DNA of 41,141 nucleotides from a virus. A model generated the notes under the pieces. That model saw only the letters and a program-made list of their open reading frames with translations, was not told the DNA's origin and ran no database searches. The translations under genes and the position numbers were made by a program. This document shows positions 1 through 41,141 of this stretch, in pieces (the first letter of the stretch is position 1; every line of letters begins with the position of its first letter). The stretch is from the IMG/VR virus record IMGVR_UViG_3300033980_000483, positions 1-41,141 of that record; one strand, written 5' to 3'.

Positions 1-675
1 GGAAATTAGGTTTTCATCAAGTGATTTTGTATCCTCAATTGTCCACTCATCCGAACCAACAATGTATTTTCTACCATCAATTAAAAAGCCAATATCACCC
101 TCCGATAATGGTTGTTCAATTGGTTCAACTTGAATTACAGAAACATCACTAGACTGATTACCCTTGATAATTACCTTGTGTCCAGTGAATCCACCAAATG
201 CAATTTGTTGTTTATTTTTGAGGTGTAACGACTGCGGAATAATGTCCAATGCAGTGGCATTAATCGCAGCGTCATAATCAATTTGAATAGGATATGCAGC
301 GCGATTCTGAATGAAAATAGTTGCAATTGCTACAGCTAAAGTATTGCTGTTAAGTGCGCTTAATGACTGTAATTCCGCAAATTCTTCCACGTAATCATAG
401 ACAATATCGCTATTATCTACTGCCACGCCGTCAACTGGTTTTGGTGATAACAATTCTTGTGCAGCTTCAAAACTAATATTTCTATCTTTGGCAATAGTCT
501 TAATTAATTTTGTGGCAACAATTTGGGCTTTGCTTCTGCTCAGTTCATATTCATCAATTTCCATCCGTTCCCCAACGGAAATAAAGCCGCGTTTTTCTAA
601 ATAGAGGATACCAATATTTTCATCACCAATGGCTACTACTTCGGAACGAGATTTTCTGTTAATTACTGGGCGCAT
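1..675 (-). CDS. phage tail-region protein, C-terminus cut by window edge
   Basis: A continuous reading frame starts with ATG at 675 and runs off the left edge without a stop (at least 224 residues). The start overlaps the end of the preceding gene, as in an operon. The product is acidic, soluble-looking, with no signal peptide or membrane segment and no motif I recognise. By position, two genes after the major tail protein, it may be a tail assembly chaperone or tape-measure-proximal protein, but that is inference from gene order only. Confidence 0.7.
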   Translation of the reverse strand, partial: MRPVINRKSRSEVVAIGDENIGILYLEKRGFISVGERMEIDEYELSRSKAQIVATKLIKTIAKDRNISFEAAQELLSPKPVDGVAVDNSDIVYDYVEEFAELQSLSALNSNTLAVAIATIFIQNRAAYPIQIDYDAAINATALDIIPQSLHLKNKQQIAFGGFTGHKVIIKGNQSSDVSVIQVEPIEQPLSEGDIGFLIDGRKYIVGSDEWTIEDTKSLDENLIS

Positions 676-902
676 AATTCAATTTCTAGGTTATCGTTTT
701 TGTCAGAGAAAATTTGATGTGTGGCGCAATTTTGGACTGATTCAGGGATTTTGATTTTAAACTTTTGGGACTCGTTTGAAACTTCAATTTCTCCAGACAT
801 CCCACCCCTAAATACAGCCGCGCCACACTTGATATAATTGCCATCAAGTCGGCAGTTTATTAAAACTGCCAATACTTGTGTTTTGTCAGTCAAAAGTTGC
901 AT
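663..902 (-). CDS. small hypothetical tail-region protein (79 aa)
   Basis: I place the start at the ATG at 902, which shares one base with the TAA stop of the major tail gene (TAATG), a typical coupled junction. A longer frame begins upstream at 932 but would lie inside the tail gene. Its stop overlaps the start of the next gene by 13 bases. Three cysteines are scattered without a clear zinc motif. No family recognised; position suggests a tail accessory or chaperone role. Confidence 0.6.
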   Translation of the reverse strand: MQLLTDKTQVLAVLINCRLDGNYIKCGAAVFRGGMSGEIEVSNESQKFKIKIPESVQNCATHQIFSDKNDNLEIELCAQ

Positions 903-1612
903 TATGCAGCAGCGTAATAACCAGGTGTCCAAATGAATGAGTCACCTTGGAAAGTTAGATTAAAAGTGTATTTTTTGATTTCGTTCTGGTTCGCTGGTTC
1001 GTTCAATCCCATGAGTTTAGTCGCGCCCTCAAATTTTTCGCCGTCCGGTAAGGTCGCGATCGCGTAAATCTCTCTATTCAAGAATGCAGAATTATCAGAT
1101 ACACGTTTGATGATATTGACGTAAGCTAAATCACCAGCTTTGACGATTCCTGAAATATTCAACGTCCGGGCATTCCGAACAATGGCCATTTCTGTACCTG
1201 AACCGCTTTGGAAATTAGTGGTGTCAACTTGGGTTTCTTGGTTAGTTTTGTCCATTGTCTGAATCCCAAACAATGGCACAGTTCCAACCACAAAATCGCC
1301 AACCGAAGAATCAGCGATTGCTTTCTTGAGAGGTGCGACGGCAAAAGACGCGGCTGTTGCTGTAATGGTTGCGTCAGCGGTAAATAGAACTTGTTGGCGG
1401 TCGGTAGGTGCTGATGGTGCTGCAAAGCTAAGGGAAGTTCCTGCCTTGATTGTCGTACTGGTAGCGGCTGTCAGGCTAACGCTAGTTGCGCCAATAACAG
1501 CCGGCGCATCAAAAGTGATCACGGCTTTAGTCACTGCTCTGCTATTGGGATTAAGTAGCAGGATATCTAGGGTGTAATCCTGAAGAATAATATCTTGCAC
1601 GGGTCTAGTCAT
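902..1612 (-). CDS. major tail (tube) protein
   Basis: This 236-residue protein is rich in Thr, Ala and beta-branched residues over its first 100 residues. Its C-terminal half carries tail-tube-like wording: a TLNISG strand, then LPDGEKFEGATKL and KKYTFNLTFQGD. Siphophage tail tube proteins are usually about 150-250 residues and follow the tail terminator gene, exactly as here. It would polymerise into the hollow tube through which DNA passes. Assignment rests on composition, length and gene order (HK97-gp10-like, terminator, tube). A decorated tube protein with an N-terminal Ig-like extension is possible. Confidence 0.65.
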   Translation of the reverse strand: MTRPVQDIILQDYTLDILLLNPNSRAVTKAVITFDAPAVIGATSVSLTAATSTTIKAGTSLSFAAPSAPTDRQQVLFTADATITATAASFAVAPLKKAIADSSVGDFVVGTVPLFGIQTMDKTNQETQVDTTNFQSGSGTEMAIVRNARTLNISGIVKAGDLAYVNIIKRVSDNSAFLNREIYAIATLPDGEKFEGATKLMGLNEPANQNEIKKYTFNLTFQGDSFIWTPGYYAAA

Positions 1613-1650
1613 AGTAATTCCTGTGAGAATTTTTTATAGCTTTCCCATCG

Positions 1651-2028
1651 CTAAATATTGATAGTAATTGGCGCGAAAATTATAATCCTTGCTTGCTCAA
1701 ATGTCGTGTCCGTCGCTGGTGTGTGGGAATAGCGATAAACTACAAAATTAATCTCAATTTTGCGTAGTGCGTTAGCTAGATTGGACGACCTCTTGAAGTT
1801 TTTAAGCACCACTTCCCATTGCTGGGGTTTATACCTTTGTCCGCCACTAGAACCCTGCGCGGATCCCATTGGCACTTGCTTGATCAAACATTCAAGTCCG
1901 TCACTGGCAGACGGCGGATCTGCGTTAGATCCGTAAGTCCAAACAGATGGACAGCCATTGGTGTATTTGCCCAAGTCGGGAGCTAACAGCGCGGCTAGTT
2001 TTGTCCGTAGTTCTGCAACTGTAGTCAT
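1651..2028 (-). CDS. tail terminator / tail completion protein (candidate)
   Basis: 125 residues starting MTTVAELRTKLAALLAPDLG, a helix resembling the N-termini of phage tail terminators, followed by mixed alpha/beta sequence including KIEINFVVYRY. It lies between the HK97-gp10-like gene (4-base ATGA-type overlap at 2025-2028) and the tail tube gene, the canonical place of the protein that caps the tail and joins it to the neck. No decisive motif; a minor head-tail protein is the alternative. Confidence 0.5.
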   Translation of the reverse strand: MTTVAELRTKLAALLAPDLGKYTNGCPSVWTYGSNADPPSASDGLECLIKQVPMGSAQGSSGGQRYKPQQWEVVLKNFKRSSNLANALRKIEINFVVYRYSHTPATDTTFEQARIIIFAPITINI

Positions 2029-2417
2029 GACTGCACCTCTATAGAATAGGAGTCTCGTAATTCTCCAGTATCTACGATGTCACGGGGTGAGCCGGCTACC
2101 GTTCCATTTTGCCTGACGGTTTCGCGTGGCCATTCCCACATTTGAGTTTCTATAATTTCCTGTGCCTTCTCCCCAAAGCCCTCCGCCATTTCTGTAAATG
2201 CTTGTGCAAAATCTTCTGATTTTTGAAAACTGTCAGCATAACTTTCGGGGGCGTTGAATTGTTGCACTGCTTCATCTACCCAAGGGCGCGCGGGTAATTC
2301 TGTTCCGTTTTTTAAAGTCGCACCCTCATGGACTAGCGCGGCGTGATCTGCTGACCAGGTGAGTGTCGCCGTCTGCTTGCGAGGGATGTTGATTTTATTC
2401 CAGTTGACTTGAACCAT
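2025..2417 (-). CDS. HK97-gp10-like neck/tail completion protein
   Basis: 130 residues. Two features match the HK97-gp10 family: a beta segment ending ARPWVDEA, typical of where these proteins turn from the N-terminal strands into a long helix, and the C-terminal SPRDIVDTGELRDS segment. The family acts at the head-tail interface in siphophages. It starts at the ATG at 2417, and no gene reads toward it for 148 bases upstream, so it either has its own promoter or is read from genes at 4.2-4.6 kb through the oppositely oriented cassettes. Confidence 0.65.
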   Translation of the reverse strand: MVQVNWNKINIPRKQTATLTWSADHAALVHEGATLKNGTELPARPWVDEAVQQFNAPESYADSFQKSEDFAQAFTEMAEGFGEKAQEIIETQMWEWPRETVRQNGTVAGSPRDIVDTGELRDSYSIEVQS

Positions 2418-2480
2418 AGCGGGTTTTGTGAGGTTGATCTGATTTTTCCCACTACTGGTAATGGTTTTAGGGATTTGAAA

Positions 2481-2560
2481 ATTATTTTAACTTTAGGGGT
2501 TGACATTATGTAGCTTATCCACTATTATAAAAGAAGATTAAACAACGAACAAGGAAACGG
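2481..2560 (+). repeat. direct repeat copy 1: duplicated promoter and leader
   Basis: About 80 bases, nearly identical to 3391-3469. It covers an upstream AT-rich stretch, the complete promoter, and the leader motif AAGATTAAACAAC. Only a few differences (one base inserted after ATTATTTTAA, three bases inserted in the leader). The following genes are unrelated, so only the control region is duplicated. Confidence 0.9.
2500..2528 (+). promoter_or_regulatory. sigma70-type promoter of cassette 1
   Basis: TTGACA at 2500-2505, 17-base spacer, TATTAT at 2523-2528: a near-consensus promoter. The transcript should start near 2535 and give a short leader with an AAGGAA ribosome site at 2551. It faces against the surrounding tail genes. 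Confidence 0.85.
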
Positions 2561-2565
2561 GCAAA

Positions 2566-3123
2566 ATGAAGTATTCAGCTATAACTTTTAACAAAGAAGA
2601 TGATGCCTACGATTACTACTACAGCAATCAATCTGATTTCGTGGCAACAAAAGATCGTCCTGTAGGATTAAACTATCAAATTATCAATCATTTAAGTGGG
2701 AAAGTTACGCTTGTATTTGCAAGAATAGAAAAACAATCTGAGCTAGTAAAGGCAAAAAAAGCCAAGACGACAAAGATGATAAACCAGTCTACTCCTAGTA
2801 AAAGAATGCAGATTTTATTGTCTTTTCTGAAAAGAGAAAACATTAATCTTGATAAATTATATTTCTTGTTTACTACAGGGCGAATCGGTTGCAGCAATGG
2901 TGTATATGAATCATTGAAGTTTGTGGCTGGGAGCGAAAAAGGTTACACAATAGCTCATTTCCAAGAATCTTTTTACTATGAAAATAAAAAAATTGGTGTA
3001 AGCGACATAGCAAACGAAATCTTGCCTAATATGAGTGAAAAAATGATTAAATCAATTAGTAAAATAATTGAAGCGTTGAGCCAAGATGTAAAACCCTTCG
3101 AGAAAAAACTAATAAGTTTTTAA
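2566..3123 (+). CDS. cassette 1 gene A, hypothetical (185 aa)
   Basis: Lysine-, serine- and aromatic-rich 185-residue protein with no recognised family. It begins with an acidic, tyrosine-rich stretch (DDAYDYYYSN), has a basic KAKKAKTTK patch near residues 62-71, and a helical C-terminus. Start supported by AAGGAA about 10 bases upstream and the strong promoter. Its opposite orientation, own promoter and higher AT content than the flanking tail genes mark it as a phage moron: an independently expressed add-on gene, often anti-defence or superinfection exclusion. That role is inference. Confidence 0.7.
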   Translation: MKYSAITFNKEDDAYDYYYSNQSDFVATKDRPVGLNYQIINHLSGKVTLVFARIEKQSELVKAKKAKTTKMINQSTPSKRMQILLSFLKRENINLDKLYFLFTTGRIGCSNGVYESLKFVAGSEKGYTIAHFQESFYYENKKIGVSDIANEILPNMSEKMIKSISKIIEALSQDVKPFEKKLISF

Positions 3124-3131
3124 AATAAAAT

Positions 3132-3155
3132 CCCCAGTGACCGAAACTACTGGGG
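3132..3155 (+). promoter_or_regulatory. intercistronic hairpin of cassette 1
   Basis: CCCCAGT at 3132-3138 pairs with ACTGGGG at 3149-3155, loop of 10. In the plus direction it is followed by ATAAGATTAAACAAC and an AGGAG ribosome site, not by a U-tract, so it is not a plain plus-strand terminator. On the minus strand it is followed by a T-rich run, so it could stop minus-strand readthrough. A matching hairpin with a different stem sequence sits at 3915-3938. Confidence 0.7.
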
Positions 3156-3184
3156 ATAAGATTAAACAACAGGAGCATTATATC

Positions 3185-3346
3185 ATGACAGACAGGTTTA
3201 GCCGCTACAATCAAACCGAGAAAGGAAAGGCACGAAACCGTAAAGCACAGGCTAATTTATCGCCTGAGCAGAAGGAATTGCAACGGATACGGAAACGGGA
3301 TTATATGCGGCGGAAACGAGCGGAGAAAAAACAGCAGGAAGAATAA
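3185..3346 (+). CDS. cassette 1 gene B, small very basic protein (53 aa)
   Basis: The ATG at 3185 has an AGGAG site at 3171-3175 and a leader resembling that of the gene at 3969; a GTG at 3137 lies in the hairpin and is unlikely. The protein is extremely rich in Arg, Lys and Gln, with a C-terminal run of RKRDYMRRKRAEKK, suggesting nucleic-acid binding or a disordered basic helix. No family recognised. Confidence 0.65.
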   Translation: MTDRFSRYNQTEKGKARNRKAQANLSPEQKELQRIRKRDYMRRKRAEKKQQEE

Positions 3347-3355
3347 TGATTGTGC

Positions 3356-3385
3356 AACCCTGAGTTTATCGGGGTTTTATTTTGT
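3356..3385 (+). terminator. rho-independent terminator ending cassette 1
   Basis: AACCC at 3356-3360 pairs with GGGTT around 3372-3376, followed by TTTATTTTG. It lies just after the small basic gene and before the second promoter copy, so the two cassettes look like separate transcription units. Confidence 0.65.
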
Positions 3386-3390
3386 CTGAA

Positions 3391-3469
3391 ATTATTTTAA
3401 TTTAGGGGTTGACATTATGTAGCTTATCCACTATTATAAAAGAAGATTAAACAACAACAAGGAAGCGGA
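3391..3469 (+). repeat. direct repeat copy 2: duplicated promoter and leader
   Basis: Second copy of the control region at 2481-2560, identical through the -35, spacer and -10 and through AAGATTAAACAAC at 3443-3455. The same 13-base motif also precedes the second gene of each cassette (3158-3170 and 3941-3953), giving four copies in 1.4 kb. Confidence 0.9.
3409..3437 (+). promoter_or_regulatory. sigma70-type promoter of cassette 2
   Basis: TTGACA at 3409-3414, 17-base spacer, TATTAT at 3432-3437, identical to the promoter at 2500-2528 including the spacer. Confidence 0.85.
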
Positions 3470-3472
3470 CAA

Positions 3473-3907
3473 ATGACTTACGATTTAGATTACACCAGAT
3501 TGCAAGTAGCCACATTAACAACTGAAGTATTAACAGAATCAATTAACGAAGCAGGACAAGAAGGTTTTACTACTGATGACTTTGGAATGATTGTAGTAGA
3601 AATGATGAAAGAAGAGATGCAACTACGATTAAACGGCGAAAGTTTCATCAAAATTCAAGTGGTTGATATTGAAAACAAAATTGATAGCATTGATAGCGTG
3701 GTTAAATTTGAAGTTGGCAAGGTCTACGCAACCACTAACCAGTCATTCAAAATTCAAATCACCAAAAGAACAGATAAGACTGTGTGGTTTGAAAATATTG
3801 TTGATGGAGATAAAAATGGATTTTGTTGTCAGGGCAAAAAGAGAATAGCGATTAAATACGGGCGAGAAACTGTCATTGACGGAATGTATCAATACAGCGC
3901 AGCATAA
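3473..3907 (+). CDS. cassette 2 gene A, hypothetical (144 aa)
   Basis: Acidic N-terminal helical region (DYTRLQVATLTTEVL through MMKEEMQLRL) followed by beta-rich sequence with an SH3-like feel (KFEVGKVYATTNQSFKIQITKRTDKTVWFE) in the C-terminal half. No family recognised. ATG at 3473 follows an AAGGAAG site and the duplicated leader. It occupies the same slot as the 185-aa gene of cassette 1 but shows no resemblance to it. Confidence 0.7.
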   Translation: MTYDLDYTRLQVATLTTEVLTESINEAGQEGFTTDDFGMIVVEMMKEEMQLRLNGESFIKIQVVDIENKIDSIDSVVKFEVGKVYATTNQSFKIQITKRTDKTVWFENIVDGDKNGFCCQGKKRIAIKYGRETVIDGMYQYSAA

Positions 3908-3914
3908 AACAAAA

Positions 3915-3938
3915 CCCCTGTAACGCAAATTACAGGGG
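3915..3938 (+). promoter_or_regulatory. intercistronic hairpin of cassette 2
   Basis: CCCCTGTAA at 3915-3923 pairs perfectly with TTACAGGGG at 3930-3938, loop CGCAAA. It sits between the two genes just as the 3132-3155 hairpin does, with the same downstream GGGGATAAGATTAAACAAC. The outer CCCC/GGGG is shared while the inner stem differs on both sides, so base pairing is kept. Confidence 0.75.
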
Positions 3939-3968
3939 ATAAGATTAAACAACTAGAGGTATTATATC

Positions 3969-4187
3969 ATGGCATTAACTAGAGACAGTATCAACGAAAT
4001 ATTGGTAAGTAAAGGATTAGGCGATAAATTCAAGTGTAAGAAAATATTGGTTGACGGTAGTATTGATAGAGAAATTGACGGCGAATCAAATGTAATTCAC
4101 GATCAAGACAATAACCCAGTATTTGATTGTGGCTGGGTAGACTGGGATAACAGGTTAAAACAGTTTATTAATTCTCAACTTCCATAA
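3969..4187 (+). CDS. cassette 2 gene B, small acidic protein (72 aa)
   Basis: ATG at 3969 preceded by TAGAGG and the ATTATATC leader also seen before the gene at 3185. Small, acidic, DNA-mimic-like charge pattern (DGSIDREIDGES, HDQDNNPVFDCGWVDWDN). Known phage anti-defence proteins are often of this size and charge, but nothing specific identifies it. Its last 13 bases overlap the convergent gene ending at 4175. Confidence 0.65.
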   Translation: MALTRDSINEILVSKGLGDKFKCKKILVDGSIDREIDGESNVIHDQDNNPVFDCGWVDWDNRLKQFINSQLP

Positions 4188-4618
4188 CCAAATTCAAAAG
4201 TTCCTTGCAGTTCCATCCCCAATCTTTTTGCCAACGCCTTAGCAACTCTAGGGCGTTGTTCGTTTACTTGAGGTGCTAGTACGAAAGTTCCCTGCTGTTC
4301 CGTTCCTGTAATTGGTTCTATGTATTTGGCGTTATATTTTTCACGCGCCAACAATGTCCGGGCGGGTATGGCTTTAGGTGTGACGGCATAACCTGACAAA
4401 TAAACGGTGTTAAAATCTACGCTTGGATGTTCCGGTTTAGCCGTGGTTCGCCCCTGCCGTAGCTGATCATAGCCTTGCATCCATGCCTTAATCTCCAGGG
4501 TGGTATTGACTGCAATCGGGTTTCCGGTTTCCGGGTCAACTTCATAGTCTCCACAAGTCGCTTCTATGGTTGGGAGCGTGGCGTAAATGATGAAATTGGG
4601 GATGAATAGTTTGGACAT
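4175..4618 (-). CDS. head-closure / neck protein (candidate)
   Basis: 147 residues, beginning MSKLFIPNFIIYATLPTIEA, with a long extended central part and no recognisable catalytic motif. It directly precedes, in transcription order, the HK97-gp10-like, terminator and tail tube genes, with only the plus-strand cassettes between. In HK97-like genomes that slot holds the head-closure (stopper) protein. Function is inferred from order only. It also directly follows the CRISPR operon (18 bases after the csf1 stop), so it may be co-transcribed with it. Confidence 0.5.
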   Translation of the reverse strand: MSKLFIPNFIIYATLPTIEATCGDYEVDPETGNPIAVNTTLEIKAWMQGYDQLRQGRTTAKPEHPSVDFNTVYLSGYAVTPKAIPARTLLAREKYNAKYIEPITGTEQQGTFVLAPQVNEQRPRVAKALAKRLGMELQGTFEFGYGS

Positions 4619-4636
4619 TTTTGATTTTATTTTTGC

Positions 4637-5389
4637 CTAAAACAAAGATAATTGCAGTGGCTTCTCAAGTGTTTTTGGTGAAACAGGCATTACGGGAATT
4701 TGCACTACTTCCGTAATTGGCGGCGCGTCTTGCACTTGGGCAACATAGCTAATTAATTGCATTAATCTCGTTCCCCTAATACGCGCTATCCGTTCCTCAA
4801 GTTCCCCATATTGATCAAAAACTTTCATTAGGCGATCGCTTCGATAATCTCCAGAATCAATTTCAGACTTACTAAAACCTAATCCCATCAATTGTTCGTA
4901 AATTTCCAAATATTCTCTAAATCTATTGTCAATATAAATAGTGTCGAGTTCAAATTGCACAGGGAATAAATCTCTGTTTTGACCTTCTAACGCCCAAGGG
5001 ATAATATGTTTTTGCCCCGATTCTGCTATGGCTATAGTAAAAGGCGGTTCAGGTGGATTTAACAAGTATTGCCTAATTCCCACCCTAGTCAGCAAGTTTT
5101 TAACTATTGAAAAAGTATCCTTGCCTTCTGTATATTCACCTTCAACGACAGGCGCAATTAGCTTATCACCCTGATAAACCCTGGACAAAGAACGTCCCCA
5201 CAGCTTTGACCATTTATTTTTACCTTCATTCCAGTACCAAAGCTGCTTTTGATTACCGGAAATTGTAGAGTGACAGCGATCGCATAGCACTTTAGACTCT
5301 GGACATTTAGCTGACGAGTGCATCGTGAATGTATTGGATAATTCCAAAGCATTAGATCCGGGTTTAGCGCAAAGGTAGCAATTAGACAT
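4637..5389 (-). CDS. csf1: Csf1-like (Cas8-like) subunit of a type IV-B CRISPR complex
   Basis: I choose the ATG at 5389 (250 aa) because it overlaps the cysH stop by 8 bases, like the other junctions; a start at 5419 would overlap by 38. The N-terminus carries C4-x2-C7 and C36-x2-C39, a zinc-finger pattern as in Csf1, the short large-subunit of type IV complexes, which are of similar size. The rest is alpha/beta without catalytic motifs. As last gene of the csf2-csf3-cysH-csf1 operon it would cap the RNA-bound filament. The family call depends strongly on context because Csf1 diverges fast. Confidence 0.75.
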   Translation of the reverse strand: MSNCYLCAKPGSNALELSNTFTMHSSAKCPESKVLCDRCHSTISGNQKQLWYWNEGKNKWSKLWGRSLSRVYQGDKLIAPVVEGEYTEGKDTFSIVKNLLTRVGIRQYLLNPPEPPFTIAIAESGQKHIIPWALEGQNRDLFPVQFELDTIYIDNRFREYLEIYEQLMGLGFSKSEIDSGDYRSDRLMKVFDQYGELEERIARIRGTRLMQLISYVAQVQDAPPITEVVQIPVMPVSPKTLEKPLQLSLF

Positions 5390-6128
5390 AGGTTGATACC
5401 TGTGGAAATTTAGTAGCAAATTGATTATAAATATCTGGGTAATGCTTTCTTAACTCTGCTAATCTTCCCCAGTTAGCACCTGTTGTACCGATTGGGCATC
5501 CATTCCTAACTGTCATTCTATCAACATCATAAATAGCAGGGTATTTTAACGAGTGCATATCAATATATTCCCAGATATTTTGAGTAGTCCAAAATGCCAC
5601 GGGTGAGCAACAAATCAACCCGTTTTTGAGCGTATGCACTTCACCATATTTGTTGAGATAAAATGCGCGGTTTTTGCTTTCTTGCTTACGTATTCCCCAC
5701 GCATAACCCTTAACATTATTCAATTCTTGGTATTCATTAAGCGGGTCATAAATCAGTTTTTGATTTATCAATTTATCGGCTTTTGTGTCCATCGTCCCTT
5801 CAAGGGGAACGCCATAATCCAGATACAAATGCCATAAATCACGCACTGGACAAAGTTCAATAATATTCCACCCCTGAGTTTTCAAAAACTCTAATAATTC
5901 AATGCAATCATCCCATTCAGCAAACATTCCCTGATTTACCCAGACCAATGGACAATCTGAGTAAACTTGCCTAATCAAATGTGACATCACTAGGCTATCT
6001 TTACCACCTGACACACTAGCGTAAACCTGATAATCGCATTGCTCTAACCATGTTTTAATTAAGTCTTTTGCCCTGGTTATTTTCTTTTTTAACCAGGGAT
6101 ATTGAACGCCAGATCCGTTACTTAGCAT
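5382..6128 (-). CDS. CysH-like PP-loop ATPase associated with type IV-B CRISPR
   Basis: 248 residues of the PAPS reductase / adenine nucleotide alpha-hydrolase family. SGGKDS at residues 40-45 is the PP-loop that binds ATP or an adenylylated substrate; GIRKQES (145-151) is the second conserved family motif. C173-C174 and C211 could serve redox or Fe-S chemistry. A cysH-like gene is the known ancillary gene of type IV-B loci; its function there is not established. Overlaps csf3 by 11 bases and csf1 by 8. A DNA phosphorothioation DndC is an alternative, but no other dnd genes are present. Confidence 0.88.
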   Translation of the reverse strand: MLSNGSGVQYPWLKKKITRAKDLIKTWLEQCDYQVYASVSGGKDSLVMSHLIRQVYSDCPLVWVNQGMFAEWDDCIELLEFLKTQGWNIIELCPVRDLWHLYLDYGVPLEGTMDTKADKLINQKLIYDPLNEYQELNNVKGYAWGIRKQESKNRAFYLNKYGEVHTLKNGLICCSPVAFWTTQNIWEYIDMHSLKYPAIYDVDRMTVRNGCPIGTTGANWGRLAELRKHYPDIYNQFATKFPQVSTYV

Positions 6129-6807
6129 AAATCACGTTATCCTTTGGCATATAGCACAACTCCTTGTTTGCCGCTAACCAAGCGGGACTTCTCCACCCCC
6201 AAACCATCTGAGGATTATCTATTTTTTGATCAAGTAATCTAACAGGGATAGGACGCATTAATTTACTATCACGCCACAGATGGTAATTATCGTAAATCAC
6301 CCCTATTTCCCATTCCCTGACTTCACCATTGCCGTAACTACGCTTTTTCTGAATGTGAGTAACAGACGACAAAAGATTTTTGATTGCCGTTTTATCGCCT
6401 ACAGCAAACCAAGAAATAGAATTAATTAACCTTGTGTAAAGCGGTAAATCATAGGATTTTTCCGCCCCTTCACCTGTTAAAAATTTGGGCTTACGCTTAC
6501 CCCAGTCTAAATTGTTTTCGTGATTATCCCATCGTTTTCTATATTTGTCTGTAGCTTCACCCTGCAAAACATAGCAAGGTGAACTCACGCACCAATATTT
6601 CTCTGACTTAATGACACCTTGTTTTAGTGGTAAATTCTGCTCAATAAACTCTTTGGTTTCTGCTACTTGATCTGGCGTGGGATTAGGTGAAAGTAGATTA
6701 TTTTGTTCTAAAAGCCTATAAACTAAAATCCCTTCTAGCGATGGACTCCAGTTGTCATAAGCACCCAAAGATGTCGCCAAATGTGCTGTAATTTTTAAGT
6801 TATCCAC
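6118..6807 (-). CDS. csf3: Csf3-like (Cas5 family) subunit of type IV-B CRISPR complex
   Basis: 229 residues, RAMP superfamily. The region HIQKKRSYGNGEVREWEI (residues 151-168) is the glycine-rich loop typical of Csf3/Cas5, following a helix; SLEGIL (23-28) matches the early 'plDgiL' signature. Cas5 caps the guide end of CRISPR complexes. The start is GTG at 6807 with an AAGGAG site 8 bases upstream, overlapping the csf2 stop (GGTGGATAA). Length is normal for Csf3. Confidence 0.85.
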   Translation of the reverse strand: MDNLKITAHLATSLGAYDNWSPSLEGILVYRLLEQNNLLSPNPTPDQVAETKEFIEQNLPLKQGVIKSEKYWCVSSPCYVLQGEATDKYRKRWDNHENNLDWGKRKPKFLTGEGAEKSYDLPLYTRLINSISWFAVGDKTAIKNLLSSVTHIQKKRSYGNGEVREWEIGVIYDNYHLWRDSKLMRPIPVRLLDQKIDNPQMVWGWRSPAWLAANKELCYMPKDNVIYAK

Positions 6808-7930
6808 CCAACAAACTCCTTAACTCAGTTGATGTTTTCGCCTCACTCAAAAACTGTTGATATTGATTGATATATTCTCTATATTTAGCGTGTGCCAGGT
6901 TAAATCTATCGCTCTCTACACCACTTTCAGAACTCCACAATAAACCACGTTCTGACTCAGAACTAAACCAGAAATTCATGCTGACTCGACCATTTCCGCG
7001 ATTGCCTTTACCACCTAAATACGGGAATTGTGCAAACTTCAATAAAGTATCAAAAATCCATCCCTGCTCAACTTGCGTACAGTTCAAATCCCATCTTGAG
7101 TATAGTTTTGCTCCTGGCATAATTAATCTATCGGAAGCAATCATTTGATCCGATTTTTTCTCTTTAGCTGCACCATCTCCCTTGAGTTGCGCCTGTACTT
7201 CTGTTGGCAGAAATTTAATCAAATTAGGATCTAAAGTTGCATCTCTGCGGGTAGTTTGATCAACCGTTAAATATTCAGACCATGTTTTCATTACTTTTCT
7301 AATCAAAGGCAAGTAGTCATTTTTTGCTTGATTCCAATTATCCAAATCTTCAGTTTTTGTGGGAGTGAATGGGTCTGAAGATAATTTATTTTTAGCCTCA
7401 ATTAGCTTCTGAATAGCGGGTTGTACTTCCGGTGGTAGTATCGCCGGAACTTGATTGTAAATGTATTCTGCTGACTCGTAACAAGACAAATAAGCAGATC
7501 CTACATTAATTCTGCCTTGCACCATTTGAGCATCTTTAGAGCCAAAAACCTTGGCGGGTTTAGCAGTTCCTAAGACCGACAACCAAGGCATTAGAACCCG
7601 GATCTTTTTATCAAGTTCCATATCTGAAGCTGTACCGGCATCAATCCTGCCACCTGCAAACATTGTATGGTGTGTATCAGGATTTACCTGTAATCCTAAT
7701 TCAGTTAACGCCGCAGCTACACCTACACGCCGTAACAAACCATTTCTCAAGGCATTTCCAGAATAGGTGAAAACACTTCTAGGATTACCTTCAAAATCCA
7801 GTAATTTTAAAGTTTTTAAATTACTAACATTGCCTGACACCTCGCCAATATGTGACAACGGCGTTTGTGTTGTGATTACACAGTGTAAAGTCAATCTTTC
7901 ACGGTCAAAAACATCGTAATTATCAAACAT
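6800..7930 (-). CDS. csf2: Csf2-like (Cas7 family) backbone protein of type IV-B CRISPR complex
   Basis: 376 residues with Cas7/RAMP hallmarks: TPLSHIGE near residues 23-30 (first strand and turn), SGNALRNGLLRR at 57-68 (helix that follows the first strand in Cas7 proteins), HHTMFAGGRI at 87-96, and QGRINVGSAYLSC at 138-150. Csf2 polymerises along RNA to form the helical backbone of type IV complexes. GAGGT precedes the ATG at 7930; it overlaps the previous gene by 8 bases. The best recognised gene of the operon. Confidence 0.88.
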   Translation of the reverse strand: MFDNYDVFDRERLTLHCVITTQTPLSHIGEVSGNVSNLKTLKLLDFEGNPRSVFTYSGNALRNGLLRRVGVAAALTELGLQVNPDTHHTMFAGGRIDAGTASDMELDKKIRVLMPWLSVLGTAKPAKVFGSKDAQMVQGRINVGSAYLSCYESAEYIYNQVPAILPPEVQPAIQKLIEAKNKLSSDPFTPTKTEDLDNWNQAKNDYLPLIRKVMKTWSEYLTVDQTTRRDATLDPNLIKFLPTEVQAQLKGDGAAKEKKSDQMIASDRLIMPGAKLYSRWDLNCTQVEQGWIFDTLLKFAQFPYLGGKGNRGNGRVSMNFWFSSESERGLLWSSESGVESDRFNLAHAKYREYINQYQQFLSEAKTSTELRSLLGG

Positions 7931-8234
7931 TTGTCACCTCAACTTCCTTGATTATTTTTGCAGAGTATTCCTCGGAGTAAATGCCTTGTATTGGCTGCTG
8001 CATTAGCTCCAGGAGGGCAGCACCATATATATTGTCAAAATTCAATTTTATCCATTGAATATTTGATATCCAATACCCATTATCCCAAAGAACTTCTCCT
8101 ATCCTTTTTCCGTTTCTGAGCAGCCAATAGCTGTTATTTTTAAATTCTGTTTCTATGAGTTGAAGATTGTTTTTGTAAAACAACGCTTTCAACTGAGTCT
8201 CTGAAAGATTTAAAAGAAATGAAAAATCTACCAT
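7923..8234 (-). CDS. unknown small gene inside the type IV-B operon (103 aa)
   Basis: I choose the ATG at 8234, which has GAGG 8-9 bases upstream; a start at 8258 would overlap the previous gene. The protein has an N-terminal helix (LSETQLKALFYKNNLQL), then a beta hairpin region (NSYWLLRNGKRIGEVLWDNGYWISNIQW) and a helical end. No known Cas family recognised. Its tight fit (4-base gap upstream, 12-base overlap downstream) makes it a genuine operon member and a possible accessory or inhibitor/adaptor of the complex. Confidence 0.75.
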   Translation of the reverse strand: MVDFSFLLNLSETQLKALFYKNNLQLIETEFKNNSYWLLRNGKRIGEVLWDNGYWISNIQWIKLNFDNIYGAALLELMQQPIQGIYSEEYSAKIIKEVEVTNV

Positions 8235-8238
8235 ACTT

Positions 8239-8757
8239 TTATACCTCAATGTTCTCAACTTCTATAAATTCTTCTGGTTCATCTAACCCTAAACTGCGGT
8301 CTTCCTCAAACCGTAATCTACAAATTACTTGAATAATCCCTGCTTTGGTTCTCAGTAGTTCAAGTACATCCCACTCACTAAATCCGTGTGGTTGAATGTC
8401 AGCAATTAAATCCAACCATCCCATAAATACAAGATTTTGGTCAACGGGAAGTTCTTTTATTTCCGTTACATCTTCATTTACTCTTAGTATCCGTTGTGTT
8501 GGCTGAATTATTTTAGTTAACTCGATTGGGCGTAATTGTGAACAAAGTTTATCACAAAGTCGCTGCAAATAATCTTCTAAATTAGTTGATATTTCAGCAG
8601 AGTTTCTAATACTTGATTCCAAGTAAGTCCAGGTTTTAGTACCCATTGCGGGACTACGTTTTCTGTCACGGCACTTGAAAGCCCAATAGGTAAGACAAGC
8701 GGCTACGCCATAACATTTGTCTCGTGTTTGAGACATTCCATAATTATTATTGTTCAT
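8239..8757 (-). CDS. candidate Cas11-like small subunit (172 aa) or unknown
   Basis: Mostly helical 172-residue protein (TWTYLESSIRNSAEISTNLE, then YLQRLCDKLCSQLR) lying just before the 103-aa gene and csf2. Type IV-B operons are known to carry a helical small subunit (Cas11) of roughly this size, which is otherwise missing here, so this is the best candidate. I see no sequence motif that proves it. Start at 8757, 46 bases after the upstream gene's stop; the C-terminus is strongly acidic. Confidence 0.5.
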   Translation of the reverse strand: MNNNNYGMSQTRDKCYGVAACLTYWAFKCRDRKRSPAMGTKTWTYLESSIRNSAEISTNLEDYLQRLCDKLCSQLRPIELTKIIQPTQRILRVNEDVTEIKELPVDQNLVFMGWLDLIADIQPHGFSEWDVLELLRTKAGIIQVICRLRFEEDRSLGLDEPEEFIEVENIEV

Positions 8758-8803
8758 CTTAATTTTAAATTAACTAACATTATTATCGGAGAAAATTGGA
8801 CAT

Positions 8804-9682
8804 TTAAAACGGAACTTCTGCTAATTCTCCCATCGGCTCGACTACCATCTGAGTGACAATCTTTAACGCCTGTTTAGCAACAAATCCAGCCTTAATCACC
8901 ATCCGTTCCCACAATGCCCTAAACAGTCCTTTTCGTTTCTGCCACTGCCACACAATAACTTTAGTCGCTGGCAATGGCTCTATGCTCCCGATGACTATAT
9001 CGGAACTCCCATAAGAACCCCCAAAAAACTCTGAGACACCAAAAAATAAGGCGTTGTAGAGTTCAACCATCACCATACCGCCATGATCCGGCATACAGTC
9101 AAACGCGGTTACATCCTCAGAATTTTTAAGTTTTTCGTTAATTCTGGAGCGCCTAATTTGATCAAACATCTGATAAAAAATTAATATTCTGGCAACGTCA
9201 ACCCGTTCTAATACGGGCGGTGTAGCTATTCCTTGGTTGGGAGTGCCTGTGAATGCTCCCCACATAGCGCCCTTGGGACGGTTCTCAATATCAAAATAAA
9301 ATAGTCCCCATGATAACTGCTGTTTCCGGTAGGTTCTCACGGTTTTCTGGTCATGGAACGCGCCCGTCCAATAGGTTTTTAAATACTTGTCAGTCCAGTC
9401 AATAGGGATTGTTATTTGTACCTCACCCTGAACCGAACAGGCTAATAAATTATTCCAGTTCTCAGGAATAATCCTTTCCACGCCGTCGTTATCCTTGCGT
9501 ATAGCCTGATAATCAGTAGCAGCTCGCCATATCAATGAGTTCAGTATACCCATGTGCGTTAGTAATTGGCGATCGCTCATCTTGTCCGCCACGCCAAACG
9601 CCATTTCACGGGTGTCTAAAATTTGTTGGCGGGTGAGTACGGTTGTACCTTGCAATTCTGGGAGTTTTACGTTATTATTCAT
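8804..9682 (-). CDS. unknown first gene of the type IV-B operon (292 aa)
   Basis: I favour the ATG at 9682. A GTG at 9763 would add 27 residues of arginine/phenylalanine-rich sequence and has no ribosome site. No family recognised. N-terminal helical region, a central aromatic segment (YLKTYWTGAFHDQKTVRTYR, then QLSWGLFYFDIENRPKG), a glycine- and aromatic-rich stretch (LFFGVSEFFGGSYGSSD) and a C-terminal basic helix. No signal peptide. It is the first gene after the strong promoter at 9788-9816, so its product should be made with the Cas proteins. Confidence 0.7.
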   Translation of the reverse strand: MNNNVKLPELQGTTVLTRQQILDTREMAFGVADKMSDRQLLTHMGILNSLIWRAATDYQAIRKDNDGVERIIPENWNNLLACSVQGEVQITIPIDWTDKYLKTYWTGAFHDQKTVRTYRKQQLSWGLFYFDIENRPKGAMWGAFTGTPNQGIATPPVLERVDVARILIFYQMFDQIRRSRINEKLKNSEDVTAFDCMPDHGGMVMVELYNALFFGVSEFFGGSYGSSDIVIGSIEPLPATKVIVWQWQKRKGLFRALWERMVIKAGFVAKQALKIVTQMVVEPMGELAEVPF

Positions 9683-9787
9683 ATATATTTCTTGATCTGT
9701 GCGGGTGAAAAATGAGCAGATTGAGCGGACTGATAAAAAACGTCTTGGTGGGTTCAGGTCCACTGGGGCGTTTTGTCCGTTATAGGT

Positions 9788-9816
9788 ATTATAGGCTATT
9801 TCGATAAGATTATCAA
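9788..9816 (-). promoter_or_regulatory. promoter of the type IV-B operon with overlapping inverted repeat
   Basis: On the minus strand TTGATA (plus 9811-9816), 17-base spacer, TATAAT (plus 9788-9793): close to consensus. An inverted repeat GATAA-GA-TTATC at 9803-9814 overlaps the -35 and spacer and could be a repressor site. Leader to the ATG at 9682 is about 100 bases. The remaining part of the gap up to 10031 shows no other clear element or credible gene. Confidence 0.7.
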
Positions 9817-10031
9817 TATTTCAATAACCCTTGCTGTGACTAGGTTCTGGATTTTCCATACAGAATCTTTTTCTTCATGCCATATAACTTAAATGCGCTT
9901 AATCAAAAAGAGGATTTTAGGGGAAACAGATCAATCAGAAGAAAAAATTAATTAAATTCTTCACTTTTGGCAACCATGAATAAGATTCTGTAGGGAAAGC
10001 TGGGAGTGTAGACAGGATAAGGTTTTTGGGC

Positions 10032-10060
10032 TTGCAGGGATAAACACAATATGTTGTAAT
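10032..10060 (+). promoter_or_regulatory. probable promoter of the helicase gene
   Basis: TTGCAG at 10032-10037, 17-base spacer, TGTAAT at 10055-10060, followed by AT-rich sequence. An inverted repeat CCTGTG (10081-10086) / CACAGG (10117-10122) lies in the leader. Moderate match only. Confidence 0.45.
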
Positions 10061-10139
10061 ATATAAATTAAAATAGTGAACCTGTGCGAACAGATCCACT
10101 ATTGCCATAACCTCTACACAGGCTAATAGCAAAACTATT

Positions 10140-11753
10140 ATGACACAATTAGAGTTGATTAAGCAAGAAATAAACCCTCCAATTTTGAGAGATTATCAAA
10201 TTGGGTTTATCGAAGACATTTACAAAGCAATTGAAGAAGGGTATAAACGTATTTTAGGGGTATCTGGCACAGGGTCAGGTAAAACCGTAATAGCATCTAA
10301 AATTGTGGCTGATGCCGTAAGTGAGGGCAAAAAAGTTTTATTTATCGTCCACCTTGATGTTTTGGTTGGACAAACCCATGAAAAATTTGCAGCCTTTGGG
10401 ATTGAGTGCGGGTTTATCAAAGCAGGGTGGAAAGAGAATCAAGACGCATTAGTTCAGATTGCATCGGCTCAAACATTACCGCGTCGGAATTGGTGGAAAC
10501 AAGGATTTGTGCCAGATTTAATTATTTGTGATGAAGCTCACGAAACTAGCTGGATAACGGTAGTTTCTCAGTTACTCAATGAAAATGAACAGGCTACAGT
10601 AATTGGATTGACGGCCACACCATACCGATTGTCTAAAAAACAGGGTATGGGTGATAAGTATGATGTTTTAGTGGCTGCACCCACGCCAGGGGAGCTAATG
10701 CAGCGCGGTTTTTTATGTTCACCCGTTTACTACGGATTGAAAGCCCCTGATTTATCAAAAATCCGAACTGTGGCAGGTGACTACTCTGATAGTGGGCTAA
10801 GTGACGTAATGAATGATGGCGACGTGCTTCAGTCAATGTTGCAAAACTGGCAACGGTTAGCGAGTGACCGGAAAACAATTGCCTTTGCAGTTGACGTAAA
10901 ACATTCACAAGCGATCGCTCGCACATTTAACAACGCCGGAATTGTAGCGGAACATTTAGACGGGAACACGCCAATACCCGTTAGACAGCAAATGTTTAGG
11001 CGTTTAGCCAGTGGACAAACTCAAGTTTTATCATCCTGTCAAGCATTACAAATAGGATTTGATTGCCCGCCGGCTGACTGCGTTTTAATGTGCCGTCCCA
11101 CCAAGTCTAAATCAATCTATTTTCAACAACTGGGTCGCGGGTTACGTCCGTTTCCTGGTAAAGCGAATTGCATGGTATTAGACCAAGCTGGAAATGTAAA
11201 GCGGTTCGGGTTTGTTGAATCAATCAAAGGATTTTGGCTAACCAGTGGCAGGAATGAAGATGGCGACGCGCCCATGAAGGAATGTCCTGACTGTCATCAA
11301 CTCCATTATTGCTTTGTTGAAAAGTGCGATTGTGGTTATATTTTCCCTAAAAATGAAGCTGCAAAACCACTAGGGATGATGGTTGAATTAAAACCGAAAA
11401 CAGCCCCCGCACCTAAGCAGGTAACTCCAGATCCTCTAATTGAGGAAAAACGGGCATTTGTAAAAGAGGCACTAGCTAAAGTGTGGAAATACAAAATGAA
11501 GCCCGGATGGGTCTATTTCCAATTTAAAGATAAATACGGGAAAATCCCAGCTAGGGATTTGTTTTATCAGGGGATATTTGGTGAAAATCCTACGGAGCTA
11601 GATAAAGAAAGATATTGGCAATTTCTTGTAAGCAAGTCACCGGATGATGAGAACTATTGCCAGCAATATTACATATATGAGTTTGGCGAAAAAAGAATGA
11701 AATCAGCCGAACCAGTGTTAAGTTCTTTTGAAAAGTTACTGATACCGTTTTAA
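10140..11753 (+). CDS. superfamily 2 DEAH-box helicase
   Basis: 537 residues. Motif I GTGSGKT (43-49), motif II DEAH (131-134), motif III TATP (158-161), motif VI QQLGRGLRP (329-337), so both RecA-like domains are intact. A zinc-binding module follows (C382, C385, C396, C398 with CGYIF), as in phage/restriction-like SF2 helicases, then a basic C-terminus. Likely unwinds DNA during phage replication or recombination. Single-gene transcript: own promoter upstream and a strong terminator 24 bases downstream. Confidence 0.9.
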   Translation: MTQLELIKQEINPPILRDYQIGFIEDIYKAIEEGYKRILGVSGTGSGKTVIASKIVADAVSEGKKVLFIVHLDVLVGQTHEKFAAFGIECGFIKAGWKENQDALVQIASAQTLPRRNWWKQGFVPDLIICDEAHETSWITVVSQLLNENEQATVIGLTATPYRLSKKQGMGDKYDVLVAAPTPGELMQRGFLCSPVYYGLKAPDLSKIRTVAGDYSDSGLSDVMNDGDVLQSMLQNWQRLASDRKTIAFAVDVKHSQAIARTFNNAGIVAEHLDGNTPIPVRQQMFRRLASGQTQVLSSCQALQIGFDCPPADCVLMCRPTKSKSIYFQQLGRGLRPFPGKANCMVLDQAGNVKRFGFVESIKGFWLTSGRNEDGDAPMKECPDCHQLHYCFVEKCDCGYIFPKNEAAKPLGMMVELKPKTAPAPKQVTPDPLIEEKRAFVKEALAKVWKYKMKPGWVYFQFKDKYGKIPARDLFYQGIFGENPTELDKERYWQFLVSKSPDDENYCQQYYIYEFGEKRMKSAEPVLSSFEKLLIPF

Positions 11754-11776
11754 TTGCCTAGATGCCCGACAATATA

Positions 11777-11815
11777 AAACGCGACTATTCAAAATATCTG
11801 AATAATCGCGTTTTT
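11777..11815. terminator. bidirectional rho-independent terminator
   Basis: Long stem: AAAACGCGA with one mismatch then TATTCA pairing with TGAATA and TCGCGTTTT; loop AAATATC. T-run on the plus side, T-rich on the minus side too. It separates the convergent helicase gene and the HTH gene at 11830. Confidence 0.9.
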
Positions 11816-11829
11816 GTCTTTTCATTTGA

Positions 11830-12075
11830 CTATTTCCCCAAAAAGAAATTTAACCCATCTTCGTTAAGCTTGACTTTAAAATCTCGACTTTGCAAGAATT
11901 TCTTGACATCTTTAAACGTCACCATTAAACGAGTTTTGTTAACTTTTTGTATTGGCAACTGCCCTGAATCACACCAGTGCGACACAGCCGCTCTACTAAC
12001 TCCTAATAATTTAGCAACCTTGCATAAAGATAAGCTATCGTAATGGCAAATAATGGAAATATTATGCTTTTGCAA
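11830..12075 (-). CDS. small helix-turn-helix DNA-binding protein
   Basis: 81 residues. SLCKVAKLLGVSRAAVSHWC (about residues 16-35) is a clear helix-turn-helix, followed by a short wing-like strand and a VKKFLQSR helix, as in MerR/excisionase-type phage regulators. The frame opens with TTG at 12075; GGAGGT lies 15 bases upstream, a poor spacing, so the true start is uncertain. Likely a small transcription factor or excisionase-like protein. Ends before the bidirectional terminator. Confidence 0.65.
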   Translation of the reverse strand: MQKHNISIICHYDSLSLCKVAKLLGVSRAAVSHWCDSGQLPIQKVNKTRLMVTFKDVKKFLQSRDFKVKLNEDGLNFFLGK

Positions 12076-12221
12076 TAGTGCCTGACGGCTACCTCCGTTC
12101 TGCTAAACCCATGTTTACTAAGCTCATTGACAATTCTACTTGGAAGTATAAACCCGGCGTTATCCTGCACTATCTCTATCTCTTTTTAACTCCAACATTT
12201 ATTGCCCTTCTGTCTTGCCAT
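12066..12221 (-). pseudogene. broken SANT/HTH-like gene after dCTP deaminase
   Basis: An ATG at 12221 shares one base with the dCTP deaminase stop (TAATG) and is preceded by GAGGGTG, a good coupled start. After MARQKGNKCWS comes an in-frame TAA at 12188-12186, and the same frame then reads KEIEIVQDNAGF and SRIVNELSKHGFSRTEVAVR, the W-S/T-x-x-E start and helix pattern of SANT/Myb-like phage proteins. So one nonsense codon appears to have killed a real gene. The frame stays open to about 12003, overlapping the next gene. Confidence 0.5.
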
Positions 12222-12832
12222 TACACCCTCGCCAATACAATTTGCTCAGGTTGATCTTGATATTTACCCTGCCTATCTTCATAAGAAACAGCGCATGGTT
12301 CACCTTTGAAAAATAGCAGTTGACAAATACCTTCATTCGCATACACTCGACAATCTGCACTTGATGAATTGGATATCTCGATAGTTAAATTCCCTCGCCA
12401 CGAACTTTCTACAGGTGTTAAATTAGCTATTAAACCAGCTCTCGCATAAGTTGATTTTCCCACACAAATAGCTGTTAAATCTGACGGCATTTCTAACCTT
12501 TCAATTGCCACACCCAGCCCGTAAGAATGAGCGGGGATTATGAAAAAATCACCCCATTGATCACGCTGTAATTCTACTGACTCTAAATTACCAGAATTAA
12601 AGTTTTTAGGGTTAACAATTGTACCCGGAATATGCTTAAAAACTTTAAATTCTTTAGGGCTTAATCGGATATCGTAACCGTAAGACGACAGCCCATAACT
12701 AATCACTTTCCTGATCTGATTCTCCATTAGTTCATGACCGCAGATACTAACCTCTCTAATTAATTGAGGCTGAAATGGGTTGATCATCCCACTAGCTGCC
12801 AATTCCGTTATCTGTGCATCGTTTAAAATCAT
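12221..12832 (-). CDS. dcd: dCTP deaminase (dUTPase-superfamily trimer)
   Basis: 203 residues. YGYDIRL (51-57), GKSTYAR (125-131, triphosphate binding), the catalytic glutamate in TPVESSWRG (E142) and the C-terminal EGICQLLFF motif are all present, matching Dcd rather than dUTPase. It converts dCTP to dUTP, feeding dTTP synthesis for phage replication. Normal length. Follows a small gene by 9 bases. Confidence 0.92.
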   Translation of the reverse strand: MILNDAQITELAASGMINPFQPQLIREVSICGHELMENQIRKVISYGLSSYGYDIRLSPKEFKVFKHIPGTIVNPKNFNSGNLESVELQRDQWGDFFIIPAHSYGLGVAIERLEMPSDLTAICVGKSTYARAGLIANLTPVESSWRGNLTIEISNSSSADCRVYANEGICQLLFFKGEPCAVSYEDRQGKYQDQPEQIVLARV

Positions 12833-12841
12833 GATTAACTC

Positions 12842-13015
12842 TTAAATAAACAATTGCTTTAATATTGAAACTGCGTTGTGATAGTTGCGGTCAAGGTGCA
12901 TGACAACGATTTTATTCACATAATAAAAACCGTCGCTCCGTCGTTCAATTCTGCCACTGCCTCTATTCCCAAATCCGTCTAATAATGATTGAAGTTTCTG
13001 CGTTAAATCATCCAT
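12842..13015 (-). CDS. short hypothetical protein (57 aa)
   Basis: ATG at 13015, stop TAA at 12842, just before the dcd gene. The product begins MDDLTQKLQSLLDGFGNRG and ends in a helix (NAVSILKQLF), with an internal FYYVNKIVVMHLDRNYHN strand pair. No ribosome site is obvious. It looks coding by composition and operon position, and shares a 53-base divergent gap with the sigma factor gene. No family recognised. Confidence 0.5.
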   Translation of the reverse strand: MDDLTQKLQSLLDGFGNRGSGRIERRSDGFYYVNKIVVMHLDRNYHNAVSILKQLFI

Positions 13016-13068
13016 GATTGTATTAGATTATAGATATTCAGATAATTTTATCACAACTTCAATCACTT

Positions 13069-14205
13069 ATGTCAAATACCAATTATGAAGACAATCTTCA
13101 ATTATTAATCAATTATCACGCCACTAAAGATATAAGAATTAGAAACAAGATTGTTATTAACAACATGGGACTAGTCCATAAAGTTGCTCATAAAATGACC
13201 TTCTGCTGTGACCTACCCTATGATGATTTAGTCCAAATTGGGGCAACTGGATTAATTAGGGCAATTGAGAGATTTGACCCTGAAAAGAAGTGTAAATTAT
13301 CAAGTATTGCGGTTCTATTTATTAATGGTGCAATCTTGCAATTTATCCGTGACAAGGGGCGGCTGATCAAAGTTCCTAGAACACTACAAGAAACTCACCA
13401 AAAGATTAAACGGTATGCACAAAAGCACGGCGTTACCTATGAACAAGCTGCTTTATCTCTTGATATTCCATTGGACTTAGCTAAAGAATGTGCAACGGCG
13501 TGTAATCAGCATAATTCTGAATTACCGGAGGCTTTGACGGATGAACGACAGGAGGAACTGGATAGAATCACGCCATTGATAAACCAGTTGCCGGAACTAC
13601 ACGCCGCTGTTATCAACGGACTTTATATTAACAGAATCCCCATTGGCGAACTTGCCAGACTTCACGGCATGGGGTCCAGGAAGATCCGCCAAATTGAAAA
13701 AGAGGGATTGGAAAAGTTACGCGCCATTGCTGACGGGCGTGTTAAATGTCCTAGATGCCAGAGTTACAACACCGTTAGGCGTGGCGTTAGGTATTCTTGC
13801 AAAAGTTGTAAATATTGGTTTAGGGTCAATCCCAAGCCGACCGCGCCTGTCGGTTTTGATATTGAATTAAAGCTAAAAGTTATTGAAGCAATTGAGCTTG
13901 GAAAATCTTTGCAGTGGTGTGAGATATTTTTGGGCGTAGACTCCACAACCGCTTGTAAATGGCGGAAAAAATATGTTATTGATAAATCTATAAATCTATT
14001 GATTACCCGGCACATGGCACTATCTGAGCAATGGCAACTGACCGCAAAGTTTGCTGATTTAGCAGATTTTATAGTTAAAAAATGCCCTGCTACTGTGGAA
14101 CGCGAAGCGGCGTTAGAGGCGTTGACTGTGGCAATGTCAAAATCACAATTGGCTTGTTCTGTGACGACGGCGGTTAAATCTACGACGGCGAAACCTGGAA
14201 AATAG
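13069..14205 (+). CDS. phage sigma factor fused to a zinc ribbon and HTH
   Basis: 378 residues. Region 2 spans about 30-97 (DLVQIGATGLIRAIERFDPE, then LQFIRDKG), region 3 about 104-150, region 4 about 170-217 with its HTH (IPIGELARLHGMGSRKIRQIE). After this sigma70-family part comes a zinc ribbon (C227, C230, C244, C247, ending YWFR), the InsA-like ribbon seen in insertion-sequence transposases, then a further HTH (VIEAIELGKSLQWCEIFLGV). It probably directs host RNA polymerase to phage late promoters. The C-terminal fusion is unusual. It begins the plus-strand packaging/modification block. Confidence 0.85.
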   Translation: MSNTNYEDNLQLLINYHATKDIRIRNKIVINNMGLVHKVAHKMTFCCDLPYDDLVQIGATGLIRAIERFDPEKKCKLSSIAVLFINGAILQFIRDKGRLIKVPRTLQETHQKIKRYAQKHGVTYEQAALSLDIPLDLAKECATACNQHNSELPEALTDERQEELDRITPLINQLPELHAAVINGLYINRIPIGELARLHGMGSRKIRQIEKEGLEKLRAIADGRVKCPRCQSYNTVRRGVRYSCKSCKYWFRVNPKPTAPVGFDIELKLKVIEAIELGKSLQWCEIFLGVDSTTACKWRKKYVIDKSINLLITRHMALSEQWQLTAKFADLADFIVKKCPATVEREAALEALTVAMSKSQLACSVTTAVKSTTAKPGK

Positions 14206-14285
14206 TAATTGCGATCGCTGTCACAAGATGGCGATTTTTTATTAATGTGCAATTATTGAGTTAGTTGCTAATAGGAATTACTAAA

Positions 14286-14849
14286 TTGAGATGGGAGAAA
14301 TTACCACGACCTTGGACTAAAGAACAATGTCGCCGCCGCTATGTTGAGGCTGATGATGACATAGGAATTAGGGGACTAGCAGACGCATCTGGACAGTCAA
14401 AGGGGACGGTCGAAGGCTGGGTAAAACGAGAATTGTGGCTAGATCAGAGGCGACAGTATCGTGACACCCTCAAGACGACCATTCAGGAGAAGACTATTGA
14501 AAAAACATCTGAGAAAATATCAGATGAATTGTCAGATATAGTTATTGAAAACTACAAAGTTCACAAATTAGCAAGGGATTATGTTGCTAAAATTATTGAA
14601 CTTAAAGCTCGACAATTACAGGAAGATTTGAAGTTAGCAGGGGAGGAAAAGAAGAAAGCGATCGCTCAACATAACGCGGCGGAAGTTAATCAATGGTCAC
14701 AGGCGTTAAAACGGTCAACAGATGCCATTAATGAGGTGAGGGGTATTAAATACTTCATTGACATTAATGCGGCTGCTGACAAGCTATCTAGGGAAGGTTA
14801 CGAAATAATAGATCCAAGCGAGAAACCAAATGAACAAACAGACGATTAA
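14286..14849 (+). CDS. terminase small subunit candidate
   Basis: I choose the TTG at 14286 because AGGAA lies 8 bases upstream; a TTG at 14265 has no site. The 187-residue product has an N-terminal HTH (RGLADASGQSKGTVEGWVKR, as in small terminases that bind pac/cos) and a long lysine/glutamate coiled coil (KARQLQEDLKLAGEEKKKAI). It ends overlapping the ParB-like gene by 20 bases and precedes the large terminase by 2.7 kb. A general phage DNA-binding protein is the alternative. Confidence 0.6.
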   Translation: MRWEKLPRPWTKEQCRRRYVEADDDIGIRGLADASGQSKGTVEGWVKRELWLDQRRQYRDTLKTTIQEKTIEKTSEKISDELSDIVIENYKVHKLARDYVAKIIELKARQLQEDLKLAGEEKKKAIAQHNAAEVNQWSQALKRSTDAINEVRGIKYFIDINAAADKLSREGYEIIDPSEKPNEQTDD

Positions 14850-15477
14850 GCGTAGTCAGATTGAGGAATGGGATATTGACAGATTAATGGCGTATAAACA
14901 CAACGCCAAATTACATCCTGATTCCCATGTGGATCAGATAGCAAACTCCATTGAGGAATTTACATTTTTAGATCCGGTGGCAGTTGATGAGAAGGGAGAA
15001 TTGCTAGAGGGTCACGGACGGCTTTTAGCAGCTAAGAAGCGAGGCGACACCACTATCCCAGTGATTCAGGTAACGGGACTGACTGAAGCCCAAAAAGTCG
15101 CCTATAGGTTAACTCACAATAAGTTGACAATGAATACGGGCTTTGACCCGGAACTGCTGAAGATTGATTTTGAGTTTTTGCAGGATGAAGGGTTTGATCT
15201 GGATTTGACCGGGTTTAGTGAGTTGGAGTTGAGCTTTTTGGATGAGGAAAAGCCCGATGATTCAGAATGGGGGGACGCGCTTGGCGATATTCCGTCTGGC
15301 GATCGCGCTACGTTATCAAGTATGAATTTTACGTTAACAGAGGAACAGGTTGCCACCGTGAAAGATGCTATTAGCGTGGCGAAGGGGATGGGAGAATTTG
15401 ATGAGAGTCCGAATCAAAATTCAAACGGCAATTCATTAGCGAGAATATGTGAAATGTTTGTAGGGAGTCATGGGTAA
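14830..15477 (+). CDS. ParB/Srx-fold nuclease-domain protein
   Basis: 215 residues. The N-terminal domain carries the ParB signature: LHPDSHVDQIANSIEEF, then LDPVAVDEKGELLEGHGRLL with G61-H-G-R64, and KLTMNTGFDPELL. Such ParB-like proteins are common next to terminases and DNA-modification genes in phages and often show nuclease or CTPase activity. The acidic C-terminal part (about 135 onward) has no recognised domain. Overlaps the Mom-like gene by 8 bases. Confidence 0.85.
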   Translation: MNKQTIKRSQIEEWDIDRLMAYKHNAKLHPDSHVDQIANSIEEFTFLDPVAVDEKGELLEGHGRLLAAKKRGDTTIPVIQVTGLTEAQKVAYRLTHNKLTMNTGFDPELLKIDFEFLQDEGFDLDLTGFSELELSFLDEEKPDDSEWGDALGDIPSGDRATLSSMNFTLTEEQVATVKDAISVAKGMGEFDESPNQNSNGNSLARICEMFVGSHG

Positions 15478-15997
15478 AGCTAAAAACATTATTCTAAAAC
15501 CTATCACCAGCCAGGAAGCTAACGCTATTATTAAAAAACTTCATTACTCAGGGAAGGTTGTTAATAACTCACGGATACATATTGGTGTTTTCTACAATGG
15601 TAGTCTTGAAGGTGCGATGCAGTTCGGTTCACCACTGGACAAAAGCAAGGTCATCGGGTTAGTTGAAGATACAAAATGGAATGATTTTGTTGAATTAAAC
15701 CGCATGGCATTTAGTGACAATCTGCCAAGAAATAGTGAAAGCAGGGCGTTATCAATTGCATTTAAACTATTAAGAAAACACGCGCCGCATCTAAAATGGG
15801 TTCTTAGCTTTTCTGATGCTTGTCAGTGTGGAGACGGTACTATTTATAGGGCTTCTGGATTTATTTTGACTGGGATAAATAGTAAGTCTGATATGATTTG
15901 GCGATTGCCTGATAAGTTAAGACACCTCTCGCGGGGGGGGATACGGTTCATAGAATTACCGTACAAACAAAAACATCTGCAATTAGCCATTGGGTAA
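15470..15997 (+). CDS. Mom-like DNA adenine modification protein, frame broken at a G8 tract
   Basis: Resembles phage Mu Mom, a GNAT-fold enzyme that makes an acylamide-type adenine modification shielding DNA from restriction. Visible: LHYSGK (25-29 region), ELNRMAFSDNLPRNSESRAL (75-94) and SFSDACQCGDGTIYRASGF (113-131), the family's core motifs. At 15933-15940 there are eight consecutive G. As read, the frame ends after about 175 residues with a non-family tail. Adding one G (or removing two) continues through 16203 to about 244 residues, near Mu Mom's 231. This is either a phase-variable tract or a sequencing error. Confidence 0.85.
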   Translation: MGKAKNIILKPITSQEANAIIKKLHYSGKVVNNSRIHIGVFYNGSLEGAMQFGSPLDKSKVIGLVEDTKWNDFVELNRMAFSDNLPRNSESRALSIAFKLLRKHAPHLKWVLSFSDACQCGDGTIYRASGFILTGINSKSDMIWRLPDKLRHLSRGGIRFIELPYKQKHLQLAIG

Positions 15998-16203
15998 CAA
16001 ACACCTATGGAAACCCAAATACACCATTAAAGAAATTGCAGCAAGATCATGGTGGAGAATTATTAAGCGGCTGCCAAATGAGATATATCTATTTTTTAGA
16101 CCCTACCTACAGAGAAAAATTAACAGCTCCTATAATCCCGTTTGATGAGATTAAAAAACGTGGTTTCTCAATGTATAAAGGTGAGAAAATAGTATATAAT
16201 TAG
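15941..16203 (+). pseudogene. displaced C-terminal coding segment of the Mom-like gene
   Basis: In the shifted frame this stretch reads without a stop: DTVHRITVQTK, SHWVTNTYGNPNTPLKKLQQ, then MRYIYFLDPTYREKL and APIIPFDEIKKRGFSMYKG to a TAG at 16201. The RYIYFLDP and PIIPFDE parts are what Mom-family C-termini look like. It is not a separate gene because it lacks its own start signal. It should be read together with the entry at 15470. Confidence 0.75.
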
Positions 16204-16206
16204 ATT

Positions 16207-16278
16207 GCGAGTATAGCTGAGTGGTAAAGCCGTGGGTGTCCAACCCATGATCGGAGGTTCAAATCCTACCTACTCGCT
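16207..16278 (+). tRNA. divergent tRNA, Gly(UCC)-like
   Basis: Perfect 7-bp acceptor stem (GCGAGTA / TACTCGC) plus discriminator T; D-arm GCT...AGC with GTGG in the loop; anticodon stem GTGGG/CCCAT; loop TGTCCAA giving anticodon UCC at the normal place; T-loop TTCAAAT. Overall it aligns with tRNA-Gly(UCC). Odd: position 33 is G instead of the near-universal U, and the T stem GGAGG/CCTACC needs a bulged A. CCA is not encoded. It starts 3 bases after the Mom-like stop, so it probably shares that transcript. It could be a degenerate or specialised phage tRNA. Confidence 0.7.
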
Positions 16279-16312
16279 TTAACGTTGCTTATCGAAACCA
16301 TAGTACAACTGT

Positions 16313-16340
16313 TTGAAATACCTATAAATTGTGTTACAAT
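16313..16340 (+). promoter_or_regulatory. probable promoter of the KilA-N gene
   Basis: TTGAAA at 16313-16318, 16-base spacer, TACAAT at 16335-16340. The transcript would start near 16347 and carry a folded leader before the ATG at 16418. Confidence 0.5.
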
Positions 16341-16351
16341 TATCATGTAAT

Positions 16352-16393
16352 CCCCTCACCGGATGGTGTTATCAGCACCGAGTCCAACAGGGG
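16352..16393 (+). promoter_or_regulatory. structured 5' leader of the KilA-N gene
   Basis: Nested stem: CCCCT (16352-16356) with AGGGG (16389-16393); inside it GGA (16361-16363) with TCC (16383-16385), and GGTG (16365-16368) with CACC (16376-16379), loop TTATCAG. An alternative pairing of CACC at 16357-16360 with GGTG exists, so the leader could switch. No known riboswitch class recognised. Confidence 0.45.
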
Positions 16394-16417
16394 AACGGCA
16401 ACCTAGCAAGAGGTCAC

Positions 16418-17011
16418 ATGAATAATTTAGCAGTTTTTAACTACAACGGACAAACAATTTCGCGTCGTCACGATGGGTTTATCAACCTTACCCAGATGTG
16501 TCAAGCAAATGATAAGCGAATTGATAACTGGACGCGACTAAAGCAAACTCAAGACTACACAAGGGTTTTAGGTAACTCACTCACATCTGAGGTAGTTTGT
16601 TCAGAAGAGGGCGTTAACGGTGGTACTTGGGGACATCCTAGTTTAGCGATCAATTTAGCCCGTTGGATTAGCCCAGAATTTGCCGTGTGGTGTGATGGAC
16701 ACATCTTTAATTTGATGTCAACTGGCACTACGGCGATCGCTCACCAAATACCAAAAACCTATTCTCAGGCGTTACTAGAAGCCGCAAAGTTAGCAGAAGA
16801 GAACGAACGACTAGAAGCGCAAAACATCCTTTTAGAGCAACAAAATGAGCAACTATCAGAAGCAGTTGATGAGTTGTTCAATTATTCCTCTATCGTTCGT
16901 CAATACTATTGCCAATTTTCCCAAATATGTCTGAAACCCAATAAAATCGTGACGATATCAATAGGGTTTCAGGGGTTTGGCAATAGTATTGGTTCGTGTA
17001 GCCAAATTTAA
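16418..17011 (+). CDS. KilA-N domain protein, interrupted by a MITE
   Basis: Start at the ATG at 16418, with AGAGG upstream. The KilA-N DNA-binding domain covers residues about 10-115: SRRHDGFINLTQMCQAND, DNWTRLKQTQDYTRVLG, GGTWGHPSLAINLARWISPE. A coiled coil follows (LEAAKLAEENERLEAQNILL). KilA-N proteins of phages often act as antirepressors or regulators. After residue 161 (NYSSIVR) the frame enters a 91-bp insertion and ends after a nonsense tail of 36 residues. The lost C-terminal domain continues at 16998-17204. Confidence 0.85.
   Translation: MNNLAVFNYNGQTISRRHDGFINLTQMCQANDKRIDNWTRLKQTQDYTRVLGNSLTSEVVCSEEGVNGGTWGHPSLAINLARWISPEFAVWCDGHIFNLMSTGTTAIAHQIPKTYSQALLEAAKLAEENERLEAQNILLEQQNEQLSEAVDELFNYSSIVRQYYCQFSQICLKPNKIVTISIGFQGFGNSIGSCSQI
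16901..16991. mobile_element. 91-bp MITE with 15-bp inverted ends and 6-bp target duplication
   Basis: Left end CAATACTATTGCCAA (16901-16915) and right end TTGGCAATAGTATTG (16977-16991) are perfect inverted repeats. An inner inverted pair CTGAAACCC (16931-16939) / GGGTTTCAG (16964-16972) means the whole element folds into a long hairpin. Flanking GTTCGT at 16895-16900 and 16992-16997 is a target-site duplication. It has no coding capacity, so it must have been moved by a transposase in trans. Confidence 0.93.
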
Positions 17012-17204
17012 CGGTATCTCAGAAACTCGGTTTAAGTGGCACAGACTCAAAACTGTATCAAATCAAATGGGACTGGAAATCAAAAAAGTACCATGTCCAA
17101 GGTTTGTTGAGAAAAATTTATACAGCCACGATGCTTGGCGTGTCGCTTATCCTGGTATCGCATTACCGGAAACAACTACACTGGTTATTCAAGCGGTAAA
17201 ATAG
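16998..17204 (+). pseudogene. severed C-terminal domain of the KilA-N protein
   Basis: Removing the MITE and one GTTCGT joins ...NYSSIVR directly to VAKFNGISETRFKWHRLKTV in frame, and on to ...TTTLVIQAVK and a TAG stop at 17204, giving an intact ancestral protein of 229 residues. The joined part, with FKWHRLKT and LYSHDAWRVAYPG, resembles the C-terminal modules that accompany phage KilA-N/antirepressor proteins. A start at ATG 16977, inside the MITE end, could give a 75-residue fragment, but I see no good ribosome site. Confidence 0.8.
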
Positions 17205-17227
17205 TCAATTAACAGCAACTAATCAAA

Positions 17228-17255
17228 AACCCTGGACTATTATTTGTCTAGGGTT
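17228..17255. terminator. bidirectional terminator between KilA-N and HNH genes
   Basis: AACCCTGGAC (17228-17237) pairs with GTCTAGGGTT (17246-17255) with one G-T pair; the minus side is followed by TTTTTG and the plus side by TTCTTATTG. It overlaps the HNH stop codon. Confidence 0.8.
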
Positions 17256-17580
17256 TCTTATTGTAAAACTTCTGAATCTTCCTATAATTCTTTTGTAGCA
17301 TCTTGGTAAATGCCGGGGTGTTGTGATTCTTCCATTCCGGATCTGTAGGGTGAACAATCCAGTTTTTAGGACTATGACAGATATTGAAATGACACCTCCG
17401 GCACGTTGGAAAAATATTAACTCCGTACCTATCCCCCGACTTACGATAACTAGAATGATGCACCTGTTCAGACTTATTGATTAAGCACACCGTACAGAGT
17501 CCATGAGTTCTGAGGTGTGCTTTTCTGCATTTCTTCTTATGCTTTTTCAGGTTGCCATAACGGGCTTTATAATTAGGCAT
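17248..17580 (-). CDS. HNH endonuclease
   Basis: 110 residues. C29-x2-C32 and C60-x2-C63 form the structural zinc site; VHHSSYRKSGD (40-50) holds the first catalytic His, and CRRCHFNICH the second half of the beta-beta-alpha metal finger. HNH proteins next to large terminases assist DNA packaging by cutting at cos/pac. Here it is divergent from the large terminase with only 17 bases between starts, so they may share control. Confidence 0.85.
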   Translation of the reverse strand: MPNYKARYGNLKKHKKKCRKAHLRTHGLCTVCLINKSEQVHHSSYRKSGDRYGVNIFPTCRRCHFNICHSPKNWIVHPTDPEWKNHNTPAFTKMLQKNYRKIQKFYNKKP

Positions 17581-17597
17581 ATTTAAGATAATTTATT

Positions 17598-19097
17598 ATG
17601 ATTTTTCCATCCCCTGCCAGATTAAATCCTAAGAACAAGATCAAGACACAGCAAAATACCAGAGCGAGGGTAACGCCGGCTGCTGGTGCAATTACAATCT
17701 TTGATAAGTTCACGCCTAACCCCGGCGGACAATCTGAATTTCTGGAGTTGGCAGGATGGAACACGCCCGATCCGTTAGATCATAGATGGGTTGGTGCAAT
17801 TGGGGGAATAAATAGCGGTAAATCCTTTGCTGGTGCTGTATGGGCGTGTACCAGGGCATTACTTGACCCCAAAGCACGGGGCATGATTACCGCCAACGAT
17901 TACGGGCAATTATCGAGGGCATCTTTGGTAACATTAGTTGAAGTTTGTCGCCTGTTCAATATTCCGTTAGAGCCGTGGCGTGAATCACCGGAAGATCAGG
18001 CATTAGCGATCGCTAATTGTCAACGATGCTACATAGGACATCAGAAGGCGTTCGTTTACGTGATATCTGCCAACAATTTCGCAGGGAAAACACAAGCGGG
18101 GCGGGGTTTGCAGATTAGATGGGTTTGGGCTGATGAATTTGCCTACGCATCGGAACAGGCATTTTTAACTATTGATGGACGGCTGGGGCGTGGACCGGGT
18201 GAGATGAAAGGACAAGGGATAATGACGACTTCACCCGCCGGGTACAATTACGTTTATCACAAATTTGGCGACCCTACTAGAGAAGAGAAGATACAGAAAC
18301 TTTACAAGATGGCCTCTTTGTCCTCACTGGAGAATATTCATTCAGGTGAGGATTATGTAGAGTCGTTAAAAGCCAACTATACCGATGAAATGTATCTTCA
18401 GGAGATTGAAGGTAAATTTATTAATACCAGCATCGGTATAGTTTACAAATATTTTACCCGCTCCGTTCATGCTTTGCAGGGTGAAGATGCCGAATTACTG
18501 GAGTACGACCCAAATTTACCACTACTCCTAACCTTTGACTTTAACCACACGCCTATAGTTTGTCTAGCGGCTCAACAACGGGGCAATGAGGTTCATTTTT
18601 GTCGGGAATGGTCAATCATGGACTCCGACATTTGGGAACTCACAGAAAGTATTGTGGACTGGGTAGAGAAATACGGCATACCCCCAGAAATCCAGATATT
18701 TGGGGATGCCACCGGACGCGCTCGAACTGCGGCTAGTCGGTTGTCATCGTGGGATATCGTTTTTCAGGGATTAGAGCCACTAGCAGCACTGGGAGGCAAA
18801 GGTTATTTGGTTCGCAAGTTTGCCGACGCTAACCCGTTTGTTGTGAATCGGGTTCACTCAGTTAATCAACTTTTCCGCCAAAACCGTTGCTATATTCACT
18901 TTGCTAACTGCCAAAACTTTATCAAGGATTTGGAACAGGTGACATGGAGTGATGAGGGCATCAATAAAAGCGATAACCCGCTGCTATCACATTTAAGCGA
19001 CGCAGCGGGTTATCTAATTCATTCAATCTATCCGTTCAAGAAAGAGACGCGAGAACGGAAGTTAGGGAAGAAACAGGTCAGGGGTTTGGCGGGTTAA
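17598..19097 (+). CDS. terL: terminase large subunit
   Basis: 499 residues. ATPase: Walker A GGINSGKS (69-76), Walker B WVWADE (175-180) and coupling motif TTSPAG (210-214). Nuclease (RNase H fold): D314 in LTFDFNHTP, D370 in IFGDATGRAR, D468 in HLSDAAGYL. This motor cuts concatemeric DNA and pumps it into the prohead. Length and motif order are normal. It is on the plus strand, opposite to portal and capsid genes, which is unusual. Convergent with the next gene, overlapping by 4 bases. Confidence 0.93.
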   Translation: MIFPSPARLNPKNKIKTQQNTRARVTPAAGAITIFDKFTPNPGGQSEFLELAGWNTPDPLDHRWVGAIGGINSGKSFAGAVWACTRALLDPKARGMITANDYGQLSRASLVTLVEVCRLFNIPLEPWRESPEDQALAIANCQRCYIGHQKAFVYVISANNFAGKTQAGRGLQIRWVWADEFAYASEQAFLTIDGRLGRGPGEMKGQGIMTTSPAGYNYVYHKFGDPTREEKIQKLYKMASLSSLENIHSGEDYVESLKANYTDEMYLQEIEGKFINTSIGIVYKYFTRSVHALQGEDAELLEYDPNLPLLLTFDFNHTPIVCLAAQQRGNEVHFCREWSIMDSDIWELTESIVDWVEKYGIPPEIQIFGDATGRARTAASRLSSWDIVFQGLEPLAALGGKGYLVRKFADANPFVVNRVHSVNQLFRQNRCYIHFANCQNFIKDLEQVTWSDEGINKSDNPLLSHLSDAAGYLIHSIYPFKKETRERKLGKKQVRGLAG

Positions 19098-19423
19098 AAT
19101 GGCAGACCCTTAGCTTTTACTTTACTAAATAAGAGTTTTATTCTGAAAACACATTTGCTCACTTCATTAATTAGCGTCGGCAAAATTCCTGATGGTTCTT
19201 TGAAGTCTTTGTAATGATCAAAAATATCTAAAACCTCAACATCATCGTCAATATTGTTCTGTTTTTTGTATTCTTCGCAAAATACGTCAAAAGCTGCGTA
19301 TGGATGAAAAACAAAGCAATAACGTACATACCACCAGCCAAACTCAAGTCTACTAATTTTAGTCTTTGACAACCTGTATTGTCCTGGATCAGACAATCTA
19401 CACCGCATATTAAAATCAGGCAT
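19094..19423 (-). CDS. hypothetical protein (109 aa)
   Basis: No family recognised. N-terminus MPDFNMRCRLSDPGQYRLSK, then an aromatic stretch (FGWWYVRYCFVFHPYAAFDVF) and an acidic middle (IDDDVEVLDIFDHYKDF), ending in a basic helix. Starts on the last base of the ERF gene stop, so it is the third gene of the 20976-19094 operon and probably takes part in recombination or replication. Confidence 0.65.
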   Translation of the reverse strand: MPDFNMRCRLSDPGQYRLSKTKISRLEFGWWYVRYCFVFHPYAAFDVFCEEYKKQNNIDDDVEVLDIFDHYKDFKEPSGILPTLINEVSKCVFRIKLLFSKVKAKGLPF

Positions 19424-20076
19424 TATTGACCACCTCTAAACAACACTTGTTGCCATTTTTGAACCGATGTTAAATCTGTTTTTTTAACATTATCCGTGTA
19501 ACTTTCAAGGGCTGATGAATTTTCAGCCCCTTGGGAAATCGCCCAATCAATGCACATATCTTTAATGAGTTGATCGGCATTTTTTAAATCATTAATTGAT
19601 GGAACTTGATGACTGGACAACCAAGCTAGAACCCAGCTTTTATCAACTTTTAAAAATTCCCTGACTTGTTTAATGGTGTCGCCAATAGCCAGTGCTGATT
19701 GTTTGCCATTGCCGTTAGTTTTTGTGCTATTTGCGTCGTCGTCTTCGTCGGCTGTAATACTCAATAAAGCACACACCGAATAACGACGGGCATAAGTGAG
19801 AGCCGCGCCCTTTTTCTGAGAGTCCTGAATATCAGGAAGTTCATATTCCGAAGTCAGAACTTCACCCGATTCATGGAATAATTGGGTTTTTAAAATGCCC
19901 CCCTTTTCCATGATTTGAACTATTGCTAATCCGTTCTTACAAAGGTGTGGGGTAACTGCGTCCAAGACTGAATCTAGCGACGCATAGCTCATTTTAAAAT
20001 GAGGATTAGTTTTGTCTTTTTCGATGGGCGGAAACTCCGCCCGCGCTTTGATCAACGCCTTAATTAGTTCAATCAT
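19423..20076 (-). CDS. erf: ERF-family single-strand annealing recombinase
   Basis: 217 residues. The ERF signature is clear: FPPIEKDKTNPHFKMSYASL, then DAVTPHLCKNGLAIVQ, and later GAALTYARRYSVCALLSITA followed by DEDDDAN. ERF proteins anneal single strands during phage recombination and circularisation. The C-terminal half is variable, as usual. 87 bases after the upstream 270-aa gene and overlapping the downstream gene by one base. Confidence 0.92.
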   Translation of the reverse strand: MIELIKALIKARAEFPPIEKDKTNPHFKMSYASLDSVLDAVTPHLCKNGLAIVQIMEKGGILKTQLFHESGEVLTSEYELPDIQDSQKKGAALTYARRYSVCALLSITADEDDDANSTKTNGNGKQSALAIGDTIKQVREFLKVDKSWVLAWLSSHQVPSINDLKNADQLIKDMCIDWAISQGAENSSALESYTDNVKKTDLTSVQKWQQVLFRGGQ

Positions 20077-20163
20077 TTTAACCTCTGAATAATTCTTCTA
20101 AACAATCTTTATCTTCCTCTAAAATGTTTTTGAATAGGGGCAATTACGCCCCAAGAAAATTAT

Positions 20164-20976
20164 CTAAGCTGCTAACAAATGTTCATATTCACGACGAGTC
20201 AATCTGATCAACTCTTTAGCTACGGGCTGCCAGTCTTGGCTAAAATCCTCACCATTCATAGTCCAGCCATGATCATCATCCAGGAAGATATCCCCAGCGA
20301 GCGCCCCATGAACTCTGAGTGTGTAGCTTTGCCCAAAATCATGGATAAAGTTTGAATCTTCGATAGGGGGAGTTATGCGACCACTGCCGCGCTCGTCTTC
20401 AATCATGCCTACATACTCATCTTTAATATACTGTTCAGCATCTACATAGGAATCAAATGAGAAACTGCCTTCACCCATTCTGGCAATCCATTCACCATTA
20501 TCAGAATCCCGCTCAATTGTAGCAATGACGTTGTGTACGTCGTTGTGTACAATGGCTTCAAAATTAAAGAAGTCATCAGAGGAAATAAAGCTGATTTCAG
20601 TTTCAGAAGCCTCTGCTGCTTGCACTTCTAACTCAACCTCTAACTCGTTTTGGGCTAAGGCTTGACTGTCTACGAGTATGTAGCCCTGCCATTTGCAGTA
20701 GCGTTCTGCTAATTGGTAGCTACTACATTGGTGAACGACTTCACTGTTAACGATTACCTCATAAGCCTCGCTGTCCCAGCTTTCAGAGTTGAAATTAATT
20801 GTTGCTTCTACAATCTTCTGAACCTGGGTAGATTGATGCTTAACGATTGCATCTACCCAGGATTGAATAAGTCTCTTGTCGCCTGTGGGCAAAACGCCTA
20901 AGTCAGCGGCGATTTTTTTGACTTTAACTAAACCGCGATTTAATAACTGTTGACTTGAGTAGATTGGATGTGACAT
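20164..20976 (-). CDS. hypothetical protein with SAP-like N-terminal module (270 aa)
   Basis: The N-terminus (SSQQLLNRGLVKVKKIAADL followed by GDKRLIQSWVDAIVKHQ) resembles the SAP-like DNA-binding helix pairs that start many cyanobacterial phage and plasmid proteins. The rest is acidic with repeated beta-hairpin-like segments (AYEVIVNSEVVHQCSSYQLA, IATIERDSDNGEWIARMGEG). No enzyme motif. First gene of the operon read from the strong divergent promoter at 21062-21091. Confidence 0.65.
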   Translation of the reverse strand: MSHPIYSSQQLLNRGLVKVKKIAADLGVLPTGDKRLIQSWVDAIVKHQSTQVQKIVEATINFNSESWDSEAYEVIVNSEVVHQCSSYQLAERYCKWQGYILVDSQALAQNELEVELEVQAAEASETEISFISSDDFFNFEAIVHNDVHNVIATIERDSDNGEWIARMGEGSFSFDSYVDAEQYIKDEYVGMIEDERGSGRITPPIEDSNFIHDFGQSYTLRVHGALAGDIFLDDDHGWTMNGEDFSQDWQPVAKELIRLTRREYEHLLAA

Positions 20977-21061
20977 AGTTGGTTAAACCTTTTATTGGGT
21001 TGACAGGAGGCAGTTGTTTACTTTTCTCAGGAGTTGAGCAACTGCCTTCTTTATGTCTACC

Positions 21062-21113
21062 ACTATAACCCATAACTTTATAGGTTGTCAAGTACCAATT
21101 TATAAGTTATGGT
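21062..21113. promoter_or_regulatory. overlapping divergent promoters with inverted operator arms
   Basis: Minus promoter: TTGACA (plus 21086-21091), 18-base spacer, TATAGT (plus 21062-21067). Plus promoter: TTGTCA (21085-21090), 17-base spacer, TATGGT (21108-21113). The two -35 boxes coincide. Inverted arms CCATAACTTTATAG (21070-21083) and TTTATAAGTTATGG (21099-21112) cover both -10 flanks, the likely binding sites of the HTH protein at 21142. Confidence 0.7.
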
Positions 21114-21141
21114 AAATTTATAAATAACTGAGATCACCGCC

Positions 21142-21381
21142 ATGCCAACAATGAAAGTTACAAAACAGATGTCCATTGATGTCCCCGGACTAGGGGAAAG
21201 GATAAAAGCCGCCAGAAAATCTAGCCCAAAGCCGCTACTTGAGCTTTGCAGAGAAATAGGGTTTTCTCCTATGAATTGGTATCGGATCGAAAAAGAGCAG
21301 CAGAATATCCCAGAAGAGACGCTACATAAAATTGAAAAAGTATTAGGCGTTGATTTTGGCGTAAGTTTCGACAATCATTAA
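21142..21381 (+). CDS. XRE/Cro-type helix-turn-helix regulator
   Basis: 79 residues: LGERIKAARKSSPKPLLELC begins the HTH bundle, with the recognition part around REIGFSPMNWYRIEKEQQNI and a closing PEETLHKIEKVLG helix. A single-domain Cro-like repressor. It is transcribed away from the ERF operon through shared operator arms and so probably controls both itself and that operon. Confidence 0.8.
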   Translation: MPTMKVTKQMSIDVPGLGERIKAARKSSPKPLLELCREIGFSPMNWYRIEKEQQNIPEETLHKIEKVLGVDFGVSFDNH

Positions 21382-21445
21382 CTCGGTTCGCCGCAAACAC
21401 CGAGCTAATGGTTATGTGATCCTAATTATCGAAAAATTCAATAAT

Positions 21446-21880
21446 CTATTGAAATACTGAAAACCCTTTTCTCTTTAGTTCATCCACAAAGTCCATAAAT
21501 TCCGCTCGATTTTCGCTACACATATTGTCAATAGCTGACGCAGTAACGCCGAATAAATAGGCAAGCTCGTCAGTCATTTTTTTAGGATCGCTTCTGTCAA
21601 CTATTTTTATCGTCTGAATCCTGATAGACAAGTATTTCCCCACCGAATAGTCCGTCAACATACCACAGACTATCTGCCCATCAAATCTTCTCTGGCGGTC
21701 ACTTTTCCGTATATATATGCTGTTGTGTTGTGCTGTGCTGGAGTTATTGAAAAAGCTGGCTAATCCATATTCATACCGCAAAAATTCTGATTCTGTTGGA
21801 TACACAGGATAAGGTTTTGCTAACACAGGTAACGCGGTAGACAACGACAAAACACCAGTTAAAACGATATTTTTCAGCAT
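21446..21880 (-). CDS. secreted hypothetical protein (144 aa)
   Basis: The N-terminus MLKNIVLTGVLSLSTALPVL-AKP is a classical Sec signal peptide with an Ala-x-Ala-like cleavage region near residue 21. The mature part has two cysteines (in IVCGML and NMCSEN), perhaps a disulfide, and no known domain. Exported proteins of prophages often change the host surface. Its ribosome site lies in the hairpin at 21887-21909. Confidence 0.75.
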   Translation of the reverse strand: MLKNIVLTGVLSLSTALPVLAKPYPVYPTESEFLRYEYGLASFFNNSSTAQHNSIYIRKSDRQRRFDGQIVCGMLTDYSVGKYLSIRIQTIKIVDRSDPKKMTDELAYLFGVTASAIDNMCSENRAEFMDFVDELKRKGFSVFQ

Positions 21881-21886
21881 AAAAAA

Positions 21887-21909
21887 ATCCTCATGTTATA
21901 CATGAGGAT
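21887..21909 (-). promoter_or_regulatory. terminator-like hairpin that also contains the ribosome site
   Basis: Perfect 9-bp stem ATCCTCATG / CATGAGGAT with a 5-base loop. On the minus strand the 3' arm holds GAGGA, followed by seven T and then the ATG at 21880. So the same element is a textbook intrinsic terminator for transcripts from upstream genes and hides the Shine-Dalgarno of the secreted protein. Confidence 0.8.
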
Positions 21910-21998
21910 ACCTTTACTTAGTGATAAAGCGAATTGTGACTTTTACCTATTTATTTTTGGGGTAGAAAATTATCCTATTGATGTTTCAATAGTTTCAC

Positions 21999-22469
21999 CT
22001 AATGATTCGCATTTTCCAGCTTCTCAACCCGCCGCTCAATATTAGATTGACGTTTCAGCACTTCGGTATACTTTGAGTTTTGCGCGAGTGCTGCGGATAG
22101 CTGCTCAAAATCTCGCGCCATACTGGATATTTCGGCGTTAATGCGGTTTTGCTCTTGAATTATCCCCGACAATAAGGACGTTTGCTGTTTAACAAATTCA
22201 AGATCCTTGTTTTGGGATCTATCCGTCGCTTCCTTGTCATGTTTAATATTCTCAATCAAAGAAATTAAATCTTTTTTTACATCTCTGATTGAACTTTGTT
22301 CAGCATCACTGACAGACTTAAAACCCAGCCACACCGACAAAACAAGCCCAAGTAATCCTATAAATATTCCTAATATTTCTACCCACGACAAACCAAGTTT
22401 TTTACTAATAACTAAAAAGGCAAAAGATAGAATAGAAATGGCGAATAAGATTATTGTTTTAGTTCTCAT
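21999..22469 (-). CDS. membrane-anchored coiled-coil protein (156 aa)
   Basis: Two N-terminal membrane segments (about residues 5-22 and 29-50, TIILFAISILSFAFLVI and VEILGIFIGLLGLVLSVWLG) followed by about 100 residues of charged coiled coil (VKKDLISLIENIKHD, RRVEKLENANH). No enzymatic motif. A pinholin/spanin-like lysis role or a superinfection-exclusion role is possible; neither is proven. Starts 5 bases after the FHA gene stop. Confidence 0.7.
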   Translation of the reverse strand: MRTKTIILFAISILSFAFLVISKKLGLSWVEILGIFIGLLGLVLSVWLGFKSVSDAEQSSIRDVKKDLISLIENIKHDKEATDRSQNKDLEFVKQQTSLLSGIIQEQNRINAEISSMARDFEQLSAALAQNSKYTEVLKRQSNIERRVEKLENANH

Positions 22470-22474
22470 TGATT

Positions 22475-22825
22475 TTACACTCCGTCAATATTCCTCCCAT
22501 CAGGAAATAATATTAAATGGGGATAAATATAATCTTCAGAAAACGTTACTACATCCCGATTGTTGACCTTACGCCTTAGAAAAATTCTCTTATTATTAAC
22601 CCAAGTGCCGCTATTAGACGGGCTTCCCTGGATTTCACCATCAAACAATAAATAATAAAAAACATCGTCGTAATATAAAATTAAAGTGCAATGCACCTTA
22701 TCAACAATATCGCTAGGAATTACGACATCACAGATAGGATCGCTACCTATTTTTATGCTGCTATTAGCCTCAAAGCTATATTCTTGTTTAATTCCGTTTG
22801 GTAATAGCAACAATAAAATTAGCAT
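22475..22825 (-). CDS. FHA-domain protein
   Basis: 116 residues that are nearly all one FHA domain: IKIGSDPICDVVIP (24-37, GS in place of GR), VDKVHCTL (41-48, the His of S-x-x-H kept, Ser lost), NSGTWVNNKRI (71-81, the N-G-T/V-N loop) and NNRDVVTF. FHA domains bind phosphothreonine peptides; the altered GR and Ser make phosphopeptide binding uncertain. ATG at 22825 shares one base with the connector gene stop. Rare in a phage structural operon. Confidence 0.8.
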   Translation of the reverse strand: MLILLLLLPNGIKQEYSFEANSSIKIGSDPICDVVIPSDIVDKVHCTLILYYDDVFYYLLFDGEIQGSPSNSGTWVNNKRIFLRRKVNNRDVVTFSEDYIYPHLILFPDGRNIDGV

Positions 22826-23190
22826 TATCCTACTGATAGTCTTTGGGTGGCAGATGAATTAAATAGTATCCCGGTGTAAATATACAACCTTCTCCTAATA
22901 GCGGCTAAATTATTAGCTGGGCGTAATTGATAGCCGTCTTTATCTATTTTTGAAGGGTCTAGGCTAAGTTCTTCAAATTCTGCGAGAATCGCCTGAACCC
23001 TCTCAACTTGAGAGGGGAAAAGATTGATTTGTTCTATTGATGATTGCAGTCTTTGCCGAATGGATTGCCCACTGCTAAATAAATCCGGCATAAGGCGCGA
23101 CTGACCACTACCACCGGAGACAACGGTATTATCTCGCATGGTGATTTCGTACACTTCGTAAAGCAACCCGATTTCGTGATCAGTCAGCAT
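22825..23190 (-). CDS. head-tail connector protein (candidate)
   Basis: 121 residues, helical: MLTDHEIGLLYEVYEITMRD, RQRLQSSIEQINLFPSQVER, VQAILAEFEELSLDP, and a C-terminal NNLAAIRRRLYIYTGI. This size and helical build, one gene beyond the capsid and HHH protein, fits a gp6-like adaptor that docks under the portal. Assignment is from order and composition. Overlaps the FHA gene start by one base. Confidence 0.5.
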   Translation of the reverse strand: MLTDHEIGLLYEVYEITMRDNTVVSGGSGQSRLMPDLFSSGQSIRQRLQSSIEQINLFPSQVERVQAILAEFEELSLDPSKIDKDGYQLRPANNLAAIRRRLYIYTGILFNSSATQRLSVG

Positions 23191-23191
23191 C

Positions 23192-23518
23192 CTACACCTC
23201 GTAACTTAAATTAGTGAATGTGGTCCATTGAACAGCGGGGATTTTGGCGATTAAATCCTCAACACTGGCATAGGGTCTGCCGTCCCTGACCTCCTTAGAT
23301 TGGGCTGTTGTCAATCCCAATTTTTCCGTTAAATCTTTAAGGGATGCGGAATTAATCAAAATCAAGCTTGTGTCCGGTTCTTTGGGCGGGGTGACTGGTC
23401 TAGGTGCGGGTTTAACTTCAGTGGGGTCAGTCGTCCTGTACCCCTGCTGCAAAAAGCTATTTACCTGCATTTCAGGAACCTGTACCCCTTGACCGTCTGG
23501 CGCAAAAAGTATAGGCAT
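23192..23518 (-). CDS. helix-hairpin-helix protein of the head operon (108 aa)
   Basis: The C-terminal half contains a double helix-hairpin-helix reading INSASLKDLTEKLGLTTAQS and GRPYASVEDLIAKIP, the ComEA/phage HHH pattern that binds DNA non-specifically. The N-terminus (MPILFAPDGQGVQVPEMQV) resembles short head proteins that follow capsid genes, joined by a Pro-rich linker. Probably a capsid-operon DNA-binding or head-completion protein. Three bases separate it from the capsid gene. Confidence 0.7.
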   Translation of the reverse strand: MPILFAPDGQGVQVPEMQVNSFLQQGYRTTDPTEVKPAPRPVTPPKEPDTSLILINSASLKDLTEKLGLTTAQSKEVRDGRPYASVEDLIAKIPAVQWTTFTNLSYEV

Positions 23519-23521
23519 AAA

Positions 23522-24841
23522 TTACAGAGATAGGATTAACGCACATTTACGGAAGTCGCTGATTTTAGAACCAGTCAGCATATAGTAAGCGTTTTTCTCG
23601 CTTACTGTTCCGGTGTCGTAGTTGCCCCGGAATACCTGAATGGTCAGGTTTGTGTCGGGGTCGGTAATTGAAGCAGCTACCGCACCACTACCGGGGGATG
23701 GTTCAGCAATCCGACGGGTAGCCATCAATAAGCCTTCACGGTGGTTGACAGTGTTGATTGATGGGATACTAGGCACACTAAACAAGTCAGTACCGGGAAT
23801 GATTTGCGCTGCCAATAGTTTTGCGCCATTGGGGGAGAAAGGTACAACAGTAACGACGGGCGCGGTGGCTGTGGTTTTATCCAGCCTCAAAATCACGCCA
23901 AATGCTTTAGCTACGCCACTTGTACCAATTCTGATGATTTGCCCAACTGCCACGCTAGTAGATAAGGCTGTGGTACAAGTTAGGGTTAAATTAACCGCAC
24001 CGACGGAGGTAGTTGCGGCGTTGTCAGCGTAGGTGAAATCAGTATTAGCGGCAACTGATGCGATCGCTAAAGTTGCCTGTACACCTGCGTTAGTGTCTAA
24101 ATCTGCAACACCAGCTTGGCTAGAAATGACGTTACTTTGTCCAACCAAGAAACCAAACCGGGGTAGGAATGATTGAAAACCATTTTGGATTGCTTGACCA
24201 CCGCCAATGGTTGCAGCCGCAAATCCGGTAATAGCTACGGAATCCTGCAAGAATGCACCAGCCGCAACAGGGGAAATTAACCCAAATCTGTCAGTTTTAG
24301 GAACATTCTCTCTATCAAGAATTACACCCGCGCCAACTAACCCGGCACTATTGAAATTGGTCAATGCACCGGTAGTGGAATCTACACAAGCCGCAACACC
24401 TACCGGAGCGTTAGCACCTAAAGCCACCGTGCCAGTCGTTGCCGTCCAAGTAGTGAATAATGAGTTCATGTACTCATCATTTGGCGTAGCGATCGCATCC
24501 GCCATTTGAGATCCAGTTTCCGCTAAATATTTTTCAATGGTTTGACGTGGATCAATTCCGTAAGTCTGCCAGCCATCAAACCAAAGTTTTTCTAAGGTGA
24601 TAGAACCTGAGAAAAACGCAGCTTCATTAAAAGTACCAGCCGCAGAACGGGGATTTAATTCAGTGGCACGGCGACGCTTGGGACGACGGATTTTAACATC
24701 ATTGCCAACTTCAAAAGCACCGGGTTCGTAGTTAGTGACAGCGACACGGGGGTACATCGCCATCAGGTTTAATTGGGTTAATGCACTTTGGGCAATGCGA
24801 GTTTCTAAAAGTGCATCATTAGCGGTAAAGGTTGGTGGCAT
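23522..24841 (-). CDS. major capsid protein
   Basis: 439 residues. It follows the scaffold gene and shows HK97-fold-like features: an N-arm (MPPTFTANDALLETRIAQSA), a DVKIRRPKRR segment, a long glycine/alanine-rich central domain, and a C-terminal stretch with RGNYDTGTVSEKNAYYMLTG. Includes a Thr/Ala/Val-rich insertion around residues 265-340 that may be a surface Ig-like or beta domain. It forms the icosahedral shell. Call rests on length, order and composition. Confidence 0.8.
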   Translation of the reverse strand: MPPTFTANDALLETRIAQSALTQLNLMAMYPRVAVTNYEPGAFEVGNDVKIRRPKRRRATELNPRSAAGTFNEAAFFSGSITLEKLWFDGWQTYGIDPRQTIEKYLAETGSQMADAIATPNDEYMNSLFTTWTATTGTVALGANAPVGVAACVDSTTGALTNFNSAGLVGAGVILDRENVPKTDRFGLISPVAAGAFLQDSVAITGFAAATIGGGQAIQNGFQSFLPRFGFLVGQSNVISSQAGVADLDTNAGVQATLAIASVAANTDFTYADNAATTSVGAVNLTLTCTTALSTSVAVGQIIRIGTSGVAKAFGVILRLDKTTATAPVVTVVPFSPNGAKLLAAQIIPGTDLFSVPSIPSINTVNHREGLLMATRRIAEPSPGSGAVAASITDPDTNLTIQVFRGNYDTGTVSEKNAYYMLTGSKISDFRKCALILSL

Positions 24842-24868
24842 AAAAATTCCTTTTAAGAATTATTTGAA

Positions 24869-25648
24869 TTAAGCTTTCCCGAACTGCTGTTCGAGTAGTT
24901 GGTTATAAGCTTTCATCGCTTCAGGATCTTTGCTGTAAGTGTCGTAAATTTCCTGAGCAGTCATACCACCAAAGTTATATTGAGAAGTTTGAGGCGCACG
25001 ATTTCCCGGCTGTCCATCTGTTCCAGTGCCACCGCGCGGGACGGCAAAGTGAGCAAAATCTGACTCCAGCATTTTGGGTAGAATATCTTTAAATTCGGCG
25101 TTAATTTGTCCGCCAAATTTATCCTGAGATTTAACGAAAAATTTATCGCCATCTTCGACAATCAAGCCGCGTTTTTCTAGGAGAGTCAGTAAATCCTCTT
25201 CCGTATTTGGACGTACCGTACCAAGCGCTCTCATCTGCCCTAATACATCATTTCTCATGCGAGATTTGCGATCCGCTTCTCTGAGGGCTTGAGCTTCTTT
25301 GTCCCGTTCCTCAAGTTCTCGTTGAAGCTGGTTAAATTTAGCCTCGTATTCCTGTTTAGCTTTAACTAAAGCTGCATCAATTTCAGATTGTTTTTTGGGT
25401 TTTTCCTGTTGTTCCGCTTCGGCTTCTTTCCTGAGTTCGTTTAAAAATTCCAAGGTCGGATTAATCGCCCCAAACCGTTCGTCAAGTTGGCTAGGGATTG
25501 AGGTTGATAACCCTGTTAATGCTTCAGTCAACTTCCCGTTGTCGTACTGGACTTTTTCTAGCTGTTCTGATAGGGGCTTAACAACTTCCGTTATCGTGCC
25601 TTTGACGGCTTCTTGAATAGCTGCAAGGATTTCTGGTTCTAGCGACAT
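24869..25648 (-). CDS. capsid scaffold protein
   Basis: 259 residues, Gln/Glu/Lys-rich with a long coiled coil (about residues 80-130, LRKEAEAEQQEKPKKQSEID and LQRELEERDKEAQALREADR). C-terminus is Gly/Gln-rich and ends with a short helix (KAYNQLLEQQFGKA) of the type that docks onto capsid protein. No protease motif, so scaffold only. 27 bases before the capsid gene. Confidence 0.8.
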   Translation of the reverse strand: MSLEPEILAAIQEAVKGTITEVVKPLSEQLEKVQYDNGKLTEALTGLSTSIPSQLDERFGAINPTLEFLNELRKEAEAEQQEKPKKQSEIDAALVKAKQEYEAKFNQLQRELEERDKEAQALREADRKSRMRNDVLGQMRALGTVRPNTEEDLLTLLEKRGLIVEDGDKFFVKSQDKFGGQINAEFKDILPKMLESDFAHFAVPRGGTGTDGQPGNRAPQTSQYNFGGMTAQEIYDTYSKDPEAMKAYNQLLEQQFGKA

Positions 25649-25674
25649 AAGGTTGAATCAAAATTTTTAATATA

Positions 25675-25689
25675 TTTCCCACTGGGAAA
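25675..25689. promoter_or_regulatory. inverted repeat between divergent scaffold and decoration genes
   Basis: TTTCCC-ACT-GGGAAA lies in the only 64 bases between two divergent genes. It could be an operator or the base of a hairpin; there is no T-run typical of a terminator on the plus side. I found no clear -35/-10 here. Confidence 0.35.
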
Positions 25690-25712
25690 AATAAATTAAA
25701 ATGTAAAAACTT

Positions 25713-26663
25713 ATGGCTTTATCAGATATCAAAGATTTGTTGTCAGCTATTTGGGGGGTAACGAGAGATCGCATCCCTGTATTGTCCAACGGCAAAATCC
25801 CTGTAGAAGTTGGTAGCTTAAATGTCACGGTCGGCAATGCTTCTTTGGAGATCGCTAATGATGTCGGTAATCCTATTCCAATAAGCGATGCAGGCGGTAG
25901 TATTACTGTAGACGGTACATTCTGGCAAGCAACACAACCTGTAAGTGCTAGTAGCCTGCCTTTACCAAGCGGTGCTGCTACTAGTAGTTTACAAACTACC
26001 GCCAATACATCTTTATCTAATATTGACACCAAAACTCCAGTATTAGGGCAGGCTCTAGCTACCGCAAGCGTGCCAGTTGTTTTACCAGCCGCACAAATTA
26101 CCACACTTACCCCACCAACCTCTGTGGGTATCAGTGGTACATTACCAGCATTTACATCTACACCTACTTTTAATATAGGGACTGTTCCAGCAGGACTAGC
26201 TTATGTTGCGTCGAGGCTAGTAACAAGACCTGCTAACGTTACACCGTATACGGCTAATGATGTTTATGGCGGTGTATTTGAGTTAACAAATATTGGTGCT
26301 AGTGGTGGATTTGTATTTATTGAAAGCTTAGATATTATCTTTAATATCACAGCAGTTCCATCAGGCATGAGTAGTTTTACTCTGTACTTATATTCAGTAA
26401 CTCCACCATCAGCTATAGCTGATAACTTAGCATTTTCTATATCTTCAGAAGATAGAGCAAGTATTATGAATCCTAGAGGAATAACCTTATCTGCATTATT
26501 AGCTCAAGGTGGTGGTAGTGTAGTTGCTGAAACAAGAAACTTGAACCAACTTTATAAACTAACAGGTACTTCTCTGTTTGGATATGTGGTTACTAATGGT
26601 GCTTTCACACCTGCTGTAAATAGTGAATCTTTTACCATTCGTGCTAGGAGTTTTGCGCCATGA
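25713..26663 (+). CDS. hypothetical virion surface / fibre-like protein (316 aa)
   Basis: MALSDIKDLLSAIWGVTRDR is a helix, then about 130 residues low in charge and rich in Thr, Ser, Val and Pro, typical of extended or beta-structured virion proteins, then a beta-rich domain (about 160-316) ending in SFTIRARSFAP. The C-terminal part resembles head or tail appendage domains but no family is certain. Opposite in strand to the capsid genes; its stop overlaps the next start (ATGA), so the two are coupled. Confidence 0.6.
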   Translation: MALSDIKDLLSAIWGVTRDRIPVLSNGKIPVEVGSLNVTVGNASLEIANDVGNPIPISDAGGSITVDGTFWQATQPVSASSLPLPSGAATSSLQTTANTSLSNIDTKTPVLGQALATASVPVVLPAAQITTLTPPTSVGISGTLPAFTSTPTFNIGTVPAGLAYVASRLVTRPANVTPYTANDVYGGVFELTNIGASGGFVFIESLDIIFNITAVPSGMSSFTLYLYSVTPPSAIADNLAFSISSEDRASIMNPRGITLSALLAQGGGSVVAETRNLNQLYKLTGTSLFGYVVTNGAFTPAVNSESFTIRARSFAP

Positions 26664-27745
26664 GGACTTCTACTAAGGTTGTGGTATTGGGGAAGAACTC
26701 TTCTTTTCCAAACTACTATTTTCCTCTCGAACCCGTTGCTAATTTTATAGCAGCCCGTAGTTACAATTATGGGAGCGTGACAGACATACTAACAACTCCA
26801 TCAGGTACTTATCCGGGTACTTTTACTTTTGTTGGAGGAGTATTGTTACCTGATGGTAGAGTATTCTGTGTTCCTCATAACTCTCCTACAGCTAGAATAT
26901 ACAATCCAATTACAGATACTTTAACAACTCCATCAGGTACTTATCCGAGTTTTCATGGAGGAGTATTGTTACCTGATGGTAGAGTATTCTGTGTTCCTTT
27001 TAATTCTCCTACAGCTAGAATATACAATCCAATTACAGATACTTTAACAACTCCATCAGGTACTTATACGGGTAGTGGTGGTTTTGTTGGAGGAGTATTG
27101 TTACCTGATGGTAGAGTATTCTGTGTTCCTCATAACTCTCCTACAGCTAGAATATACAATCCAATTACAGATACTTTAACAACTCCATCAGGTACTTATA
27201 CGGGTTTTCATGGAGGAGTATTGTTACCTGATGGTAGAGTATTCTGTGTTCCTTTTAATTCTCCTACAGCTAGAATATACAATCCAATTACAGATACTTT
27301 AACAACTCCATCAGGTACTTATACGGGTAATGGTGGTTTTGTTGGAGGAGTATTGTTACCTGATGGTAGAGTATTCTGTGTTCCTCATAACTCTCCTACA
27401 GCTAGAATATACAATCCAATTACAGATACTTTAACAACTCCACCAGGTACTTATACGGTTACTTTTGGTTTTGCTGGAGGAGTATTGTTACCTGATGGTA
27501 GAGTATTCTGTGTTCCTCATAATTCTCCTACAGCTAGAATATACAATCCAATTACAGATACTTTAACAACTCCATCAGGTACTTATCATTCGGGTGCTGC
27601 TGGTTTTGCTGCAGGAGTATTGTTACCTGATGGTAGAGTATTCTGTGTTCCTTGTAACTCTACTACAGCTAGAATATACGGACTTCCACTTAGCAATAAT
27701 CTTCCTATAGGAAGAACTCACTCTGCTTTTGATAATAAATTCTAA
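26660..27745 (+). CDS. seven-repeat beta-propeller-like (Kelch-like) protein
   Basis: 361 residues made of seven near-identical repeats of about 40 residues, each with GVLLPDGRVFCVP and ARIYNPITDTLTTPSGTY. Seven blades are what a closed Kelch-type propeller needs, and propellers on phage appendages often bind sugars or receptors. Blades 1-4 alternate two versions (PHNSP with a long linker, PFNSP with a short one), indicating duplication of a two-blade unit. No signal peptide. Likely a receptor-binding or host-surface protein; inference. Confidence 0.75.
   Translation: MRTSTKVVVLGKNSSFPNYYFPLEPVANFIAARSYNYGSVTDILTTPSGTYPGTFTFVGGVLLPDGRVFCVPHNSPTARIYNPITDTLTTPSGTYPSFHGGVLLPDGRVFCVPFNSPTARIYNPITDTLTTPSGTYTGSGGFVGGVLLPDGRVFCVPHNSPTARIYNPITDTLTTPSGTYTGFHGGVLLPDGRVFCVPFNSPTARIYNPITDTLTTPSGTYTGNGGFVGGVLLPDGRVFCVPHNSPTARIYNPITDTLTTPPGTYTVTFGFAGGVLLPDGRVFCVPHNSPTARIYNPITDTLTTPSGTYHSGAAGFAAGVLLPDGRVFCVPCNSTTARIYGLPLSNNLPIGRTHSAFDNKF
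26786..27680 (+). repeat. tandem coding repeats, about 105-117 bases each, seven copies
   Basis: The words GTATTGTTACCTGATGGTAG and ACAGCTAGAATATACAATCC recur with almost no silent differences, so copies were made recently or are kept alike by gene conversion. Spacing varies by multiples of three, keeping frame. Expect copy-number variation and assembly trouble here. Confidence 0.9.
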
Positions 27746-27752
27746 AAAAACT

Positions 27753-28187
27753 ATGAACAAACAAACCTGGCTACTTAGTCAAATCAATGAATTTCCTGAA
27801 TTATCTGCTAGGGAATTAACTTCATATTTGAACGATAAGGTATTAGTTAATAATCCAGTTCCTATAGGACAAGTCCCTGTGACAACTACCTTAGAGGAAG
27901 TATCGGATGTAGTTACGGATGATGAAGTTTTAGCTATAGCTGAGAGTCCAATTTACGATAAGATTCTTGACGCAATTAATCAGAATAGACTTGATTGGAT
28001 TGTTGGAAATCTTACTACTTTAAAACGTGGTGGAAAATTAAGTCAAGAAAGTTATGATGCAATTTTAGTATTACTTCAAAGGACTGAATTAGACCCTAAT
28101 TATCAAGCACAAATATTAATAAGCCCTGCTGAATTGGCAGGATATGGAGCTATTTTGGTGAGTGATGTGGAAGAATTAATGGTCTAA
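27753..28187 (+). CDS. hypothetical protein after the propeller gene (144 aa)
   Basis: I choose the ATG at 27753, 5 bases after the propeller stop, over an upstream TTG at 27729. Mostly helical: NKQTWLLSQINEFPELSARE, EEVSDVVTDDEVLAIAESPI, DRLDWIVGNLTTL-like, ending AGYGAILVSDVEEL. No family recognised. Third gene of the plus-strand cassette 25713-28187; perhaps a chaperone or structural partner of the propeller protein. Convergent with portal, 11 bases apart. Confidence 0.65.
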   Translation: MNKQTWLLSQINEFPELSARELTSYLNDKVLVNNPVPIGQVPVTTTLEEVSDVVTDDEVLAIAESPIYDKILDAINQNRLDWIVGNLTTLKRGGKLSQESYDAILVLLQRTELDPNYQAQILISPAELAGYGAILVSDVEELMV

Positions 28188-28198
28188 TAGCGATCGCA

Positions 28199-29683
28199 TC
28201 ACAAATCCGTTGCGTCAATTTCCGCAAGTGCCAATTGAACGGCTTGCGGATCAAGGTCATAACTTCTGGCAGCCCGTTTCACAAAATGCTTTTGCACTTC
28301 CTTTTTAAATATTGGGGACGGAATATTTGCAGTATCAATGAGAGCCATATCCTCTAAAAGTTCCGTCAGCGAAAAGCCCAGAAACTCATCATAGCCTGTA
28401 ATCTCCCAATCAACAATTTCACCGTGGGCGATCGCTGCGGGTTTCAAAACTTGCAAAACAAATTCCTTAACACATTGTCCGTAACGCTCTAACAGGATTT
28501 CTTCTGGCCTTCTATCCTCAGCCTTAGAGACTCCAGAACGGGCAATAATCGCCGCGCCATCAGACGCACTCATGGCTATTTGCTGCAAAACATCATAAAT
28601 ATCTCGCTTAATTTCCGAGCGATACCCGATAGCTGTCTGAATATTTGCGCCGCTACGCTCAAATGACGTTATTGATTGTCCGGTTTTCAGAGTCAGATAA
28701 TACCCGTCTCCCATTTTCCGATTTTGCAGTGGATCATCATCTTCATCGTCCACGCCCGTAATCACGGGCATTGCGTAATTATTTGTGTAAAGCGCGTATT
28801 CCATCGCTGCGGTTTGATTGAAATACGACTTTTGACAATCAAACAATTGCGCCGCCATCCATAGCGATTTAGGTAAAGTCAGAGTAACGATTGGAAATTC
28901 AAATTTACCTCGCACATTGAAAATTGGCTGGTCTTCGATAACAGTTTCAATCGTTATTTCTTTATCAGTTGCCGTGTTAATAAATGGATTTGGCGGTACG
29001 GGTTTATTGTCTTTGGGGATTAATCTGACAATATATTTAGAGGTAAAAACCGCCCCGTCTCTACGGTAAAAAATAGTAAAAATATGCTGTGGAACTGGCG
29101 CACTATCCCACGTTTGCTGCACTAATTGAAACTGGTGTAATTTGCAAAAACTGAACCCGTCCCGTCCGCTTTTCCAATCCCATAAAGCAGTTCTAGGGTG
29201 GAGAATTACATACGGATTTAACTCTCCTGACTCTTTTTGCTGTGCAAGCGAAACCGCCCCAACCGCTGATTTAGTATCTATTTGTGCAATAGCTTTACCA
29301 GTCGTTAACGCCATAAACATACTATTCATCAAGAAAGTATTGAACGATGCCCGCCCGTCGTCGTCACCTTCTAATAATGCGCCATTTTTAAAAAAATCAT
29401 CACTCCAAAACGGGTCATTGCTTCCAGTTGGGACAGCCGGATTTTTAAATAATTCAGAGTTGAACCGGCTCAAAATTGGCGAGATTTTATTGCAGTAAGT
29501 CGCCAGCTTGACCCGCTCCTTCATGATTTCCTCTGGCCTGCCGTCGGGGTTGGGGAGTAACTTCCGTTTCATAACATCGGTTATTGAGTCGCCACCCTCA
29601 ACTACTGCGGTGAGCAATTCCCAATACTCGCAAAATTGGATATGTTCAGGATGACGGCGTTTAAGTGCTTCTAGTGTTGGCAT
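28199..29683 (-). CDS. portal protein (DUF4055-like)
   Basis: 494 residues. NSMFMALTTGKAIAQIDTKS and NPYVILHPRTALWDWKSG match portal proteins of the DUF4055 type, with a C-terminal EDRRPEEILLERYGQCVKEF helix and clip-region sequence. Portals form the twelve-fold ring through which DNA enters and leaves the head. Normal length. A terminator lies 32 bases upstream of its start, so it needs a promoter in the short gap before it, or readthrough. Confidence 0.82.
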   Translation of the reverse strand: MPTLEALKRRHPEHIQFCEYWELLTAVVEGGDSITDVMKRKLLPNPDGRPEEIMKERVKLATYCNKISPILSRFNSELFKNPAVPTGSNDPFWSDDFFKNGALLEGDDDGRASFNTFLMNSMFMALTTGKAIAQIDTKSAVGAVSLAQQKESGELNPYVILHPRTALWDWKSGRDGFSFCKLHQFQLVQQTWDSAPVPQHIFTIFYRRDGAVFTSKYIVRLIPKDNKPVPPNPFINTATDKEITIETVIEDQPIFNVRGKFEFPIVTLTLPKSLWMAAQLFDCQKSYFNQTAAMEYALYTNNYAMPVITGVDDEDDDPLQNRKMGDGYYLTLKTGQSITSFERSGANIQTAIGYRSEIKRDIYDVLQQIAMSASDGAAIIARSGVSKAEDRRPEEILLERYGQCVKEFVLQVLKPAAIAHGEIVDWEITGYDEFLGFSLTELLEDMALIDTANIPSPIFKKEVQKHFVKRAARSYDLDPQAVQLALAEIDATDL

Positions 29684-29714
29684 AGTTTTTTATTTGAGAT
29701 TTCCCCAATAAAAA

Positions 29715-29738
29715 AACCACCCCCGCGCAGAGGTGGTT
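29715..29738 (-). terminator. rho-independent terminator after the replication operon
   Basis: On the minus strand AACCACC pairs with GGTGGTT (plus 29732-29738 and 29715-29721), loop of 10, followed by TTTTTTA. It ends the transcript of the genes at 29807-35691 and insulates the portal gene. Confidence 0.85.
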
Positions 29739-29766
29739 AGGAGTGATTGGGGTGTAATCTGGGTTT

Positions 29767-29796
29767 CGGTATATCAGTTCTTCTATAGATATACCG
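29767..29796. promoter_or_regulatory. inverted repeat between replication operon and terminator
   Basis: CGGTATATC (29767-29775) and GATATACCG (29788-29796) form a perfect 9-bp stem, with GGGT/ACCC pairing outside it. No T-run, so it is not a terminator. It could be an operator or RNA-processing site in the transcript tail. Confidence 0.5.
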
Positions 29797-29806
29797 ATAA
29801 TATACC

Positions 29807-31174
29807 CTATGCGGCTAATTCTGCAACTAATTCAAGATTGGAGGCTTGCCACATATCGGTTAGTCCCTCAGAGTCCTGGACGTTCAACCATTCGTTATTA
29901 ACGTCTAATACCGTGAATTGTTGATTTGTGATTACGTGGCGGACAATATCACCACGCTGGAATACTGGTTTTACTTCAGAAAGGGACGTAGATCGAGGAG
30001 ACTTTTTTACTTCCTCATCTTCCTCACCTGTTGATTCACTGTCAATCTCTACTAAAGCCTCACGAACTGACTCCACAAAATGTCCTGGCAACCAATCTAA
30101 ATCCGAACTATCGCCAGTCTCTTCAATGTACTTGGCGCACATTACGGGCATTTGTTCCAATAGGTATTTGTGGGTTTTGGACTTAGAACTTACTTGCAAT
30201 CCTAACTCCCGCATGGTTTCAAGATTGAGAGGGAGTTCTTTGATTTTCACCCAATCCAACTTATCAACACGGGCGATTCTGTCTAGTTTTCTGAGAAATT
30301 CTGAGACAATTTCTTGATTGTTTGTAGCCTCTAAAAATGCCGCGTTTTGGCGCGGATCTTCCTCTGATTCTTCGGGTTGAGCGCTAGTTTCTTCCATGTG
30401 CTTTACCAATTCCACTAATGGTAATTCACCGCGTAGTTTTAACAACTCTTCAGTTATTTTTTGATTGGCGATAGTTAACTCTACAATGGTCTTTTTGTAG
30501 CCTTCAATTAAATTGCTGCTAGAAGTTTCTTGGTTTATGTCCAACCGCTTTAGTTCAAGATCCGCCAATTCCTTCCGAGCGTCAAAAGATTCTTGATTGG
30601 CGATCGCTAAACTGTCGCGGACACCTTTCAATTCTTCAGAAACTCGTAAACTGGCCGCAGTTAAATCGGTGATTTTTTGTAGTGCCTCATTACGCTCTTT
30701 GGTTAAATCGTCAATCTGATCTTGAGATTCATTTAATTTTTCTTGAGGTAAAAAGTCTCCGGTGATTGTACTGAAAATTGTTTCAGCCCACGAAAATAAA
30801 CTATCCTTTCCTACCCCCGCTTCTTTCATCTCAACAACACATTCCCCAATCTGCTCAACAATCCTATTCGCACAGGTAGAGACGCGGTGCTTTTGGGTTT
30901 CCAGTTCCGCTAATTTAGCTTTGAGTTGTTCGATTTCGCTGTCAAACGGTGTTGTGATATTGAATGTCATTTGTTTGCCCTCTTGTGGTAAAGTTTGTGT
31001 TTGTTCCCATTCAGTCCAGGCGATTTCGTAAGCTGCAATACTGGCGAAATCGTCCGGGTCTGGTGGTTCGTTCGTGTCTTCAAAGAAGATTGTTAGTTGC
31101 CCGTCGGTTTCTTTTTGAAAATCCGTGTGTCCGAAATGGGCAGGATTCCAGGGGATTAGATCGTCATCATCCAT
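29807..31174 (-). CDS. large coiled-coil protein with SH3-like C-terminus (455 aa)
   Basis: The start at 31174 has AGGAG 9 bases upstream. Residues about 70-250 form a long coiled coil (SEIEQLKAKLAELETQKH, DQIDDLTKERNEALQKI). The C-terminal 55 residues (FQRGDIVRHVITNQQFTVLD, then WQASNLELV) look like a small SH3/KOW-type beta barrel. A possible DNA- or protein-organising role near replication genes; no family known. Last gene of the operon. Confidence 0.65.
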   Translation of the reverse strand: MDDDDLIPWNPAHFGHTDFQKETDGQLTIFFEDTNEPPDPDDFASIAAYEIAWTEWEQTQTLPQEGKQMTFNITTPFDSEIEQLKAKLAELETQKHRVSTCANRIVEQIGECVVEMKEAGVGKDSLFSWAETIFSTITGDFLPQEKLNESQDQIDDLTKERNEALQKITDLTAASLRVSEELKGVRDSLAIANQESFDARKELADLELKRLDINQETSSSNLIEGYKKTIVELTIANQKITEELLKLRGELPLVELVKHMEETSAQPEESEEDPRQNAAFLEATNNQEIVSEFLRKLDRIARVDKLDWVKIKELPLNLETMRELGLQVSSKSKTHKYLLEQMPVMCAKYIEETGDSSDLDWLPGHFVESVREALVEIDSESTGEEDEEVKKSPRSTSLSEVKPVFQRGDIVRHVITNQQFTVLDVNNEWLNVQDSEGLTDMWQASNLELVAELAA

Positions 31175-31240
31175 TGAATTTAACTCCTAATTTGGCGCGG
31201 ATGTAGCGAGATTAGTAATGTATCCATGATTAATCGCCTC

Positions 31241-31921
31241 CTAAGTATTAGACTGAACTTGTCGCAAAACTTCCACTTGCCGATCAAAACTTGGCGCATT
31301 CTCAGGGTTGTCGTGAAACCCCAAAATATGTGATTGGGGAATGGTGATTGATCCTAATCTTTCATCTGAATCTTTGCGCCAAATCATAGCGATAATTGGC
31401 ACTGAATCCGTCTGCCATTGCTTACCATCCTTACGTTTTCTAAATTTGAATCTTGGGTAAATTAAATCTAAATTGCGAGGGTTTGCAAACAACCATTGTC
31501 CGCGTTCTTCTGTTGGTTCGACAAACGATAGTCTTAAGAAGAAAACCACGCCCAATCGCGCATGATTTAAGCTGTTTTTGAGAATTGGTAAAGCTGCATT
31601 AAATGGCGGATTTGTGATAATCCAATCAGCTTCAGGCAGTTGTTCCCATGACTTTGGATCAGCCGCGTCAAGGTTAAAATCTGCATCAACCGACGGGTCT
31701 AGATCGTTTGTCCAGTGATAGCCTACCTGGTCAAAGTAGGGGAGTAAATTTGATATATTCCCACTACCTTTACAGGGTTCGCCGACGATGCCCTCTAATT
31801 TGACGTAATTGGGTAAATGGGTGACAAACCAGTGGGGACTATCGTAACGGTCAAAATCATGACGTTTCATGATTGGTTTTGGGATTTCTTCTACGGGAAA
31901 ATCTAAAGTTAATTGGTTCAT
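31241..31921 (-). CDS. N6-adenine DNA methyltransferase
   Basis: 226 residues. GEPCKGSG (47-54) is the SAM-binding motif I and DWIITNPPF (99-107) the catalytic motif IV of adenine-N6 methyltransferases. No restriction endonuclease adjoins it, so it is a solitary phage methylase, probably protecting phage DNA or regulating genes. Its start overlaps the SANT gene stop (ATGA). A second DNA-modification gene of this phage is the Mom-like one at 15470. Confidence 0.85.
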   Translation of the reverse strand: MNQLTLDFPVEEIPKPIMKRHDFDRYDSPHWFVTHLPNYVKLEGIVGEPCKGSGNISNLLPYFDQVGYHWTNDLDPSVDADFNLDAADPKSWEQLPEADWIITNPPFNAALPILKNSLNHARLGVVFFLRLSFVEPTEERGQWLFANPRNLDLIYPRFKFRKRKDGKQWQTDSVPIIAMIWRKDSDERLGSITIPQSHILGFHDNPENAPSFDRQVEVLRQVQSNT

Positions 31922-32919
31922 CTGTCGTTCTTAATTCTTGCTGGTGAATATGCGGCTCTGTTCTTTGCATATTCCCGAATTACCTCGCAATATCTCACAG
32001 CCGATTTAGGGCTATAGGAATGAATAAGTTTCGTTTGATGAATTTGTCCGACAGTCATTTCTGGGAATTGCGACAAAATTTCATTAATCCCAATCTTGAC
32101 TTGTTCTTCAGGTTGTCCAAATAATTTGGCAACTTTGTCAATGGAATTATTGCTAATTCGCTTGATCAAAAGTATGTCGTTTTTAGGTGTCCATGTTGGC
32201 TCTACTACTGGATCTGTTATTGATTCCATGCTTGATTCTATGCTTGATTCTATTGTTGGTTCTACGGGTTGTTTGACATCGTTGAAACCAACAAAATTTA
32301 TCAGCGATCTTGTTGGTGTAGGTAGTGGTAATGGCACTAAATCTATTTTCAGTAGTTCCCTCCTACGTCGTCCAGCAGTTGGAATGGAGACTCCCAGCTT
32401 TTCCGCTGCTTGGTGAAGATAGCCTTGTAAGCAAATCTCCTTTTCCTCTTCTGTGAAGATTTTATGATGTTTTAGTTTCTTTGGAGAAACGCCTAATGCT
32501 TTGCATCTATGGTCTATTTGAGTGCGAGACGCTTTAAGTGTTTCTTCTAACTCTGGATAAGTTGAATCATTCCCGAAAGTAAGTAAATAATTGTCCTCTT
32601 CTTGCGTCCATTTCTTATAGTTTGTCTGTTTCTTTGGAGAAACGCCTAATGCTTTGCATCTATGGTCTATTTGAGTGCGAGACGCTTTAAGTGTTTCTTC
32701 TAACTCTGGATAAGTTGAATCATTCCCGAAAGTAAGTAAATAATTGTCCTCTTCTTGCGTCCATTTCTTATAGTTTGTCTTGGGTTGTTTTAGCTGTTTC
32801 ACGCTCTTCCCCTCCATTCTTTGCTTGTGATATCGGACATTTCTGATGTGAATATTTAGGATTTTGGCAGCTTCACGGGGTGAATTTTCTGCGATAATCT
32901 TCAGTTGCTCTGCATTCAT
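31918..32919 (-). CDS. SANT/Myb-like DNA-binding protein with duplicated domain
   Basis: 333 residues. After an HTH-like start (SPREAAKILNIHIRNVRYHK) come two identical 51-residue domains beginning TNYKKWTQEEDNYLLTFG and ending HRCKALGVSPKK, each a SANT/Myb-like three-helix fold, then a third helix-rich domain and a linker of repeated SSIESSMES. Probably a multi-site DNA-binding protein. Between DnaB and the methylase, it may help select the origin or regulate the operon. Confidence 0.75.
   Translation of the reverse strand: MNAEQLKIIAENSPREAAKILNIHIRNVRYHKQRMEGKSVKQLKQPKTNYKKWTQEEDNYLLTFGNDSTYPELEETLKASRTQIDHRCKALGVSPKKQTNYKKWTQEEDNYLLTFGNDSTYPELEETLKASRTQIDHRCKALGVSPKKLKHHKIFTEEEKEICLQGYLHQAAEKLGVSIPTAGRRRRELLKIDLVPLPLPTPTRSLINFVGFNDVKQPVEPTIESSIESSMESITDPVVEPTWTPKNDILLIKRISNNSIDKVAKLFGQPEEQVKIGINEILSQFPEMTVGQIHQTKLIHSYSPKSAVRYCEVIREYAKNRAAYSPARIKNDR
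32475..32780 (-). repeat. perfect tandem duplication, period 153 bases
   Basis: Two head-to-tail copies (32475-32627 and 32628-32780), essentially identical at DNA level over about 150 bases, each encoding one SANT-like domain (51 codons). The lack of silent changes means the duplication is very recent or is kept alike by gene conversion. Confidence 0.9.
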
Positions 32920-32993
32920 GGTTAATATTTGGGTTTAGATAAATTCATAAACTTTGATGTTGACAGATCAGCCAACATTGTCGCTATTTATGG

Positions 32994-34406
32994 CTAGTAT
33001 TGTGGTTTGGATAAATTCTTGAATTGAGCCATCGGGGCATCGTACAAAAGCTTGATTGTTCCTGTTCCAGAATCACGTCCCTTAGCTACAATCACCTCCC
33101 CAATTCCTCTATCTGGGGTATCAGGATTGTAGTATTCATCTCTGTAAAGTAAAAATACAAAATCAGCGTCCTGCTCTAAAGATCCCGATGATCTAAGATC
33201 ACTCAACATTGGGCGTTTATTCTGTCTTGATTCAACCGCTCGATTTAGTTGCGCCAAACCAAATACAGGACATCCAAAACCAGTTGATTCTGATGATAGA
33301 TTCTTCAACAACCTTGACGCTTTTGATATTTTTGATTGCTCATCTTTTGCATCCTCTTCTGTCCCTGCCAAGATGTGGATATGGTCAACAAAAATTGCAC
33401 CGGGCTTTTCTCCAGTTCGTGCTATTAATCGGCGGATACTGCCAGTAATATCAAACATATCCATTTGAGAATGATCGCAGATGTATAACTTTGATTCTTC
33501 GGATGTCTCTATCGCCATTAATATTCGCGTCCAATTATCGTCATTCATGATCTTCGGTGTTTTTAGTCGCGCACCTTCTACCCCTGATAATCGAGTTGTC
33601 AACCGCCGCGCCAACTGTCTTCTGTCCATTTCTAGTGAGAAGAAAAATACAGGTTTGTGTTGATTATTTTGCTTAGATGCAATATTCCAGGCGATATCTA
33701 CCCCAATCGCTGTTTTCCCCATCGCAGGCCTTCCGCCAATCACTACAAATTGATTAGGCTCAAAGCCACTAGTTAGAGCATCGAGATCATAAAATCCTGA
33801 CTGGATTGGGACGGCTTCGCCTGATAGTTTTTTCTCCATATCGGAGTACATTTCTTGCATAGCCACTGACACATGAAGTAATTCAGGGCGCTCATCGGAT
33901 TGGGATTGAGTCAGATCAAATACTGATTTTTGGGCTTCTTCCAGAATCTTTGGAAGTTCAATTTCTGTGCTGTAGGCAAGCTTGATATTGCGGTGGGAAA
34001 TTCGGATCAATTCCCGCCTGAGATATTTCTCGTAAACCAATCCTGATAGAGAATCAATATTTACCGCTGATACAGTGCGGTCAATCAAGGTGGCCATTTT
34101 ATTTCTGCCACCAATTGATTTTAGTTGGCTTTCCTTGGTGCGAGGATCAATTCTGTCTGACAGGTAAGATGTCACGCTTAAAAGGTCAGTTGGCTTTCCT
34201 TTTGAATGAAGATCCAGCATTGCTCTATAAATCGTTGCGTGGCAATCAATGTAAAACGCTTCTGCCGGTAATCGGTCGCAAATTCTGGTTATTGCTTCAG
34301 GGTCTAATAGTATCCCGCCTAAAATTACTTCCTCAGCCTCTATATTTTGGGGTGGCAAGCGGTCGTACCCGTTGGGAGCGAAGTCTAACTCATTTGAAGT
34401 AAACAT
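32994..34406 (-). CDS. dnaB: replicative DNA helicase DnaB
   Basis: 470 residues. The N-terminal domain opens PPQNIEAEEVILGGILLDPE, the DnaB hallmark. The RecA-like domain has Walker A GGRPAMGKT (224-232), the arginine-rich RRQLARRLTTR region, Walker B IFVDHIHIL, and RSSGSLEQDADFVFLLYRDE near the end. No intein seen. It unwinds the phage fork and is loaded by the protein encoded next upstream. Confidence 0.95.
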   Translation of the reverse strand: MFTSNELDFAPNGYDRLPPQNIEAEEVILGGILLDPEAITRICDRLPAEAFYIDCHATIYRAMLDLHSKGKPTDLLSVTSYLSDRIDPRTKESQLKSIGGRNKMATLIDRTVSAVNIDSLSGLVYEKYLRRELIRISHRNIKLAYSTEIELPKILEEAQKSVFDLTQSQSDERPELLHVSVAMQEMYSDMEKKLSGEAVPIQSGFYDLDALTSGFEPNQFVVIGGRPAMGKTAIGVDIAWNIASKQNNQHKPVFFFSLEMDRRQLARRLTTRLSGVEGARLKTPKIMNDDNWTRILMAIETSEESKLYICDHSQMDMFDITGSIRRLIARTGEKPGAIFVDHIHILAGTEEDAKDEQSKISKASRLLKNLSSESTGFGCPVFGLAQLNRAVESRQNKRPMLSDLRSSGSLEQDADFVFLLYRDEYYNPDTPDRGIGEVIVAKGRDSGTGTIKLLYDAPMAQFKNLSKPQY

Positions 34407-34431
34407 GATGCCTTATCCTTGATTTTAAGAT

Positions 34432-35691
34432 TTAAACTTTTGACCAATCCCATGAGGGGAATTTCTCTTTAGCGAATGCGTACCAAGCTTGATTGTCTTT
34501 ACCCTTGAAAAACTCAGTCAGGGACTGGCTTTTGAGGTATTGCGTCCGGTAGTGGTATTCATGCTGCGACTCGTACCAATCCTTGATGTACTGGGGAATT
34601 GATAGCTCTGGTGATGTCTCCGATAAGGTTGGTTCATCAGAAATCGGTCTATCGCATAAGGACATCAAGTTCACCCAACCGCCTTTGCTTTTCTCCCACT
34701 GATTGATAGTTGCTATGGCGTGTCCATACTTCTGATCCGGTGTCGCCTTGTCTCTTCTCGCCAAATCAGCGGCTAATTTTTTCACAATCTCAGGGTTGCA
34801 GTTTTGGAACTCACGGTGCATTTTGCTTGACCGCCAAGGCAGAACCCACCCGTGCCATTTCGCTTTCTCGCAGAACACAGACATCATTTCCCTTGGTGGT
34901 GTCGCGTCAGATGTTTCTGGACTTAGCAAAAACAGGTCTATTAACTCATACACATCTTCGCAAGATGTGTAAATGTTTTGAAGCGCGGCGGCGGAACACC
35001 CGTCTTTAGGATGGGTTATTTGTGAAACCGAAGATTTTGGATTTTTGACTAAGAGGGGATTTGTCTTAGGTGTGGGGTCTTCGGTATTTGAAATTTCGCT
35101 CTCAACGCCCTCTGTTAAAAGAGATTGTTTATTAAGACTGTTTAGAGAATATAGATCAGTCGTTAAATTCAACGGCTCGTACGTTTTTTCTAACGGCTCG
35201 TGCGTTGTTTTTACTGTTTCCAACGTTTTTTCTAACGGCTCGTGCGTTGTTTTTACCGGATCGGATTTTTCAATGTTTTGAGCGTTCCACCACTGATCTA
35301 GCGATGATTGAATCAACTCAGTATTGAACTTGTATTCTTTGGTTCTGTCAAAGTCGTTTTTTGATTTTCGAGATTCAATAAACTCCCATGCAATAAGCTT
35401 TTTCAATGATTTTCTGATAGATGAATCACCATAGGCGTTGAGCATACCATCGCTTATGTCGCCCGTTGTTTCGTATAGCCATAGACCGGGTGATTGCAAT
35501 AAAGGCGTATTCCCCCTTTTGTTTTGCTCGTTATAGCTTTCTATTCGCCTAATCTCTTCTATTCTGCAAATAGTCCAGAACTCGAAAAGACTAAGTATTT
35601 GGGATGCACAGTCATCGCCTTGACAAATTGCCTGGTAGTCCTCGTGACGATAAATGTATTTCCCGTAATGCCTTATTAGATGTTTTGCCAT
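34432..35691 (-). CDS. phage replication initiation / helicase-loader-like protein
   Basis: 419 residues. The N-terminal winged-helix part (residues about 1-125) contains LWLYETTGDISDGMLNAYGD then SSIRKSLKKLIAWEFIESRK, as in replisome organiser proteins. A linker follows with repeats of VKTTHEPLEKT (DNA repeats at about 35190-35260). The C-terminus is helical (FFKGKDNQAWYAFAKEKFPS). Directly precedes dnaB, the classical initiator-helicase pair. First gene of the operon. Confidence 0.7.
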   Translation of the reverse strand: MAKHLIRHYGKYIYRHEDYQAICQGDDCASQILSLFEFWTICRIEEIRRIESYNEQNKRGNTPLLQSPGLWLYETTGDISDGMLNAYGDSSIRKSLKKLIAWEFIESRKSKNDFDRTKEYKFNTELIQSSLDQWWNAQNIEKSDPVKTTHEPLEKTLETVKTTHEPLEKTYEPLNLTTDLYSLNSLNKQSLLTEGVESEISNTEDPTPKTNPLLVKNPKSSVSQITHPKDGCSAAALQNIYTSCEDVYELIDLFLLSPETSDATPPREMMSVFCEKAKWHGWVLPWRSSKMHREFQNCNPEIVKKLAADLARRDKATPDQKYGHAIATINQWEKSKGGWVNLMSLCDRPISDEPTLSETSPELSIPQYIKDWYESQHEYHYRTQYLKSQSLTEFFKGKDNQAWYAFAKEKFPSWDWSKV

Positions 35692-35713
35692 GAATTTATC
35701 AGGAAGTTAATTA

Positions 35714-35735
35714 AGTTATTGACTTTTCAATAACT
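35714..35735. promoter_or_regulatory. perfect operator-like inverted repeat before the replication operon
   Basis: AGTTATTGA-CTTT-TCAATAACT, 9-bp arms, 23 bases before the initiator ATG at 35691. A TATAGT -10-like box overlaps its edge on the minus strand (plus 35733-35738). A related pair TTATTG/CAATAA lies at 36058-36075. Probably bound by the XRE protein encoded between them. Confidence 0.65.
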
Positions 35736-35781
35736 ATAGGCACACGAAAACACTGCAACACGCCGATGAATTACCAGTCTA

Positions 35782-35988
35782 TTAGTCGTTGGTCAGGTAG
35801 AACATTTCGCCTAGTGACAGCCCAAAAAAACCGCACAATTTAGCAACTGTTTGGTTGTCCAATCGGCTAAACCGATTGTGGTATAAACGCCCGATTATGG
35901 TAGGACTCAAGCCAGTTTTTCCGGCAACCTCTAACTGAGTCAGTTCCTTCTCTTCCATGATTTCTCGTAGCTTGCATTTCACTTTCAT
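35782..35988 (-). CDS. XRE/Cro-type regulator (68 aa)
   Basis: A single HTH domain: LREIMEEKELTQLEVAGKTG, SPTIIGRLYHNRFSRLDN, TVAKLCGFFGLSLGEMF. Starts at the ATG at 35988 with AGGGA just upstream. It sits between two related inverted repeats and before the replication operon, so it likely represses that operon and itself. Confidence 0.85.
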   Translation of the reverse strand: MKVKCKLREIMEEKELTQLEVAGKTGLSPTIIGRLYHNRFSRLDNQTVAKLCGFFGLSLGEMFYLTND

Positions 35989-36010
35989 CTATCCCTAACT
36001 CAATATAAAT

Positions 36011-36039
36011 ACGATAACATCTTACCGTCTTTCTGTCAA
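36011..36039 (-). promoter_or_regulatory. promoter of the XRE regulator
   Basis: On the minus strand TTGACA (plus 36034-36039), 17-base spacer, TATCGT (plus 36011-36016), 23 bases before the ATG at 35988. Consensus -35. Confidence 0.65.
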
Positions 36040-36057
36040 CAGCTATCTATATATCTG

Positions 36058-36075
36058 TTATTGATTTACCAATAA
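36058..36075. promoter_or_regulatory. second operator-like inverted repeat
   Basis: TTATTG-ATTTAC-CAATAA, sharing its arms with the inner part of the repeat at 35714-35735. It lies just upstream of the XRE promoter. Confidence 0.45.
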
Positions 36076-36085
36076 GAAATAAAAA

Positions 36086-36104
36086 AACGGGCTGTTAACC
36101 CGTT
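36086..36104 (-). terminator. rho-independent terminator of the 39115-36112 operon
   Basis: On the minus strand AACGGG and CCCGTT arms (plus 36099-36104 and 36086-36091), then TTTTTTATTTC. It follows the cysteine-containing gene by 7 bases. Confidence 0.85.
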
Positions 36105-36111
36105 CCTGAAC

Positions 36112-36351
36112 TCAATTTGGTTGTCCTATTCCCGCTTGCTCGTAATATTCACAATTATTAGCCGTAGTCTCAAAAATCGGCTTTACCAATTCTCTGAGTT
36201 CCCCTTGATCATCGCTGCGGATGTGATGAACGGGGTTGGGAGGATTGAACCCACGTTCGTAATGGTGGCAGTCACCTTCATAGCTGTACAATCCGTCATA
36301 CTTTTCAATGACAAATTGCGACCACACGCAACTTAAACAACTTTTATTCAT
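36112..36351 (-). CDS. small cysteine/histidine protein, probable metal-binding (79 aa)
   Basis: C5-x2-C8 near the start (KSCLSCVWSQF), then CHHYERGFNPP around residues 28-38 and a final NCEYYEQ. The spaced cysteines and histidines suggest a zinc or iron site. No family recognised. ATG overlaps the preceding gene's stop (ATGA-type, 4 bases). Last gene of its operon. Confidence 0.6.
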   Translation of the reverse strand: MNKSCLSCVWSQFVIEKYDGLYSYEGDCHHYERGFNPPNPVHHIRSDDQGELRELVKPIFETTANNCEYYEQAGIGQPN

Positions 36352-37478
36352 ATTTTCCCGTCAAGATAATAATAAAGTCCGCAGCCTTGCCGATAAGTCT
36401 TACATCCCCATTGCTTGAATAATTTCTTAATGTATTTGTAGCAACCGCCATTTCTCCGTCCTTTGCCGATTGCTACCAACACATCGCCAATAGACACGCC
36501 CCTATTGGTAGATTCTAGGATTTTCCTAACTTGATTGGCGGTAGATAATTCGTTTAATTGCATCAGTTTTGTTACCAATTCAGCATTCTCTGATGGTACA
36601 AAATGTAATCTATTCCCCCTTTCGGAGTCTCTAATTAGAGTGAGATCCCCTGCCTCTCCCCAAAAAATCACTATCCTGATTGCTGTTTTCTTTGTGATAT
36701 TTGTTGCGGTTACTACATCAGCAATTTCAAGTATCCTGCCTTCTTTTTTTATGTAGCTTAAAACCCTGTTTCGGTTCATCTGGGCAAATTCACGCCCTCT
36801 GACAGTTCGTTTAATTTGCAATAAATGAACTCGGTCCTTGTCAATGAATACTCTGTTTTTAGCCTTATCAGAAGAGGCGACAATATCGCCAAGCTCTATT
36901 AACCGATTTAGTGTTTTGTAGACAGATGTTTTGTACCCACATAATCCACTTTCTCCTATCTCTCTTGCGGTCAGTGCTTTTTCTGACGTTGCAAGAAGAT
37001 TCAGTATTTTCTCCCTAGAATATACGTACCCACGCTTTGGTTTTATCCTTATTTTTTTGGGTTTTGCACAAGTTGTTGGTTTCTTCTGTATGGGCTTCCT
37101 TTGTCGCAATGGTTTCGGATTTGGAACAACCTGGGGAGTGATTTTGGTTAACCTCTTCTGAGTTCTTGGCTTTTGGGCGCAATCTTTACGGGTTGACTTA
37201 GATTGATGTTTCGACTCAGATTGATGTTTCGACTCAGATTGATGTTTCGACTCAGATTGATGTTTCTTTTCGTTAATTGTGGCAGGTGATTCACTTGTCT
37301 TTTTGTCAAATACAGAATTAATACGTACTTGCCAATCGCCATCAAGTTTTACTACTTCAATAGATTGATTGCGCTCCAATCTATTAAGTAATTGTCCTGG
37401 GAAATGACTTAATTCCCGCAACTTGACGACACCATTATTTCGTTTGATAAAATCCAAAACCTGTTGCGGGCTTGACAT
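36348..37478 (-). CDS. multi-winged-helix DNA-binding protein (376 aa)
   Basis: At least three winged-helix-like units: residues 1-55 (QQVLDFIKRNNGVVKLRELS), about 155-210 (SREKILNLLATSEKALTARE, VYKTLNRLIELGDIV), and about 240-300 (NRVLSYIKKEGRILEIADVV). Between the first and second lies a Lys/Pro/Gln-rich disordered linker including HQSESK repeated four times. Probably a phage regulator or DNA-organising protein. An AAGGAAGGCGAG site precedes the ATG at 37478. Confidence 0.65.
   Translation of the reverse strand: MSSPQQVLDFIKRNNGVVKLRELSHFPGQLLNRLERNQSIEVVKLDGDWQVRINSVFDKKTSESPATINEKKHQSESKHQSESKHQSESKHQSKSTRKDCAQKPRTQKRLTKITPQVVPNPKPLRQRKPIQKKPTTCAKPKKIRIKPKRGYVYSREKILNLLATSEKALTAREIGESGLCGYKTSVYKTLNRLIELGDIVASSDKAKNRVFIDKDRVHLLQIKRTVRGREFAQMNRNRVLSYIKKEGRILEIADVVTATNITKKTAIRIVIFWGEAGDLTLIRDSERGNRLHFVPSENAELVTKLMQLNELSTANQVRKILESTNRGVSIGDVLVAIGKGRRNGGCYKYIKKLFKQWGCKTYRQGCGLYYYLDGKI
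37203..37265. repeat. 18-bp tandem repeat, three full copies plus a part
   Basis: TTGATGTTTCGACTCAGA repeats head to tail and encodes KHQSES units in the linker of the winged-helix protein. In-frame period of six codons, prone to copy-number change. Confidence 0.9.
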
Positions 37479-37481
37479 AAT

Positions 37482-37682
37482 TTAACTCGCCTTCCTTGTT
37501 TTTCTTGACGGATATGGAAACATAAGCGTAAGTAAAGATTGATTTCCTAAAGCCTGAACGCAACCTTCACAGACAAGTTGATTCAATTCCGTTTGATATT
37601 TGCAGCATCGAAACTGACGGCATTCAATGCAAATACCGCCTTGAAGTTTACGGCTAATCCTTAAAGTAATAGGTGTTTCCAT
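37482..37682 (-). CDS. small zinc-finger protein (66 aa)
   Basis: I choose the ATG at 37682 with its strong AAGGAAGGCGAG site, rather than 37730. The middle reads GICIECRQFRCCKYQTELNQ then LVCEGC: two CxxC pairs plus CC, a zinc finger of the treble-clef/ribbon kind. Likely nucleic-acid or protein binding. The same AAGGAAGGCGAGTTAA leader is repeated before the next gene. Confidence 0.65.
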   Translation of the reverse strand: METPITLRISRKLQGGICIECRQFRCCKYQTELNQLVCEGCVQALGNQSLLTLMFPYPSRKTRKAS

Positions 37683-37911
37683 TAACTCGCCTTCCTTGCT
37701 TTTTAAAGTCTGCATCCGTCCATGTTTCATGTCCTTTAGGTGGCTGTGTTAATGCCGATGTTTTCACCCATTGCTTATGATTAGGCAAATCGTGAGTCGG
37801 ATTCACATTTGGCGATCGCTCTAATTGCCACTCTCCCTTTTTGTCACCACCGACAATCTTCACCACGTCGCCGCCGTAAATTGCGTAATGCCCAGCATTC
37901 ACTTTCCCCAA
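37654..37911 (-). CDS. hypothetical small protein (85 aa)
   Basis: Opens with TTG at 37911 directly after an in-frame TAG, so the start cannot be earlier; no clear ribosome site. The product looks real: GHYAIYGGDVVKIVGGDKKG-like SH3-type beta strands, then QWVKTSALTQPPKGHETWTD and a C-terminal KKQGRRVNGNTYYFKD. Overlaps the zinc-finger gene by 29 bases. Function unknown. Confidence 0.55.
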   Translation of the reverse strand: MGKVNAGHYAIYGGDVVKIVGGDKKGEWQLERSPNVNPTHDLPNHKQWVKTSALTQPPKGHETWTDADFKKQGRRVNGNTYYFKD

Positions 37912-37951
37912 CTAAATGACGGTGGCAGAAGTCCCCAGATTTCTCACCCAT
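37844..37951 (-). CDS. micro-ORF with good ribosome site (35 aa)
   Basis: ATG at 37951 shares a base with the stop of the preceding micro-gene (TAATG) and has AGGAG 8 bases upstream. It encodes MGEKSGDFCHRHLVGESECW followed by an arginine-rich tail; C9, H10, H12, C19 could bind a metal. It overlaps the start of the 85-aa gene in another frame. Real but tiny gene or translational-coupling leader peptide. Confidence 0.35.
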   Translation of the reverse strand: MGEKSGDFCHRHLVGESECWALRNLRRRRGEDCRW

Positions 37952-38061
37952 TATTTGCTCCTATTTAACATTAAAAACAAGATTCCTAGAATGAATAATA
38001 GTATTGCGTCAATCGCAATAACTGTTATCCCTAAACTCCACAAATAAACACCTATACTCAT
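37951..38061 (-). CDS. single-span membrane micro-protein (36 aa)
   Basis: ATG at 38061 overlaps the stop of the winged-helix gene (ATGA), and its own stop overlaps the next ATG (TAATG), so it fits a coupled operon. It is nearly all one membrane helix (VIAIDAILLFILGILFLMLN) with a basic end (NRSK). Such peptides act as holins, toxins or membrane regulators; no more can be said. Confidence 0.5.
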   Translation of the reverse strand: MSIGVYLWSLGITVIAIDAILLFILGILFLMLNRSK

Positions 38062-38330
38062 GGTCTTAATGCTGGTTTAGCTGCGGGTGTCCAAGGCTTT
38101 ATCCCCTGATTCCATCGAACCGATAAAGGCACTTTTCGATTACTCGATAAGCAGTAGCACAGTGTCGCGCTTGGCGGAGTCTCACGGAAATATCGGCGGA
38201 TTAACCCCTCTGACTCTAGCTGCTTTATCGCTTCCCAAAGTTCGGAGTATCCAATATTCAGAGCTGCTTTAATTTCGTGGGCAAACATATCACCCTTGCG
38301 TAATTCAGTTATTATTCTGTCGTTAATCAT
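38058..38330 (-). CDS. winged-helix protein (90 aa)
   Basis: NDRIITELRKGDMFAHEIKA, ALNIGYSELWEAIKQLESEG and LIRRYF make a winged helix in the first 55 residues, then a low-complexity end. I prefer the ATG at 38330, just after the upstream stop, over 38345, which overlaps it by 14 bases. Possibly a regulator. Confidence 0.65.
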   Translation of the reverse strand: MINDRIITELRKGDMFAHEIKAALNIGYSELWEAIKQLESEGLIRRYFRETPPSATLCYCLSSNRKVPLSVRWNQGIKPWTPAAKPALRP

Positions 38331-38331
38331 G

Positions 38332-38514
38332 TTATTTCTTGGCATAATAAATATTGTCTTCCTTCGCTGTTTGTACTATCTTCCCGTTGTCCATTAATTG
38401 CTTGAGTGCAATAGCAATTAATGGCAGTGGCTCATTGATTTTGAGGCAAATCTCATTCCATGATTTTTCGGTTTGGACAAACTCAAAAAGTTCCCATTCA
38501 ATCTCAGGATTCAT
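38332..38514 (-). CDS. small winged-helix-like protein (60 aa)
   Basis: EIEWELFEFVQTEKSWNEIC, LPLIAIALKQLMDNGKIV and IYYAKK form a compact winged-helix fold of the same type as the next gene. Starts in a 4-base overlap with the preceding gene's stop. Confidence 0.65.
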   Translation of the reverse strand: MNPEIEWELFEFVQTEKSWNEICLKINEPLPLIAIALKQLMDNGKIVQTAKEDNIYYAKK

Positions 38515-38732
38515 GGCGTAAATCCTGATTTAATTAGTTGTTCATAAATCAGCCGTTTTTGAGCATCAGAAAATGATGATACAGACCTCAAGAACCCACT
38601 GATCAATGATGTTGTGTAGTCAGTATTTGGATCTATTCCATCATTTCCGGGATAGTCCCCAAACAGCGCATCACCAGACGGAAAGCCAAGCCGCTTTTGC
38701 TTTTTATTCAACTCCTGATTTACAGATTTCAT
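38511..38732 (-). CDS. hypothetical protein (73 aa)
   Basis: A basic N-terminus (MKSVNQELNKKQKRLGFPSG) followed by TTSLISGFLRSVSSFSDAQK and RLIYEQLIKSG helices. No family recognised. ATGA-type 4-base overlaps on both sides show it is translated with its neighbours. Confidence 0.6.
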   Translation of the reverse strand: MKSVNQELNKKQKRLGFPSGDALFGDYPGNDGIDPNTDYTTSLISGFLRSVSSFSDAQKRLIYEQLIKSGFTP

Positions 38733-39115
38733 TTATTCCCCCGTTTTTCGGGAGGGGTTAAAAGTCGTTTCTCGCATTTCTCGACATCGAAAATATAAAC
38801 AGGATTGATGGCGTTTTTGGGGCGGTCGTCCCGTACTTCAGAATTTAATCTAAGCCTTCCATCTCTGACCATTCTCCGCAGTTGGTCTGGTCTTTTCCCT
38901 AATACCGCAGCTGCTGCTGCGGTATTGAGCCATCTTTCTCCCTTCCCCGTCCCTTTGCCCATAGCGCGGATGAACATAGCCTCAAACTCTGCAACCGCCT
39001 TAGATACAGCCGTTTCAACGACTGCATCAAAATCAGCCCTTGAGATTGTGACAACCTCCCCTCTGTCTAGCGGTAGAGGCTTTCCCCCTTCCGCTGTGTT
39101 ACTGTTATTTTGCAT
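38729..39115 (-). CDS. helix-turn-helix (excisionase-like) DNA-binding protein (128 aa)
   Basis: The C-terminal half is an HTH of the type in phage excisionases/MerR-like regulators: WLNTAAAAAVLGKRPDQLRR, MVRDGRLRLNSEVRDD, and INPVYIFDVEKCEKRL. The N-terminal part is acidic and helical. First gene of the operon, just downstream of three iterons, so it likely regulates it or acts in excision with the nearby integrase. Confidence 0.65.
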   Translation of the reverse strand: MQNNSNTAEGGKPLPLDRGEVVTISRADFDAVVETAVSKAVAEFEAMFIRAMGKGTGKGERWLNTAAAAAVLGKRPDQLRRMVRDGRLRLNSEVRDDRPKNAINPVYIFDVEKCEKRLLTPPEKRGNK

Positions 39116-39126
39116 AGTTTATATGT

Positions 39127-39174
39127 CTTTATCGTGTTTTCTATGCCTTTATCAAACTTTCGATACCTTTATCG
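39127..39174. repeat. three 20-bp-spaced iterons in a divergent regulatory gap
   Basis: CTTTATCG at 39127, CTTTATCA at 39147 and CTTTATCG at 39167, spaced exactly 20 bases (two helical turns). On the other strand each unit reads GATAAAG followed by a partly conserved CAT/TAT. They lie between the divergent 39115 operon and the repressor gene at 39222, so they are probably the repressor's operators or an origin element. Confidence 0.75.
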
Positions 39175-39221
39175 TAGCTTGGTGGTGGGAATATGGGAAG
39201 TAGTTTTTTAAATTTAAAAAT

Positions 39222-39851
39222 ATGAGATTAGGTGAATTAATAAAATCGGTTTGTAGTCGTGCATCTAGCATGAATCAAGCCGCTAAAAAGTCTGGAATCA
39301 GTCAGGGGACATTGAGTGAATGGCAATCAGAAAAAGTCTCCCCAGGGTTAGAGAGATACATTGATTTATGTCTAGCTATGGGCTGTCGTCCAGGCTTTGA
39401 ATTAGATCAATACTTGGGGTTGGGCGGAGCAAAACCCAAGACGGCGGAGGATTTACTGGGCATGGCATTGGGATTAGACCCAATTCAGCAACAGCGGCTA
39501 ATTTCCCTACTAGCTGGTAAATACTCTGAATACTTAGAGGCACAGCGAATGATAGATGTAAATTGCCTGATCAGTCTAATAATTCAACATTTAGAAGCGA
39601 CTGGGATCACACCGGAGAAATTTTGCCAAAAAAGAAAAATTGATGAGGGGCAATTTACCGCGCTGATGCACGGTATTTTACCCGCATCCATTGAAGAGAC
39701 GGAAGCATTGATTTCGCTTTTGTCTATGGCACTAAAAAATCCGACTACCGGAGAAAAGTTCAATAGTCGGGAGGAATTAATTGATTATTGCAATACTAGG
39801 AGATTATCTGACAATCAACAACGCGAACCCAACGGCACAGGTCGCCATTGA
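39222..39851 (+). CDS. CI-like repressor with two HTH domains (209 aa)
   Basis: First HTH: SSMNQAAKKSGISQGTLSEW with a following YIDLCLAMGCRPG; second: LEATGITPEKFCQKRKIDEG with TALMHGILPASIEETEALI. No peptidase motif, so not a LexA/CI-type autocleaving repressor. It faces the 39115 operon across the iterons, the layout of a lysogeny switch. The last 56 bases overlap the convergent gene. Confidence 0.75.
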   Translation: MRLGELIKSVCSRASSMNQAAKKSGISQGTLSEWQSEKVSPGLERYIDLCLAMGCRPGFELDQYLGLGGAKPKTAEDLLGMALGLDPIQQQRLISLLAGKYSEYLEAQRMIDVNCLISLIIQHLEATGITPEKFCQKRKIDEGQFTALMHGILPASIEETEALISLLSMALKNPTTGEKFNSREELIDYCNTRRLSDNQQREPNGTGRH

Positions 39852-40410
39852 AATTTACCAATTTAGCATCTACGGTAAATTGCGCCGTCTCGCCAGTAAA
39901 AAAGTAAGCGGCATAGGTAAAGTTGCTTACTTCTTTCTCTTTTAATAGCAGTTGCTTGTACCGTTCTAATTCTTCTGGTATCCAGTAGCTAGACATTTTT
40001 GCTCCTACCCAATTATTAGGGGTAGTCCCGGAACTCTTCTGAGTATGGGAATTGGTGAAAATCCCCTTATCATCCTCAAGCCGTACCAAAGATGAGGGGT
40101 TAGGGTATTCCATGATCTCACTGATAATTTCCGCTTCAGGAATTACCAGTATGCTAGAATGCACCATAGGTTTGATTGCGATAGGCTGATTGAATTTGGG
40201 AGGGTAGAGAGTGGTTTTCTCGCCTCCTTCGTTCGATCTTAAAACAATCCGTTCCCACCGTTCTCCAGGTGAAGTTAGGGACTGAATTAATTGATGTTGT
40301 TTTTTTACTAATTCAAATAATGTTTCATCAGTATCGCACACCACTAGAATCTCGGCTTCTGTGCGGAATTGTTTGCATTTAGCCAGCAAAAGAGTGATAT
40401 CCACAATCAT
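39796..40410 (-). CDS. hypothetical protein (204 aa)
   Basis: Has a beta-rich start (VDITLLLAKCKQF, AEILVVCDTDETLFELVKKQ), a central extended part (RSNEGGEKTTLYPPKFNQPI) and an aromatic C-terminus (FTYAAYFFTGETAQF, RWVRVVD). The C-terminal third resembles PAS-associated sequence of cyanobacterial proteins, uncertainly. No enzyme motif. Confidence 0.55.
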   Translation of the reverse strand: MIVDITLLLAKCKQFRTEAEILVVCDTDETLFELVKKQHQLIQSLTSPGERWERIVLRSNEGGEKTTLYPPKFNQPIAIKPMVHSSILVIPEAEIISEIMEYPNPSSLVRLEDDKGIFTNSHTQKSSGTTPNNWVGAKMSSYWIPEELERYKQLLLKEKEVSNFTYAAYFFTGETAQFTVDAKLVNFNGDLCRWVRVVDCQIIS

Positions 40411-40540
40411 GTCGTTTTTTTTTGCATCGTCTCTAATTATACAATTATCTATTTGTGAATTTGCTAGAAGTTTTTTAAATGGTTAGTATTCTCTTTCGTC
40501 TATCTTGTTATTATAAAACTGTACACCAAAAATAAGATAT

Positions 40541-40993
40541 ATGGGACGCAACAAAGAGGGTAATGATAGCTTCCGCGTAAGAATGGATTCAGCCAAAAGA
40601 GAGTATTTGGCAGGGGAAATAATATCACAAGGCTATTATTTCACTAGGGACGGGGAAAAACTCCCTAGTTTTGGGCGATTCCTAGAGGATGTGGCGGACT
40701 GCATTAAAAAAAACAACCCTATTGACACTGCATTAAATGTGGTGTACAGTTATAGAAAGCCAAGGAATAAACAAATGGAAAATAACAGCCTCGAACAACA
40801 TTTAGTGGATGCAAAAGCCGCAGCTTTGGATTCATTTACCTCTCAATTGTTTGAGATTTTAGAGTCCAGGGGATTTCAGTCTGATGAATTTCTTCTCTCG
40901 CTGTCTCGCTATTTTGGGGAAGAAGAAGCAGCGGTGTTATCATTCCTTGAAAAAGCCGCTATGGCTTTAAAGGAAGAGAAAGGGGGTATATAA
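40541..40993 (+). CDS. hypothetical protein, possible ribbon-helix-helix N-terminus (150 aa)
   Basis: The start (DSFRVRMDSAKREYLAGEII, then KLPSFGRFLEDVADCIKK) resembles a ribbon-helix-helix or small DNA-binding fold; the rest is helical (HLVDAKAAALDSFTSQLFEI). An AT-rich TATTAT/TATAAA box lies about 25 bases upstream. It is convergent with the integrase, one base apart; a role in integration control or DNA partition is possible. Confidence 0.6.
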   Translation: MGRNKEGNDSFRVRMDSAKREYLAGEIISQGYYFTRDGEKLPSFGRFLEDVADCIKKNNPIDTALNVVYSYRKPRNKQMENNSLEQHLVDAKAAALDSFTSQLFEILESRGFQSDEFLLSLSRYFGEEEAAVLSFLEKAAMALKEEKGGI

Positions 40994-40994
40994 A

Positions 40995-41141
40995 CTATTT
41001 AGTAAATTTCTCAAATATTTCCAAATGATCAGCGTCAGTGATATGACGCTGATATTCTTTTAGGTGTACGGTTACGCTATGCCCCATCCATTTAGCCGCT
41101 ACGGACGTGGGGATTTTGTATTTTAAAGCAGCCCGAACAGC
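40995..41141 (-). CDS. int: tyrosine recombinase (integrase), C-terminal end only
   Basis: An open frame enters from the right edge and stops with TAG at 40995. It reads ALKYKIPTSVAAKWMGHSVT then VHLKEYQRHITDADHL: the MGHS box II catalytic His and, nine residues later, the nucleophile Tyr of tyrosine recombinases. The upstream part lies outside the window. Its presence marks the right end of the prophage; the attachment site is not visible. Confidence 0.85.
   Translation of the reverse strand, partial: AVRAALKYKIPTSVAAKWMGHSVTVHLKEYQRHITDADHLEIFEKFTK

Follow-up and report, generated by a model that had tools for sequence, protein, structure and literature searches.

Phage receptor-binding propellers, highly repetitive propellers and modular receptor-binding proteins are each already known (PMC4901313; PMC9218822; PMC8262889). 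Among the phages, gp45 of phi11 and P2 of PRD1 have five blades and gp131C of PhiKZ has seven, and the propeller acts as a receptor-binding or baseplate-peripheral domain of the virion, a role that for PhiKZ has been proposed and is unproven (PMC4901313). The propeller gene that we analyse here (gene 2) resembles these proteins in that respect and had no sequence match to any of the three in a phmmer search; it is set apart from them by description, as they have not been described as exchangeable single-gene tips with near-identical blades. Near-identical blades and recent amplification are features that gene 2 shares with the highly repetitive beta-propellers common in cyanobacteria (PMC9218822; 2ymu), from which it differs in being viral, in having seven blades in most relatives and in having moved between phages as a gene. 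Modular tail fibres and tailspikes, for example those of Klebsiella phages, combine a constant anchor, an exchanged tip and horizontal transfer (PMC8262889). The three-gene cassette to which gene 2 belongs likewise has a conserved anchor with an exchanged specificity domain, but it differs from them in its tip, which is a gene of its own that has a short leader and is accompanied by a conserved partner gene, and in its occurrence at head as well as tail loci.

The same trio is present in an isolated cyanophage, Aphanizomenon phage vB_AphaS-CL131 (MG209611), as gp025-gp026-gp027. As in the DNA studied here, the CL131 genes form a three-gene cassette with short gene overlaps, and the C-terminal domain (CTD) of gene 1 is 67% identical by tblastn; gene 3 is 54% identical by tblastn when gene 3 of the related locus L005 is the query. 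Unlike gene 2, the CL131 middle gene is annotated as an alpha-L-arabinofuranosidase (a lectin-like tip), and there is no propeller. The main text of the CL131 genome paper does not describe the function of the cassette, and virion proteomics of this phage have been published (PMC6293099). Literature searches of open-licence papers returned no description of the cassette, and a three-gene socket consisting of a conserved adaptor domain, leader and partner gene, which takes tips of unrelated folds and occurs at head as well as tail positions, appears to be new.

The window, the whole stretch of 41,141 nucleotides that was analysed (IMG/VR record IMGVR_UViG_3300033980_000483), carries the cassette on the + strand at 25713-28187, between a scaffold-like and a portal-like gene that both lie on the − strand. 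This opposite-strand placement had been claimed in the original prediction and was borne out by the ORF calls and by the PHROG 145 and PHROG 206 matches of the flanking genes. The features of the locus are as follows.

23522-24841, − strand: major capsid gene, beyond the scaffold gene (PHROG 267, E 9e-5)
24869-25648, − strand: scaffold gene, one flank of the insertion (PHROG 206, E 6.9e-12)
25649-25712, no strand: divergent 64-bp gap between the scaffold start and the gene 1 start (read directly)
25713-26663, + strand: gene 1, 316 aa (alignments; AlphaFold2)
25713-26183, + strand: variable N-terminal half of gene 1, putative anchor (alignments)
26184-26660, + strand: conserved jelly-roll CTD of gene 1, putative adaptor (alignments; AlphaFold2)
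26646-26650, + strand: AGGAG within the last gene 1 codons, likely ribosome-binding site of gene 2 (junction sequences)
26660-27745, + strand: gene 2, exchangeable tip; propeller at residues ~41-344, nucleotides 26780-27691 (repeats; fold prediction)
26660-26692, + strand: conserved leader of gene 2, MRTSTKVVVLG, common to tips of unrelated fold (alignments)
27753-28187, + strand: gene 3, partner protein of 144 aa when counted from its conserved start (ATG at 27753), proposed assembly helper (alignment; 78 viral relatives)
28199-29683, − strand: portal gene, other flank of the insertion (PHROG 145, E 1.7e-21)

The stop codon of gene 1 and the start codon of gene 2 overlap as ATGA at 26660-26663, and the AGGAG is kept in most of 34 distinct gene 1/gene 2 junctions. 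AlphaFold2 modelled residues 161-316 of gene 1 with pLDDT mostly of 80-92. The ORF of gene 3 opens upstream of its conserved start, at a TTG at 27729; for gene 3, Pfam gave nothing above cut-off (best RdfA, E 0.15) and PHROG gave no hit. The 64-bp gap could hold a promoter of the reversed cassette's own; a scan for promoters and terminators gave no clear excess over shuffled sequences. A palindrome within the gap, TTTCCCACTGGGAAA at 25675-25689, is a possible operator or hairpin.

Gene 2, the middle gene of the three, opens with an ATG and encodes 361 aa. As had been predicted, it contains seven near-identical repeats, each of 41-44 residues and spaced in the protein by 41, 44, 41, 44, 44 and 45; Tandem Repeats Finder (TRF) detected a 132-nt array (score 1276) and a 255-nt array (score 1525), both far above chance. 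The repeats correspond to the following blades, all assigned by a blade profile; the tail that follows them is listed last.

26780-26911, + strand: blade 1
26912-27034, + strand: blade 2, short type (98% identical to blade 4)
27035-27166, + strand: blade 3 (99% identical to blade 5)
27167-27289, + strand: blade 4, short type (also by DNA identity)
27290-27421, + strand: blade 5 (also by DNA identity)
27422-27553, + strand: blade 6 (also by DNA identity)
27554-27691, + strand: blade 7, most diverged (also by DNA identity)
27695-27742, + strand: conserved C-terminal tail, ...RTHSAFDNKF (relatives have variants of LS[AP][YF]xNK[LF])

Successive blade starts are separated by 132, 123, 132, 123, 132 and 132 nt. 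The two alternating versions of the original prediction are therefore real, but the alternation runs only through blades 1-5, blades 6 and 7 both being of the long, 132-nt type rather than the short, 123-nt type. In DNA, blades 2 and 4 (98% identical) and blades 3 and 5 (99%) are more alike than most other pairs (94-96%) and than pairs that include blade 7 (87-88%). Together with the distances between blade starts, these identities indicate that the recent event was the duplication of a 255-nt two-blade unit, blades 2-3 giving rise to blades 4-5, in line with the 255-nt array and with the earlier proposal of two-blade duplication. An LS[AP][YF]xNK[LF]-like motif closes nearly all propellers of the gene 2 family (relatives L111-L182), the N-terminal parts of which vary; the region of this motif in gene 2 has low confidence in the AlphaFold2 model.

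The model of gene 2, built from 12 related sequences, had a pTM of 0.74 and block-mean pLDDT values mostly of 66-92 across the repeats, with values <50 at residues 1-40 and 346-361. Its top Foldseek match was a designed seven-bladed propeller, and VIA aligned it with virginiamycin B lyase over residues 39-344 at Z 28.5, many other propellers scoring within 1-2 Z units. On the basis of the model and of the extent of the VIA match, gene 2 is predicted to form a closed seven-bladed propeller, and the open solenoid that the original prediction had named as the contrary outcome was not found. With ORFs flagged as truncated at a contig end set aside, 65 of the 78 ORFs of relatives have exactly seven blades, a constancy expected of a closed ring; several of the exceptions begin inside the array at a contig edge. 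Of the Kelch-type propeller that had been proposed, the seven-bladed ring is upheld by prediction, but the family assignment is not supported: a Pfam search gave no Kelch model at E <= 1, and the repeats contain GG and Tyr but in no case Trp. Membership of the WD40 family also fails, with no GH or WD dipeptides and no Pfam WD40 model; the phmmer match of gene 2 to the repetitive Nostoc WD40 protein 2ymu (E 1.3e-36) is inflated by the repeats. The Pfam and PHROG matches that the propeller does obtain are short repeat artefacts.

Relatives of gene 3 were found at 78 viral loci. Nearly always, the gene upstream encodes a protein that carries the leader MR[TN]STRMVVLG, in this or a variant form, and that is preceded, again nearly always, by a protein ending in the gene 1 CTD. 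Across these relatives, the gene 1 CTD, the ~10-residue leader of gene 2 and gene 3 are kept, and the remainder of gene 2 is exchanged. The cassette, which had been called unusual, is therefore a recurrent trio that many phages share, and in some of them it runs on the strand of the tail-tip genes. The middle genes comprise propellers, LamG/ConA-like tips (Laminin_G_3, 9e-6; ArabFuran-catal, 2e-5; each slightly short of the curated cut-off) and FDTDAQ-type, CBM-like and LRR-like tips, the last three classes being named only by the look of their sequences. When 53 distinct loci were clustered by tip and downstream gene, all seven backbones sampled at two or more loci carried at least two tip classes. 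The backbone of the window is one such case: in L026-L028, the tip at this reversed site is LamG-like. DNA homology between the window and L027 (~81%) stops at 26691, in codon 11 of gene 2; it starts again at 27746, directly after the gene 2 stop codon. In L031, which has a 74%-identical portal and no cassette, the portal, scaffold and capsid genes are directly adjacent, and L025 and L030 carry other reversed genes at the portal/scaffold site, which indicates that this gap accepts insertions. In some phages there are two or three different genes for seven-bladed propellers, in most cases next to one another (L128, 5001-9049; L154, 4602-8759; L161, L162 and L170).

Evidence that the propeller has an evolutionary history of its own came from two relatives. 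The phage of L003 is a sister of the window phage, with DNA identities of 100% for the scaffold, 99.5% for the major capsid and 98.5% for the portal gene; the gene 1 CTD and gene 3 are 98.1% and 96.8% identical, but the propeller is only 80.5% identical. L004 belongs to a different phage, with the cassette in a tail-tip cluster, and its propeller is 93.4% identical to that of the window at the DNA level, compared with 52.7% for the gene 1 CTD and 58.4% for gene 3. As the propeller is closer to L004 and the flanks are closer to L003, these comparisons indicate that the propeller gene moved on its own between otherwise unrelated phages. This transfer, the exchange of tips over kept flanks and the presence of several tip classes in 7/7 backbones support the suggestion that the cassette is a variable module of the receptor-binding type. 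Within the proteins of the window, L003, L004 and L005, blade likeness is 0.90-0.93, higher than between most pairs of these proteins, a pattern that fits repeated amplification within each propeller; the window and L004 are an exception because of the transfer. An origin of the propeller in a host genome was considered and rejected, as a scan of 84,980 species returned only three distant relatives. Phage records with relatives of the propeller were limited to two Cylindrospermopsis phages and one Vibrio phage, at identities near or below 30%.

The gene neighbours of the cassette or its parts are head genes in the window and tail or adsorption genes in L004, L152 and Rhizobium phages. In L004, the cassette lies between gpJ-like and gpL genes (Phage_tail_L, 1.3e-21), and in L152 the propeller directly follows PAAR, Baseplate_J and Tail_P2_I genes, where a tail fibre gene is usually located. 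Relatives of the gene 1 CTD in Rhizobium phages adjoin an adsorption-associated tail protein and a tail-collar protein, or lie downstream of baseplate J, and in L010 the propeller is fused to a Phage_min_tail domain (E 4e-6, below the curated cut-off). Within the blades, variable positions cluster after the FCVP motif (3.3 bits) and also in the D-A loop, where 109 of 132 are distinct; the blade motif used for this count required Cys, and invariance of this residue is not claimed. The variable residues thus fall in the B-C and D-A loops, which lie on the same face of a propeller of standard topology, and we infer that this face is the recognition face.

Taken together, these observations suggest that the cassette is probably a horizontally swapped virion adhesin in which gene 2 would be the receptor-binding tip. 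The gene context in relatives makes attachment to the tail more likely than attachment to the capsid, although the local position of the cassette and the cement-like fold of the gene 1 CTD favour the head, where the tip could sit in this phage. The location among head genes and the cement-like fold count against the adhesin-tip reading, as does the relative G003: its cassette also occupies the portal/scaffold site, and its gpJ-type tail-tip genes precede an 864-aa protein (L185, 5063-7657), a candidate for a tail adhesin in its own right. Further points against it are the lectin-type Pfam scores, slightly short of the curated cut-offs, and the small set of 12 sequences behind the AlphaFold2 model. 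A search of the window, G001 and G002, all of them incomplete records, gave no tail-tip J or M genes (PF13550, PF05939). The separate tail-tip genes of G003 would also suit a capsid fibre or decoration, in which a cement-type jelly roll of gene 1 displays the propeller on the head; there it would serve to attach the phage loosely to cells, mucilage or particles, and not in tail-mediated receptor recognition. This arrangement, which we regard as unlikely but deserving of consideration, is consistent with the site between portal and scaffold, with cassettes near the terminase or portal in L042 and L047 and with a propeller gene in L015 that, by eye, lies beside P22-like portal, scaffold and capsid genes. 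Moreover, the best VIA matches of the gene 1 CTD were capsid/cement proteins of the phages GP4, Pam1 and KHP40, at Z 7.5-7.8. However, these values are below 8 and under the level at which VIA advises trust, many unrelated jelly rolls scored 6 to 7.6, and the likeness is one of jelly-roll fold only, with no sequence match to the cement proteins. The same cassette and propeller domain also occur in tail-tip and tail-fibre loci.

The cassette could instead be a moron, an independently transcribed accessory unit that acts in or on the infected cell and is absent from the virion, for example in superinfection exclusion or, given that many propellers are enzymes, as a lyase-like enzyme. Its opposite strand, its insertion between conserved genes, its presence in some relatives and absence from others and the top fold match to virginiamycin B lyase are in keeping with such a role. 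We consider it improbable, given the exchange of the propeller for lectin-like tips, the fusion to tail proteins and the tail-gene neighbours; the propeller fold is, moreover, common to hundreds of non-enzymes in the same VIA list. Least probable is an assembly artefact or degenerate repeat with a wrong blade number and no functional seven-bladed ring. The contigs of L017, L018, L019 and L020 do end inside the array, and L007 has six blades. By contrast, a second record (L002, 55,814 bases) carries an identical seven-blade copy, a closed ring is predicted for gene 2, and seven blades recur in 65 of 78 relatives, some of which have diverged, easily assembled blades. As L002 is possibly not from an independent sample, collapse of the repeat from short reads keeps a slight probability.

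If the cassette is a virion adhesin, gene 1 would anchor it to the particle through a phage-specific N-terminus and end in the conserved jelly-roll adaptor, into which gene 2 may plug through its ~10-residue leader. Gene 2 would bear the exchangeable host-recognition tip, here a seven-bladed propeller produced by blade duplication, and gene 3 may help assembly. Recombination at the conserved flanks would allow phages to swap either just the tip or the cassette as a whole, and so to alter specificity for surface glycans or receptors. A broader and more doubtful proposal, which we put forward tentatively, is that the adaptor, leader and helper form a mobile general adhesin socket that takes gene-sized tips, with phage-specific anchors mounting it on head or tail. 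If this were true, unrelated cyanophages would plug in tips of different folds, mounted on the head in the lineage of the window and on the tail in others. The conserved flanks (gene 1 C-terminus, leader and gene 3) make tip genes easy to find in metagenomes, and natural pairs of near-identical phages that differ mainly in the tip offer a direct way to test how tip and host are linked. Fast amplification of blades and the swapping of propellers as whole genes are also documented here in viruses.

Sequence composition bears on the host. The HIP1 octamer, GCGATCGC, occurs at 16 sites in the window versus 0.23 expected, an over-representation of ~70 times, which is a cyanobacterial signature. CL131 and a Nodularia phage are among the relatives, and these and the HIP1 excess indicate that the phage of the window is a cyanophage. 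As one of several unrelated, interchangeable tips, the propeller is probably the host-recognition part of this cyanobacterial virus. How phages of bloom-forming cyanobacteria recognise their hosts is poorly known. One copy of HIP1 (28190-28197) occupies the 11 bp that separate gene 3 from the portal gene.

Other features were noted in the window and in related records. The ORF at 31918-32919 (− strand) contains a perfect tandem duplication of 2 x 153 nt (32475-32780) that is polymorphic, with one copy in the otherwise identical record L029 (282 versus 333 aa) and two in L003. Large ORFs that look TnpB-like by eye are present in related phage records (L183, 3264-5147; L086, 3-1589). Finally, a type IV CRISPR-Cas operon lies inside the phage record at 4637-8757 (− strand), with PADLOC matches to Csf1, Csf3, Csf2 and Cas11 and a CysH-like gene at 5382-6128 within the region, which we take to be the gene set of subtype IV-B.
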